A DNA stretch of 64,000 bases, taken from Whalleya microplaca (lineage: Eukaryota > Ascomycota > Sordariomycetes > Xylariales > Xylariaceae). A model generated the notes under the pieces. The model saw only the letters and a program-made list of their open reading frames with translations, was not told the origin of the DNA and searched no databases. Position numbers and translations under genes: made by a program. Below are positions 1 through 64,000 of the stretch, piece by piece (position 1 is the first letter of the stretch; each line of letters begins with the position of its first letter). The stretch spans positions 744,001-808,000 of the forward strand of contig MU385716.1 of NCBI GenBank assembly GCA_022497155.1, read 5' to 3'.

Positions 1-261
1 CATCCATACGTAGCTCAGGTACCTAAGCCACCTAAGCTACATACACTCACTAGTCGTACGCCGTACCCACCTACATCATAACAAGTACCTCCTACACGTA
101 CCTACCTGGCACGGCCACAGGGCGGCAGAAACTAAAATATCCCGACACGCATCAGCCCAAACCTGGAAGTCGCCTCCGCCTCTTTTCCCCCTTCCCACTG
201 CCACCTGGACCTGCACCACCACACTTTGACACTCCCCCCAAAGCACCTTTTTTTTCCTGCT

Positions 262-415
262 CATCCACAACAATCTTGTCCTTGCGGCTCAGTCGTCCAC
301 CATCAACCTTCTCTATCTCCTGCTGCAAAGACGGCGCAATCCACTCCCCTCGAGTATTTCCTCTTGACCGGAGCTGATTCGCATCTTTTATTGTCTGACT
401 GATCCAATTCTGCAT
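262..415 (-). CDS. possible 5' exon of a gene running off the left edge
   Basis: An ATG at 415 opens a frame of about 50 residues with a balanced, soluble-protein-like composition (starts MQNWISQTIKDANQ, later EIEKVDGGRLSRKDKI). After a run of A's the frame turns into Gly/Arg-rich translation that looks like non-coding DNA, so a splice near 262 is possible (GT at the Lys-Lys run). No family is recognised. The rest of the gene would lie left of base 1. It is divergent from the C2H2 gene at 669, so 416-668 would be a shared promoter. It could equally be a chance ORF in 5' leader DNA; the confidence is low because no second exon is visible. Confidence 0.3.
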
Positions 416-668
416 GCTGAAACTTGCAAATTAAACCAATAATCCCCAAAGACAGGCATCTTACGCCCGCGTACCGCGATCATCAACAACACCTTCATAG
501 CAGACAGCCACGCACTCCAGCCACACATACAATCCAGCCTTGTTATCCATCAAGCTCGACGATGCGTCGTTGATGCGCAAGAGCTCTATTTGCCTGTCTT
601 CCTAATCGGTTCCGAGTAATTTCTTGTAGGGATCTTAATCGCGTTCTTCGTGATCATTGCCTAGACTC

Positions 669-2660
669 ATGGCGTCCGAGAAAGGTCCCGTCGCAACGGA
701 AGCCCCGCCCTTCTCATCGACCGCTCCTCAGCCCGCCATCTCTTCAGCTCCTGTGTCTGTCGAGACCTTGACGGCTGAAGCTGCTCGCGCGACGCAGTCG
801 CTGAAGAGGCAGCGGGAGCCTTCTCCAGCCTCGCCCTCTTCTGCGCTCGCAGCTCTCCACCAGGAGCTGTCATCACCGTCGAAAGCGGCTAGGATACTTG
901 GTGTATCATCGAGGCATTCTCCTCCGCCCTTGACTGCCGCCGTAGCGATCGAAGACGAGCGACGTAAGGACGAAGAAGAATACAGACTTCGCGTTTCTGG
1001 CGCTAGTGAAAACCCCGCTCACAGAGCGCAATCTGCGCTTATGTCTGCGAGCGCTCTGGCGATGAGTCGGCCCCAGGATGCTCCCCCCCCTACGGGCGAT
1101 GTGCAGTCTACGGCTGCTCCTTCTGTCTCCATTCCGATCTCCAGTGCCCCAGACTCAGAACCTAGGCCGGATATCAGTCCCCAGAGCGCAACGAGCCTGG
1201 GCAGCCTAGGTGGTGGCCCGCCGGGGCCTGTCACAACTAGCCCCGGACCTATGGATCTTGATGGGCGCAATGATCGGTCTGGCTTCGGAACGCAGCCGCC
1301 AGCCCAGATGGAAGAAAGGGGAGGCACCTCGTTGTCGTACCCTGGCATACTTCCTCCTACCTCCAATATGCCAGCTCCTCCAGCCCGGGGGATGAGCATG
1401 CCGATGACACCGAATCAACAAGGCACGCCACGCTCACCAAACTCGAAAAAGCACAAGTGTCCCTTCTGCGAAACTGAATTTACACGTCATCATAATCTAA
1501 AGAGTCATCTGCTTACTCATAGCCAAGAGAAGCCGTATGTATGTCAGACGTGCAACATGCGCTTTCGACGCCTGCACGATTTGAAACGCCACACCAAGCT
1601 ACATACTGGAGAAAAGCCACACGTCTGCCCCAAATGCGACAGGAAATTTGCTCGTGGCGATGCACTGGCGCGGCATAGCAAAGGTCCTGGTGGCTGTGTG
1701 GGTCGTCGAAGTAGTTTGGGCAGTTTCCTTGGCGAGGACGATGTCGACGGAGCAAGTCACCTCGAGGGCGATTCCGCAATGACTGGCGTGGTATACGATG
1801 GTGCCAATGAAGCTGATATGACAGAGGAAGAGCGGAGACGTCTAAGCTTGTCTGGTATGAAAGCCCAACATGTTCAAGGTAGGGAAACCTCATCTGTGGT
1901 TTGCGCCGCTCACTTACCAATATATCCAAATTCAGGCTCTAACGCAGGCCGACTTTATCCTCCAAACGTGGATCGTGGTTCGGGGAGCTCGAATGCATCA
2001 CACACTCCGGGGACAAGCATATCCTCTCTCCCAATTGGTGGCGGAAACCCCGCTATGTATCCCCAAAGCACCATGACTGAGAGCCCCAAACCACTCAGCC
2101 CTTCCGGTCTCCAGGGCCATGATTCTGCCAACATCAATAGACAGCGCTCACCGAGTTTGACGACGCAATTTCAGCAGCAGCACTTTGGTCGTCACCAGTC
2201 AGACCGACATGCGACACCAGGTTCGTACAACCTCCTGCCAGTTGCAGCATACAACTATGCTAAAACAAGTCAAGGATATACCGCAGCCGACGCCGCTAAG
2301 TACGCTGTCTCTGCGGCCAATGCACAAGGCATTGTGCCTACATCACAATCCGCATCTGCGAGCTCTGGCCAGCCTGCCCCCGCAGGTGTCGGAGCCGGGC
2401 ATTCTCGCACGTCTAGTGGGCCCGGCCAGAATGGTGGAAGTGGGGACAGCTCGAGCAACAACATATTTGCCACGGACCATGGCATTTGGGCTTACATTCA
2501 CAGCCTCGAGGAGCAAGTAAGGCAGCTGAGTGACCGAGTTCAAGCCATGGAAGCAACCGAAAGATCTCACGAGGACAAGATTACGTACCTTACCAATGAG
2601 CTGAGCTCATTGCGGAGTCAGGTGGAAATGAAGTCTGACGTAACTGATAAGCTTGTTTGA
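669..2660 (+). CDS. C2H2 zinc-finger transcription factor with C-terminal coiled coil
   Basis: Predicted nuclear DNA-binding regulator of 644 aa in two exons, 669-1878 and 1936-2660. The 57-base intron (1879-1935, phase 1) is a multiple of three and has no stop, so unspliced RNA stays open. The ATG at 669 is used because the frame upstream has only a TTG. Three tandem fingers start near residues 264, 292 and 320. The first two are C-x2-C-x12-H-x3-H, and the third ends in Cys instead of His (C2HC, followed by GPGGC). Linkers are of the TGEKP type. Flanks are Ser/Pro/Gln/Gly-rich and probably disordered. Residues ~587-635 form a heptad-like helix (IWAYIHSLEEQVRQL onward), which suggests dimerisation. 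The architecture resembles fungal Con7/Azf1-like regulators, but I cannot assign an orthologue. The finger identification is certain, the specific name is not. Confidence 0.88.
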   Translation: MASEKGPVATEAPPFSSTAPQPAISSAPVSVETLTAEAARATQSLKRQREPSPASPSSALAALHQELSSPSKAARILGVSSRHSPPPLTAAVAIEDERRKDEEEYRLRVSGASENPAHRAQSALMSASALAMSRPQDAPPPTGDVQSTAAPSVSIPISSAPDSEPRPDISPQSATSLGSLGGGPPGPVTTSPGPMDLDGRNDRSGFGTQPPAQMEERGGTSLSYPGILPPTSNMPAPPARGMSMPMTPNQQGTPRSPNSKKHKCPFCETEFTRHHNLKSHLLTHSQEKPYVCQTCNMRFRRLHDLKRHTKLHTGEKPHVCPKCDRKFARGDALARHSKGPGGCVGRRSSLGSFLGEDDVDGASHLEGDSAMTGVVYDGANEADMTEEERRRLSLSGMKAQHVQGRETSSVVCAAHLPIYPNSGSNAGRLYPPNVDRGSGSSNASHTPGTSISSLPIGGGNPAMYPQSTMTESPKPLSPSGLQGHDSANINRQRSPSLTTQFQQQHFGRHQSDRHATPGSYNLLPVAAYNYAKTSQGYTAADAAKYAVSAANAQGIVPTSQSASASSGQPAPAGVGAGHSRTSSGPGQNGGSGDSSSNNIFATDHGIWAYIHSLEEQVRQLSDRVQAMEATERSHEDKITYLTNELSSLRSQVEMKSDVTDKLV

Positions 2661-3896
2661 AAGAGCTTTTATTTATCAATGCATTGGAATTCGACTGAGG
2701 ATTAGTTTTGTGAGGGAAATTTTCAGGTTGGCACGGTGCATATGGATTTGTGGGAGCATCTGATTCTCTGCTATCGTTTACCTCGTCTCTGTCACAAGTG
2801 GGCAGAGTTCACATCATCTGCAGTGGAGGCGTTTAGGTGGTGGTTTGTCGCCAACGAAAAAAAACCAGGTTCTTTCCTCCGAATGCCATGTGAGTGCCTC
2901 TGGTCTTCCACTATTGTATTCTGGTGATATCCTACGGGTTTTCGGACTCCGATCTTGGGGGTGGATTCGATTTCAGTCTTACTTCCATACAGGTCACTCG
3001 TGTGATCCGTGTACTATATAAATGCAGACATAAACGCCTCGAGGCAGGGCAAAAAGGTGGTTACCTATCGCTATATTACCTAATCGACAGAATTCAAGAC
3101 TCATCTTGTTTATATCTTCCAGCAGGAGTCGAGCTAGCGTTTTTGAATGCATACCTATACCTATGTGTCAGCCATGAACTAAGCCATAAAACCTCATTCT
3201 CCAGTCTATCCCCTATTGCGTGTAGTGGTGCGTGCTCAGCTAGCAACACTAGACCACTTACCTCCTGAATATGTATTAGAATATGAAGGTCGACGACCTG
3301 ATATCTTGTGCTAGTCTACATCCATATATATTTATGTAGGAGCTAGCCACCTATCTTAACTTCACGAATTACAAATACATCCTGTCTTTGAAGTATTCAC
3401 CATGCCTGCATAAAAGGTAGTCCGCAAAGCGGTAGAAGAACAAATGTACTTTTCTTTTTGCTTGCCGCATAAGTAGGTACCCAATTGAGCTATTCAGTGA
3501 ATTAAGGATATGCGCTGTTATGGACATACTCTAGAGATATCGTCTTCATAGGTCTAAGTAACCAAGCTGTCAAGTTAGACGTAGCCCAGCAGTATTGAAC
3601 TACCTAGGTAGGTACGTACCTAGATAGGTGTGATAAACAGGTACAAACTTGGTCAATGCTCCTTGGTTCAATTGCTATCTGATTGTCAAAGGTGGCCCGT
3701 GCTTAATGTTTGGGGCCACAGCCCTCACACAAATTTTTCAATAACCGATTTAGGCCCACCCTAACGCATCCCTAAGCGAACCTTTCGCAAATTGACCACC
3801 ACCGGAAACACATCAACCCCATCTCCATCTTCAACATTCGCCTTTCGACTATCCACATCGAGAAGCGAACCTGTTGAGCATCACTAAACCGCAATC
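2661..3896. other. intergenic, no gene seen
   Basis: About 1.2 kb between the C2H2 gene and uS19. Short ORFs have no protein-like composition. It contains an exact TACCTAGGTA palindrome at 3601-3610 inside further TACCTA/TAGGTA half-sites. The last ~200 bases are pyrimidine-rich and should hold the uS19 promoter and leader. Confidence 0.6.
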
Positions 3897-4648
3897 ATGG
3901 CTGACGATCCCGATTACGTATGTCTTGTTCCCCGTCGCAGACTTGCAGAAAATAGTGAAGCCGGATGAGGGGTAGCGACTGACACGAAGTGCACAGAATG
4001 CCGAGGAGGCCGCTGAGCTCAAGAAGAAGAGACAGTTCCGGAAGTTTTCCTACAGAGGAATCGACCTTGAAGCGTACGTTTTCTCCCGAGATTTTATTTC
4101 GCCGACATCCTTCAACAATCGCTGCCCTAGCCATAAATGTCCTAATGTGAGGCTACGAGGATGGGGGAATCTGAGACTAATTTGATACTGCCGATATAGC
4201 CTTCTCGACCTCAGCTCCGACCAGTTGCGCGATGTCGTCCACGCCCGTGCCCGCCGCCGGATCAACCGAGGATTGAAGCGGAAGCCGATGGGCCTGATCA
4301 AGAAGCTGCGCAAGGCCAAGCAGGAGGCCAAGCCGAACGAGAAGCCCGACCTGGTCAAGACTCACCTGCGAGACATGATCGTTGTCCCTGAGATGATCGG
4401 CAGCGTCATCGGCATCTACTCCGGCAAGGAGTTCAACCAGGTCGAAGTCAGACCTGAGATGGTTGGCCACTACCTGGGCGAATTCTCCATCTCTTAGTAT
4501 GTCGACCCCTACCACGAGACCGTGCCTACGTAGCGTGGTTTAGGTTATACGAACACAGATGGCTAACAATCTCTGCAGCAAGCCCGTCAAGCACGGTAGA
4601 CCCGGTATCGGTGCCACTCACTCTTCGCGTTTCATCCCTCTCAAGTAG
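3897..4648 (+). CDS. RPS15: 40S ribosomal protein S15 (uS19)
   Basis: Cytosolic small-subunit ribosomal protein of 154 aa that sits on the head of the 40S and contacts the A-site side. Four exons: 3897-3917, 3997-4073, 4200-4496 and 4579-4648, with phases 0, 2 and 2; every junction restores the conserved protein. The N-terminus is [19 protein letters not shown]. The uS19 core follows ([19 protein letters not shown], then [13 protein letters not shown]). The diagnostic tail is [13 protein letters not shown], which reaches the decoding centre. Family length is about 145-155 aa, so it is complete. The first exon encodes only seven residues, as is common in fungal ribosomal protein genes. Confidence 0.97.
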
Positions 4649-5592
4649 GCTGTGGAAAAATGGAGGGTCCTTGCATTCATGGATTTGGCGAACGGACTGG
4701 TTCTTACGCGGTAGATTAGCTATGGCCGCTGTCTGACATGCGCTACATGATAATGAATGAAATCATTGTGCGCAGAATGCGTCAAGTGTCAGGTTTTGCT
4801 GTGATATGATGGAGAGTGCATGACCTTCAAAACCAACGAGCTCTAGCCTTCCTGAATGTCGAATCATGGAAAGTGGCAGTTCCGTTTGTGCCAGTCTAAT
4901 CCAACTTGCATTGTACGGGAGTCTGGTCTTGAAATCCAGCCCTACAGCTGTAATCTGAGGCTTGATTAATTAAGTATCGCTATCTCTAAGCTGGGAGCCT
5001 ACATTCTAGACTTAAATTGGCCTTCCATGATTTCAAAAGTTCAACTAGATGGTGAAAGTATAATCATTTCATACAACGTTTTAAGTGTTGCCTTCAGACA
5101 TATCACGTTTTCAGGAGCCTAGTAAACTTGGTGGATACATCAAGATATGAGCCACAGCATTAACACACTCTTAGAATTGTTCCATTCTAGTAGTTGACTG
5201 TTGGAACTCAGACATGAATCGCTATACTTTCTAGAGAATATATAGGGCTACATGCAATTTACACAAACTCCTACCTATTTAATCGATGTATACTACTTTT
5301 GGTCTTAGGATTCGTAGCCCTGATGTTCATGCTTCTATCCTACTAGGCCCGATATCCTAGTTTATCTTCTAATTTACCCTCTCGTGAAGCAATTTACAGT
5401 AGTCAGGTATAGAAGTCAAGTAGAATAGTCAGTGGCAAAGTATTACAAGGACAGGAAAATGAGGTATGGATATATTTCACTTTCTACTTCCACTTGGCTT
5501 TGGTGAACTGCTAAGCGACATATGGGATGCGGCCATTCCCGGGCCGTTCTCTGTTGACTTCTATGTATATAGATTTCTTTATGGTACAGTTC
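4649..5592. other. intergenic between convergent genes
   Basis: About 940 bases of A/T-richer DNA separating the 3' ends of uS19 and the complex I subunit gene. No ORF with coding character and no RNA gene recognised; it should contain both 3' UTRs. Confidence 0.6.
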
Positions 5593-6542
5593 TCATGCTT
5601 GCTGCTGCTGCTGCTTCGCTAGTAACTTCTTCGCTTTCCGCTCCTCTTCCGTCGCGGCCTGTTGCCGGTAATGCTCGGTCAGGTGGTCGATGTTGGGGTA
5701 GTGACCAGCTGGGACGTTCCAGGGCGAGCCGTTATATATTGTTCTGTACGAGTAGCATGTCATATTAGCATGATCTCCCAACCCGAAATACCTAAATCTC
5801 CACGACCGTTTGACACGGATAAGAAGGGAGGGGGTTTGCGCTGGACTGGAACTAAACGTACTCGGGCATCTTCAGCTCGATATGCATGCTCTTCCCCGCA
5901 TTCGTCAGCAGGTGCTTGTCGTGGCCAGCCTGTTCGAATATTCCCGTCCGCGCCGCGTTGATCGCCTCGTCCTCTTTAAAGAAGTCAATGGTCGAGAGCC
6001 ACTTGGACAGGCTCGACGGCTCGCCGTCCGTGCCGGGGCGCGACACCTGGTAGCCGAGGATCGAGGCCGGCAGCGCGGCCGCGAAGATGTAGACTGCGGG
6101 CTGTTCCCTCGGTTAGCATCACCGCATGTTCCGCTTTCCGCTTTCCGCTTTTCGGGTGTTGGAAGTTTCCAAGGCCCGGATGCCTGGGCGCAAGGGCAAG
6201 TGTAAGCGGGGAGAGACGTACGCCTAGCGGTTCATCGATTCCGGGAGGTGCGTGGTGATGGTCGTGCCCGTGATCATGGCCGTGATCATGCCCATGCTCA
6301 TCATGGCCGTGATCGTGGCTTTTGCCATGGCCCTCGGCGTGGCCCTCGGCGTGGCCCTCTTCGTGGCCTTTGTCGGTGCTCTTCTCGGGGCTCTTCTCGG
6401 TGCTCTTCTCGGGGCTCTTGTCAGGGCTCTTGTCGGGACTCTTGCCGTGGCTCTTGTCGTCGGAGTAGGGGCGCGCTATACGGAGGGTTGTTGGCCGCGA
6501 ACGGCGGGCTGCGCAAGCCGCTCTTGTTCGGAGGGCCTGCAT
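5593..6542 (-). CDS. probable mitochondrial complex I accessory subunit (17.8 kDa type) with His-rich insert
   Basis: A 236-aa precursor in three exons (6542-6222, 6100-5862, 5743-5593; phases 0 and 2). The N-terminus is Arg/Ala-rich with no early acid (MQALRTRAACAARRSRP), a mitochondrial presequence. Residues ~30-90 are low complexity: Lys-Ser-Pro-Asp/Glu repeats, then Gly-His-Ala-Glu and Gly-His-Asp-His repeats. Exon 2 starts with a single membrane span (VYIFAAALPASILGY) followed by SRPGTDGEPSSL. Exon 3 has the motif NGSPWNVPAGHYPN. The span plus the NVPAG motif recall the fungal NADH-ubiquinone oxidoreductase 17.8 kDa subunit of the inner membrane. That assignment rests on memory of the family and is moderate. 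The His-rich block is unusually long and could bind metal. Intron 1 contains a TTTCCGC triplication. Confidence 0.65.
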
Positions 6543-7114
6543 CTCGTTATGTGTTGATGTGGGCTACCAATTGGCCTCTACCTTGCGACAGTTGAGAAGA
6601 TGATGTCGGGACTTGAGGCATTGAGGCATTGAGCGCAGTGGGGAAGCTCTGTCCAATCAGAGACGTTGAATGGTCATCTCAGTGGTATGTGCGGATTGTA
6701 GCCCGATACTGTATATTACACTGTGCATGCTTCTTACAGGATACAGGTTACTTCACATATATAATGCAAGTACAGGCCTATAAATTACCTATAAACCAAC
6801 TGCCAAACTGTTCAAGCCAATATACAGGATGTTTAAACTAGTACACTGAAGACACTTTCCAAATTTGAGTACGTGAGTCAAATTGAAGGCATGTGTCTTC
6901 TCTTCTAGGCTATATGCATCACCTTGACTGTAGAAGTTACTCAAACATTCTACATTCTACGTGTACAATTTAGCTCTTGCAAGCTGTCCTAATTGAGACG
7001 TCGCCACACCATCTACAAAAACCCTGGTTTCTCACCACTAATCAATACTCTCTCTATGTACTCAAATCGCAAAGTTTCTATAAGACGAGTTTTTCTTTTT
7101 CTTTTTCTTCAAAT
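6543..7114. other. divergent intergenic region
   Basis: 570 bases between the complex I subunit gene (minus) and SIL1 (plus). It presumably carries both promoters. The last 40 bases before the SIL1 ATG are a T/C-rich leader tract. No gene seen. Confidence 0.6.
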
Positions 7115-8371
7115 ATGGGCTCCTCGCCTCTTAAAATACTAGCTAGAGCTGCTCTCACAGTTTTTCTGGTTGTTTTCGTTATAACGTCACTTGCCTCCGC
7201 ATCATCTCCCCCATCAGAATCGCCATCAGTCGAAACAGAACTCATTTGCCATACTGACAATCCGGCGGAATGTTATCCTAAAGTCTTTTCAGCTACTGAA
7301 GAATTCCAAGTCGTGCATGATGACCAAGACTTACCGATAGGCTTGCATGTGCAACTTGATGTCCAAACTGGCCAGAAAAAGGCGAAACTTTACGATCCGA
7401 AGGAAGAAAATCCGGCACTTGAGGGCTTACCGGTAGACCGGGCAGTTGTCACGGTAGATTCCGAAGCGCCTCGAGATGAGCCCCAGGTGCCACCCGGTGC
7501 GCCGGCTTACGAGCCTGTCGGTATAGTGAAGGAACCCCGTGAGAAGAACGAAGATTTCACCCAAGCTCTGGATACCGTAAAGGAATATCTGGGTCCTAAC
7601 TCTTCTGGGCAATCCGACTCGTTCAACCAGGCTCTCGAAATCCTGGAGGACTTGTCTCATGACATGTACTATGGGGTGCAGATCACCCAGGACACAGAAG
7701 CCCTACAGGCCCTGTTCTGTCTCCTGACTAGTAGGAACGTGGCCCAGACAGAAGCAACGCCTCTAACAGAGCGTCCCGACTTCGTGGCCTCCTTGATCCT
7801 GGCTTCGTCGATTCGCAACAATAAGCCAGCTCTCCAGGTGGTGGAAGACTCTTGGGACTCTGTCATGTCGAAACAATGCAAATCTGGCTCGCAGTCACTG
7901 AAATCTGACTTATATAACAATCTGGAACCCCAGTCTGAGCCTGCCAGTGTAGGAGAGAGTACAGAGTCGGATTTCGTTCGTCTGAACCTCGCTGTCTTGG
8001 ACGGGCTATTGAAAAGCCCAAAGATCAGAAACGAGTTCCTCGAAAATGACGGCATGAAAAACTTTCTGCGAATACTTCTCCGCAGTGAAAATGTTTGGGA
8101 ATCCAGAAAGGCCAAAGTCGCTCGGATCGTGTCTGACATCTTCCTCGACGAAGACGTGGGCGCATCATTAGGCGTCTGGCCATCGAAGGGTTCGAGCGAC
8201 GACAGTATCTGTGCAAAAGGAGAGCCAGAATCTTTAGAAGAGGGATGCTGGGAGTATCACCTAAAGAAGATTAGCGGTAGTACCCAAGACGCTGCTGATT
8301 GGAGCGAACCATTACTGGCCATGTTGAAGCAAAGGCGGCCATCCACACCGCGTAGTAGGGATGAACTTTAA
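7115..8371 (+). CDS. SIL1: nucleotide exchange factor SIL1 (BiP/Kar2 co-chaperone)
   Basis: ER-lumenal exchange factor that releases ADP from the Hsp70 BiP during translocation and folding. Single exon, 418 aa. The ATG at 7115 is chosen because the 46 upstream in-frame codons contain no ATG and the signal peptide starts here: a hydrophobic core (ARAALTVFLVVFVITSLASA) within residues 1-29. The early motif ELICHTDNPAECYPKVF and the phrase GLHVQLDVQTGQKKAKLY are characteristic of the fungal SIL1/Fes1-like armadillo family. The C-terminal RDEL is a KDEL-type ER retrieval signal, slightly different from the commoner HDEL. One NSS sequon lies near residue 170. Length and both targeting signals agree, so it looks complete. 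Confidence 0.88.
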   Translation: MGSSPLKILARAALTVFLVVFVITSLASASSPPSESPSVETELICHTDNPAECYPKVFSATEEFQVVHDDQDLPIGLHVQLDVQTGQKKAKLYDPKEENPALEGLPVDRAVVTVDSEAPRDEPQVPPGAPAYEPVGIVKEPREKNEDFTQALDTVKEYLGPNSSGQSDSFNQALEILEDLSHDMYYGVQITQDTEALQALFCLLTSRNVAQTEATPLTERPDFVASLILASSIRNNKPALQVVEDSWDSVMSKQCKSGSQSLKSDLYNNLEPQSEPASVGESTESDFVRLNLAVLDGLLKSPKIRNEFLENDGMKNFLRILLRSENVWESRKAKVARIVSDIFLDEDVGASLGVWPSKGSSDDSICAKGEPESLEEGCWEYHLKKISGSTQDAADWSEPLLAMLKQRRPSTPRSRDEL

Positions 8372-8683
8372 GGGGGAAAATACGGCTCATCGTAAGCATT
8401 CTCGGCGTTCTAGGGCAATGACATTATAATTACAATATAAGATAAATACCCGATTAATACATCAACTAAAGATACTATCTAAAATGCTATACACATATGA
8501 TAGGTGCTAGGTATCTTATGCTGATCTGTCTAAAGCAATTACTTCAACTCTGGGGCAGAAAACGAAGGTTCACTTCCATGATCCTTAATAGACGTTCTAT
8601 AATGGGTATTGGTGCACTTAGAAGAGCTTCACAGCATATCCTCCTCTTGAGATGTGCTGATAATACACTTTGCTTGTTGAACT
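8372..8683. other. short convergent spacer
   Basis: 312 A/T-rich bases between the SIL1 stop and the Clr5 gene stop. Only 3' UTR sequence is expected. Confidence 0.55.
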
Positions 8684-10268
8684 TTACGTTCTGAGTTTAC
8701 TCATCTGATCACAGACATCATCCCACTGGACATCAAAATCGCGCCTCACCTTCGCGGCCTCCTTCAACCGTCCCACCTTGCGCAGATATCCATCCAATGT
8801 GGCGCGTATGGTAGCAGCGGAGCTCTCGCCGGTGCCGTACTCGCCCTCGCAGACCTCGAGGGCCTGGTACATGAGGGCGATGGCCTCCTCGTCCTCGTAG
8901 TGGTCGTTGCTGACGAGCGAGTAGAGCATGCTGTAGCAGGAGAAGCGCGCGATGCGCGGGTCCAGCTTGCGGTTCTTGGCGATGTTCTGCGCCGCCATCT
9001 TCACCTCGGCCGGCTGCTTGTGCAGGTGGAACATCCAGGTGATCAGCGCCTGCACCTGGCTGATCTCGCGCGACCGGTCGCGCGTCCGGTCCGCCTCTAG
9101 CTCCCGCACCAGCTCCTGCACCGACCGGTGCGCCGCCTCCTTCTCCATGAACTCGCTCGACACCATCGCCCGGTAGATCGTTGCCAGGTACGTCGGGTTC
9201 ACCCGGCTCGCGCCCGAGATCGCGCGGATGTAGGACTGCATCACTATCGCTGCGTACGGGGCCACGCCTGAGGGGCCCGCACGCTTCATCCGTGAGAGTA
9301 TGAGGTTCAAGGGGTGCATCGGGCCCAGCACGATCCGGGCCATCTCGCATGCATAGTTGATCAGTGCCTCGGGGAGCCCGGGCCCCGTCTGTAACAGCGC
9401 CCCGAGGCCGAGACACGTCTCGATGAGCAAGGATGGCTCTTGCCGATGTATTACGTCTCGATAGTGATCAAAGGATATACGCAGCATGCGGAATCCTTCT
9501 TTCGTGTAGCCGGTGAGGAGCAGCTGGCGGGCACAAGACACCGGATCTAACCACGTCCTCGCACGGGCCGGGAACACCAGCTCTCTGTTGGGCGTAATCT
9601 GCCATAGCGCGTTGTCGACGGCGCCGTAGACGTAGTTGTGGACGATCCGCATGCATTCCTCCGGAAGCCTCAGGTCGTCGGGGGCGTCTAGATGAGGTGG
9701 AAGATACGGCGGCGGAGACGGCTCGGGCGACGGCGTCCGGCACACGATGTCCCAGTCGATCCTGTTCTCCCCGGGTTCCTGGTAGCCCGAGAGGACAGAC
9801 TCCAGCTCCCGCCGGCGAGCGGGCGACACGCGCTGGAGGTAGGCGTGCAGTCTATCCCTGTCGATCCTGCGCCCGTGGACGAAGGCCACGGAGGTCTTGC
9901 CCACGGCGGCGCGGCGGCCCTGCTGCACGAGCAGCTTGCCGACTTGTTCGGCGCGCAGGTTCTTGTGGACGCCCCATTTTTTGAATCGGATCTTATACAT
10001 CTTCTCCCTGTTTGAGTACATACGATTTGGCGTCAGCAACGATACTTTACCATAGCTCGGTCAGCCCTACGGGCAGCCCTACGAGTGGGTCTGCTGCAGG
10101 TGATGGTGGTCGGACTCACGTCGCGTAAAAGTAGTAGTTCTCCTTCATGATGCGCATGACCTCCTTGAGCGACTTGTTCTGGTCGATGTACATATGCGTG
10201 ATGGTGTCACGGTAATTATTCCAGTCTCCCTCCGCCGCGGGGCCGTTGAACTTCCGTGGCGTCGCCAT
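8684..10268 (-). CDS. Clr5-domain protein
   Basis: 490 aa in two exons, 10268-10120 and 10007-8684 (phase 2, 112-base intron). Splicing joins ENYYFYAT to EKMYKIRFKKWG and so completes an N-terminal Clr5 domain (~residues 13-70: DWNNYRDTITHMYIDQ, then SLKEVMRIMKENY, then KKWGVHKN). This fungal module is a HTH-like domain of presumed DNA/chromatin function, first seen in S. pombe Clr5. The rest is helical, with repeats resembling tetratricopeptide/armadillo packing (SYIRAISGASRVNPTYLATI; AIALMYQALEVCEGEYGTG). A Pro-rich linker (PSPEPSPPPYLPPH) separates the two parts. No catalytic motif is visible. The middle part is GC-rich and gives long antisense ORFs, which I treat as shadows. Confidence 0.88.
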
Positions 10269-13200
10269 TGGTACCTTTCTTGATCAGCTCAGATGCCCTT
10301 GGGGTGACACAGCAGAGCCGAATATAGATACCTACATAATCGTATGCTGTGAGAGGCTTATACTGACTATCGTACAACGTATCGGCGGCGAGGAATTAGC
10401 GCACGTGTATATGTACGCCGTTGACTGTACAGAGATCCGGGAATTACGATAAATGTCGTGCAACTTCAATGATTTTAATACCAAGTCGAGTCCTATATCC
10501 TCGGTATATCTAAGTCCTATCCATAAATTATAATGCTCACCTTGTGGCATAATTCATATCTCTTTATGTTGTATTTTCGGTATTCCGTACACTATTCATA
10601 CAGGGGCTTAGCTTATTAATAGTTATGAATCAGATCGTGAGTGGTGGACCCTCATACCATAAATAGGTGCCAATGGTTCGTTCAATCCTACGACTCGCGA
10701 TATCGAATGGTAGAGAACCTAGCACCTCCATCACGGCCGACGGACTTGGTATTCGGTTCCCACTAGCAAGCGTTGCACTCAATTCCTTCATGGTAACATT
10801 GAGGAGCTTTCCAGCCGGCCAGCTGGTCGAAGTGTCCTGAATAGGATCGTTCATTCAGCAGGTTATCTCGTTTTGTTAGTTTGAAACAATACTGCTCCTA
10901 TGTGATCAACCATTGGTCATCCATGACGTTGAAGTAGTATTTAAAGTAGTGACGGTTCCTGAAGTACCGGGTAACCAATCCTACCCTACCTACCTAGCCA
11001 GCCCTAGGTAAGCGGAGTTTATTATGCAGGGGTTGCGCATCTCGATTAGGTTGGCTAACCGTCGCGGCACTCGTGTTTCATTTTCATTGAATACTACCTC
11101 TCTGGACAGTACCATCGAGTTAACAATTATGCTATCGTGTTCGGGTTCGTTCCCTGAACGGCTGAATGGGAATAACATAGCTTGACCCCATCGGCGAACA
11201 ACTATTCATCCTTTCCGGCAGGCAATGCTCACCGCGAACCATTGCCATGAACGTTGATGAAAAGGTGGTCTCGAAATATCAACAATCTGTACGGAATAGT
11301 CCCTTACCTAATTATATACCGTAGCAAGCGTGGACTAGCAAGTCCTATATCAATCCGGTAACTCGGTACGGGTTGTTTACGTAAAGTTCCGCCACCCTTC
11401 AATCCACCACGGCTCCCATCCTGCTAGACTTCTTTTCATCTAGTATAGCGAGGCTATTTATCCACCGGCAGGGTGGACGAGATGCCCTGCTTCTATAGGG
11501 CTCAAATGGAGAAGTCTATAAACCGAGGTTAACTTAAACATAGTTAGAAACAATCCTATTCGGTACTCGGATCCCATTACCTATCGATAGAGCGGAATCT
11601 CCCAGCTTGAACTATCGGTGAACGGCGATCTCGCGTAATATATTTGCTTGGGAGATCGGGTAATCAGCTCGACGAGGCACGCCACACCCCTGGGAGCTGA
11701 TACATGGGTATCTATCTCTATCCTGGATTGTCATAAGTTGTAAATGGGACTCTACCAAAATCGACAGCCCTTTAGAAAAGGATGGCAAGATGCGCTATAT
11801 CATTTTGTTTGGCTCGCGAGTTTCTCTTGTTTTCTAACATGTTTGAACCTGGTACAGTTTACACATTTGAATTGCTACTTCGTCCATCATGTCGTGAGCG
11901 ATAGCCTCTCGTGTTGTCTGCGCATGCAACTAGCCATCTCGCAACCAACATTGACCAAAGGCCAAGTATTTATGAGGGAAGATAGGATCCGAATTTCGAC
12001 ACGGAGGCCCCAATTTAGCCTTAAAATCGTGTGAGTTACCACCGCTGAGAATGCCACTGAAACCCGTATGATGGAACAGCTCCGAATCTGAGGCTGAGTA
12101 TGAGGCTCAATCAAGGCTATTTATCCGAACTGAGTAAAACCCGTCTGGTCATTTCATAGGCCGGCCGTCGTGTGTCAGTCCTCATGTCTCACAACGGAAT
12201 GACAGATGAATCCGCCACAATGGCTCAGCCTTTAAGTTGACGGGGCTCATATCAGCGTGAGAGGCTCACTCTTGATGGAGGATAAATGGCCGGTGAGACA
12301 TGATGAATATTTGGTTGCTTCAGATATCCCTGTCGTCCAATGAGGAGGCTTATAATGCTGTCCTCATAGCTCAGAGAGTCGCGGGTAGATGCAGATGTTC
12401 GGGGTAAGATCACCGACGCATGCATATCAATGCATCTAAGGGCGGCTCTACCCTTTGATCGAATCCAGGATGAAAGCTATTGCAAATTTCTTGCACTTCA
12501 CCAACATTGCTTAATCTTGTGATATAGTGCAACTCGAAGCTAATACTAGTATTATTGGGTAATTATGGGCTGTAGACATATACTTTTTACATGCTTCATA
12601 GTTCATCAGACAGCAAAGAGACGGCTAAATCGATAGCGCAGTTCGATGTTGTCAGATGTGTGAAGTTGCATCGTAACAGGGTGATGTCAGTTTCAGAAAA
12701 TGGGGGGCATGATCTGTTTCTTGATTCACCTCTCATTCTGCATACCGACGCAATAGGAATGACTACGGTTGTTAGCCTTGGCCAACGGGCACGGCAAGTT
12801 TTATCGGGGAAAAAAGACGATGGCTCAGAGTAAGATATACGAATGCGATTTCAGTCATATGCACAAGATAAAGTATGCCGGCGACGTAGCTTTTGAATGA
12901 CTCCCTCAAAAGATGGTGTGGCTTCAATCTGTACGTGTCCATGGTTACACACCTACGCACAATACCCCTACTGCGTACTACCTACCAATTAAGCTGGATC
13001 TATATAATCAGTCTCAACTTACACACGATTCGGCTAATATGTCGAGCTATGCATTGAAATCTGAACACTTGGTGTTCTGTGCCTTGCACAGACACCTCAC
13101 CTAGCATCCAGTCATGGCCAGGAACACATACAGGAGTCATGCCTTGTTAGGTAGACCGTTATCTCCGCGGGGTTCAATGTTACCAGGTTCAAATGGTCAC

Positions 13201-14370
13201 TGTAAAAGCTAGAAGTACATACGTACCTACCCTTAAGCAGTGTCCAACCAGAACACCACGTATCAAAATAATTACAGATATCTAATAAGTTAGTTTCACT
13301 TGTGTAGAAGCTCGAAGTTCAGCTTTACGTAGAATGCCAGTGAGCTGTCCATCGTTTTAGGACTGGCTTCCCGCCACTACTTTGTAGGTAGGGGCTGAAT
13401 GATACCTAAAGAGAGCAACCAGAAGGCCCCACCCCTGCCAGTGTGGGAGCGGGTCCCAGCGTCTGCAGCCGCGATGCAAAGATGTTGCCGCCCAACCAAA
13501 TAGCCCCCGGTCTGCCGGGTCTGCCAGTCCACCCTTGGCCAACCAATAGAAATGCTACAACTGAATCCGTCGGCGGCTATATCGAACACTCAATCTGTGT
13601 CAACCCCAAACTCTACCACACAGAAGCTTCGATTTGGCCGTTCATATTAGTAGCCGCGAGAGCTTCTCGAGCCCTGACCTTGCTTCGGCTTGGTGTCATG
13701 CAACTGAGACTGTTACCTTGGGTCGTTCGACCACTCAGGTACCGCGTAGACATTGGAACCTGCCTTGTTGGCTGCTGCAATCCAGTATTCCGGGCCGCCA
13801 TCATGGGCTTCGTAGGTATTCGTGATTCGTGTGTGTATGCGTATGCGGGTGTAGTAAGGCCCGCGTCCTTGTCATCCATCAGTCCTTGTCTATTCACTTT
13901 GTTTTAATACTGTTGACTTGTCCACGCCAGCCGTCCCGAAGTTCAGTGGCTTCTTTGACCTCGAATTCGCACTAGCCTATTGTCACAGGTCTTTCCTTTG
14001 TTCAGACCGATGCACGTTCTCTTTTTCCAATGACAGTACAGCTCTTTTTTTGTATTTGCCAGTACCAGGTGAATGACTCTTAATGACTCGACCGGCTCTG
14101 CATCATCCAACATACAATTCCGTTGCCCATGTATGACCACGACCATTACGCATTCCACCTCTAATCACCTTACACCTTACAACTTACATCTTACATCTTA
14201 CACCTTTACACCTTGCACATACACCAAGCGCATTTTATATTCATTCCTTTTTTTCGGCTTTTATGAACACCGAATCTCATAGCTGGTTCTAGAGTTTGGC
14301 ATAATTGCTTTGATTTTGGGTGTTTTCGATTTCGATTATAGCGACTGCATTTGCCCAAGTATATTACGAC
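10269..14370. other. 4.1 kb gene-free stretch
   Basis: No ORF in any frame has convincing protein composition and no splice chain can be built. No tRNA, rRNA, terminal inverted repeat or transposase-like reading was recognised. The DNA contains scattered TACCTA/TAGGTA half-sites (e.g. around 10981-11010). It may be a decayed repeat or long regulatory DNA. At the right end, 14168-14218 is an imperfect CTTACA(T/C) repeat and the leader of the next gene is pyrimidine-rich. Confidence 0.55.
14168..14218 (+). repeat. imperfect CTTACA(T/C) microrepeat
   Basis: About seven copies of a 7-8 base unit (CTTACAC, CTTACAA, CTTACAT, CTTTACAC) in tandem, about 150 bases upstream of the ATG at 14371. It probably lies in the promoter or 5' UTR. 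Confidence 0.6.
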
Positions 14371-17313
14371 ATGAATGCGACCAAGCCAACTACGAACAAT
14401 CCTTTCAGGCCACCTTTCGACGATCCGAGTCCTAAGGATGAATGGGAAGATTGGGATGATGAGGAGGAGGAATTGGGTACCGGAGTGCCGATCGTGATGG
14501 AAGACAAGCATGGCCTTCTCATCGACTTATCCGATAATAATACTCGCAAGTCAGATGAGCCTGATACCAGACATGTTAGCACACGAAGCGCACAACGGTC
14601 CTCAACCCAAAAGCCGCTCCGCCAGAAGTCAAGAGGCAGACAGAAGGCGCAGAATGCCAAAGCCGGTATCAAACTGGTGACTGATATGTCAAAGTTCCGC
14701 CGGCCAGTCCCAGCCTCACAGTACACAAGAGCCAAGTTTGCCGATTCCGTGGCACTTCGGGCTCTGGAAGGCGAACCTACCTCGGCTTCAGTAGGAAGCT
14801 TCTCTTGGCTCAAGCGAAAGCCCGGGAATGCTCGAAACAACAAGCTGAATAAGAAAGCTACGCCCGATGGCCCTTCCGACCTTTCTCCCGAGGGTCAACG
14901 TATTGTTATTGGTATTTCTGTACCTTCCGACAACCTGTCAGAGCACCAAGTTAGCCCTCAGACTGCAGTCATCGAGTCACCGACAGATTTCTCCCGAAAA
15001 CCAGCCACCAAGACAGGGAACCCTGCAGCTCTTACACCACAACAACAGCGCTCTGTCTGGTCTCCTGACACTGAAGCTAGCGAATCTCCTTATAATGGCT
15101 ACAGACCTGCATCGAGCCTCTACTCACAGCCAAGTGCATATGGTGCTTCCGCCCGGAATACTGATGTGCCCCCCGTGCCCGCCTTGCCAGCGACTCTCAA
15201 ATCCAAGCAGAAACAGCCTATGGGGCTAGAGGATCCGGATGAGGACGAAGTTGGGACTCCTTGCACTCTTTTTGAGGAGGATGGAAGCCCCATGGCGACC
15301 CGCAAGTCTCTCAAACCCAAAGCTGCCACAGTGAGCCCTGAGAGTGCCACTAGTCGATCACATGGTTATTGGGACCAGTTAACACCTTTCAAGCAACAAA
15401 CGAATCCATTCAAGCAGTCACCACAGGAGACGGGACCCAGCTCCGCAACCTCTCTACAGGAATGGTGGGCTGGGGCCGATGAGAAGAAAGGGGAATCTTC
15501 AAGAGCGCCGGGCTTGACTATAGCTACACCAACATCGTTGCCACAACAGAGCACTGCACAGTCGGTTGCCGTTTCATCTCACCCGACTTCTTCAGATCGT
15601 CCCCAGACACAAAACGAGAAGGCAAAGATTCTCCTTCAAGAGAATCAGATGTCAAGTGAGGAGCCACCTCCGTATTCTCCCCCGAAAGCAACCAACCAGG
15701 TTAAATATGGCGCGGTTCTACCACCTTCGCATATCGTCATTACGGAGCCGGTTCCGTCTCCGGGCCCGATGACGCCTGGTTTGCCAGGAACTATGACTAC
15801 ACAAGGTGCTATTAACATGGCGGATATGCCCTTGGCGTCGCCGGGGAATCGTGCTGTACCGGCTGCAAGGCTGCCCGATCGTCCGGTAGGCTCATACGTG
15901 ACAGGCGACCATTTCTACGAAGCGCGAGGGCGGGCTCACAAGACTGAAAGAGAACGGCGTCGCCACGAAAAAGAGGAAGCCGTTGCGAGGAAAGTTGGGG
16001 GTTTCTGGAGAGGACGCGGCCTAATACCCGATAAAGGATGTTTTGGACGTACCGGCCGAGAGGGTAGGAAAAGAAGACGGGTTTGCTTAGGGGTTATTGG
16101 TGGCTTGATTGCTGCCATCATTCTCATTGTTGTTCTCGCCGTTGTTTTGACGCGGCGACCGCGGGATCAAGGCCCAGAATATTCAATCTGGCTAAACTTG
16201 ACGGATTTCCCACCGATGCCAACTGGGGTGTTGACAGTTGCTGGCCCAGATAACCCTGAAGCGAAAAATGGCTGCTTTGTTGGGACTGCGGAAACAGCTT
16301 GGTCATGTTCTTTGCCGAAAGAGCAACATGACTCTGTGGCACCCTATGCGCCCGATCAGCCCGAATTCATCTTTCAGATCCAATACGACAACAATACTCG
16401 AGCCCTTTGGAAGGTTCAGAACGATGGCGAACAGTCAAACGAGGAGCGGCGCAGTATCGTGACCGATGAAGGGTTCTCTCCCAATCCAGAGCCGCCTTCT
16501 ATTGCAGAGATGCGCTTCCTAGGCAATACGACAGATTATATAGAGGCGGACGATAAGGAAGGGGAACCAACACCTTTCTATATCAGTCTCTTGAAGACAG
16601 TCAACGATACAGTCGGTCCCAACATGCTGAGCCGTCGACAGGGGTTCAATAATGCCATTGGTTCATCCGATGACAATGGGACAGCTAGTGTCAACCTTAC
16701 GGAAATTCTCCCTCCTCCAACGTTGAACGGCGATGGCACGGGAGCTCCTGCTAGACTCTTCCCGCTTGCGACCCAGCAACCTGTTCGTCTCTTTGATCGT
16801 GGCTTAGTGACCGAGCATTACGGCTTTTATACCTATTTCGACAAGACGATCTATATGAGGGATGCCGTGGACAGGAATGCTCTTGACGACAATGGCGGCG
16901 CGCTCATAACTGAGGCTAAATCTCTAGTGACATTTACCCAGACTCGTTTCCTGGTCAAGATATGGACGCGCATGGAAAACAATACGCAGCTACTCGGAAA
17001 CGGTATCACGCCAGGTGGGGACGGCCCATCGAACTCAACCCAACCGGGTACCATGCCATGGCCGGTCACTATCATAGAGGACATGCATGGTGGCGACAAG
17101 AATAAGAAGGTGGATTTCCTCTACGCGGTCATGGACAATCAGCAGATCAACAGGACCGACGCCAAACTAATTATCACGAACCGCGGCTTTTCTGGCACTC
17201 TGGTCAACGGCATGAATATCAACCCCGACCTGTCGCTTGGGGGTATCGATGGTGGCACCGGCGGCTGCAAGTGCTCGTGGATCAACTTTAAGGGCCTCTC
17301 GAAAGCTTCCTGA
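14371..17313 (+). CDS. large single-pass membrane protein of unknown function
   Basis: 980 aa, single exon, starting at the first ATG of the frame (upstream codons are open but have only GTG). The N-terminal ~560 residues are acidic at first (EDWDDEEEE) and then Ser/Pro/Gln-rich, probably a disordered cytoplasmic region, with one conserved-looking block (ASQYTRAKFADSVALRALEG) and another at SVGSFSWLKRK. A basic patch (GREGRKRRRVCLG) precedes one strong membrane span at ~571-594, followed by RR. The ~385-residue C-terminal part is presumably extracellular or lumenal. It carries many N-x-S/T sequons (e.g. WLNLTDFPPMPTG) and ends in a Cys-containing GGTGGCKCSWINF segment. Basic residues on the N-terminal side support N-in orientation. 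I recognise it as a conserved Pezizomycotina type but cannot assign a function. Confidence 0.82.
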   Translation: MNATKPTTNNPFRPPFDDPSPKDEWEDWDDEEEELGTGVPIVMEDKHGLLIDLSDNNTRKSDEPDTRHVSTRSAQRSSTQKPLRQKSRGRQKAQNAKAGIKLVTDMSKFRRPVPASQYTRAKFADSVALRALEGEPTSASVGSFSWLKRKPGNARNNKLNKKATPDGPSDLSPEGQRIVIGISVPSDNLSEHQVSPQTAVIESPTDFSRKPATKTGNPAALTPQQQRSVWSPDTEASESPYNGYRPASSLYSQPSAYGASARNTDVPPVPALPATLKSKQKQPMGLEDPDEDEVGTPCTLFEEDGSPMATRKSLKPKAATVSPESATSRSHGYWDQLTPFKQQTNPFKQSPQETGPSSATSLQEWWAGADEKKGESSRAPGLTIATPTSLPQQSTAQSVAVSSHPTSSDRPQTQNEKAKILLQENQMSSEEPPPYSPPKATNQVKYGAVLPPSHIVITEPVPSPGPMTPGLPGTMTTQGAINMADMPLASPGNRAVPAARLPDRPVGSYVTGDHFYEARGRAHKTERERRRHEKEEAVARKVGGFWRGRGLIPDKGCFGRTGREGRKRRRVCLGVIGGLIAAIILIVVLAVVLTRRPRDQGPEYSIWLNLTDFPPMPTGVLTVAGPDNPEAKNGCFVGTAETAWSCSLPKEQHDSVAPYAPDQPEFIFQIQYDNNTRALWKVQNDGEQSNEERRSIVTDEGFSPNPEPPSIAEMRFLGNTTDYIEADDKEGEPTPFYISLLKTVNDTVGPNMLSRRQGFNNAIGSSDDNGTASVNLTEILPPPTLNGDGTGAPARLFPLATQQPVRLFDRGLVTEHYGFYTYFDKTIYMRDAVDRNALDDNGGALITEAKSLVTFTQTRFLVKIWTRMENNTQLLGNGITPGGDGPSNSTQPGTMPWPVTIIEDMHGGDKNKKVDFLYAVMDNQQINRTDAKLIITNRGFSGTLVNGMNINPDLSLGGIDGGTGGCKCSWINFKGLSKAS

Positions 17314-17743
17314 ACACCCATAGAGCGGGGAGAGTGGTAATTGAGTGATACCAAGAATGTATTGCATAGCATAGGCTCAGGAGCTAGGCGTTTTCGGATT
17401 GCATATGAGGGAAGCACATTGGTGTTTACCATAACAAAAGTCATGTTGCATGGCCGGAAATAATTTTCACTCGTGGATTCCATACCACAAGACACTACCT
17501 TAAGTAGTACTCCGTAGTACAATTGATGTGTGTATTGCATCCCATCCTCCCTCATGCTTCGGGGACACTTGCTTTTCCGTGACGAACAATGGTTTATCAG
17601 CGTATGATGAAAAAGAATCGCGACTTCCTTCCTTCCTTATTTCCCCCCTTTCCCCTAAAGAACGCCCAACGAAATCGAGTGTGACCATGTATGTAACATC
17701 CATCAGACCAACAAAATCTTCGTTGACGAGAGAGACCAACTGT
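17314..17743. other. convergent spacer
   Basis: 430 bases between two gene 3' ends. The apparent ORFs here overlap the opposite-strand exon and have no independent support. Confidence 0.55.
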
Positions 17744-19106
17744 CTACCAAACATGAACCCAGAATACGATCGATGTGTAGACTACGTATCGATACTTCTG
17801 CCACTTCGATACGCCCGGGTACCAAGGATTTCTAGGATCGTATCCAGACCACAAGAGAGCGAATCCCAGGGTGTTGATGATACAGACGAATCTGTCAGGT
17901 GCATGTTTAGTCAGTGTCATGTCGAGCAGCACTATGGTATTTAAGCAGCACTCACGTGTTGAACACAAGAAGGATGAGCGTGACGACATCGTCAGAATGC
18001 AACGACGGGTCTACGTTGACTTTCTGATTAATTCCAGCCCAGGTTGAAAATAACCAGACCCCGAAGGACGTGAACTCCATGAGCGTCAATAAGTGGAACC
18101 TCTCAAAGTAGGATATTTTCCAGGACAACACGAGACAAACGTAAACGCTTTTGAGGGCGATACCAGCCTGGCAAGGGGTTAGTTATTGATAGAGTCGTAG
18201 AATGGCTTGGCAAGGAACACAGGCTTCATCTGACGAGTATGAACAAATCACTTACGGTGACAGCTGATACGACCATGACGTTCTCCATAAAAACCGTCCA
18301 GGCGAAAGGGGTAGCAAGTAACGCCAAGACGATCTGGACACCCAACAGGAAGATCCAGGCGAAGGAGTTTTTTTCTTTGATCTGCATACAGGTGGGATGC
18401 TTCGCCCAAGCGAAAGGGATGTCACGATCAGTGAAGAGGGGCCAGCCGCAAACGTTGCAGGCCTCGCCATATTCGCCGTTTCTAAAGGCGATGGGGAAGC
18501 CGCCTCGCTCAGCATACTCATCATTGCGCTTGATGCGCCAGCAGCGTTGGCAGAGCGAGACCCATTGCGACTCGGCGGGAACACTGTGACAGGCAGAGTC
18601 AGCGATCCGTCACTACTTACGGAAGGTTCATGGGGCAGTTGAATAAATGTGAAATTTGGGTGAATTACCGAGGATCGCGGAATCTAGCAAGTAAGTTAGT
18701 CAAGCTGTAAGACAAGTATGTAGGGTTAATGTAAAATGTTAGATGAGACTTACTCCTCGTCTAGGACGGTAAAACCGCCAGCCGGCAAGGCAAGACACTG
18801 CGAACAGCAGCGCTCCAGCTCGGGCATGGGCTTCCCATCTTCGTCAGTGAAGAGCCTCTCAATCTCCTTGTTGGTAATAATCCCGTAGTAGGTGCTACAG
18901 GTCTTTCGAAGCTGGAGGAGGCTGGGGATGTCCATGTGCTCCAAGAGCATCAGATCGAGTTCCATGGGAATCGGGAGTTTTCCCAGAGGCGGTCCTGTTC
19001 GCGGTTTGGGTTCCCATGGAACTACATCATCGTCAGAACTGCTGCTGCTAGGCAGCCAAGAGTCAATCGAAAAAGAGTCAAGCTCGAGATCGATCTCACC
19101 CGCCAT
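17744..19106 (-). CDS. F-box-like, zinc-binding multi-pass membrane protein
   Basis: 351 aa from five exons: 19106-18754, 18683-18669, 18583-18256, 18167-17956 and 17891-17744. All junctions keep frame; the second exon is only 15 bases. The acidic Ser-rich N-terminus is followed by an F-box-like helix pair (PIPMELDLMLLEHMDIPSLL, then QLRKTCSTYYGIITNKEIE). Cys pairs then suggest a zinc module: ERCCSQC, LCQRC and ACNVCG, ending in HPTC. About four hydrophobic spans follow (WIFLLGVQIVLALLATPFAW; SVYVCLVLSW; TLILLVFN; CIINTLGFALLW). The combination suggests a membrane-anchored substrate adaptor for an SCF-type ligase, which is inference. The intron 1 branch site is GACTAAC, and every donor fits GTRAGT/GTAATT. 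Confidence 0.75.
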
Positions 19107-20036
19107 GGTTGCAAGTGAAGTCGGCGTGACGCTTTGTCTGAGGTGCTTTGTGGTGATTAGATAAATCGCCGACGAGGTGTAACGATCAGAAATGTCTTTT
19201 CAGACTCTTACAGGCCAAAATATGAACAATATTACTGGCGCGCAAGCATAAGACTGCAGATTATCGATGCGTTGCTCACGCGTGGAAATTTTGATGTTTT
19301 GCGCGCCGACGTGGTGGGAGATGCAGGCAGTGTTGTGGGAGTTGTTGTATGGAATCGGCGTTGCTGCGCTACGGAAAATTCTGTATCGCGTCCCTGCCTC
19401 TAATCAGGAAATCGATACGTTGGTACATGTGCTTAAGGGCCTATGAAGGGCCAACTCGAGCTCTTGATGTACTATGTAACTATGTAGCTACATCTCGAAT
19501 AGATAAACGGTAGCCAAGCGTTATATAAGTCCTCCAGGTGAGGGTAACTTCTAGTTCAACAACGAGATATATACTTCAGCCCTTCAAGCAAGTATGTGGC
19601 CCTACATATATGCCATACATCTCACATATAATATATTAAAAGGGAGCCTACTCACCTCATACCTCTGCTGCTAGAAGTCTCGAATGCCAGCGCCCACTTC
19701 CTACATCGTCGGTCAACCCTAAGAGTCTGACATGGAGTAACTGCCTGCCCCCATTGAGTATTGAAATGGAAGCGCCCTGATATTTGATGCCCCTGTGAAT
19801 AATAGCAAGCAATCATGTATAAACCTAGACAGAAGAGACAGAAATGTGACTGGTGTACTTATCCTGGCTATCTTATCAGACACGATGATACTGCAGACTC
19901 GAGGACCATGACTTGAGTAAATAATTCCATACCAGATGGGCCAGTCTCCAGAACAAGGTAAAATCAAAGCCTGGACACAGAATAAAACTCATATTGAGAT
20001 CAGATACACATGCCATCTTTCATCTAGTCATATTTC
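19107..20036. other. intergenic
   Basis: 930 bases, mostly A/T-rich, between the F-box-like gene's start and the 3' end of the dioxygenase gene. No gene seen. Confidence 0.55.
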
Positions 20037-20701
20037 CTACGCTAGGTTAGGATCTTGGATAGACCCAGGCTTCGGTACAGAATTAGCAATCGCGCCGCAG
20101 TTTTTACACTTCCTACTCTCCTCGCTCGACATGAACTGCTCGATGGCGGCCTTGATCTGGGTGCCGAGATTCGTGCAGTGGAAAGCAGCCTCATGCACAA
20201 CCTCGCTACACTCCTGGCAGTACCAACGCATGCGGTCAAGAGAGCCTTCCGGCCGCTTCTGCTCGAGCACGACACCCACGGTGTTAGCGAACCGCACCGG
20301 GTTGTGAGGCGTGTTCCCCGGGAGCAGGAACATGTCACCCTCTCGGATGATGATATCTCTGAACTCGCCCTCGTCGACGACCTTCAGCATCATCGCCCCT
20401 TTGTACTGGTAGAACCACTCAGGGGTCTGGTTGATGTGGTAGTCCGTTCGGGCGTTAGGCCCACCGACGATCTAGCATGTTAAGTTAGCCCCGGCTGTTC
20501 CAGGGAAGTAAGGTTATGAGAATATGCGTTTACACACCATGACGGTGAAGCCTTCATTGTAGACGCAATAGTTGTTGACTGGAGGCTGTAGAAGGTGGGA
20601 GTTCTCTTCGAGCCTTGGCAGCTGTTAGCTCCGTCTGACGTTGAGTTATGACCCGGCATCCCGACTCACCATTTCGGCAGGTTGACGGGTGGAGTGAGCA
20701 T
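20037..20701 (-). CDS. BNA1: 3-hydroxyanthranilate 3,4-dioxygenase
   Basis: Cytosolic non-haem Fe(II) enzyme of the kynurenine route to NAD. It opens 3-hydroxyanthranilate to the semialdehyde that cyclises to quinolinate. 180 aa in three exons: 20701-20670, 20613-20538 and 20471-20037 (phases 2 and 0). The cupin core is clear: [20 protein letters not shown] supplies the first iron His and the Glu, and [15 protein letters not shown] supplies the second His. The C-terminal rubredoxin-like Cys pairs (WYCQEC and RKCKNCG) are retained, as in bacterial and fungal enzymes. The length equals the yeast family. The first exon encodes only ten complete residues ([10 protein letters not shown]). Confidence 0.95.
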
Positions 20702-21492
20702 CTTGTTTAACTGAATGTTTATCACAATTGTATGTCTTGAATTACGAAGAGATATAGGTGGGATGATTCAAAAGCGAAACCGTACGATATCCGGATTATA
20801 GTGTCGATTTTGACTCAGGTAATTTCGAGAGTCACTAAGTAGGAATATATCTCATACCTAGAAGCTTCGGATAGGTAGTGAAACTGGTCTGTGATGAACA
20901 GAATAGACTTGTGGTTTTCAATGATGGATTAGTGGGAATGGATGACTCTTATACATGGATCATGAAAGTCCTTACATGCCAGGCTTCTCAACTCTGTGAA
21001 TTATTAATAGTTAATAGAATCAGTCATCAGGTTCGACGTTCCGCGATATGCCGCTTGTATCCTGTCGTTTGAAAGATGAACATTGAACCAATCATTGACC
21101 CCACCATCGGGTACTGTATGTATATGTACGTAATTCACTTATCAGATCGCATATTCAAACTCCGGGGGTGTCCTTAAAGCAGTGCAGGGGTATGCGGACG
21201 TTGGATCATCCCTGGTAGCTTGAGACGCCGGCAGAAGCAGAGCTCTGGGGGTGCTCTAATCGCCAGATCGACAAGCTCCAGCTGTTACGGAGTACCAGGG
21301 CTGACATATCACCACCTTGTCCAACTGAGCAAGTTTTGAGCAAATTCCAGGCGAATGGACCGCTCACGGATTCAATGATAAGTTAGAAAACACCAACGAC
21401 CTCCTGCTTTACGACGTATTGTCTTCCATTGCCAAAGCTGAGCGCATAATCGACACTCATCTCTTAGTCCCTTAGATCGCCCTCTCGTCAAC
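20702..21492. other. divergent intergenic region
   Basis: 790 bases between the dioxygenase (minus) and the copper transporter (plus). A small ORF at 20878-21072 has no support. Promoters of both genes are expected here. I did not find a convincing copper-response element. Confidence 0.5.
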
Positions 21493-22555
21493 ATGGATCA
21501 CTCGCATATGGACCACTCGCACATGGATCACGGCGGCCACGGCGATATGGGACACGGCGACATGCCTATGCCTATGTGCAATATGAATGTCAGTAGCCAC
21601 ATAACCATGACCTTCTAAGCAGCCTCCTCTCCCCCACAGTAGACCACTGGGCGCGAACTCGCGCGCGCGTGCGCCAGGCGATCTACGCAGTGGTGCTTAG
21701 CACATATGTACCAACTAGCATCGCAAGACCCTTCCCTACCATTGGGTACCGACGATGCGGATATCGTTGGCTGACTAGCTCCTTCTTTCTCTCTCCGCAG
21801 ATGCTGTTCACCTGGGACACGACCAACCTGTGCATCGTCTTCCGGCAGTGGCACATCCGCGGGCCGGCGTCGCTGGTCTTCAGCCTGCTGGCCATCGTGG
21901 CCGTGTGCGCGGGGTACGAGGCGCTGCGCGAGGCGACGCGGCGCTACGAGACGTGGGTCGGGCAGCAGCAGGACGCTGCACCGAGTGAGTACCTGATTTC
22001 CATCCCTTCTTCTATGTATTGTCCTCGCGCCCGTCGATTCCCTTGCCTAAGCGAACTACGTATGTGACGAACGCACATACCTACTTAGTCGGATATGTGG
22101 TGTACGGATCTGTACATGCGCGCACGGCATAGGTGAGGTGCGACGGCGCGATCTCTCTTTCTATGCGTTACGTGTGCCTTTCTGGGAAGTCCTCGGGCTA
22201 AGAAAACTGCTGTTGCGCGAACTGGAGACCAAGGAGAGTCAGTTACTGAGAGTACGCCGTTCCTGCGGGCAGGACGCAGCAACCAGGCCGAGGCGATTGG
22301 GCAGCGGGCGCGGATCGTCAAGGCGGTGCTCTACGCGGTGCAGAACTTCTATGCGTTTATGATTATGTGAGTGTGACCTGCCTCCCCGCCCCCATTCTGA
22401 AGGTGACATCACCTAACCATGCGGTTGCGGTATACAGGTTGCTCTTTATGACCTATAACGGGTTCGTCATGATCGCGGTCGCCGTCGGGGCTGGCCTCGG
22501 CTATTACCTCTTCGGAGCGCATACGAAAGTGACGAAAGAGACCGCTTGCCACTGA
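21493..22555 (+). CDS. CTR-family copper transporter
   Basis: Trimeric Cu(I) channel of the plasma or vacuolar membrane, 173 aa. Exons: 21493-21588, 21801-21984, 22243-22366 and 22438-22555. The N-terminus is a Met/His copper-binding tail (MDHSHMDHSHMDHGGHG, then MPMPMCNMN). TM1 follows FTWDTTNLCIVFRQW. TM2 contains the selectivity motif MxxxM (MLLFM), and the M is rebuilt across the last splice (AT/G). TM3 has GxxxG (GAGLG). The intron before exon 3 (21985-22242, ~258 bases) is longer than its neighbours. Its acceptor at 22242 is the best of three in-frame choices (others would add two or one residues), so that boundary is uncertain. Confidence 0.9.
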
Positions 22556-22767
22556 GCGCAGGAAGTTCCGATCTATGTACCATGCGATAGTGTGAGATTA
22601 GGACTGAGATTCTGAAGGTGTGCATTGGGAGACATTTAGAAACATATAACAGCGGGTGTTCGAGGATAAGACTCTGTTGAAAGCTTTGTTGTGTATCGAG
22701 ATAGTGGACGGCTTGGGCCTGCTACTAATCTATATGCAACGCGATATTTTGGATAAGACATATCTAT

Positions 22768-24294
22768 TTACATCTTTTCATCCTTGACGTCGTCTTTTAT
22801 CGCCTCTAATCCGACTTCCTTTATTTTCTTTTCGGGGAGTCGACCTATGGCCTCTAAACTTGCAATGATGCGCTCATCCCCGTAATGTGTATTGTGTTCG
22901 AACTCAGGCTCGTCGTCATAAGCAATTCTCGCTGTATCCACCAGCATTCGACCTGTGAGACCCCAGACTAGGAAGCGTTGGAGAGCATCTTGTTCTTCGT
23001 CCAGCTCATCTGCGAGAGCGGCCTGTCCACCCTCTCGGATTTTTGGTTTAGTGACCTTCTGGTTGTTGATTGGTACATGAAAGTTATGTACTCGCCAAGG
23101 CTCATTGCTGCAATGTCCGGAGTCAGTATTCTGTGAAATGGTACGGAAGAAGTTGAATGGCTCTAAGTTCTACTCACTGCCAATGTGTCCAGTACCCATC
23201 ATGCCAGTTACCGGGCGGTATCGTCTCGCCCTCGCGCGGCTCGTCCTGCTTTTTCAGGAAATTGTGGAGTGGTGCACTGAAGACAGCGGCGACTTCCTTC
23301 GCGTCCAGTCGGGGTATCATACTCTCATCTACCGTGGGTCTCGGCTTTCCGGGCTCGTCATCGGAATGTAGGAATGCCACGCACGGCCGCACCGCCAGTT
23401 CGGTCTTCGCGAGACTGCAAGGCAAACAACAGAGCGGTTCTATTCGAAAAGGTTTCGGAATCTTGGCATCGTCCATGGGGAGGCCGATCTCCTCCCATGC
23501 TTCGCGCCGGGCTATCTGGTCTATAATCACACATGTCAGTTACGGACTTCTCTCCGAGAACACCAGAACATGCTTGATTTCTATACTTACACGGTGACTC
23601 TTGAAGAGAATCTGCCTTTCCACCGGGAAACGCCGCATGGCCTATGGTTCCAAGTGTTAGCCGTCGTAACGGAGTCCGACCCGCCTCACACACATACCGG
23701 AGAAGCTGCGCAAGCTCGCGGCGCGCATCGTGATCACGACTCTTAGGTCGCCCCGGCGGTCCGCGAACAGTAGGATCAGCACGGCGGCGCGCCGGCTTAC
23801 CGGCAGGCGGTCCCAGGTGGGAAAGGGCGGTGGCGTGTAGGCACGCAAACGCGCGATGGCGGCCTTTGAGCGCATGAGCATGTTGGATATATCTCACTTC
23901 TCCCTGACCGACAGACACACACCACCATGAGATGCCCTCTTCTCGTTAGGCCGTCTTGGGAGTGGAAGGAATGATATATGGTTGGGGGGAGAACGGATAG
24001 ATCTGTCATGTAGGAAGGTAGGTGAGGTGTTCAGGTTGTAGTAGCTATACTGACCGCCGAGACTGCGTTGAGAGGGGCCATCGTCGATGCATCCCAGTAA
24101 TATGAGGCCGGGTCGTAGGGTGCTCGCTGGTGTAAGTCGAGCGAGAGGGCGAGGTCGGCGGGCAGGGCGGTCGGGGCGGTGGTTCTGGAGTTGCGGATGC
24201 TTTGGAGGATTTCGGCGGTCTCGAGCTCCGTCAGGGGAGGAGAATCGGCTCTCTTCGTCGTCGTCGAGTGAGAGGACCCGTTGGTGATATCCAT
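22768..24294 (-). CDS. Nudix hydrolase, coenzyme A diphosphatase (PCD1) type
   Basis: 390 aa in five exons: 24294-24051, 23892-23698, 23641-23591, 23520-23178 and 23107-22768. It likely cleaves CoA or oxidised CoA to 4'-phosphopantetheine and ADP, usually in peroxisomes or mitochondria. The Nudix box spans exons 3-4: GGKADSLQESPYQIARREAWEEIGLP contains the REAWEEIGL core and the upstream Glu. The preceding region (LPVSRRAAVLILLFADRRGD) and the later PRLDAKEVAAVFSAPLHNFL match the CoA-diphosphatase subgroup. The first exon (SPPLTELETAEILQSIRNS onward) has coding composition but a weak donor (GTATAG) and an acceptor in GTGAG/ATATAT, so the N-terminus is less sure. A shorter form could start at 23881. 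No PTS1 is seen at the C-terminus (DEKM). Confidence 0.85.
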
Positions 24295-24696
24295 ACTCTT
24301 ATGTGCCCAGAATGGAGGGGCAACACAGCAGTTTTGTTCGGTATTTATGTATTACTTGTATTTAATTGCCGTATTTGTGCAATCGGAGCCGTGGTTGCGG
24401 TGACAGTGGCAGGGTGTGGGTTTGGTTGACGTGACGTACTGCGTAACGATGATCCAATCAACGCCGGGGATCGATCAGCAGCTACTACGTTAGTACTTGT
24501 ACCTTAGGTAGGGGTGCTGACATGGATCGGCATGGGGGAATCATGATGGCTCAGGTACTTTGATCCTGGTGTATGCTCTAATATAGTTTAAAGTACTCTC
24601 ATTCAAAGTAGATACCTGTATCACTTAATCCGTAATCCCTAAACAATCTCCAACCCATTGAACACATATCCAGTATGCTTAACACAACATCCCATC
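24295..24696. other. intergenic
   Basis: About 400 bases between the Nudix gene start and the HET gene stop. No gene seen. Confidence 0.5.
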
Positions 24697-26548
24697 TCAC
24701 CTACTATTTATCGTCGTTCGGTATGAATAAAAGCTTCCTCTGCGCCTGACACTGGCTTTGGTCGACACTTGCAAATCTAGGCTGTAACCCTCCTGACCCT
24801 CAAATGAAGATGGTCTTAGTTGAACCTGAACCGTAAGCGCCAAATTTGATGCGTAGTTGTCCAAGGTGATAGAAGCAGTAGATGACGGTGCTGGCCTGTC
24901 ACTGTCAATAAAGTGCATCCTAAAGTAATCAGCAGCAACATAGTCGGCCGCTTCTTTGGCGTTGTTCATGAAGTCGACCACTGAGTCCCATAGGCCGGAG
25001 TCTTTGGACCAGATAGCGCAGACGGGTTCGTCCATGGTGGAGCACGCGACGAGTACTGGAAATCCCGAGTCAAAGCCTGGCCGAGGGGGGACTTTCAGCA
25101 AAAGGTATGCATTGATTCCTTGGCCTGAGTTGAGAAAGATTTTTCTATTTCGATCCCAGAGATACTCGGGGGCAACGGTAAGGATCTCGCACTCAGCCTT
25201 AGGTATGTTCACGCTGACTGCTCCTCGAAATCGCCCCTGAACCGAGCGTGCTTGAGAAATATGAAGATCTTTGCGGATATGCATTAACGAAGTTTTGCAG
25301 CGGAGTCGCCTTCACATTGAATGTCAGTAATGTTTCTAGCCGGTAATTTCTGGGAGCTATTGCGAATGTGACCGAGAGCTGGCAGAAGGTAAAGAGATTC
25401 GAGGTCATGCCTCTCACCCCTTAAACCAACTGCATGGAGATATAAAAGATTCCTGATACTTACTTGTCATCTGGCCGGGAAGTGTAAAGCTCGTATGGTT
25501 TAGCACGGACATAGCCGCTCACCGTCTTTGCAAGATAGACACCCATCCAGCCTTCCGCGCTATACTTCGGCCAGTCGCCTATCTCGGAGACACCTAGATT
25601 CCAGATGAGATCATGGCTGACGCTGGGAGCGTTGACTAATGCGGTCTCGATTCTGAGCCCTCTATTAGTGACTGTGAATTCCTTGTCAAGGGTGGCATCT
25701 TTGATCCTGAGCTGCAGGTTACGACAGCTAGCGAACTCTCGGGGAGACCTGGCAAATATCCCTCGATACTCTTGAGACGCATTGCTTCCTTTCTCTGAGA
25801 ATTTTGTACTCGGCTTCTCGGCCTTCCACGCAAACAGTGAAAGATCGCAGGATTCCCTGGCGATTTCCTCCTGTAGTCGCATGAAAGCTTTAGGTCCTTC
25901 CCCATAGATCATTGGCATGTTGACATTGAAGATTCCCATTAGACAGTAGGCCATGTCTTCAGTCCGTGTAGTTGTTCTAGCAGAAGCCCAAGACATCCGC
26001 CTCGCTATTGGGACCTGGAACGTATTCTCATTGTCGCCCAATACGGCCTCTTCGATACCCGTGACGCGAGCGAGGAATGGCTTCAGCTCCGATTTCTGAC
26101 CCCGAAACTGCCAAGCTTCATCGTAAAATTCCACCGTCGGCGGTGCAATTAGCTCCTGGAGTGTCCATCCTCGAGTCAACCATCTGCATCTTGGGAAATA
26201 CTTCTCGAATGCCGAGCGCTGTGGAAGATCCGACAGAAACACAACACAAAAGGCCGAATCCATATACCACTTAAACATGGAATTGATGGCCTCCGACAAC
26301 TCTGAACTACTGAGTTTATCGATACAGCAAGTATCAACCCAGGCATACTTCACACCGCGCTTGGCAGCAAGTTGACATGTGCGGAGGATCTTGGCGAACC
26401 CTTTCTTCGATCTGGCCCGAGATAAGTCTCGAAATTCCTGGTACGATACCTCCCCATCCTCCCATGTGTGTGATAGGATTGCATATGAACCTCTCAGTGG
26501 TTCTAGGACGAGTTCCAGTTCAAGAGACTTGGTGTTAATCAACCACAT
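24697..26548 (-). CDS. HET-domain (heterokaryon incompatibility) protein
   Basis: 565 aa, two exons (26548-25464, 25309-24697; phase 2, 154-base intron with a CTGAC branch site 13 bases before the acceptor). The HET domain occupies roughly residues 1-150: MWLINTKSLELELV, YAILSHTWEDGEVSYQEF, KYAWVDTCCIDKLSSSELSE, then RGWTLQELIAPPTVEFYD. HET domains trigger vegetative incompatibility cell death after non-self recognition, acting in the cytoplasm. The following IYGEGPKAFMRLQEEI is the common HET tail motif. No NACHT, WD40 or ankyrin repeats follow, only an unassigned C-terminal region. Without the intron the frame ends at 25460, so the second exon rests on frame rescue and a good branch site. 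Confidence 0.85.
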
Positions 26549-27236
26549 GTTGTATTTTCAGGGTAGATGATGTATGTAATGATTGTAACGATTGTGATTG
26601 AATTGAGAGCGACAGTGGTCGACTACCTGCTATAAGTAGGCAAAAGCGGTTGTGCTAATAATACATACAATCAAATTAGGTTAGCTTCCAGGTTGAGTTC
26701 ATAAGCCAACAGCACTAGTGCCGGCGCATAAATGCGGGCAATGCTATACTGCATTTGAGAATATTCTCCATTCTCCCCTTCGAAACCTGGACTAAGCGCT
26801 AGGTGTACATGGTTGAGGTGAAGAGACGCCAATACCGCGCGCTAAGTACCCAGCTCTGAAAAGTATAAGCTAGGAATCTATTGGATATCACAAGGAACTA
26901 CCTAGGTACCCATATTAATTCATAATGAGACGGGATATAACCTATCCAGCTTGATACATGTGGTTGGTGTGTTCTCCGCGGTTCAAGAGTATCATTGAAG
27001 ATCCTAGAAGCCTTTTCGACCAACATCGACTGATGGAGTTTGCCGGATCACGTCAATGGTTTACTCGATATGACAAAGGGATAGGTACTCGAGAAATATC
27101 GTGTGAGGATGAGCCAATTATCTCCCGCTCGCATGTTGTCATAGCAGCAACTTGACCTGAAGTATGTGAAATAAGGCTCGCTAGATATCAGAAAGAAGTC
27201 AAATAGTCGAATACTGGATACCTGTGCATAATATGT
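26549..27236. other. intergenic with TACCTAGGTA palindrome
   Basis: About 690 bases between two tandem genes. An exact TACCTAGGTA palindrome is at 26899-26908. No gene seen. Confidence 0.5.
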
Positions 27237-28980
27237 TCATCTCAAATCATCGAGCACTCGTTGGTATTCCCGGGTATCAATTGACCAATTACTGCCCCTT
27301 TTCCGAAATACTTCGCCATCTCCAGGAATATGGAATTCGTGCTTCCAAGTGAGACATTCCATCTCAACATCCCCGGCGAGAAACCACCACGATGTCGTGC
27401 TTGGACATCCAAATTCGAGCGTGAAGTACTCCTTTGAATATCCTGGTACTCTTGCTTGTTTGGCGCTTTGGTCGTAGTCAAGCCACCAAAAGAAGCTGTC
27501 AGTCTGGTACGCCTCGAGGTCGAATGTGTCAATGTCTGCCCCCACATATGCCACCTGGAGTTTACCGCCCACTTCGTTGATCTCAATGAAGTAGTTGCCA
27601 ATAGAGTTGTAGTATCGGCCAGTATATGCCGAAAGTGGACGTGTTGGTTCTGAGGAACTCTTCGTGTCGATGAGCTGTTGGTGTACGTCGGCGACAAACT
27701 GGATGTCATCTCTCCCGGCGGTTCGTGCTGTTTCAATGTACGCTGTCTTATTGACCTCGTTTTCGAAGACAGTCTCCACTAGAATATGGCCAATGAGTCT
27801 CATGGCGTCGGTTAAGCCTTCAGAATTGCCGAGGACAACGACTGCAGTCGAAGTTTCCGGGAAGAGAGCAACGAAACCGACGTTTCCAGCGATGTACCCC
27901 TGATGGTGAATCATGAGGCGTGACGGGGAGCCGTTACCAAGAACAGGCGGCACGTAGTCCGCGGCCACGTCCACGATGGCTGGAAGTTGGGCTCGAATCC
28001 AGCCCGAGGCATAGCTAAATTCCCGTAGGGACTTATTTGGCACACTGACCTTACCCTCGAAGAGCTGGGGTACTTGTTTGAGAGGGTTATGTGCGTCGGC
28101 ATTCGTCATTAGATCGACCTGTGAGTTGGCTGTATCGATGAAAGCCTTGTAGAGCACCAATAGATCGTTGATGGAGCTGCGAATAGCCCCCGCTGCTCCG
28201 ATAAGTAGGTCTTTACCATGGCCCCATGGCGGTATCTCGTAAAACGACCCGTCCGCGAGAGCGGCATAGGACTTAGCTGTATTGTTGTCGAAGGGCTCTT
28301 CAGCGTAAAATGTCCTATTCAACTTCAAGGGACCGATGATTCGGTCATGGAGTAGTTCCAAGTATGTAGAGCCAGATACCTTCTCTAGTATCTGACCAAG
28401 TATCTCGTAGGCGATGTTGTTGTATAGAAACTTAGTGCGAATGGGATGTACAACAGGAGCATAGCTCAAGATAGGCACGGCTTGTGACCGATTCATTAGG
28501 ATTTGGTTGTCTGAATTGAGCCAGAGGCCATCATAAGGTGCGAGGCCGGTCCTGTGACTCAAGAGGTCTGCAACTGTGATGTTTGCCTGGGCATCGTCAC
28601 GTTGGTATTCAGGTAACAGCTCTTGCAACTGGGTTGTAAAGTCCATTTTCCCCTCTTCAACCATCATGCCGATCATTGAAGCCGTGACAGCTTTTGTCAT
28701 TGAGCAAATAAGCCAGCTGGTGTCGGCATTCGGCGCCAGCTGATTCTCCACGTCCCGGAAACCATAGTTCGCCGTATGGACGACTTCGCCATGGTGAAGA
28801 ACACCAACAGAGACTCCGGGAGTGCTAGTAATGTTGCAGATTTGTAGGACAATTGGGCCAAGTGCCCCTAGAGCAGACTCGACATGCCTACAAGAAAGAG
28901 TCTTCGTATGTCAAGTTGCGACTTAAATAGAAACAACGCCTACCTACCTACATCATATTAGACAACATTGTCTGAGACAT
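27237..28980 (-). CDS. beta-lactamase/penicillin-binding-protein-like serine hydrolase
   Basis: 559 aa, two exons (28980-28952, 28887-27237; phase 2, the junction rebuilds a Met). Class C beta-lactamase fold. The nucleophile motif S72-M-T-K75 sits in CSMTKAVTAS, Y165-N-N is the YxN motif, and HHQGYIAGN provides the third (H/K-x-G) motif. A C-terminal beta-rich lipocalin-like segment starts near PLSAYTGRYYNSIG. Fungal members include esterases, D-amino-acid-ester hydrolases and acyltransferases such as LovD; true activity on peptidoglycan or beta-lactams is unproven. There is no clear signal peptide. The short first exon (MSQTMLSNM) depends on a GTAGGT donor inside a GTAG repeat. It is next to the Zn2Cys6 gene and divergent from it. 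Confidence 0.88.
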
Positions 28981-30148
28981 GTTTAGGTACTGCACTATCT
29001 ATCTATCTACAATGAAGGAGGTGGGACAAATTGATGTTAGTAGACATGACGGAGGTGAGCATATCTATCACGTCCTAGATTGGCACATTCCTAAGCTACA
29101 TTCCTACCGTGTCTCCGTGTGTACGTTACCCCCGCATTCAGGCGAACCGACCCTTCAATACGCTACATATATATAAGTAGGTACTCCCCAGGTTAGATAA
29201 CATGGCTAAGTTGGCTACTCGTAGCAATATACTAGACATAAAGGGATGGCTTAGCATGAGCCCTGACCTGAGGTCCCGAACATTGTTTGTTGAAGATCGT
29301 CTACCTCTATGGAGAAATAAAAGGTGGCCTCCTAACACATCATTATCCAAACTAAGGCACCTACACCTTCAGGTATATTTATATTTTCATGTCGCAGGTC
29401 AATTGCCTAGTTTCTAGTTAGATATCTGGGTATTTTATAATGTCTCCATTGTTCCGGGACAACAACTCTGCACCACATTCAAGTTTAGTTGTCGTCTACG
29501 TTGTGAAAGCAGTCAGGGGAACATACGTAAGCTGTATTACAACAGCAAGTAGGCAGCTCCATGGCGCTACCTGAAAGCCCATATGTATCTAAGCATATAA
29601 GCACATAGTATTGTAGCACATCTACGTATTAGGTAAGAAGGGATTTCACCACTGGTGCGCCTAGTTCTAGGTAAGCAGTTAGGATCATAAGTAAAAGCTG
29701 TCGAGCGTATTGTCAAAATAGTTCATAGAGCAAGTATGATACGGAGATATCCCAGACCCTCTCTGGTTGGGTATTCAGTTGAAGTAGTCTGCTGGTGCTT
29801 AAAGCGAATACGAAAAGTGTTAACCTAGACAAGTAGAATTTCTCAATGATCAAGTACAGATTTATAGCCACAATATGCTTGAGAACTATGAAGTGACTAA
29901 TAAGGGACGCATGAGTCAGCATTGAGCAATGGGTCAGCTTAGCTTCCAAAAATGGTATACGAGACTGCGACAATATCTTCCCAATGCAGTCTGGTAAGCC
30001 AGAGGTAGCCATGCATAAGCAGGGCTGACATGGTATAAGTCGAGTCATTCAATATCATTTGCATCAAACTCGTTCTTAGATCTTGCTCAGTTATTTCATC
30101 TAAAACAGACAGAACAACCAAAGGATGGCTGATTGCGGAAGTTTCGGC
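28981..30148. other. divergent intergenic region
   Basis: 1.17 kb between the serine hydrolase (minus) and the Zn2Cys6 factor (plus). Short ORFs lack protein character. It is the likely promoter region of both. Confidence 0.5.
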
Positions 30149-31647
30149 ATGTTCTCGTTGACAGGTGCTACAGTTAACGAAGTAGGCATAGATAACCAAG
30201 GCAGGGCGCTTAGACAACGGCGATATCATGGCAAGTCTAGACAAGGATGCATGAAATGCAAATCACGGAGAGTCAAGGTTTGCCAACACTACTAGCCTTT
30301 TCTTCGCATACCCTTTTTGCAACTCTCTTGGGTCCCTGTATGTAACATATCTTCGAATATTGTGCGTTAGCTAACGTGCTTATGTGGTATAGTGTGATGA
30401 GCAACGACCAGCATGCCGTAAATGCTCTACGAGGGGACTGAAGTGTGACTTTGACCTAGCGATCAGAGAAACCCAAGTCACAGCATATCGAGATCGTCAT
30501 CTTGAGCAGCACCTATCTTCTAGAGCTGGTACTCCTCTAAATGATAGGATTCATGCATGCATATCAGGAAACCCGTCTAGAACCCGAGAGCTTAGCGTAC
30601 CGACATTTGACCTTGAATGCTTGCAGCTGATGTATCATTTTGAGCACTTTGCATCTGGCACGCTTCTATTTGGCGAACAACTATGGCGGGACCAGGTCCT
30701 ACCTCTCGCTCTTCAGGTTCGTTAAACCATCGTGTAGACAATTGTCCAGCTTGTAACTTCTAATCCTTTGCTAGCATGAATATCTCATGCACGCCCTTCT
30801 GACCATTAGTGCCTCCCATCTACATTACCTTCAACCGAAAAATCCCAAGCATGCCAAGGCAGCTTCTGTGCACCTAGATCCCGCTCTATCAGGATTTAGA
30901 TCAAGCTTGAATGGAACCAACCTACCCCATCAAAACGTTGATGTCATCATTGCTTGTGGGTTTGTTCTACTTCATTATGCTTGGTCGATTCCATTCTTTA
31001 ATGTTCCGAACGATACCTCGCCGAGTATAGAGTCTGATGGACTATTATGGTTCGCAACTGGCGTCAAGGCGGTCATTCTAGCTGTGTACGAGAAAAAGCC
31101 AAGGGAAGGTATATTCCACGCGTATTTGGAAGCAAATCATGTACAACGATTTTATGCCTGGTCAAAGCAAGAGAATTGTTCGTACAACTTCGAGGAAAAT
31201 TTTCTTCGCCGATCCCCTATTGCTTACAGCAACCCGCAAGATAATTGTATTGTAGGATGCGGGAACATATCCGCTCAAGAGAGACTTCTGCCAATATTTC
31301 GTGCCGTTGATGCTATTACAAGGGGGCAGGATATTTCTGATATCTTTCCCTCCATATTGGCGTACTCACTCGGGTGGCCTTCAAAAGTTATGCAGGACTT
31401 TCAGGATGAGATCAAAGCCAAAGATCCAGGGGCAATGATCATCATGCTCAGCTTCTACGCTAGCAATCTGTTCATCCTATCAAAAAGGGCTTGGTGGGCA
31501 CATCATCGATCTAAAGTGATGTGCGAGTCTATCTTGGCATATTTTACACAGGAGGAGTCTAGCCCATGGGAGTACAATGTATCTAAGATAACTGAGTATT
31601 TTGGTTTCACCAAGGACGTCGACGGGAAGTGGGAGCTGGGAATTTGA
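30149..31647 (+). CDS. Zn(II)2Cys6 transcription factor
   Basis: 441 aa, three exons: 30149-30277, 30393-30716 and 30775-31647, all phase 0. The binuclear cluster is split by intron 1: C34-x2-C37-x6-C44-x6-C51-x2-C54-x6-C61, preceded by the basic stretch RQRRYHGKSRQGC. There is no long coiled-coil linker. The C-terminal part (LQLMYHFEHFASGTLLFGEQ; HEYLMHALLTISASHLHYL) matches the compact fungal-specific domain of Upc2-like and similar regulators. The start ATG at 30149 is the first in the open frame. It sits between the serine hydrolase and the aldo-keto reductase, so it may regulate them; no binding-site evidence was found. Donor 1 is GTTTGC, weaker than usual. Confidence 0.9.
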
Positions 31648-32059
31648 CAATAAATCGATGTAGCTCCAATTCAAGAACCCTCATTATCATGTAGCTCGCG
31701 TCTTTGAGTCAACTGACTGGAAAATAGGGCGAGATTCGCAGATTCGTCACAGATGCATGTCAGAACCAAAGAGTGGGACTTTAATTAGATAAGCTTATAT
31801 AAGTTGTCGTACGCTCAAAATGGACTCGTATGCCAAGATAGGCAATCCCAACACTGGTATTCGTATATGTAAATGGTATACGGCGGGCTTCAATATGTTT
31901 CTGTGAGTATAAAGGTATATCTAAATGACAGGGACCCTCATATTCTATTCGATATAATAGAAAATACTCCTGTTTGACAATCACTCAGACTTTCGATTCA
32001 TCGTTCTCTCCGGAAACTTTCACCCTTTAAATATTCCTCACTACATCAAATTTATCCAA
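31648..32059. other. intergenic
   Basis: 412 bases upstream of the aldo-keto reductase. A/T-rich with TTTAAATATT near 32025, a possible TATA element. Confidence 0.45.
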
Positions 32060-33390
32060 ATGGCTAACATCGCGTTCGTTGCCCCAAAGCCAAAGAGCTT
32101 GCTAGGTTACCACCGTCAGCTAGCTCCAAGTGCTGCTGTTAAAGTCGGTCCACTCTGTCTCGGAACCATGGGATTTGGCACGCAATTTGAAGAAATGATG
32201 GGATCATGTGATAGAGAATCCTCCTTCAAACTTCTAGACCTCTTCTATGAGAATGGGGGGAATTTTATTGATACGTAAGTTCCGAGGTACTTTCTAGATG
32301 GGTATTTGCTGATTTGATCTACGCCAGAGCCAATGTGTATCAAAATGGAGAGTCTGAGAAAATCCTTGGCGAGTGGATGAATGAAAGGGGTAATCGTGAG
32401 GAAATTGTCCTTGCTACCAAGTACACCTCTGCATGGCAGCTGGCCAACCCGACAGTCAAAATTCAGTCAAACTTCGGCGGCAACAATAGGAAGAGCATGC
32501 GTGCAGCGTTTGAAGCTAGTTTACAGAGGCTCAATACGTCTTATGTTGATTTAGTGAGTTTCTGTATACCTATAATTGAGTCGTGGACCTGGCTAATCAT
32601 ACCCTTCTTCTTCACTAGTTTTACGTACACACATGGGACTTCACCACGAGCATTTCAGAGCTCATGCATGGCCTCCATGACCTTGTAACATCTGGTAAGG
32701 TTTCGTACCTTGGAATATCGAACACGCCGGCATGGGTGGTCTCTATGGCGAATGAATATGCCCGTCAAAAGGGGTTAACCGTGTTTTCGGTCTACCAAGG
32801 CCAGTGGTCTGCTGCAGAAAGAGATATAGAACGTGAAGTACTTCCTATGTGTAACGACCAAGGTATGGCCTTCATTCCATACGGCGTGCTGGGATCAGGC
32901 TCTTTTCGAACTTCAGCTCAGCGCGCCGCCGAGCGACAGACTGGAGAGAAAAGGGAAGGGCGGAACGTGGCTATGACAGATAAACCGGTGAAGACTACAA
33001 TGGCAGATGCGTTAGAGAAGGTTGCGATTGCAAAAAATACTAGCATCACGAGCGTTGCTCTTGCTTGGGCCAGGACGAAGGGACCTTACATTTTCCCCGT
33101 CGTAGGTGCACGGAAGACGGAGCATTTGCAAGCTACTATCGACGCACTAGGGCTGGAGCTTACCAGAAACGATATCGAAGATATCGAAAAAGCCGTTCCA
33201 TTTGACTTTGGATATCCTCAGACTATCCTTGGAGGCGAAGGAGGCGCCACGCACCCTGGCGACGTCTGGCTGACTAGACGGTTTGGAGTCTTTGATTGGG
33301 TTGATGCTCCACAGGTGAGTCCAATGCATCGGGTCAGAGTCTAGGTACTGTCACTAACTCATCAAGCCACCGAAACAACATCCGAACTAG
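32060..33390 (+). CDS. aldo-keto reductase, aryl-alcohol dehydrogenase / norsolorinic-acid-reductase-like
   Basis: 386 aa, four exons: 32060-32274, 32328-32553, 32619-33314 and 33367-33390 (phases 2, 0, 0). Predicted cytosolic NADPH-dependent (alpha/beta)8-barrel reductase. The tetrad is visible: Asp and Tyr in NFIDTANVYQ (across splice 1), Lys in LATKYTS and His in YVHTWDFTTS (after splice 2). C-terminal GARKTEHLQATIDAL is the NADPH-phosphate loop. The last exon is only eight codons and replaces the stop-containing read-through by PPKQHPN, which fits the family's usual ending. Related enzymes serve lignin-aromatic reduction and polyketide pathways. The substrate here is unknown. Confidence 0.92.
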
Positions 33391-34148
33391 ACTTGAGCCT
33401 ATGGAAATATGTTAGGATAGCAGGCTCCCGGAAACCTCTAGGCGATACATAGATCCGATAATATACAGCCCAAGGGAAAAACATGGACGTGACTAAAGAA
33501 GAAAAACGATACCTTCGTACGCAATATAGGGAGTAATGATCTTTGATTTGTTCTGTCATCTGATTCTAGGGGGCTCAATGGTCTTATAGAAATAAATGGC
33601 AATTCTTAGAAAGAGGAATAGAAAGGAATGTTGCTATATTAGATGACTTGTTTTCATGTACAAGCTGATTCTTACGTAGCGTATCTACGGCATTATGCCC
33701 CGTCATGGCTGAATCGTCTAAAGAACTGACAATCTGGATATTGGACTTTATATTCTAGTTCTAAGTCAGCTAAGCATTATATGTTCGTTACAATGAACGT
33801 TGACGAACTGGAAGATCTGTTGCCACGTTTAGTAGCCTGCCTGGGAATATAGCCTCTGGCGTTTTGGGGGAAGGTTTTGGTATATTCTCTTCTCATACAA
33901 CACTTGAATAGGAGCCAGTGCTCTTTCCGCAAGTTTCGTGGCAATTCTTCAAGAACACTGTTCATTGTTTATTCTTGCTTTACAGGGCTTATATCCGCGA
34001 AGATATGCTAGTCATTACTGTGACGGGATTATCTTGAATATTGACAGCGAGCTAACATTATACAATCCATTTCTCCTATATACCTGTAGACCAATTTTAT
34101 AACCTTGAAGTTATCCAAACACACCATAGCTCTTTTATTCGTTACCAC
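33391..34148. other. convergent spacer
   Basis: About 760 A/T-rich bases between the AKR and the SEC11 paralogue. No gene recognised. Confidence 0.5.
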
Positions 34149-34774
34149 TTAGCTAATCATACTTATGAAAGCTAAGCCCCCAATGAGCACGAACTTCAAA
34201 TAGGGGTATTCACTGAGGAGTATAGTCATCCAGCCTAAAATAGGCAGATATCCTCGAACAACCCCAATAATCTGGCTCCTGTAGACATATTTCTGTCCAC
34301 TAGGATAGAGAGCGACATCATCCACTTCATTGTTGTCGCCTTTGGTAAGAATCAGCTGCCTACGAGACATACTCATCTATTAGTACTAGCAACTCTAGAT
34401 ACTCACACATGAACACACAATCATGGCGTTGGGAGCAGCCAATTAATGTAAAACACAGGGAAAATATCTTACTCTATTTCTCCTTCCTGACCTCCAGACC
34501 TTGTGCCCCAGATGGTATTGATTGCCCGGTGGACCATGGGTAGAGGGTTCCCAGAGAACCAGACGACAGGAATCTCACCAATGCGAATTTCTTGTTCCCA
34601 GTTCGAAAGAACGATAACGTCACCTCGCTTAAATGCCGGAGCCATCGAGTCAGATATCACGACGTGGGCAGGATAGGGTGAGTTGGTGAGCGCCGACAAT
34701 CCCTTCCATAGCATGAAGATTGCGCTGAAGAACTGCAAGGCGGGCAGTAGACGACACAGTGAAGTTCGCATCAT
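34149..34774 (-). CDS. SEC11-like signal peptidase catalytic subunit, divergent paralogue
   Basis: 170 aa, two exons (34774-34473, 34359-34149; phase 2). Type I signal peptidase of the ER: a membrane anchor at residues ~8-28, then the nucleophile in VVISDSMAPAFKRGD (Ser43), a His in LPMVHRAI (His82) and Asp residues in LTKGDNNEVDD (109-115). C-terminal hydrophobic segments follow (YLPILGWMTILLSEYPYLKFVLIG). Length equals canonical Sec11, and all catalytic residues are present. The core is unusual: canonical fungal Sec11 has Ser-Gly-Ser-Met-Glu-Pro, while this one has Ser-Asp-Ser-Met-Ala-Pro, and the loop after His82 differs. It sits among accessory genes, so it is probably a second copy specialised for particular cargo. 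Whether a canonical copy exists elsewhere cannot be seen. Confidence 0.88.
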
Positions 34775-35314
34775 TGATTAAATAGTACGGATAAACTAAC
34801 AAATAACCAAAGAAAAGTCATTAGTTCACGTCGTTTTTGCGCTTTGCTTGCAGTTCAATTCGGTTGAGTATTGACATATATATGCATTTGGTTGAGCTGG
34901 ATACAGGCACGTGGGCATATAATACGGTATAAATGAAACTCCAAACTATCAAACGGCTGATCCTTCAGGAACGAAGGCTTTGCATCAGTACTTAGCGGCT
35001 CCTCTACTGTGTAAGCCTACTCGTGCACCTCAGGTCGCAACTGATAGGATTCTGCGACGATACGTGCCCCACGCTTACTTTCAGCTGCCTCTCGTTTGCA
35101 GATAGGAAGATCTAGCTACTTGTTACGTCGCCTTTTTCTAACACAGGAGTTTAAGAGTTCAACTTTCGCTCCGATGTGCTGAACGGGTCCATCTTATTCA
35201 CTATTAACCTCGCTAATTGGCAGGCCACCACCTAACAGTCAAGTTCACAAATTGTCTCCTTTCCCTTTTACACAGGTTAATATCTAAGTTTGATCTTCGT
35301 CCCCAGTGCGAAGG
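34775..35314. other. intergenic
   Basis: 540 bases with TATATATGC near 34880 on the plus strand. No gene seen. Confidence 0.45.
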
Positions 35315-36709
35315 TCATGATGATTTGCCGGGAGTTCCAACACGTATCTGACGCTTCAAAATTTCTCTTTTTTTATCCTTCCTCGTTTCGTCCACAATAA
35401 TTCCTAAGCCCTGCCCCAGGCCGTGCTTCGCTCTCGACAAGATGCTCCTGACCTTTGGCACTGGTGATGCTCTGTTAGGACCCTCATTATGACGAGCCTT
35501 GTTCTGCTTAGCCGCCAAGCTGTCGCTGCTCGGGGTAGGGACAGGGCGGAGAACCTTCGCGAAATCAGAGAAGCTAGATACCCGCTTATGTTTCTTGATG
35601 CTCTCGTCGTCCTCCTCGAAGACGCTCTGTGATACATCCGAGCTGTCCGCGGACGGCGGGAAAGGCGTCTTGACATAATTGTCCGCCAACGGCCGCTCCT
35701 TTAGCTGGAGCGGTGGGGGCACGGGATGATGTTTGCTTGCTGTCGGCCTCGTAGAGAATCCATCATTCTTCGCTACGGCAAAAGAAATCTTCGGGTCGGG
35801 AATTGATGCTAACTTGCCCTTACTGGAGCTACCGCCAAGATAGCCGTAGGCAGATTGTCTATTGCGAGCAGCTTGATGCTGCTGAGCACCAGAGGACCGA
35901 AATGTGCGCCTGACGTCAGGTGCTGGCTCTCCAAAGCTCAGGGGGTCCATCGCGACACTACTAACTGGGCTACCTGGATCACTGTAACGCAGATTGATTT
36001 TATGAAGCTGAGGATGAAGCGATTCTGATTGTGTAGAAGTCCCTTGTAGGCTCGTCGAGAGGCGCTTCGTAGGATCGTTCCAGATTAAGGAGTGCTGCCT
36101 ACTCCGTCGGTTTGATACTATGCTGCTTCTCGCCCAAGAGTTGTGCTTTGTGTCAGGGGTATGATCGGGCTCTGAGATAGTCATATCGCAACTATGCTCA
36201 GACGCCGATCCGTCTGGTGAAAGTGGTGAAACCACATATGGATTGTGAGGGTCTGCTTCAGACAAAGCGGCTGAGAGCGGGCTGACTATCATCGCATCTT
36301 TGGTTTTCAACTCCAATGGCCGGTGGACTGAACGCCTTGGCTGTGGCGAGGTTATATCCTGATGTTGTTGCGGTTGTGGCGTATCGATGTTCGACTGAGG
36401 ACGAACCATTGCCAACGCTTCCTCATCTAAAGCGCCAGCAAAGCTAGTAGGGTGATCATCATTGCTCTGACTAAAGGGTAAACGTGATTTCGGTATTGGA
36501 TGACGTTGTGCATCTTCATCAGGAGAACTGTACACAGATGAGGCGTTGGACATTGGCCGTGGTGGGAGTGCCCTATGAATGTATTCCGACACAGCCTTCG
36601 GCGGTGTGTACTGCTGATGCCCGGCTGGCTTCCATTCCATTCCTTTTAATAATCTCAGGCGTTGGTTGGTGCCATCAACATTCCCGCCTTCGTTGTGAGG
36701 CGAGTCCAT
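35315..36709 (-). CDS. disordered protein of unknown function
   Basis: 464 aa, single exon, ATG at 36709. Rich in Ser, Pro, His, Gln and Asp with short motifs (RALPPRPMSNASSVYSSP; KTPFPPSADSSDVSQSVF) that look like phosphorylation and SH3-ligand sites. The C-terminal ~70 residues are basic and could form an amphipathic helix (KVRSILSRAKHGLGQGLGI, then DETRKDKKREILKRQIRV). No fold or catalytic motif and no signal peptide. It resembles the many fungal scaffold-like proteins of signalling or polarity, but nothing specific is recognised. Sustained coding composition over 1.4 kb makes it a real gene. Confidence 0.75.
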   Translation of the reverse strand: MDSPHNEGGNVDGTNQRLRLLKGMEWKPAGHQQYTPPKAVSEYIHRALPPRPMSNASSVYSSPDEDAQRHPIPKSRLPFSQSNDDHPTSFAGALDEEALAMVRPQSNIDTPQPQQHQDITSPQPRRSVHRPLELKTKDAMIVSPLSAALSEADPHNPYVVSPLSPDGSASEHSCDMTISEPDHTPDTKHNSWARSSIVSNRRSRQHSLIWNDPTKRLSTSLQGTSTQSESLHPQLHKINLRYSDPGSPVSSVAMDPLSFGEPAPDVRRTFRSSGAQQHQAARNRQSAYGYLGGSSSKGKLASIPDPKISFAVAKNDGFSTRPTASKHHPVPPPLQLKERPLADNYVKTPFPPSADSSDVSQSVFEEDDESIKKHKRVSSFSDFAKVLRPVPTPSSDSLAAKQNKARHNEGPNRASPVPKVRSILSRAKHGLGQGLGIIVDETRKDKKREILKRQIRVGTPGKSS

Positions 36710-37562
36710 CTTGTTGGCAATTGAATATCTTCTCTCTTCTGACGGTCCGAGACTGCAGATGAGGAATCATGTTGCCTGCGCGCAAGCCATGCATGTAAGC
36801 TCTGCCCCAATAGATGAACAAGGAAATACACTAGGAGTACCTAGTTTGTTTCCGGATCTGGGTGGTTTTTGGTGGAACGTTGACTTCTTTGTCGATGAAT
36901 CGCCAACAAAGAGGGTTATGTACATGAAGGCGGCATTTGCCGAACATTAGTTTTTGGCATTCAGCATGATAAAAATGTGAAATTGTTGGAATTCAATGGA
37001 CTTCACAGTAGACTTTCACCCAAGACGATGGATATATATAGGAATGATTAAGTTTGTCGATATAAGTAGATTTAGCATCATCGCCAGCTCGTTTGGCATA
37101 TATCCTAGTTTGAATTAAGGAGTGGTAAAGGGCCTCTTGGATTCTGTATCTGAATATTCAGAGATTTCTTATATTGACTGTGGTTCGCCAGACTTTAATC
37201 CTGCATAGTAACGGAGATAATATTTATAGGCTAGTGCGATCTTCTTCACAACCTTCCAAGACGATGGAGTAGAAATCCGACTCGATATGCGGCGCCGTCC
37301 ATCTTCAAGATTCGTAGCATACCATTCACAATTCTGCTTCAAAGAGTCAGACTTATTGCGTTCTTGAGTTCTAGAGGCGGCTCAGAAGTGACGCTTTCAG
37401 GAAGTACGTTTACGGGCTGCTTGTGTGTACCATCGGGTGCCCATTCGCATTGAAAGGGGCACTACTTGATAAAAGCGTAAGCAGTGTTTCGATTTTGACA
37501 GACCTGGTCACAAGCTATTCAAACTCGCATATTGTAGTGCTTTGGATATATCCTTACCTTAG
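36710..37562. other. intergenic
   Basis: 850 A/T-rich bases between the unknown gene's start and the SDR stop. Nothing recognised. Confidence 0.5.
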
Positions 37563-38649
37563 TTAGTGTATAGTTAGTACATCTTTCTGAGTATTTCTAA
37601 CCCTATTTTGGTACCACCATGGGAGGCCCCTCAGTAGAGCCACGGGTTTGTAACGGCCAGGTATGAATACCTGACCACTATTACCAGCTAAGATGTGTTT
37701 CAAGATAACATCCGCTACAGCCTCAGGCTCTAACAGACGTGCTTTGAAATTACCATCCTTATGGAGCTCTTCTAGTAACGGAGTTCGAATGTAGGTAGGA
37801 TGAATGATACTAGAGATTGAATAATCAGCCAGATCCAGTTCATCGTTAATAAAGCGGAAATCATCTGAAGGATTGCATCAAACGCCACTGACCTGGTCCG
37901 AACCTTCTTCGCATTGTACGTATGCTTGAGCTCTTGTGCCAATCCCTCGTGAAATGCGAGTGCTCCCGCTTTCGTACAAGCATAGTCGACATTCCGCACT
38001 CCGGCAACGAAGCTAGCCATACTGGCAATGGATACGATGTGGCCATGATTGCGTTGCACCATCGCGGGCAGGAACTCTTTCACAACAAGGAAATGGGCAA
38101 TGATGTTCACGTCGAAAATGCGACGAATTTCATCTTCTCCAGTATCAAGTATAGTATTCTTGTGCATGATGCCTGCATTGTTGACTAGAACCGTCGGGTC
38201 GCCGTGATCAGACCGGATCTTCTGAGCGACCTCTCTGAGGCTTGCCGAAGAAGTGACCTCCGATTGGTAAAAGTACGCATTTGCAGCTTATAGAGCTCGA
38301 TTAGCAGAACGTTATTTGGCAAGGGGGGCGACTAACGCAAAGGTGTTTTTGGAGGCACGATATCGAGGCTGATGACTTTGATACACTGCTTGGCCAGCTT
38401 GCGCACCAGCAAATCCCCCAAGCCACCGGAGCCTCCAGTAACAAGAACTACTTCCTTCCGCCAATCATACGAATCTTTGCTGAAGTTATTCGCAACAGCT
38501 TGGGAGAGTGAATTGTTGAATTTTCGCAAAACTCCAATTGCAAAGAGCAAAGACACACCCAATCGTAGCTTGGTTGAGGTCTTGGACCACTGTGCTGCAA
38601 GGGTAGAAAGCCAAACCACCCCTTGCTTGGTAAGTAACTCGAGCGCCAT
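37563..38649 (-). CDS. membrane-anchored short-chain dehydrogenase/reductase
   Basis: 317 aa, three exons: 38649-38337, 38286-37893 and 37809-37563 (phases 1 and 2). An N-terminal hydrophobic anchor (LRLGVSLLFAIGVL, ~29-42) precedes the Rossmann fold. Cofactor motif TGGSGGLG is at 71-78, then NNAG (VLVNNAGIMHKN), the catalytic Ser in IVSIASMASF and Y-x3-K in DYACTKAG. The post-catalytic phrase IIHPTYIRTPLLEEL is rebuilt only by the last splice. The architecture matches the RDH10/17-beta-HSD11-type SDRs of ER or lipid-droplet membranes, which act on retinoid, steroid or lipid alcohols. It is divergent from the alpha/beta hydrolase 461 bases away, so they may be co-expressed. Confidence 0.9.
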
Positions 38650-39110
38650 GAATTCGTTTCAATATCGTTTCAATATGAGTGCTTAAGGTCAAGATTGACA
38701 ATCACCTCTGGATAATCAGGAAGCTTATGTTTGTGATACGGCTTATAATATATTCCAGAAAAGGTCCGAGTTGTAATTGTGTGGAGTGTGTTACTAAACT
38801 AGAACTATGTACGCATAAATAATCTGGGTTACATAGTATGTCGTCGGTCGGTGTATGTACTTTTTACCCAATTTTTTTTGTGTTGGTTCTTTCTCCGCAT
38901 CAGCCATGCGCGGCTGCAGTCCGCGGACCAAGCCACGGGCCAACTCACTCCCGTCGACATATCGATCTCGGGTCGATTAACCCCCCGCATGAGCGTTTGG
39001 CCTCTTTCTTTAATAGCCCGCCATTCGAACCCCTGAGCCCTATCAACCCTCAATGATATCACCCCTTTTCTACCAGCCTAGCATACCTGTACCCAAGTGT
39101 ATTTGCTACG
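38650..39110. promoter_or_regulatory. divergent promoter region, SDR and alpha/beta hydrolase
   Basis: 461 bases between two divergently transcribed metabolic genes. No other gene fits. It includes TATAATATAT near 38745 on the SDR side. Shared regulation is inferred from the arrangement only. Confidence 0.45.
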
Positions 39111-40025
39111 ATGACGGCAAAGCCACATAATCTGGAGATAGTCTCGACACGGAATAAGAATAAAATCGCTGTAACGGTCTACCGTTACGACACTTGGGAT
39201 GGACCAACGCCTGTTATAGTCATGGCCCATGGGATAGGGGCCATCAAAGCTGGCGGCCTGTCCCCATTTGCTGATGTCTTCAACTCGGCCGGTTACGCAG
39301 CAGTAACGTTCGATTACATCGGCTTCGGAGCGAGTGAAGGCAACCCACGAAATCTTCTCTATGTGAGAGACCAGCTCCAAGATTACCGGGACGTCATTGC
39401 GTGGGTGCGTGGAGCAGAGCAAAGAAGTTGGGTAGACCCTCGTAATATCGTGGCATGGGGGACCAGCTTTGGAGGGATGCATGTTTCAGCACTTATGGCT
39501 GAGGACCATGAACTGAAGGCTGGCATCTTACAGTGTCCTCTCGTGGACGGGCTTGCTGGCTCTTTGCAGATACCATTGATCACGTCCTTGCAACTGACGG
39601 CTGTCGCTATTATGGATGCCATCGGAGCGCTTTTCGGTGCTAGAGAGCCGCGTTATATCGACCTCACTAGTGATGGCTCGACACCTGCAATTATGGCATC
39701 CCCTGAGGTCATAGAAGGCTGGGCACGCGTTGCACCTGAAAATGGCGAGACGTGGCCGAATGTGATCACAGGCCGGTCTCTCTTTAGTATAATGGCTGCG
39801 AGACCACTTCTATCCATACACAAAAGTACAGCACCACTTCTTGTTGTCTTGCCAACCTGGGACCATGAAGCATCTTTAGATGCAGCAGAAGAGTGTGTCC
39901 GACGTGCTCCACTTGGTGAAGGCCTACGAGTCGCAGGTGGCCATTTTGACCTTTATAAAGGCGGTCCGTCCTTCGATGCCAATGTAAAGGGCCAATTGGA
40001 ATTTCTAAAACGTGTTCTTAGCTAG
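39111..40025 (+). CDS. alpha/beta hydrolase (fungal secondary-metabolism/DLH-like type)
   Basis: 304 aa, single exon. Oxyanion segment MAHGIGAIKAGGL; nucleophile elbow G117-T-S119-F-G-G; acid Asp251 in LPTWDHEAS; His278 in VAGGHFDLYKGG, so the triad is complete. There is no signal peptide and it is probably cytosolic. The pattern matches the family that includes fungal polyketide-releasing hydrolases and X-Pro-dipeptidyl-peptidase-like esterases. The substrate is unknown. Flanked by an SDR (divergent) and a saccharopine-dehydrogenase-like reductase (convergent). Confidence 0.88.
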   Translation: MTAKPHNLEIVSTRNKNKIAVTVYRYDTWDGPTPVIVMAHGIGAIKAGGLSPFADVFNSAGYAAVTFDYIGFGASEGNPRNLLYVRDQLQDYRDVIAWVRGAEQRSWVDPRNIVAWGTSFGGMHVSALMAEDHELKAGILQCPLVDGLAGSLQIPLITSLQLTAVAIMDAIGALFGAREPRYIDLTSDGSTPAIMASPEVIEGWARVAPENGETWPNVITGRSLFSIMAARPLLSIHKSTAPLLVVLPTWDHEASLDAAEECVRRAPLGEGLRVAGGHFDLYKGGPSFDANVKGQLEFLKRVLS

Positions 40026-40460
40026 CATATACAATCAGAAAACATGTAGGTAGGCTTTCACAGTTATCACAGTTATGGTTTGTGTAACCGCCATCTAGGT
40101 ATTGCCGTGATTGCCACTACTTGTCGAGTGGCATTGAGAGTTGTATTCTCCCGAGTGGTCTCCCACATTTATTAGGAAGATCCTGATAGGTAAATACCTA
40201 CTAGGCTCTCGGGGCCACTTTTCCCCGAAGTCTGTGAGGTTAAAAGGGGGTCTACACCTAGGTAACAACTACCCCTATCATGACAACATTCCTATATATA
40301 TCTAAGTGTAGGTTATATATATAAGGAATAGTTCAAGGTGTTGTGTAGAAGCACTCGATCCATAATAGTACTTTAAGCCAGGCCGGATATGATGTCTCAC
40401 CTAAACTGAGTAGTGAAACTGAATGTATTCAAAGAAACGCTCATGATGAAGAATTCACGG
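40026..40460. other. convergent spacer
   Basis: 435 bases between gene 3' ends with several TACCTA/TAGGTA half-sites. No gene seen. Confidence 0.5.
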
Positions 40461-41910
40461 TTATGTATCTATAATTCTAGTTTGGATAGAAACCCCGACA
40501 ACATCCAACCGATCGACATAATCCTGTCCTAACACGGCAGGGGTTGAGAAGCCAGCAAACTCTTTTGCAATTGCATCATTGGAAAGAATGACCATTGCTG
40601 CCTCTGCTAATAGCAAGCCCGAAAGTGGATATGGGCCATTCTCGTAGGAAAGTATGCCTAAAGCCCGGGACGGCTTGGCCGACTGTTGGTCTGCTATAGC
40701 TATGCCACGATATTCGACGCGATCATCTTTACCATCTTGTTTGGTAGGACCCTGGCCGGGTGCATAAATGAAGTTCCGAGCCAACCACCGAACAGGGGGC
40801 AGAAGAAGAGCCAGCATGCCGAGTCGGAATCCAATATGTATCAAGATTCCAACGATTGGGTTCCGTACATTGACATGTATCTGTGCTTGATAATCTCGTC
40901 CATAAAGCTTCGGCATCATAGTGCTGCTGCGATGCATAGTTGCTGCGTCGCACATTTCGGCTGGAGAGGACGTAAGATTGCCAAGTTCTGGGATGAAGCG
41001 AATGCCAAAAAGCTTCTGGGTGGTGCTTCTCCTAATCGACTTCGGGGCTTGTGATCGAGGGTCATATGCTAAACAGAATGGATCATTCGCTTTGATAAGA
41101 TCAGAGAAGCTGTAATTCCCTATAACGTTGAGTATTGTTGAGAGGGTTCCCCCACTGGGTCCAGAAGCTCTGTAAACTATTAGAATAATGATACTCTTGT
41201 GCGATAGACTGCGTAGGCATACTCACTTCATTTCATGGATAGCAATTATCATGTCCTTGACACCAACCGAGTATCTCTCCTGAATAGACTTGACAAGCGC
41301 CCATGCTAGTATGTCAGGGGGCCCACTTTCAACTCCAGCGGATGGTATCATCTGGCTACAAATTAGAATGGATTATTCATGACGTGCGGATAACTGACAA
41401 GAGCTCCAGTCGATTTCGCCTTTACATGATATTTTGAGACAATCTCCCGGACCCATGGGGTCTCCCCGGTGCTGCGATAGGTGATTAGCATCCGAAAGCA
41501 TGCCGACAAGAAGAATAATTACACATCGAGGTAGTGTGTTCCATTGTTGGCGCAGGCCTCCACGACTGGCGTGGAATAGAGATGATAGGGGCCGACACAG
41601 TTGATGAGCACCCTGGTTTTCTTTGAAAGACCATCAAGTTCCGCTGGCTGAAGATTGACGACCAGAATCTCTACCAAGGAAATGAGTACATGCCATGATT
41701 ACTGTGGGTGACAAGCCTACCCGGATCCAGACGATCTGGATTCAGAAGTTTGATCTGTTTTTTGATATCTTCGAGTTTTCCGGCAGAACGACCCGCGATC
41801 CCCCATTTTAGATCGGAAGGAAGATGCTGTACAATATGTTCCGCACACAGCTTTCCAGTATAGCCAGTCGTGCCTAGAAGCACAATATCGAGATCACGAG
41901 ATGAAGCCAT
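40461..41910 (-). CDS. saccharopine-dehydrogenase-like oxidoreductase (trans-acting enoyl-reductase type)
   Basis: 414 aa, five exons: 41910-41721, 41670-41523, 41471-41399, 41351-41227 and 41169-40461 (phases 1, 2, 0, 2). N-terminal Rossmann motif IVLLGTTGYTGKLCAEHI with GxTGxxG, then IAGRSAGKLEDI, VLINCVGPYHLYSTPVVEAC and THYLDVTGETPW. These are typical of the membrane-associated saccharopine-dehydrogenase-like family found in fungi, animals and mycobacteria. A hydrophobic helix (GMLALLLPPVRWLARNFIY) near residue 300 suggests membrane contact. It is not expected to act in lysine biosynthesis. Possible roles are lipid or polyketide enoyl reduction. Exon 3 is only 73 bases. Confidence 0.87.
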
Positions 41911-43337
41911 GAGACAAAATGGCCTTGATGACTTGCACTTAGGGTCACTGGAGATCCTGAAGTCATAGAGTAAGTATATTTATCTACCATAGTTCATGGT
42001 CACGTGTGCTGAAATCGGATTTGCTAATGATACCACCCCGATGCCGAGGTTTAACGCTCGGCCTATTATGAGGCCGACTAGCAAGTGAGTTGCCATTGTG
42101 AAAGTTCACAAAGGGCTCCTTGTGGAAGTGGTTTGATCATAGTGCGACTGTGCGAAGAAGTTGAAATGCATCAACTGCTTGTCCTACTGTGAGGCCCTGC
42201 ATGGCCATGGTTATGGATGTGGCTCTCCTTACATACGCCACACAGCCACATCAGTAGCCAGCAATATGTACCTAGGTAGGGTCCCAGAACAAAATGTCCT
42301 GGGAGGGAGGGATCCCCCCATCAATCTTATTATAACTTTTTACAAACGCTCACTTGCTTGGCCATGTGACAACCATAATTGTCGAGGGATAGTCAGCTGA
42401 AATCCAAACACATTGAAACAGCATTGCTTGTGACTAGTACTCACCCTCGTGCTAGTTACCATACCTGTTAATAGAGAAACGGTGAAGAATTGTTAAAGAT
42501 GCCCCTGTCTTTACGTATGGGTACCATTACCTGTATGTGTGTATGCTACGGATATACCCGAACGAGATTCTCGATTTTGATTCGTTGATTTAGCACACTT
42601 GCCAGCAGACTGGAATGCGGACGGGAATCGACTTATAAGCTAAAGGTTATCTGCTGGTGAGATCCCGAGAGTTCATGTCAGATCAACCGATAAGTAGTGA
42701 AGGGTACATATATACACTCGTCAGAGAGGCAGAGAAGATTGTCACAAGCCACAAGCACCGGACAGCTGCAGCCTGACGGCACTGAACTAACTATATACTT
42801 AAGTAGGTTAGGGAAAAGCACGGGCCCGGGGCTCCCCCACCAGTCGCCATGCTGCACTTCGCAGAGCTGAAAGTGACACTCGCTACCTCGAGCACTATCA
42901 GCTGTCACATAAGCACTTGCATTTCCATCCTCTCCAACGCCACAATTCTCCGCCATACAGAAAACACCTGACTGCCTGTCAGTCAATCTAAACTTTGTTA
43001 GAATTATAAAGTATAACACGAGCCGATAGCGTTCGTGTTTATGTGAGTCAACACACTGAGCACACCTCTGATAACCATGGCAGTTGATACTATTACGAGT
43101 CTCCTTCCTGTCGTTCGACCATTAATAAGCTAGCATAGCAGGAATAGCTAATATTCAGTCTTGTCCCAGAGTCTAGCATAACTCCATCTGTTGTCATAGA
43201 ACAATCCCAGTCCACCCCCCCGGGTTCCTCTCAAATACGCTTTCTGTCATCCTGTGATGAAAGCTATTTTCCCTGTAGCTCACGGGCTTCTTTGCGACGA
43301 AAGGTTCCAGGGAAATATTATACAGAACTAGGCAACC
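41911..43337. other. intergenic with TACCTAGGTA palindrome
   Basis: 1.43 kb between divergently oriented genes. An exact TACCTAGGTA is at 42269-42278. A 113-codon minus ORF (42678-43019) is Cys-containing but lacks a signal peptide or recognisable fold, so it is not called. Confidence 0.5.
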
Positions 43338-45611
43338 ATGCCTCCCCGCCAGCAGAGCCAATTGAAGCGCGTCCGGGTATGTTATTAACCTTCTGCCTAT
43401 AATATGCCCACTCTTGTTAATGTCTGTTCAGGATTCACCGACCAGTCCCGACACCGACTCCAAGAAGCCCCGTCGATCCGGCCGCTTGTCGCAAAAGGCG
43501 GAGACTGGCTCCGAACAGCTGAAAACTCCTGTCACCAGGAACAAGCAGAAGCTCCCTTCGCCCGTCACAAATCAAGCAGGCAGCGAAGAGTTATATAAAG
43601 AGTCGACAGCTGAACCGCCTGGCGGACGGCCAAGCCAGGTCACACACAGAACGCCCGAAGAGACCTTCTCTCAGGGACAGGGCCTCTCTTCTCCACCGCA
43701 AGACACGCAGGCTTTCCAGGCTTCCCAGCTCGTCGACCCCAATGCTGCTCTTTCCGACGAAGTCGAGGATGAAGTTAAGGAGGGAGTATGGGGATACATT
43801 TACGATGTCAGTAAGGGCAATCGTCAGCAGTGTTTTGTCTTGAGGAAACGATCAGTATGCCCTGATTCGGATGATATCGCTGGGACATTGACCAAGGAGC
43901 AATCTGGTGCTCCTGCGCTCAGGCAGGAAGAGACGTTCGAGAAGTCAAAAATCAAGGGCATACCATCAGGAGGCTACCTGATTGGACGGCATCCTGAATG
44001 CGGTAGGCCTGTTGTCATATCATCCTAAGTGTATTACTAACATTTTGCAGATATTGTCATAGACGATCCTGTAGTGTCCAACCGACACTGCTTGATATTC
44101 ACTGAGAATAAAGGACAGGACACATTCGCCGTTCTTGAAGACTTGTCAAGCAACGGGACATTTGTGAACGAGGCCATCGTCGGACGAAATAAGCGTCGTG
44201 AGCTGCAAGAGCAGGATGAAATCGCCGTTATGGACAAGGCACGCTACATCTTCCGTTACCCGCGAAGTCGGTCTACTAGTGCTTTCCTACAACAATATAC
44301 CTTGCGTGAGCGGTTAGGCAAGGGTCATTTTGCCGAGGTCTTCCTGTGTGTGGAGAAGTCTACCGGCCAAAGATATGCCGTCAAAGTGTTCACGAAGCGA
44401 CCCGAAGTGGACGATCCGGCGAAAACCGAAGGCCTGCAGCAGGAGATCGCAGTTCTGATGAGCGTCAGTCATCCCAATGTTCTGTGCCTGAAGGACACAT
44501 TCAACGAGAAGAATGCTGTATATATGGTGCTGGAACTTGCGCCCGAAGGCGAATTGTTCAATCATATTGTTATGAAGCAAAAGTTGACTGAAGATGAGAC
44601 ACGGAAACTGTTCATTCAGTTGTTCCAGGGTATGAAGTACTTGGTGCGTAGTTTCATTCACCCGTTTGAGATTGCTTGCTAACACCATTAATAGCATGAC
44701 CGAAATATTGTTCATCGAGATATCAAACCCGAGAATATCTTGCTGGTTGACAAAGAAGCACATGTCAAGCTTGCTGATTTTGGTCTTGCCAAGATTATTG
44801 GGGAGGAGTCTTTCACAACTACTCTCTGTGGCACACCAAGTTATGTTGCTCCAGAAATCTTAGCAGAAGGACGACATAGGAAATACACAAAGGCCGTGGA
44901 CGTTTGGTCGCTGGGTGTGGTGTTATATATCTGCCTCTGTGGATTTCCCCCCTTCTCCGATGAACTCTACAGTCGTGACTTCCCGTACACCCTGCCGCAA
45001 CAGATCAAAAGCGGCCGCTTTGACTACCCTTCGCCCTACTGGGATTCCGTTGGTGACCCTGCCTGTAAGTCCATCTCGCTCTGTCCTTTATCATTTGTAG
45101 AATACTATAACAGGAACTGACGTCAACTACTTTTTTAGTGGATCTCATTGACAAGATGTTGGTGGTCGAACCAGAGAAGCGCTTCACCATTGATCAGTGT
45201 CTGTCACACCCGTGGCTAACCCAGAAACTGCCGGGTGTCAATGACAGCACGGATGGCCTTGTAGCAGGAATCGGAGGTCTCGATGTGAAACGGAGAGGTG
45301 TACACCGTGAACGAACCCTGCTCAGTTCCTTTAACTCGATTCACGTCACCCAAAAAGTCCCATTAAACCCCGACTCGAAGAAAGGCCCGTTGAAGGTCTA
45401 CGCCAAGAATCCGACTGCCGCTCCGCAGAACGCGGCAGCTAAGGAAGCTCGGCCGGCTGACCAGCGAGCTGCGAATGAGTTCATAGAGATGGGCGGTAAA
45501 GGAGACCAGCAGCTCTTCGCCGACGACTCTGCCAGTTTCTACTCCAAGACTGAAGCTGTGGCTGCCAAGGCCGGCAAAGGCAAGGGGAAGGCGAAAGCCA
45601 ATGGAAGGTAA
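43338..45611 (+). CDS. CHK2: CHK2/Cds1/Rad53-type checkpoint kinase
   Basis: Nuclear Ser/Thr kinase of the DNA-damage/replication checkpoint (the Neurospora homologue is PRD-4). 681 aa, five exons: 43338-43376, 43432-44002, 44051-44643, 44695-45064 and 45139-45611. A basic, SQ/TQ-containing N-terminus (SPPQDTQAFQASQ) offers PIKK sites. The single FHA domain (~175-270) has GGYLIGRHPECG, VVSNRHC and SSNGTFVN. The kinase domain starts near residue 286 with the glycine loop LGKGHFAEVF, then AVKVF, HRDIKPEN (Asp410), DFG (Asp429), GTPSYVAPE and DVWSLGVVLYICLCG. A basic Ala/Lys-rich tail ends KGKGKAKANGR, probably a nuclear localisation signal. One FHA domain, as in Cds1/Chk2, not two as in yeast Rad53. 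Confidence 0.95.
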
Positions 45612-46333
45612 TGGATGAATGATGGATTGGCATTTATTACGTTAAAGTGTACGGAGCAGATGAGGTTGGGGATGTTGATAGCTCTGCCGGGCGTTGCGCA
45701 CTTTCTGTTGAGCATGTAGCGGGAGATCTATCGGAGCTGTTAGGCCCCCGTTCATTAGTTCCGGGGCTTGTCATCTAGTTGCTAGGGGGGGCGACGTCTC
45801 ATTTGCGCCGAGTGGGAGGCGTTGGTCTTGCTTGGGGGGTTCAATAATTCAGCTACTTCGGGAGAATGGAGGTATGTGAACTCAAAAGGGGGTTAGTAGT
45901 AGTCTTAGTGTCATTGCATTATATCATATTATATACCTAGTACTCGATCATCGCGTCGTATCTGCTTCAACGCGGAGATTTGCATTTTATATGTTTTTCG
46001 ACGTCTTTGCAGAAGGATTGTATTACTTTGGAATGTTGGTGTTGTAGCTTGTAAGAGGATTTGCGGTTGAAGAGGAAGAGAGGCTGGGAGTGAGAAAGCG
46101 GCAACTGGAACCCGCCGCATTATGAAAATGATAAAGCACCAAGGGTGCTATGATCAATACACCTGGAGATATAATCCGACAAATATCCTATGATAAAGAA
46201 TCGCTTCTCATTTACGTAATAAAATTGTTCATGGGCAAGTAGTATAGCTCTAAAATCGTTATTTCAATGGAATATATATGCGCTATCTAGTATGGAGTGC
46301 TTGTACGAATTGATAGATGAAACCTCTTACTCA
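45612..46333. other. convergent spacer
   Basis: About 720 bases between the CHK2 stop and the murA-like stop. GC-poor in its right half. Nothing recognised; it marks the boundary between conserved fungal sequence and the mur pair. Confidence 0.5.
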
Positions 46334-47869
46334 TTATTCCCTCCTTTCCCCGTAGGTAATATGAATCCGAGCACCGAGCCCCTCGAGTCTTTTCGTTAGA
46401 TCCTCATAGCCCCGAAGAAGCACGTGAGCATCTTTGAGCAGAGATCTTCCCGGCGCTGCCATCATGCCGATCACCAAAGCAGCCGCAGGCCGTATGGCAG
46501 CTGGGCACTTGATATCAGCCGCCTTGAGCCGTGCGGGATCGGAGCCAGTGACAATTACACGATGAGGATCCATAATCTTTATGTTGACGCCAAGACGCTG
46601 AAACTCATTATACATCGCACCACGGCCCTCGAACACCCAATCGTGAATTAGTGTCCTCCCGTGAGCGACGGCGGCGATAGGGATAAATAATGGCAGATTG
46701 TCTATATTTAGGCCAGGGAAGACGTTTGGATGTAGTTTATCCGGGAGTGCATGTAAACCACCGTTGTGTTTATGGACCGTCAAGTCTACGAGATCGAGAT
46801 GCCCGTTCCTCGCCTTATAGGCAGTAGACATCTTGTATGACAATCCCATTTTCTCTAATTTCAAGAGCTCAAGCTCGAGAAACTCGAGAGGCACCCGTCG
46901 GATTGTGATACTCGAGTTTGTGGCCACGGCTGCAGCGAGGAATGACATGGCTTCAATAGGATCCTCCGAAGGGGCGTAGGTGGCATCTTGTTTCCGGATC
47001 TCAGATACACCATGGACGGTCAAGGTACTACAGCCTATCCCGTCGATACGAACACCAAGCTCTGTCAGGTAATGGCACATATCCTGGACCATGTAATTAG
47101 AACTGGCCTTCTTGATGATGGTGGTTCCCGGCGTTAACGCAGCAGCCATCAAGATATTCTCCGTAGTAGTGTCACCCGATTCGTAAAGGACGACCGGCCG
47201 AGCTGGCACTTTTGGATTACTATGAACCATGTAGTACCCTTCAGCGTGGGTATCCACCCTCACACCGAACTCCTCGAGAGCGTATAGATGCGGTAGGATA
47301 GTGCGCTGACCGAGCTCGCAGCCGCCAGCATGCGGGATTTGAAATTCTCTCGCGTGGTGCATTATGGTACCGATAAGCATGATCACACTGCGTGTCTGGG
47401 AAGCCGCACGTATGTCTATATTAGACAAATCCAGTTGCGCCGGGGGTGCGATCTCCAAATCGTTCCCTTCGAGCCAGCGGATCTCGACGCCCATGCTCTG
47501 CATAACTTCGCAGAGTCGATGGACCTCCTCGATACGGGGGGTTTTGACGAGTCGTGTCCTTCCCTTGTTCAGGAGACTTGCGCATAATAAGCCTACGGCA
47601 GCATTTTTACTGCTGTTGACGATAATTTCGCCTCGGAGTTCGTGACCACCTTCTATAAACAGGTCGAGGGAACCTTCGGTGGTCTTCATAGCACGTCCCA
47701 TTTCCTTTAAGGATATGTAAGACCACGCATCCATACGGCGTTGGTTTACGGGGAACAGAATACGTAAGTAATAGCAAGGAGGTTTCCTTTGAAAGCATCG
47801 CCTAGTAGTGTCTTTTGTTTTGTCAACTCCATTGTTACCGAGATGAGCTAGCTGGTTGATACTCTCCAT
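46334..47869 (-). CDS. murA: MurA-like UDP-N-acetylglucosamine enolpyruvyl transferase
   Basis: Bacterial-type enzyme that moves enolpyruvate from PEP to the 3'-OH of UDP-GlcNAc, the first committed step of peptidoglycan synthesis. 511 aa, no intron. The EPSP-synthase-like double domain begins at ~residue 67 (SLDLFIEGGHELRGEI). E. coli catalytic positions map well: K88-N89 in NSSKNAA (K22/N23), R160 (R91), C184 in GGCELGQR (the fosfomycin Cys115), R189 (R120), D390 in GLNIDNLP (D305), R416 in FEGRG (R331), R460 (R371) and R486 in LLRGYED (R397). The bacterial Asp369 is Ala458 here (PAAIRPAA). The N-terminal ~66 residues are extra, so starts at Met46, Met57 or Met61 (47734, 47701, 47689) are possible. 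No targeting peptide is evident. It lies 136 bases downstream of the murB-like gene on the same strand. Confidence 0.93.
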   Translation of the reverse strand: MESINQLAHLGNNGVDKTKDTTRRCFQRKPPCYYLRILFPVNQRRMDAWSYISLKEMGRAMKTTEGSLDLFIEGGHELRGEIIVNSSKNAAVGLLCASLLNKGRTRLVKTPRIEEVHRLCEVMQSMGVEIRWLEGNDLEIAPPAQLDLSNIDIRAASQTRSVIMLIGTIMHHAREFQIPHAGGCELGQRTILPHLYALEEFGVRVDTHAEGYYMVHSNPKVPARPVVLYESGDTTTENILMAAALTPGTTIIKKASSNYMVQDMCHYLTELGVRIDGIGCSTLTVHGVSEIRKQDATYAPSEDPIEAMSFLAAAVATNSSITIRRVPLEFLELELLKLEKMGLSYKMSTAYKARNGHLDLVDLTVHKHNGGLHALPDKLHPNVFPGLNIDNLPLFIPIAAVAHGRTLIHDWVFEGRGAMYNEFQRLGVNIKIMDPHRVIVTGSDPARLKAADIKCPAAIRPAAALVIGMMAAPGRSLLKDAHVLLRGYEDLTKRLEGLGARIHITYGERRE

Positions 47870-48005
47870 ACCTCAACAATCATAGACAGCTCTATCTCTA
47901 ACCGATCAAATAGAACTAGTAGCTCGGTTGTCCCTATAGTCGTATCAATAATTCACTCAAATGAGACATATTGCAAGACGCTATCCTGGCAACCTCACAT
48001 CACGT
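47870..48005 (-). promoter_or_regulatory. murB-murA intergenic spacer
   Basis: Only 136 bases separate the murB-like stop from the murA-like first ATG. That is short for two independent fungal genes, and it must hold a terminator plus promoter unless the genes are co-transcribed. No stronger signal was identified. Confidence 0.45.
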
Positions 48006-49055
48006 CTATATCTCAGTGATGGGTAGCAGAACCGGCTCCCGAAATAAACGAACCGCGAACTTCACATATACAGCATTGATAATCTTCTCTTGAAATCTTA
48101 GCAGGTCAGCTGTCGACGAAGCGTGCTCGTTTATGCATACCAGCGGCTGAGTAATCCAGGTTGCCATCCCCGTCTCACTGTCATGATAATTTTTGAAACC
48201 GGCCTGCTCGATTAGCCATGCCGCTGATAGCTTACAGGAGCCTTCATCAACGGGCCAGATAGGGAGGTTATCATGGACCGTCTTTAGTGCCTGGGCGTTC
48301 CAGTGAGTAGTTATCGGGTTCGCGAAGAACGATCCGCAGTTGCGCACTACGCTTGGATCAGGCAGTTTGGACTTGCGGATTGCGATGACGGCATCGCGTA
48401 ATACCTGAGGTGTGTAAATCGTAATTTGGCGATCATCGAGGTATGACTGTAGAGCCGCGTACAGCTGCGGCTGAGGCGTGGTCTTGGTGAGACGGAGAGT
48501 GACTGCTGTGATGTAAAAGCGCCCGCGGTCAACAGTGTTGAATCGAGACGTCCGATATCCAAAATTGCACTCCGAAAAGGAGATTTCAACAAATTCAGCT
48601 GTCCTCGCGTCGAACGCTTCAACAGATACAAGCACTCGGCTGATTTCCTGCCCATAAGCACCGACATTTTGTACTGGCGTGGCGCCGACGCTACCAGGAA
48701 TCAGGCTGAGACATTCAATACCGGTATAACCTGCTGTAACAGTGTGTCTGACAATGTTATCCCACACCTCTCCGCTTCCCGCTATAACGTGGACGAGGCT
48801 ACCATCGCTACCTCGTTCAAGCACATCGAAACCCCTAATCTTGTTGACAATGACAAGTCCGGGAAATCCTTTGTCACGCCAGACGATGTTACTGCCGCCT
48901 CCGACCATGATGACAGGTAGGTTTCCATGTCCGTGGGCCCAGTCCAAGGCTCCAAGGAGTTCGTTCCGGCTTGCCACCGTAGTGGCATATGCCGCCTGGC
49001 CACCGAGACCCATAGTCGATAGTTGTGCCAATGAGACGTTCGTAGCGATCTCCAT
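48006..49055 (-). CDS. murB: MurB-like UDP-N-acetylenolpyruvoylglucosamine reductase
   Basis: FAD- and NADPH-dependent reductase that turns the MurA product into UDP-N-acetylmuramate. 349 aa, no intron; the family's E. coli-type enzyme is about 340 aa, so it is full length. The FAD-binding domain has VGGGSNIVW (residues 51-59) and LIPGSVGATPVQNVGAYG (118-135). Catalytic residues match E. coli type I: Y167-R168 in FGYRTSRF (R159), the proton donor S242 in NCGSFFANP (S229) and E340 in LFREPVLL (E325). The lid-domain phrase KLPDPSVVRNCGSFF is intact. There is no targeting sequence and it is probably cytosolic. It is upstream of murA on the same strand and divergent from a lipase 571 bases away. 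Its closest visible likeness is bacterial; a fungal precursor family is not known to me. Confidence 0.95.
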   Translation of the reverse strand: MEIATNVSLAQLSTMGLGGQAAYATTVASRNELLGALDWAHGHGNLPVIMVGGGSNIVWRDKGFPGLVIVNKIRGFDVLERGSDGSLVHVIAGSGEVWDNIVRHTVTAGYTGIECLSLIPGSVGATPVQNVGAYGQEISRVLVSVEAFDARTAEFVEISFSECNFGYRTSRFNTVDRGRFYITAVTLRLTKTTPQPQLYAALQSYLDDRQITIYTPQVLRDAVIAIRKSKLPDPSVVRNCGSFFANPITTHWNAQALKTVHDNLPIWPVDEGSCKLSAAWLIEQAGFKNYHDSETGMATWITQPLVCINEHASSTADLLRFQEKIINAVYVKFAVRLFREPVLLPITEI

Positions 49056-49626
49056 ACTTGCCTCCCTTCAAGCGGTAGTCTCAGCCGTTCAATAGCTTAT
49101 ATATCGTACGAGAGCGGATCCTCTCGCATGGTCAAGTTCAAGAAATAGACCGTCTGGTTTATTTCAGGGTTTTCTAAGCCCAGGCACAGGGCCACCTCCA
49201 TGAACTAAGGCATTGCCCTGCCCCTAGCGTTATGCTGTCTCATACAGCCTCATATGACGGTGCGACGTGAAGGTCTCATACACGTACTCGTAGGTACGTA
49301 GAATGGTCCGGGACTTGTGGTATCACAAGAAGCTATATCATTCTAGTGGCCACTAGTAGGGGTCGTTCGGGATTTGGGCATCCTTAGTGTCACATACATA
49401 GCAAAAGGGGATCCCCACACTTGCAGTGTGTCCGTTGATGGTTACCTTATGCTAATGCTATTAGGCGATATGTCTAAATGCGGCACGAAGCACGTTGACC
49501 CACTGACTGTAAGCAGGATGCATGAGGCTAACACTATCTACACTTATAAGAATCTGTATGCGCCTGTCCAATTTGTGAGACCATTTCTAAGGCAAAGCTG
49601 TTCATATTTCAAGGCATACCAAGGGG
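49056..49626. promoter_or_regulatory. divergent promoter region, murB-murA and CALB-like lipase
   Basis: 571 bases between the murB-like ATG (minus) and the lipase ATG (plus). A TATATAA-type box on the minus strand lies at 49104-49098, about 45 bases before the murB ATG. On the plus strand CTTATAAG at 49543-49550 lies ~80 bases before the lipase ATG. Shared control of the three genes is inferred. A 113-codon plus ORF starting near 49374 has no protein-like character. Confidence 0.45.
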
Positions 49627-50769
49627 ATGGCTCGTATCCTTTACGTGTCTTTATCTGTGGCGCTTCTAGCTACGTTGTGGTCTTTTACCGGTACTCGCAA
49701 GGATGGTACGGATGAGAGAACGATGCCAGTGCCCAGTGGGCCGGATCCCACGCCACTAGTGGATATATCTCTCCTAGATCAAGCAGCTTGGTGCCCAGTG
49801 CATGTCGAGGGAGCAAAAGAAGTCGTCTTGCTTGTACATGGCACGGGTGTAACGTGAGTGTCCTCCCTGGCCTTGAAGCACCTTGCCCGCTGACTATAGA
49901 TCCGGCGTAAGTTTAGTCCCCAGATCAACTGGGATTATACCCTCGTTCCGCCCCTTGTGAAGCAAGGTTTCCAACCATGCTATGTTGCGGTACCAAACAG
50001 GCTGCTGTTAGATATACAGAGCAGTGCGGAATACATTAGCTATGCTATCAAGAAGTTCGCTAATGAGTATCCATCCCCTAATGGAATCTCGATTATCTCC
50101 TGGTCTGCTGGCTCCCTGGTGACGCAGTGGACACTGACCTTCTACCCCGAATCCCGATCCAAAGTTCGGCGGCATATAGCGCTGGGGCCGTCTTACCGCG
50201 GGTCTTGGACGATGGTACCGCTGTTCTATCTGAACCGCTACTCCGAGGCCGTGGTTCAACAGTTGCCTTGGTCTAACTTACTGGCGACACTGAGGAAGTT
50301 TGGCGGCTTGAGAGCACATGTACCAACCACCAATATCGGATCCAGTACGGATCAAGTTGTGCAGCCCAGCTTCTTTGGGGAGGGGAAAGGGGGTCACAAT
50401 GATTCGTGGAGGCTCAGCGGTCCAATGGCGAGAAATGTCGATGTGTTCAAAGCCTGCCTGTCTGCAGCATGGGAGAAGAGACTGCCACGCCTCTTCACAC
50501 ACGAGTCTCTCTTGTGGGAACCAGTCAGCCATAAGGTTATTTTTGATGCCTTGAATAACGACGAGACCTGTATCGGAACTGCAGATGCAATCGACCAGAG
50601 CGATTTCGATAGCAGGCTCGCACCGGGCCTTGAACCAGCTTGGCGGGAAAAGCATCAAAGCATTCTACCGGAACTTTTCAAATATGCGCCAACTCAGCCA
50701 CGCAGCGGCTGGCCCGAAGTGTCATTGCGGAATTATACGAGTACTGAGGATCCGCGATTGGAGGGATGA
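49627..50769 (+). CDS. secreted Candida antarctica lipase B-like lipase
   Basis: 359 aa, two exons (49627-49853, 49917-50769; phase 2). The acceptor at 49916 was chosen because it alone gives GTGVTPQINWDY, equivalent to the CALB oxyanion region, and it follows a GCTGAC branch site. A signal peptide or anchor covers residues 1-22 (ILYVSLSVALLATLWSF). The nucleophile is Ser139 in SWSAG, within ISIISWSAGSLVTQWTLTFYP. The acid is Asp221 in STDQVVQP and the His is His271 in FTHESLL. The motif FGGLRAHVPTTNIGSSTD matches CALB closely. Family enzymes hydrolyse or transfer acyl groups on diverse alcohols and amines. Being divergent from murB-murA, it might acylate or deacylate the same product, which is speculation. 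Confidence 0.9.
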
Positions 50770-53236
50770 AGCTGAAAGATGCTTCACTGGCTGGTATAAG
50801 CACCTGGGGCCCTGTGTTCCGAGCTACAAAGAACTAATGTGTCAATAGAAGAGTAAGATAGAGAAACCTTATAATATGTCTAAATAAAACTAATACAGGT
50901 GATTGAAAAAGCTGTATGAGGACTCAAAGACCACCCGCCTCAGCCGCCCCCGTCTCCCCCCTTTCTCTCTTTCTCCCCAAGACCTTGTAGTGGTACCAAT
51001 GGGCATACCCCGTATCTTGCATGAACATTATATCACTTGTGAGACTGTCTAGAGAAGTTAATACCAAGAAAAGCCTTCTAAAAAGTATGGTCATCTTTAG
51101 ATACGACTGAAACATATTCTAAAGCATAGTCACTAACGGTAATCAGCTTAAGCTAAAATTTGCTATATATACTACGTATCATTTCATTGTAGGACAGTCC
51201 GACCTGACTTCAGACCTTTCTCATGCTAATTATATAGTTATGTCGCGTCGTCTAATCATCTAGCGCCTGTGCTTTGCCGCGCGTTACTGTAGTGGGTGCT
51301 CTGAATAGACCTCTAAATATCTTACCATTCCAATTCTTAATCATAGTGAATTATTATGTGTTATCCCTCATTCTTCGACCTCATCTGCCAAACGGTAGAC
51401 AGTAGTTCCCAGTACTTGCTTGATAAGCCATCAGACGCCAGCACTATCATAGACAGCAAGACGTCCTGGCATTACATCAAGGTACTCTGTCACACTCTGC
51501 CCCAGAATCAAGACTTACTTGACGCGGGAACTCGACTTGAGCTAAAAATATACTTGAATAACTATATAAGGTTATTTGCGTCATTTGCTTACTTTGAGCT
51601 ATCCCTGTAGATGACACTTCACAGCTTGAGCTTATTAAACAGCCATGAGCTCGCTAAAACGTGGAGAAGCAACCAACAGCTGGATTACCGGATTACCTGA
51701 TTAAGGCCAAGACAGGAGGATTGCAGTTAGTATATATGTCATTCGTTTCTTTGACTTGAACATAGTATGGACAATTCCACATGATTAAAGATCCATCACG
51801 CCCTTCTCGTAATAAATCAGTACGACTTGATAGATCACCCGCGCATAACAGTGTTGACGCGTACAGCCCTCTTTGGGACAAAGACAGCGCAGCACGGCAT
51901 ACCACCGAGGTGTGCACAAAGTCAAACCTTGCTCACCCCGAGAACTGTAAACACTATCTGGAGATGGGGGACAAGGAGGGGGGACAAAAGTTTATCTTGT
52001 TCGGGATATAAAAGCTCATGAAACATGTTCGCTCGGGAACGAGTGTACTAGCCTAGCTCATACCTATGTACCAGCAAATGAATCCCAGCAGCCCGAAAAG
52101 CATTGCCATATCTAAGACCATCAAAGTCGCATCTCATTCAACAATATATCCAGAGATGCGCGGTGATCGAATAAGTTCGATGCCAGCAGACCATTATGGG
52201 TCCTTGTGCGCTTGAAGCAGAGCATGAACACAGCCGACAGCTCCGGTTCACGTTAGACTAACAAGAAGCTAGGCCTCCCTCTCTGGTTTCGACTAGAGGA
52301 TATATATCTCACAGAAGACCTGTTTCGTTCTCACACGTCGTCCGATCGTACTTACCACATGCTCACCCTTGGTTACAAGCGGTATATCCCTCGTCCCTCC
52401 GCCCCGCAGGCGAGAATGTCTCAGACCCTAGTACAGGGGGGAGTCTACGATGATTGTATCGTACGAAGTGGTGTTTCTGTGCGGCAGGAACATTTGCAAA
52501 TTCGTGAAACAAGAAGTCTTTTCGCATTATTTCATACAAGCCCCCCTCTCTCCCCTTCCAAGAAAAAAACAAAACAACCATAACTTCCCATCCATATTAT
52601 ACAGAATTAACATTACGAACCTATCCGTACATGTTTCCCGGAGCCCTATTAATGCTTTCTACCCACTGTACCAAAAAACGCAAAAAAGTCATCATCTCCT
52701 GGTATCATCGCGCGCGAGACAAACCGACCCGGCCGCTCTTTCAAGATTGTTGCCCACGAACAGTGCAAAAACGAATGAGCCTACACAGACAGACATGGTC
52801 CCCAGTGGTATCCATGCCGATGTGCCCCCATAACGCCTTACACAAAGGAGATATACACATTCCTCCCGCGGGCTGGAAATCCAGATATGCTATACCAATG
52901 CCCAATGTTCAATGCAGTCCCTCACCTTAAGGTGTGTTTTTCATCAGGTCGTGAAGAAGGAAGTGCCGTCGAATTAGTCAACCAACGAGACTAAAGGGGA
53001 CTCGTAGTCCTCAGACGACAGGAGATCGGCGGGCAGAAGGGGATTAGAGCTGATGAAATATTGAAGTGGGGTATTTGGAAGAAGGGGCGATTCGATCGCC
53101 GTTTCTATCGTTCGGAAGTGGATGAGGAGGACTGCGAGTCTGTAATATTTGACTTCCGCCGACCGTGCCGAGTCTTTTGCGACTGTGGCGAGGATGAAGG
53201 CTGTGACGAAAGTGAAGTGTTGGACTTCCGCCGCTT
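50770..53236. other. 2.5 kb intergenic region
   Basis: Between the lipase and the ArfGAP gene. No gene or RNA recognised; ORFs are short and A/T-rich or shadows. The right end (53105-53236) continues the ArfGAP frame past its stop, see findings. Confidence 0.5.
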
Positions 53237-53247
53237 CTATCGTTCGG
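53096..53247 (-). repeat. direct repeat pair around the ArfGAP stop codon
   Basis: A 20-base element reading, on the plus strand, TCGCCGTTTCTATCGTTCGG (53096-53115) recurs at 53228-53247 with mismatches only at the 5' end and one C/T. Each copy carries an in-frame TAG for the ArfGAP frame. The spacing between the two TAGs is 132 bases, which is 44 codons. Confidence 0.6.
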
Positions 53248-56200
53248 GAATCGGCGACTTTGCCAAACGTCCGCCGGCGCTGATGCGCTTCTGTAGACGT
53301 GCGTCCTTATCGCGCTGAAGTCGCTCACTCGGGCTAGGACTCAAATTGTTCGGTAGTGAGGAGCCTGATGCCTCTACGGCGGCACTGCGACCTCGTTTCT
53401 GGTCGATGTACATCTGGGCACTCCGACTCAGGGGGAAGGCTGGCATCGTAGTGGGTATTTCGGACCCGTTTTGTATCAGCATCTCAGCAACTGGGAACGG
53501 TACGACCCGACCTTCAGACTCTGGCCGCCCGGTAGGAGTCATACTGGGAGATGGTGGCGCCGGGTCTGCTGCTGCAAGGGCTAAGAAAACTGCGGGCGTG
53601 CCGCGGGACTTGTCAAGGACGTTAGGATTGGCCTTGAGTGCTAACGCGTAGATCACTTGTTGGATCTCGTTTCGTTTTATAGCTGCGAGAAGAGTATCAT
53701 CGGCGGTCGGATACCGTGAGAGGGTAGCTGAAATTGGTTCCACAAAGGCCTTATCCACGTACTTGGCCGTGATGAACTTCAAGCGCTGCTCCCGCGTGGC
53801 TAGTGGGCTGGGTTTGAGGCTTGGGTCGAGTCTAGCTTCCCAGACCATGTTAGAAACTCTATTTCCGACAAGAAGCAACAACTCGATGATATCGGGAGTG
53901 AATGAGGTGATGTCGAGAGTGAGCGATCGCACTTTGCTGATGTGTGTGCCGAGGGATCTATGGATGCCGCTGCATTCGATGCACAGTATGATGGCTAGGT
54001 TGATTGAAACCCATTCCACCTTGGAGCCGCTGCCACAATCGGCACACCAACAATTGCCCTGATCGTTGTCACGAAGCATTTGGAGCAGCTTATCTGGGTG
54101 TTCATCATAGCTACTAGGAGGGTTTCGTGCGTTCGCAGGTCGCGCTCCAACCGTAGTACGGCGAGAGGGAGGCGCAGAACTCGTACTACTATGACCACCG
54201 TGGTTTGAACCATGGTTCAGAGAGCTGCTCTTTCCGGTTAAAATGGACCCTATGTCTCGCCTTAGGCTGGACGGTTCGCTTGGGGTAGATGGCTTCTCCT
54301 TGAGACCCCGACCTTCGACAGCACTTTGAAGAGCATTGTTGATGGAGAGGATCCAGCTATTCATATCCTCGCCAGACGTCGCCTGATACACTCTCTTATA
54401 ATGGGGAGTGATCACCTCGAAACAAAACCTCCGCTCCGCGTTGCGCGCCTCGCGGACAGATGCCATGCGGAGGTCAATGGGTTCCATATGAAGATCGAGC
54501 TTCTGCTTCCAGTTGCTGTATTCGGACAACTTCCCCTGGTCCAGCACAACCCAGAACCTATGATTATCAGTAAGCGAATGTTCTTTTTGTTTGGTACTAG
54601 GCCTATACTCACTTATGCCAACCCTGTTTATTCAGAGATAGGGGGTCAACATGAGTACCTGGTCGGTTCAGGGCCCAAAGAAGACCTTCTTTCCGGTGCG
54701 TCGAGTTCTTGTCGGCAATAGCGAGCTGAGTGAAATCCCTTTCTTCTAAGTCACGTATGCCCTTGAATTTCGAATTCTGTGCTGGGCTATGCAGACCAGC
54801 CTGCAAGCTGCCCGGGGACTTCGAGAGATCATTTGTAGGCATCGGCCCCGAGCTGCCTGTCGAGACGCCTCTGAGTTGAGAGCCTGTGCTATCAGCCCGA
54901 CCGAGCTCAGAGTCCGACGTATGCTGGTTGCCATTTGTGCTGCTACTTGGGCCGGTAGGGGCTATCGAAATCACGCTCTCCGGCTCGTTATACTGGAGAT
55001 TGCTCTTCTCTAGCACACGCCTCTTTTCCTCTCGTTCGCGTCTCTGGTATTGGAACTCCTTGTCAGCTTCAAATACCTCGTTCGTGAGAGCCTCTAGTTG
55101 TGGCACGAGGCCCTCGACTTTCTGGGCAGTAGCTAAGAAGCTTCTTGCCTGAATGTCAGCATATTTGGTCAAGTGTGACAAGACTTCCTGCTCTTTACGC
55201 CCGCCATGCAGATCTTGCATAAACGACGAATAGTCAAAGCGCTTGAGCTCAAAATTCCGTCTCTTTGTCTGATATTTGGTGTCGCTATCAGCGAGTTTCT
55301 TGGTTTTCACCGAGTCTTGCCGTTGGCCGAGATACCGAGATACGTAAGCATAGTAATCCTTGCTCTCCTCTTCGAAGTCGCGCCGCTTCGACTCCGCTTG
55401 TTTGATATCAAATGTATATAGTTTGCTAATAGGGTCGATGATAATCTTCTGTAAATTAGTTGTGTTCGACCTTTCGTAAGTGAGAATTTCCCGCGCAATC
55501 TTGTCGAAATAATGTTCTATGGCAGGCTGCACAGCATTGGCATTGGTTGCCGATGCTTCTCGAAGTGCATCCATAAAGCCAACATACGCTTCATTCGCCT
55601 CGATTTGGGCCGTATGAGCTTGTTCTGCTTTCTTCAAGACTTTTTTCATATGTGTCCTCATGTTCCCAGTTTTCTGCTCGAGCGCTTTGATGGTAGCCCT
55701 GAAAACTGGGCCGTCGTCGCTGACAGACATGTCTTCCGCTGGTCGTGGGCATGCTACGTCAAGTTTGACAGAGTCTCGAGAGTTTGGCGTGGCAGTGGCA
55801 GTAGGCGGAGCAGCCAACGTATCATGTTGGATGCTTACCGGGGTTGATGGCTCGTCTTGTTCGCTGATACGAGATTCAACTGACTGAGACGACGGCACTC
55901 GGATCCTTGGGGGTACTGCTAACTGGAAGGCGGGAGAGGGAGAATTAGGGTGACTGTTAAACGGCGAGGTATCTATGCAGAAGATTAGGTTATTGCTTGG
56001 TAGCCAACAGGATTCGCGAGACTCACTAGAGACCCAGAATGAGAAACTGGCTAATGTGTCCAGACGATGTGCTCTCTGGTCATATTCCACGAACTGCGAT
56101 AGTGTCAGTAGATCAAGATCACTAGCAATGCCGATGGTCATCACAATATCACATACGCTGCAGACATTTCTCCACCCGCCTCCCCTATCTTCGATTGCCT

Positions 56201-56826
56201 TCGGTGGTTTCCACTTCCATGACCATTCAAATGTCACCGAGGAGCTTCCACCAGTATCGTAGTCACCTACTAACTCGACATTTGAATTTTTATGAAGATT
56301 CGGGTCGGCATGAAACTCGCGAGTGACAAGATTTTCAAGTTCTCTGCTTGTTGAGGCATATGCGTATGTGAGGCCGTTGATATGCGTATCGATAGGAGGG
56401 CTGCCCTCCTCCTGGCGGACGACGAAGGTAAAGGTGAACACGAGCTCGTCGTCATTGTTGAGCTTGAGGAGGAAATTCGTGGCTGCTAAAGGTTCGATAT
56501 CCTACAGACCCGGTGTTAGAGACGTATAATGATGCCAATATACGGTAGTTTTGCTATTTTCCTTGGACTGACCTGAACAAATTCGGGTGGGCTAGAGTCA
56601 CCCGAGGAGGTTCGCGTCGCAGTAACCCGAGTCGCGGGGAATGAATTGGGAACGACGGCGATGGAAGTGCGCTTCCGGGGACAGGCAATGACCAGGGAGG
56701 AAATAGAAACTGGAGAGATCAGTCCTGCTGGCGCGCATCACGGAAGGGAGAGGTTGACAAACATCGATTCTGGTCCCTCAGGTAGATGGCCGCGCCATCA
56801 TCGGGTCTGCTGCTCACGATGCCCAT
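53237..56826 (-). CDS. CSX2: BAR-PH-ArfGAP protein (Csx2 type)
   Basis: GTPase-activating protein for Arf on membranes in vesicle traffic. 1097 aa from six exons: 56826-56763, 56709-56573, 56501-56157, 56093-56027, 55972-54613 and 54557-53237. The N-terminus is MGIVSSRPDDGAAIYLRDQN, a possible N-myristoylation site (Gly2). A BAR-like coiled region covers the middle (~280-530: KALEQKTGNMRTHMKKVLKK onward). The PH domain starts at GWHKFWVVLDQGKL, rebuilt by the last splice. The ArfGAP zinc finger is CADC...CIEC with 17 residues between, followed by SGIHRSLG, whose Arg is the catalytic finger. A degenerate ankyrin-like stretch follows (DDTLLAAIKRNEIQQV). The introns at 56094-56156 and 55973-56026 are multiples of three without stops, so they could be retained in frame. 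Confidence 0.93.
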
Positions 56827-59790
56827 GGTGAGAGGAGCTGACCAGATGAACGGCGGCGCAAGGGAGTGTGGTCGGCGATAGAGTTAAGTTATGTGAGTAT
56901 ATAGCCAGAAGCGTCGTAGCGATTCGAGTCTGAATATCTGTAACTGATGACGTTTGTAGCAGATATGTATCAAATTGGGGGAGGTGGTGTCGATATGGTC
57001 ACAGTGGTGCGGGCAGCCAGTCAGCCAGTCTAGGCGCGAGTGGTTATTAGTTACCTATGTAGCCTGCTGCCAGCCCGCTAGCCTGCCAGCCCTGCGTCGC
57101 CGGTGTAATTGTAGTATGTAAGTAGGCTAACCTAGGTAGCTTTAGGTAGCTTTAGGTAGCTTTAGGTAGCTTTAGGTAGCCAACTTCGGTATGTATTACG
57201 TACCAAACGGTGTGTCCTGTGGCCTGTGGACAGATTTTGGCGGGGTATGCACAGCGCCCACGTCGTTTAATGCGTTGTTTGCTTGCTAGCTGTGATCCGT
57301 ACCTAGGCCTAACTGTGTGTACCTAGGCACTGCACCAAGGTATGTAGGATGTAATTGTTATATGTACTGTATGAATTCCGTATTGAAAGTCTGGTTATGA
57401 GAATAGAATAGTGCCACCCCTGAGTGACCACCCGCATCGGGTCACAGGCGAAGCAAGGCACCTAACCCCTAACCTGCTTAGACGTTAGACCTTAGACGTT
57501 AGACAGATGTTATACCTGGAATGGCGCAGCGTTGGATACGCAAGATCTAGATAATAAGAACAAATCACAGGCCAAAGACAAACACGAGGGCATCCTGGGC
57601 ATGGGCCGCACAAGGTTGTCAAAGACAGTGGAGACGAGATAGGAAAGAGTATGTTGGTACCTCGTGCCGGGCGCTCGTGAACGTGGGCTGCGTGTATTCC
57701 TGGGCAGCTGTGTGTGGCTTGCGTGGACGAGGCTGAGCGGAACCTTCAGCTGTGATGTTGTTCAATGTAGGTTGTGTTCAATTACCGCATGTGATCGCTA
57801 AGATTAGGTAGGTAGTGGATATCCAAGATGTATTCTGTCTTGTCGAGTGCTCTCTTCGGTAGATGTGTACCTAAGTTGTTGCTGTAATCCGTATGATGAA
57901 GCGTGTGATGAAGCATGTGAAAAATGTGGTGCAAGGAAGACTGTTAAACCGCGTCTCATGGAGAGGAAGAGGAGTGACTATATGTTGTTGAAGAAGTGCT
58001 CAAAGCATTGACTAGTATGGTATGCTACCTAACTAACCCTTAGTAGAGTAGAGATCAGAGATAAACCTGCCATTTCCCGTTGATGGTTGCGACTGCAGAC
58101 GCCCTAACATAGATTCTTCAACTAGTAGGCAGGTACCCTGCAGACTTAAACGTCCTAACCGACAAGCAAGTCCAATGATCTGGATGAAGGTGACCGTCAA
58201 ATGCTTGTTTTGTTAGTATATACCATAGTATAGTCGAGGTAAGCACTTGGGGATGCTAAAATGAGCAACGACTTATAATAAGCATGTAGCCAGATATAGT
58301 ACACAATACAAGCGCACTTGAAAGATCATGCGTATATCAGGGTTTCGTTTTCCGGATTGCCAGCAACGTTATCGAGAGCGTTATCGACTGACTGTTCTCT
58401 TATGAAAGATGATTCAATACTTTGTCCCTGGAAATGACTAATCGAGTAAATGATTACCAGTTGAGACGCCCTTGATGCACTACTATATTAGCTTGAAGGG
58501 ACGACCGACGCTATCGAAGCGTTCAACTACAACATCCTCGCCAATGAGATTCAGAATCATCAACATCCTATACGCATTCAGTAAGATCTGAGTCTAAACA
58601 GCCAAGGTGGTTAGTCTGAAGGACAAGTAGGTAAACGAGATACTTTCTAGGTAAAGTGCAATAGATTTTCACATATATGCGACAATGGGTGTTTGGGTTC
58701 ATTGCTTTGTCTTTGTCAGCGGCCAAATATAGATTATGTTGGTGGTCACTTGATGCAAGAACGGTCTTTATTTCTATAGGAATTTATATTGGCATGCAGC
58801 TGCACCTTTTTGCTAAACTAAGATCCATTATGAGTTATAATGGCAGGATTCTTGATTCCTCATCCATAAGACTCCATTCAGAGTTCCTAGGTACTATACC
58901 AATGCACTGAAACTATCTTCGGAACGTTGTGTGTGTAATATCTGTAAATGTAAGTAAGGTGATTCAGACGGCTATGAGGCACGTTTATACACTTATGTCC
59001 GTCCTGGTGAGATAAGATGAAACTAATAACAATGATTGAATGGTCCGTGTGGATGGAGAGGGTAGATGGGCTAAGGTATGCACGAAAAGGTATTTTACCT
59101 ACATATGCAGATCTAGATCATCTGATTTCCTCATTTCCTGGATTGAGGGGGTGACTACCTTAGGTTGCCAGCTTGCCTACTGACTTACATGCAGTCAAAC
59201 ATCCATCACTGAATGGAACGGATGTCTCTTCTAACCTAAATATTGCTTGCTGTGTGACAATAGGTCTGTGTTTATATGTAGGTAGGCAGGTAAATTGGGT
59301 TGGGAGCAATACCTAATCAGGTACCTAAGGTACTCCAGTCCCTACTGCGTACCCCTAGCGGTTAAGGGCTTCCAATAGGTACCTAGTGGCTGCTTAGGTA
59401 CCTAACCTTAGGTGTTAAGGTGCCTGCAGACCCCGCATTTATCATAGGTAATTCCTCTCCCCTTTTCAACGGCATTGTACTTAAACGGCCCTTAACTTGA
59501 CGGCATTGTACTCGGATGACGTTGCTCGACCTTCGCAACAGGAAAAGGCGCCCAGTCGTTCTATTTGTAGGCACAACCTAGAACCTAGTTCCAGTTGCCG
59601 CCGTCCTATCACCGCCTGCAGCACATTGTATATCGACCGATACATAATTGCCCCCATCGTCTCGTCCGAGTCGACTCGAGTCCACCGTACTGCGAGGCCA
59701 AGTGCAAGAACATGCGACATACACAACAGTCCGACTCCGAATAGATCACCACGCTGCCTTGCCTTGCCTTGCCTTCGTCCGTCTTGCACC
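56827..59790. other. 3 kb divergent intergenic region
   Basis: No gene seen between the ArfGAP (minus) and the Munc13-like gene (plus). It has a tandem 10-mer repeat at 57131-57180, many TACCTA/TAGGTA half-sites (57299-57330, 59275-59420) and a CCTTG run just before the ATG at 59791. Confidence 0.55.
57131..57180 (+). repeat. tandem 10-bp repeat TTTAGGTAGC
   Basis: Four perfect copies of TTTAGGTAGC (57141-57180), preceded by one variant CCTAGGTAGC (57131-57140). Confidence 0.9.
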
Positions 59791-62700
59791 ATGTCGACGG
59801 CATCAAGGGCATCAAGGAAGTCCTTTGGGCCGCCCAGTCGTCGTATCGACAGTGTCAAGAACAGCGAACGAAGGAGCCGCGCCGCCTCCAGCGCCAGCAA
59901 ACTCGGCGTCAACCACGATGACGCCTACAGCTACGCTCTCCGAGTCGCCTATCTGCATTACCTTCTCCAACCGAAGACCAAACGAAAGCAATGGGTCCCT
60001 GCCGCGAAGAAGCCCCCGGCTCGAGCCCATACCAACATCGGGGACTTAGTCAAGGAATTCGTGCCGGGGAACTCCAATAGTGTCAAGCTCCCCCATGGCT
60101 TCCGGGGCCCCCTGGAGAAGAGAATGGAGGGCGTCATCATGGGCGCCGAAAAACTACCCGGTTACAACGACGCCAACGTCAAGAAGACCTTCGCCCAAGC
60201 ATACACGGCCTTCACCGAGCAGAGCTTTCGCAAAAGCGTCGACAAGGAGCGCAAACTCGAGCCGCTCGTGTTAATATTCTACTCGGCCGCCACGAAGGCG
60301 TGTAGCCTTGGCCACGAACGTGGCGATGACCATTGGAAGCTTCTAGTTGACAGGCATGTCGCCCTCTTTGTGCGGATGGTAACCAGCATTTTGCGAGACG
60401 AAAAGCACGAACGAGACAAGCCGGAACTCATGAGCAGGCTGAGCACCCTCGAAAACAAGCTGCTCACCAATGATCAGAACCTCTTCATTGACACCGGCCA
60501 AGACTCCGGTAGCACGGTCGAGGTGATCATTCCGCTCACCCACGATGTCAAAGACATGCCTATGGTGCAAGATGTGGCTAGAATATTCGGCCTCTCGCAT
60601 TCTGACGTTCAGAGTCATATCGATGCTCAGCGACCAAACTGGACCGAGGAGGCGGCATTGAAGGACCTTAAATCGTACCAGCACCGACTAAACTCTAATA
60701 TGGGTGGTACTCTAGGGAGTCAAGATTTCGACGTCGACGAGGCCTATCAAGAATGGAAAAAGGCAGAGGCGCCTCACTTATCGCAGATGATGCTGGACAT
60801 TTTAACAGCCAAGCCTGAGTTGGCCAGGCGGTCCACGGGTGTCTTTTCGGCTTCCGATAAAGCTTTACCTTCAAGCCCTTCCTCAACACATGCTGATGAT
60901 AGGACATATTCAGAGCTAGGGAAGGCGTTGTCCAAATCAGATCGGTCCTCTCGATCATCTATATATGGCCTCGACCATATCCTTAGCCTTGGCTCCATAT
61001 CGCTCGACGATACAAGCAGTATCAGGACTATCGACGAGACGAATTATACCTTTATCCCACCTGACCCTCGCGAATTTCTAACGGTCATTGCGAAGTACGC
61101 ACTGGAGTTCGATGCCATGCATGACAACGTTGCCGCTGAAGATAGTGTGTTCTCGAAACAGTCCATGGAGCTTCTCACAGAACTATGTGTCCGCTGGCGA
61201 ATACCACAGTTCACTCGTCTAGTCGTCTTCCTGGAAGTAGCCGCTCGTAGGTTCACTGATACTCTATTTACAGTCATTGATCTGGATACCGCTTTTGATC
61301 TGGTAAAAACTCCACCCCCGGAACTCCATAAAGCACCTCATATCTATCTGTACAATGAGAGCCTTGCTTCTATAGACAGAAGCCGGTGGACTATAACGGA
61401 TTATGTTGCGTACCAGCAGACACTCTACGCATTGAATGACGCGCTCCTACGTGAACTCTATGACACGTTAATGCATTGTTACGAACCAAAACCCCCTTCG
61501 GCCGGCCCAGCACTCCACGTGCTGACCAACCACATCTTCAATGATCCCAGCTTCTCGCGAAAGGAGGAAGATGCATTAGAGTACAGCAAGTCACTCGAAA
61601 CCGGTTTACAGGAACGAGCCGCCCAGGTCTACCGTGAGTTTCTTGATGCCGAGATCCCCGAGAGTCAGCAGGACTGGGATTTCAGTCATGTAGTTCAGGT
61701 TGGCAAGTCGGTAGTCAAGCTCTGTGAGAGGATCAAGAAACGCTATAAAAGTCACCCAGAAATTATGGGGGTCAACCCCTTAACTGTACTTGTGGAGACT
61801 ATGTTTCCCAATTTTGAGGAAGATGCTCACGCTTTAGTAAAGAGAATCGTGCAAGTAGCCCAGGATCGAGGTGAAGAACTGCCTCTTCAAGATGGATTCG
61901 ACCTGTATAAGGAACTAGTGGAGATACGGCGCATCCACAGATCATCGTATCCCGGCCGACCTTTCACATTTGACGTCGAAGAGCTACTGGTCGACTTCGT
62001 GTGGCGTTGGATTCAGAACGCCGAGACCCGAGCGGAGGCGTTTGTCGAAGAGGCCATCAAGCAAGATCAGTTCCAAGTTCGAAGCCAGGGGCCCGGTCAT
62101 ATAACTTTGGATTCGGAACGCCACAGTCATTCTATCATCGATATGTTCCAGCTATTCCATCAGACTGCCGACCAGGTCTTTCAACTTGAGTGGGATAACG
62201 ATATCCATCATGCTCGGTTCATGACAACGCTATCAAAGATATTCGCTAACAGCATTGCCCGGTATTGCGAGGTTGTGGGCCTACGGTTTATGAAAGAGAT
62301 GGATACTCCGAGACCCAACGAGAATGATGCAGCAGGAGCAGGGTCTCAAACGACTCAAAGCAAGTTCATGCAATATGCTAAAGACGCGTGGAATAACAAG
62401 GAGAAGATCGAACCCTTCCAGTTCTATCCCGAGGTACAACTCATGCTTCCTAGCCTATTCTTGACTGAATGCTAATATACTTGCAGTCTCTGGTGAAGCT
62501 CAACAATATTGAATGGGCTATGCAGGAATTAGATAAGCTCGAGAGGTCTATGAATGTGGACGCTTGCGCTGCGATCCTCGAGAAAGTCGACGGGCCTAAG
62601 AGGCAGGTCAAGAGGCCAGCGAAGTATGTTTTCACTATCAAGATCGTCGAAGCCGAGGATGTCAAGGCCTGCGATCCAAACGGAACCAGTGATCCCTACG

Positions 62701-64000
62701 TAGTGCTTGTGGACGAGTACCAAAAGCGTTTGCATAAGACACGAGTCGTGATGAGGACACTTAATCCTCGATGGGATGAGTCTGTCGATGTTACAGTTTC
62801 TGGACCCATCAACGTCGTGGCGACGGTATGGGACTACGATACATTCGGCGACCATGATTTCGTTGGTAGAACCTCGTTGAAGCTGGATCCAATTCACTTT
62901 AGCGATTATCTGCCAAGAGAATTTTGGCTGGATCTCGATACACAAGGAAGGATTCTTTTGAGGGTAAGTATGGAGGGAGAACGAGATGACATCCAGTTCT
63001 ATTTCGGTAAAGCTTTCCGCCATCTGAAGAGAACAGAGCGCGATATGGTCCGCAAGGTTACAGACAAGGTGAGTTGCAACCCTATAGATATGGAAAACAG
63101 ACATTTAACAGGCATTTAGCTCACAAGACATATCCATGCATCGCTATCCCACGAGGCCTTACGAAATCTACTTGGACGCAACCTTGCCTCACAGGTCAAC
63201 TCGTTTTTCAAGCGGTCGTCAGCTCCTACACCAATCACCAATGGAGACATTGAAAACGCATTGCAATCACTTTTCAGCTATTTCAACGACAACTTCGCAA
63301 CGATGAAAGAAACGTTGACTGATGCAACCATGGTTGCCGTGATGACACGTCTATGGAAAGAAGTACTTATGGCCATCGAGACTATCGTGGTGCCACCGCT
63401 ATCAGAGAAGCCGTCTAATCAACGGCCACTCAATCAGCGTGAGCTCGACGTGGTATACAAGTGGTTAGAGTTATTATTTGATTTTTTCAATGCACGGGAC
63501 GAAGACGGGGAGGTTCTCGGCGTTCCCGCAGAAGTCCTGAGATCGCCTAAGTATCACGAGCTCGCCTCACTCAATTTCTTCTACTTCGACAGCACCGACA
63601 ACCTGATTCGAACATCGGAGCGCATGGCGGCGGCAACGGTTCAACGCCAGCAGCAGCAGCTACAGAGCCAGATGAGCTCCAACCGTCTTTCCGCTCCCCC
63701 GACACTTGGCGGCTCGCTCAGCGGCGCCGGTGCGGGCCCCGCCTTTGCAAGCATGGGAACTATCCGCAGGGGCAAGAGTATCATGATGAGCCGCAACTTG
63801 GGCACCATGCGCCGCGCCAAGGAGGAGAAGCGCAAGGAAGCCCAAGCTGACCCATCCGATGATATGATACTCCGAATCCTGCGTATGCGACCGGAGGCGA
63901 CAGGTTACCTTAAGGAGAGGCACCGTCAAAAGGAGCGTATGGCTGCGGCTGCAGCAGCTGCGTTGATAGTAAAGCAGAGTGTCAGCCAAGGCTGGAACTC
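59791..64000 (+). CDS. Munc13-like C2/MHD protein (3' end outside window)
   Basis: At least ~1,369 aa are visible; the gene is truncated at the right edge. Exons: 59791-62433, 62487-63068 and 63120 onward (both junctions phase 0). Start at 59791 (MSTASRASRKSFGPPSRR); the frame is open for 98 more codons upstream but has only TTG. The long helical N-terminal and MHD1 region (PREFLTVIAKYALEFDAM; SRWTITDYVAYQQTLYALND) precedes a C2 domain in exon 2 (YVFTIKIVEAEDVKACDPNG, DPYVVLVDEY, NPRWDES, ATVWDYDTFGDHDFVG) whose acidic loops could bind calcium. MHD2 follows (exon 3: ELDVVYKWLELLFDFFNA). The family works in vesicle priming and exocytosis; fungal members are linked to polarised secretion. Confidence 0.92.

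Follow-up and report, generated by a model that had tools for sequence, protein, structure and literature searches.

A Saccharimonadales-type murB-murA gene pair in the chromosome of the fungus Whalleya microplaca, with a possible role in making UDP-MurNAc

RESULTS

Gene content and chromosomal setting

A 64-kb stretch of the Whalleya microplaca genome (the window) carries two bacterial-type genes side by side on the minus strand (46334-49055), with frames free of internal stops and introns. The first, murB (48006..49055), codes for a 349-aa UDP-N-acetylenolpyruvoylglucosamine reductase of Saccharibacteria origin, identified by Pfam, NCBIfam, homology, and a fold model. The second, the murA ORF (46334..47869), codes for a UDP-GlcNAc enolpyruvyl transferase of 511 aa when read from its first ATG; the conserved part starts near 47701, which gives 455 aa up to the stop codon, and the HTH domain found in its bacterial relatives is missing. 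A 136-bp spacer on the same strand (47870..48005) separates the genes, and its bacterial counterpart holds an opposite-strand glyA in the 38 bacterial stretches with both genes. The pair is flanked by a multi-exon plus-strand gene (43414..45611) with a protein kinase domain match at 44740-45117 and, on the other side, by a plus-strand ORF (49957..50769) without a Pfam family at E 0.001. The initial annotation had described full-length, adjacent, same-strand, and intron-free MurB and MurA genes; both ORFs have the coordinates it gave, the frames are intact, and Pfam and NCBIfam agree with the naming.

The window is part of contig C7 (1,271,413 bases) in an assembly of 48.1 Mb and 114 contigs, and the pair sits ~790 kb into the contig with fungal genes on both sides. 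A plus-strand MUN/C2 gene ~10 kb away (59791..63998) has relatives throughout the Xylariales, and its protein, judged by the 120 listed of 748 matches, most resembles Xylariales proteins, in line with a xylarialean ascomycete as source of the window. Over its full length, this protein is 90% identical to its closest foreign relative (P0242) and 84%–85% identical to proteins of Parahypoxylon, Hypomontagnella, and Hypoxylon. MurB_C produced a single match genome-wide, so murB is present as a single copy. EPSP-synthase matches in the genome were murA and one 1,576-aa frame on contig C44, taken as the usual AROM gene. A search for integration repeats between 45600 and 50000 yielded one 14-nt inverted pair at 93%, taken as chance.

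The best foreign match among the MurA matches listed is a putative UDP-N-acetylglucosamine 1-carboxyvinyltransferase (P0122) from Xylariaceae sp. FL0662B, which is 75% identical to the window MurA. In-frame insertions are common to these two fungal proteins and absent from the other 16 aligned rows. P0122 and P0242 are each on a contig of 762,102 bases; we infer from the equal size that this is one contig, and the matching length places FL0662B MurA probably in the same chromosomal region as the window pair. No FL0662B MurB occurs among the 120 listed of 7,982 MurB matches, so the two genes may not always be retained as a pair. A literature search found no paper on FL0662B.

Codon use (log ratio per codon) was +0.057 for murA and +0.025 for murB, nearer to native genes (four window genes, of which three belonged to the training set, scored +0.041 to +0.056) than to bacterial homologues (six genes, -0.043 to -0.089). 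This native-like use, less pronounced for murB, is modest support against contamination, since GC3 is similar in some of the bacterial relatives. Assembly contamination or a chimeric contig would account for bacterial, intron-free genes, but the pair lies inside a 1.27-Mb contig between fungal genes and its codon use is shifted toward the native pattern. Since FL0662B has a MurA with the shared derived insertions, on a contig sized like that of the orthologue of a window neighbor (P0242), contamination is very unlikely, to the point of being nearly negligible, as had been argued from the neighboring genes.

Identity of the encoded proteins

MurB matches FAD_binding_4 (1.9e-15) and MurB_C (2.8e-15) in Pfam and exceeds three NCBIfam equivalog cut-offs for UDP-N-acetylmuramate dehydrogenase (PRK00046, 313.6 vs 277; PRK13903, 256.4 vs 231; TIGR00179, 154.6 vs 144.5). 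The catalytic residues R168, S242, and E340, named from the sequence in the initial annotation, occupy invariant columns in an alignment of 25 rows of selected near relatives. We take them to be E. coli R159, S229, and E325, the alignment to 1mbb spanning R168 and S242 but not E340. The structure model (pLDDT 86.4) has a TM of 0.91 to Pseudomonas aeruginosa MurB (4jay), and the start position is the same as in most aligned bacterial relatives.

MurA matches EPSP_synthase in Pfam (PF00275, 6.4e-43) and is above the NCBIfam subfamily cut-off of PRK09369 (304 vs 297), which FL0662B MurA misses (287.7 vs 297). Its score is below the TIGR01072 murA equivalog cut-off (282 vs 392.7). Both bacterial relatives tested also fall below it (P0126, 301.4; P0125, 299.8), so this does not split the branch from MurA. 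The protein does not score best as a eukaryotic AROM/EPSP synthase, with 75 bits for aroA vs 282 bits for murA. The residues earlier reported as kept, K88, C184, R189, D390, and R486 of the 511-aa form, are K32, C128, R133, D334, and R430 of the 455-aa form; together with N33 they are invariant across 18 aligned rows of selected near relatives, with the cysteine in a GGCxxGxR motif. C128, K32, N33, D334, and R430 presumably correspond to E. coli C115, K22, N23, D305, and R397.

The start of MurA is uncertain, which corrects the earlier gene call. In the 511-aa ORF, homology sets in only at about residue 57, candidate ATGs are found at 47869, 47734, 47701, and 47689, and the predicted-protein set gives the 455-aa form (P0121). 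No trace of the bacterial HTH domain could be demonstrated upstream of the fungal murA, where the in-frame stretch scored no better than shuffles (54 of 300 reached its score). The structure model of MurA is weak (pLDDT 68.9, pTM 0.51); its best matches are MurA structures at a TM of only ~0.4.

Phylogenetic position

Of 7,997 scored candidates in the MurB search, 7,982 pass E 0.001. The 119 listed foreign matches are 57%–63% identical to the fungal protein, and every organism named among them belongs to Saccharibacteria or Saccharimonadales. For MurA, the 118 listed matches other than P0122 have 61%–67% identity, with organism names, where given, of Saccharimonadales, Patescibacteria, soil metagenome, Verrucomicrobiae, Sulfotelmatobacter, and Methylomirabilota; the last three were taken as mis-binned. 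Searches by genome matched MurB in 226 of 286 genomes from the phylum of a Saccharibacteria genome (G001), with identity from 60% down to ~30%, and MurA in 236 of 246 genomes from its order.

Trees were constructed from 69 MurA rows, which included 13 of the 118 listed non-fungal matches and excluded L036-L052 and L055 (of these 18 genomes, 13 are represented by longer loci instead) as well as the window's own loci, and from 85 MurB rows, which included 27 of the 119 listed foreign matches and excluded loci with <38% identity (L030-L032, L066, L067, L086, and L091), L004, and the duplicates L006-L010. The MurAs of the two fungi group as a single clade (100/100) nested in Saccharimonadales (44-row set, 100/99) on a long stem common to both (0.74 changes per column), placed weakly beside P0123, P0125, P0126, and P0129 (91/49). 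Fungal MurB belongs to a set of 30 rows (99/94), where it is placed next to nine rows that include P0010 and P0013 (90/80). P0125 and P0010 both list a longest contig of 6,465 bases, and P0126 and P0013 both list one of 1,150,462 bases; these matching contigs among the tree neighbors point to a common donor lineage for the two genes. Support for the last branch next to a particular donor group is weak for MurA and moderate for MurB. The pair had been called bacterial-type from the sequence alone, and database searches and trees now nest both proteins in Candidatus Saccharibacteria (Saccharimonadales).

Gene order in bacteria

Forty bacterial murA stretches, comprising the highest-ranking MurA matches plus a range of others, were chosen from the 236 genomes in which MurA matched. 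Both genes occur in 38 of these 40 stretches, and in every one of the 38 murB is upstream of murA on the same strand at a distance of 1.6–6.0 kb, and glyA lies between them on the opposite strand (38 of 38). An HTH match directly ahead of murA is found in all 40 stretches (Pfam check at one locus). One stretch (L094) stops inside glyA at a contig end, and the true exception is G001 (L085), in which glyA adjoins murA and murB is on another contig with neither gene nearby. A distant genome from the phylum search (G182) has murB and murA as direct neighbors without glyA, at 39% and 29% identity, and the true donor may for this reason never have had glyA between the genes.

The fungal pair keeps the bacterial order and orientation, with no match to glyA or the HTH domain in the fungal stretch. 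Transfer as one block is the simplest account, since two separate transfers leading to this arrangement would be a coincidence. Four bacterial loci (L066, L067, L086, and L091) have a MurB at the usual place that is only 29%–32% identical to the fungal protein; the best MurA of all searched genomes comes from one of them, L066, which counts against the donor reading. Bacterial GlyA matched the fungal genome on contigs C21 and C18, each time in two pieces at 45%–51% identity, consistent with native SHMT genes with introns, and this search found no bacterial-type glyA copy elsewhere in the genome.

Constraint on both reading frames

Fungal changes were compared with site variability in 41 MurA and 84 MurB bacterial rows, made up of loci with at least 55% (MurA) or at least 48% (MurB) identity, 13 MurA matches, and MurB P0002-P0061. 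Changes concentrate at bacterially variable sites in MurA (P = 4e-21) and in MurB (P = 3e-27). MurB keeps 52 of 53 invariant columns (one changed) vs 60 of the 82 most variable columns changed; the window MurA keeps 117 of 129 (12 changed) vs 33 of the 47 most variable changed. FL0662B MurA has changes in 15 of the 129 columns, and the two fungal MurAs differ from each other at variable sites too (P = 2e-12). Neutral drift simulated to 75% identity introduced four stops per gene on average and left murA stop-free in 8 of 400 runs and murB in 6 of 400; at 90% identity, the stop-free counts were 54 of 400 and 72 of 400, so the argument loses force if divergence was smaller.

Taken from the substitution pattern, these results support the view that both reading frames evolved under constraint. 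A functional shift of MurA is possible, given the 12 and 15 altered invariant columns in the window and FL0662B proteins and the FL0662B score below the PRK09369 cut-off. A decaying relic, in which the genes were transferred, kept for a while, and are now being lost, with MurB perhaps already gone in FL0662B, would fit the loss of the HTH domain and the occurrence of MurA in one other fungus and MurB in none among the 120 listed matches for each. Both window ORFs are intact, however, and the constrained pattern extends to the comparison of the two fungal MurAs, which makes a relic decidedly improbable. The claim of the initial annotation that the pair reflects a selected pathway and not debris is thus favored by intact frames and constrained evolution, and is qualified by the missing FL0662B MurB among the listed matches.

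Remaining pathway genes and resident bacteria

Profile searches of the fungal genome found no match for Mur ligases (murC-F; PF08245, Mur_ligase_M; six frames, control positive in 12 of 14 genomes), in answer to a check that the initial annotation had proposed. There was likewise no genome match for the transpeptidase (PF00905, control 10 of 14), FtsW/RodA (PF01098, control 10 of 14), or AnmK (PF03702, control 5 of 14). These searches ignore introns, and intron-free bacterial genes like this pair should show. PF08245 found nothing at all, although fungal folylpolyglutamate synthase is presumably a distant member of that family, which indicates that split or divergent genes can be missed. Ddl (PF07478) gave nine matches (best 4.5e-10), taken without one-by-one checks as other ATP-grasp enzymes. 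Bacterial 16S rRNA had no match in the assembly, which may have been filtered, with only 5 of 591 candidates scored and a control of 9 of 14, a result that carries little weight on the presence of a resident bacterium.

Bacteria are known to live inside the hyphae of Xylariales, and the transferred genes could serve or control bacteria in or on the hyphae. A precedent for this is the mealybug Planococcus citri, in which host-encoded murA-murF and ddlB are discussed as mediating crosstalk with endosymbionts (PMC5664097). The parallel drawn in the initial annotation stands as far as the mealybug genes go and weakens at the later steps: the fungal genome gave no match to a Mur ligase, transpeptidase, or FtsW/RodA, so the fungus could contribute no more than the first two steps, and the sugar nucleotide would need to cross membranes. 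We therefore regard service to hyphal bacteria as quite unlikely.

DISCUSSION

The likely explanation is a one-block transfer from Saccharimonadales, followed by evolution of both frames under constraint, with MurA and MurB predicted to work in the cytosol and to produce UDP-MurNAc, which may serve as an acidic sugar donor. In this account, a Saccharimonadales bacterium gave the murB-murA block, most simply in a single event, to the chromosome of a common ancestor of this fungus and Xylariaceae sp. FL0662B. The fungal copy lacks glyA and the MurA HTH domain and has the usual bacterial order and orientation. Both proteins are expected in the cytosol, as no targeting or organelle sequence was seen by eye. 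There, MurA would join phosphoenolpyruvate to UDP-GlcNAc, the precursor of chitin, and MurB would reduce the product with NADPH to UDP-MurNAc. This compound is the predicted cytosolic end product: the searches gave no Mur ligase, transpeptidase, or FtsW/RodA, and the bacterial route would therefore stop there.

The least certain step is the last, in which a fungal glycosyltransferase would use UDP-MurNAc for a glycan or secondary metabolite and not for peptidoglycan. To our knowledge, no fungal enzyme that uses UDP-MurNAc has been described. Only tentatively, then, do we propose that the fungus makes UDP-MurNAc from its chitin precursor by a two-step saccharibacterial route as donor for a muramic-acid glycan or metabolite, and that the ultrasmall Saccharibacteria can donate working genes to fungi. 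Use as an unusual sugar donor is the favored fate of the compound, though still a minority expectation; support or control of hyphal bacteria, a drain on UDP-GlcNAc, and a changed reaction are other possible uses.

The last of these would keep the same transfer but give the enzymes a different job, with MurA moving enolpyruvate to another acceptor and MurB reducing that product within a fungal metabolite pathway. NikO moves enolpyruvate in nikkomycin synthesis and is a detectable relative (7.6e-19), and the long stem common to both fungal MurAs (0.74 changes per column) and the alteration of some bacterially invariant columns would also suit a new reaction. On the other hand, the residues that are catalytic or substrate-binding in E. 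coli MurA and MurB, including Arg133, are invariant with near bacterial relatives, MurB keeps 52 of 53 invariant columns, and none of 20 Pfam-scanned window ORFs matches a metabolite-cluster core enzyme, a scan limited by introns and unscanned exons. A changed job is, on balance, unlikely, and synthesis of UDP-MurNAc is the reading we prefer.

The closest known arrangement is the murB-glyA-murA locus of Saccharibacteria (Saccharimonadales) with its HTH-fused MurA, which resembles the fungal pair in sequence (57%–67% identity among listed matches), usual order and orientation, and catalytic residues. The fungal pair differs in lying in a fungal chromosome without glyA, the HTH domain, or matches to the later steps tested. 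P0122 of FL0662B shares 75% identity and the insertions with the window MurA, but the 120 listed MurB matches include none from that fungus. Fungi do not have a bacterial wall of the peptidoglycan type, and host-encoded mur genes are also found in plants and mosses with plastid peptidoglycan. As with the murA-F and ddlB genes of P. citri (PMC5664097), mur genes of bacterial type sit here in the nuclear genome of a eukaryote, but with a host from another kingdom, one donor group, two steps only, and no known resident bacterium.

Proteins of Calonectria and Fusarium carry the label 'UDP-N-acetylmuramate dehydrogenase' in two reports, assigned through a GO term or an EC number (PMC5946483, PMC4511438). 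These labels probably stem from a general FAD-binding domain and should not be read as MurB; the window protein shares the name but adds the MurB_C domain and passes the MurB equivalog cut-offs. A literature search, covering the papers listed mostly by the opening of the abstract, found no earlier report of such mur genes in fungi or of gene movement into fungi from Saccharibacteria. This MurA could appear in one of the systematic screens for transferred genes that cover xylarialean genomes.

Muramic acid serves as a bacterial marker, and a fungus that made UDP-MurNAc would break the rule that muramic acid means bacteria. Such a eukaryote would make muramic acid although it has no peptidoglycan, and it would have at its disposal an acidic amino sugar, which plant and animal immune receptors may take for bacterial. 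The transfer, if correctly read, would be an unusually clear one into a eukaryote from a bacterium of the Candidate Phyla Radiation and would suggest close contact between Saccharibacteria and hyphae. With two genes and two known reactions, the proposal is testable, and the active-site cysteine of MurA predicts a block by fosfomycin.

Neighborhood of murA in Saccharimonadales

The gene order murB-glyA-murA, with glyA on the opposite strand, is preserved in 38 of the 40 murA stretches from Saccharimonadales (L066-L105). An HTH domain is fused to MurA in all 40, joining a regulator domain to the first committed cell-wall enzyme. The locus is rearranged in one Saccharibacteria genome, G001 (L085, L003), where murA is adjoined by glyA and murB lies on a separate contig with neither gene close by. 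Four stretches (L066, L067, L086, and L091) encode MurB in the usual syntenic position, yet with only 29%–32% identity to the fungal MurB, which suggests that MurB was replaced in place or is fast-evolving within the order. Among the matches listed for the window MurA, three proteins resembling those of Saccharibacteria (P0132, P0161, and P0167) are labelled Verrucomicrobiae, Sulfotelmatobacter, and Methylomirabilota, and probably come from mis-binned metagenome contigs.

Other genes in the window

The window also encodes a beta-lactamase-family protein (27240-28751, minus strand; PF00144 with DUF3471), adjoined by a HET-domain ORF (25463-26548).
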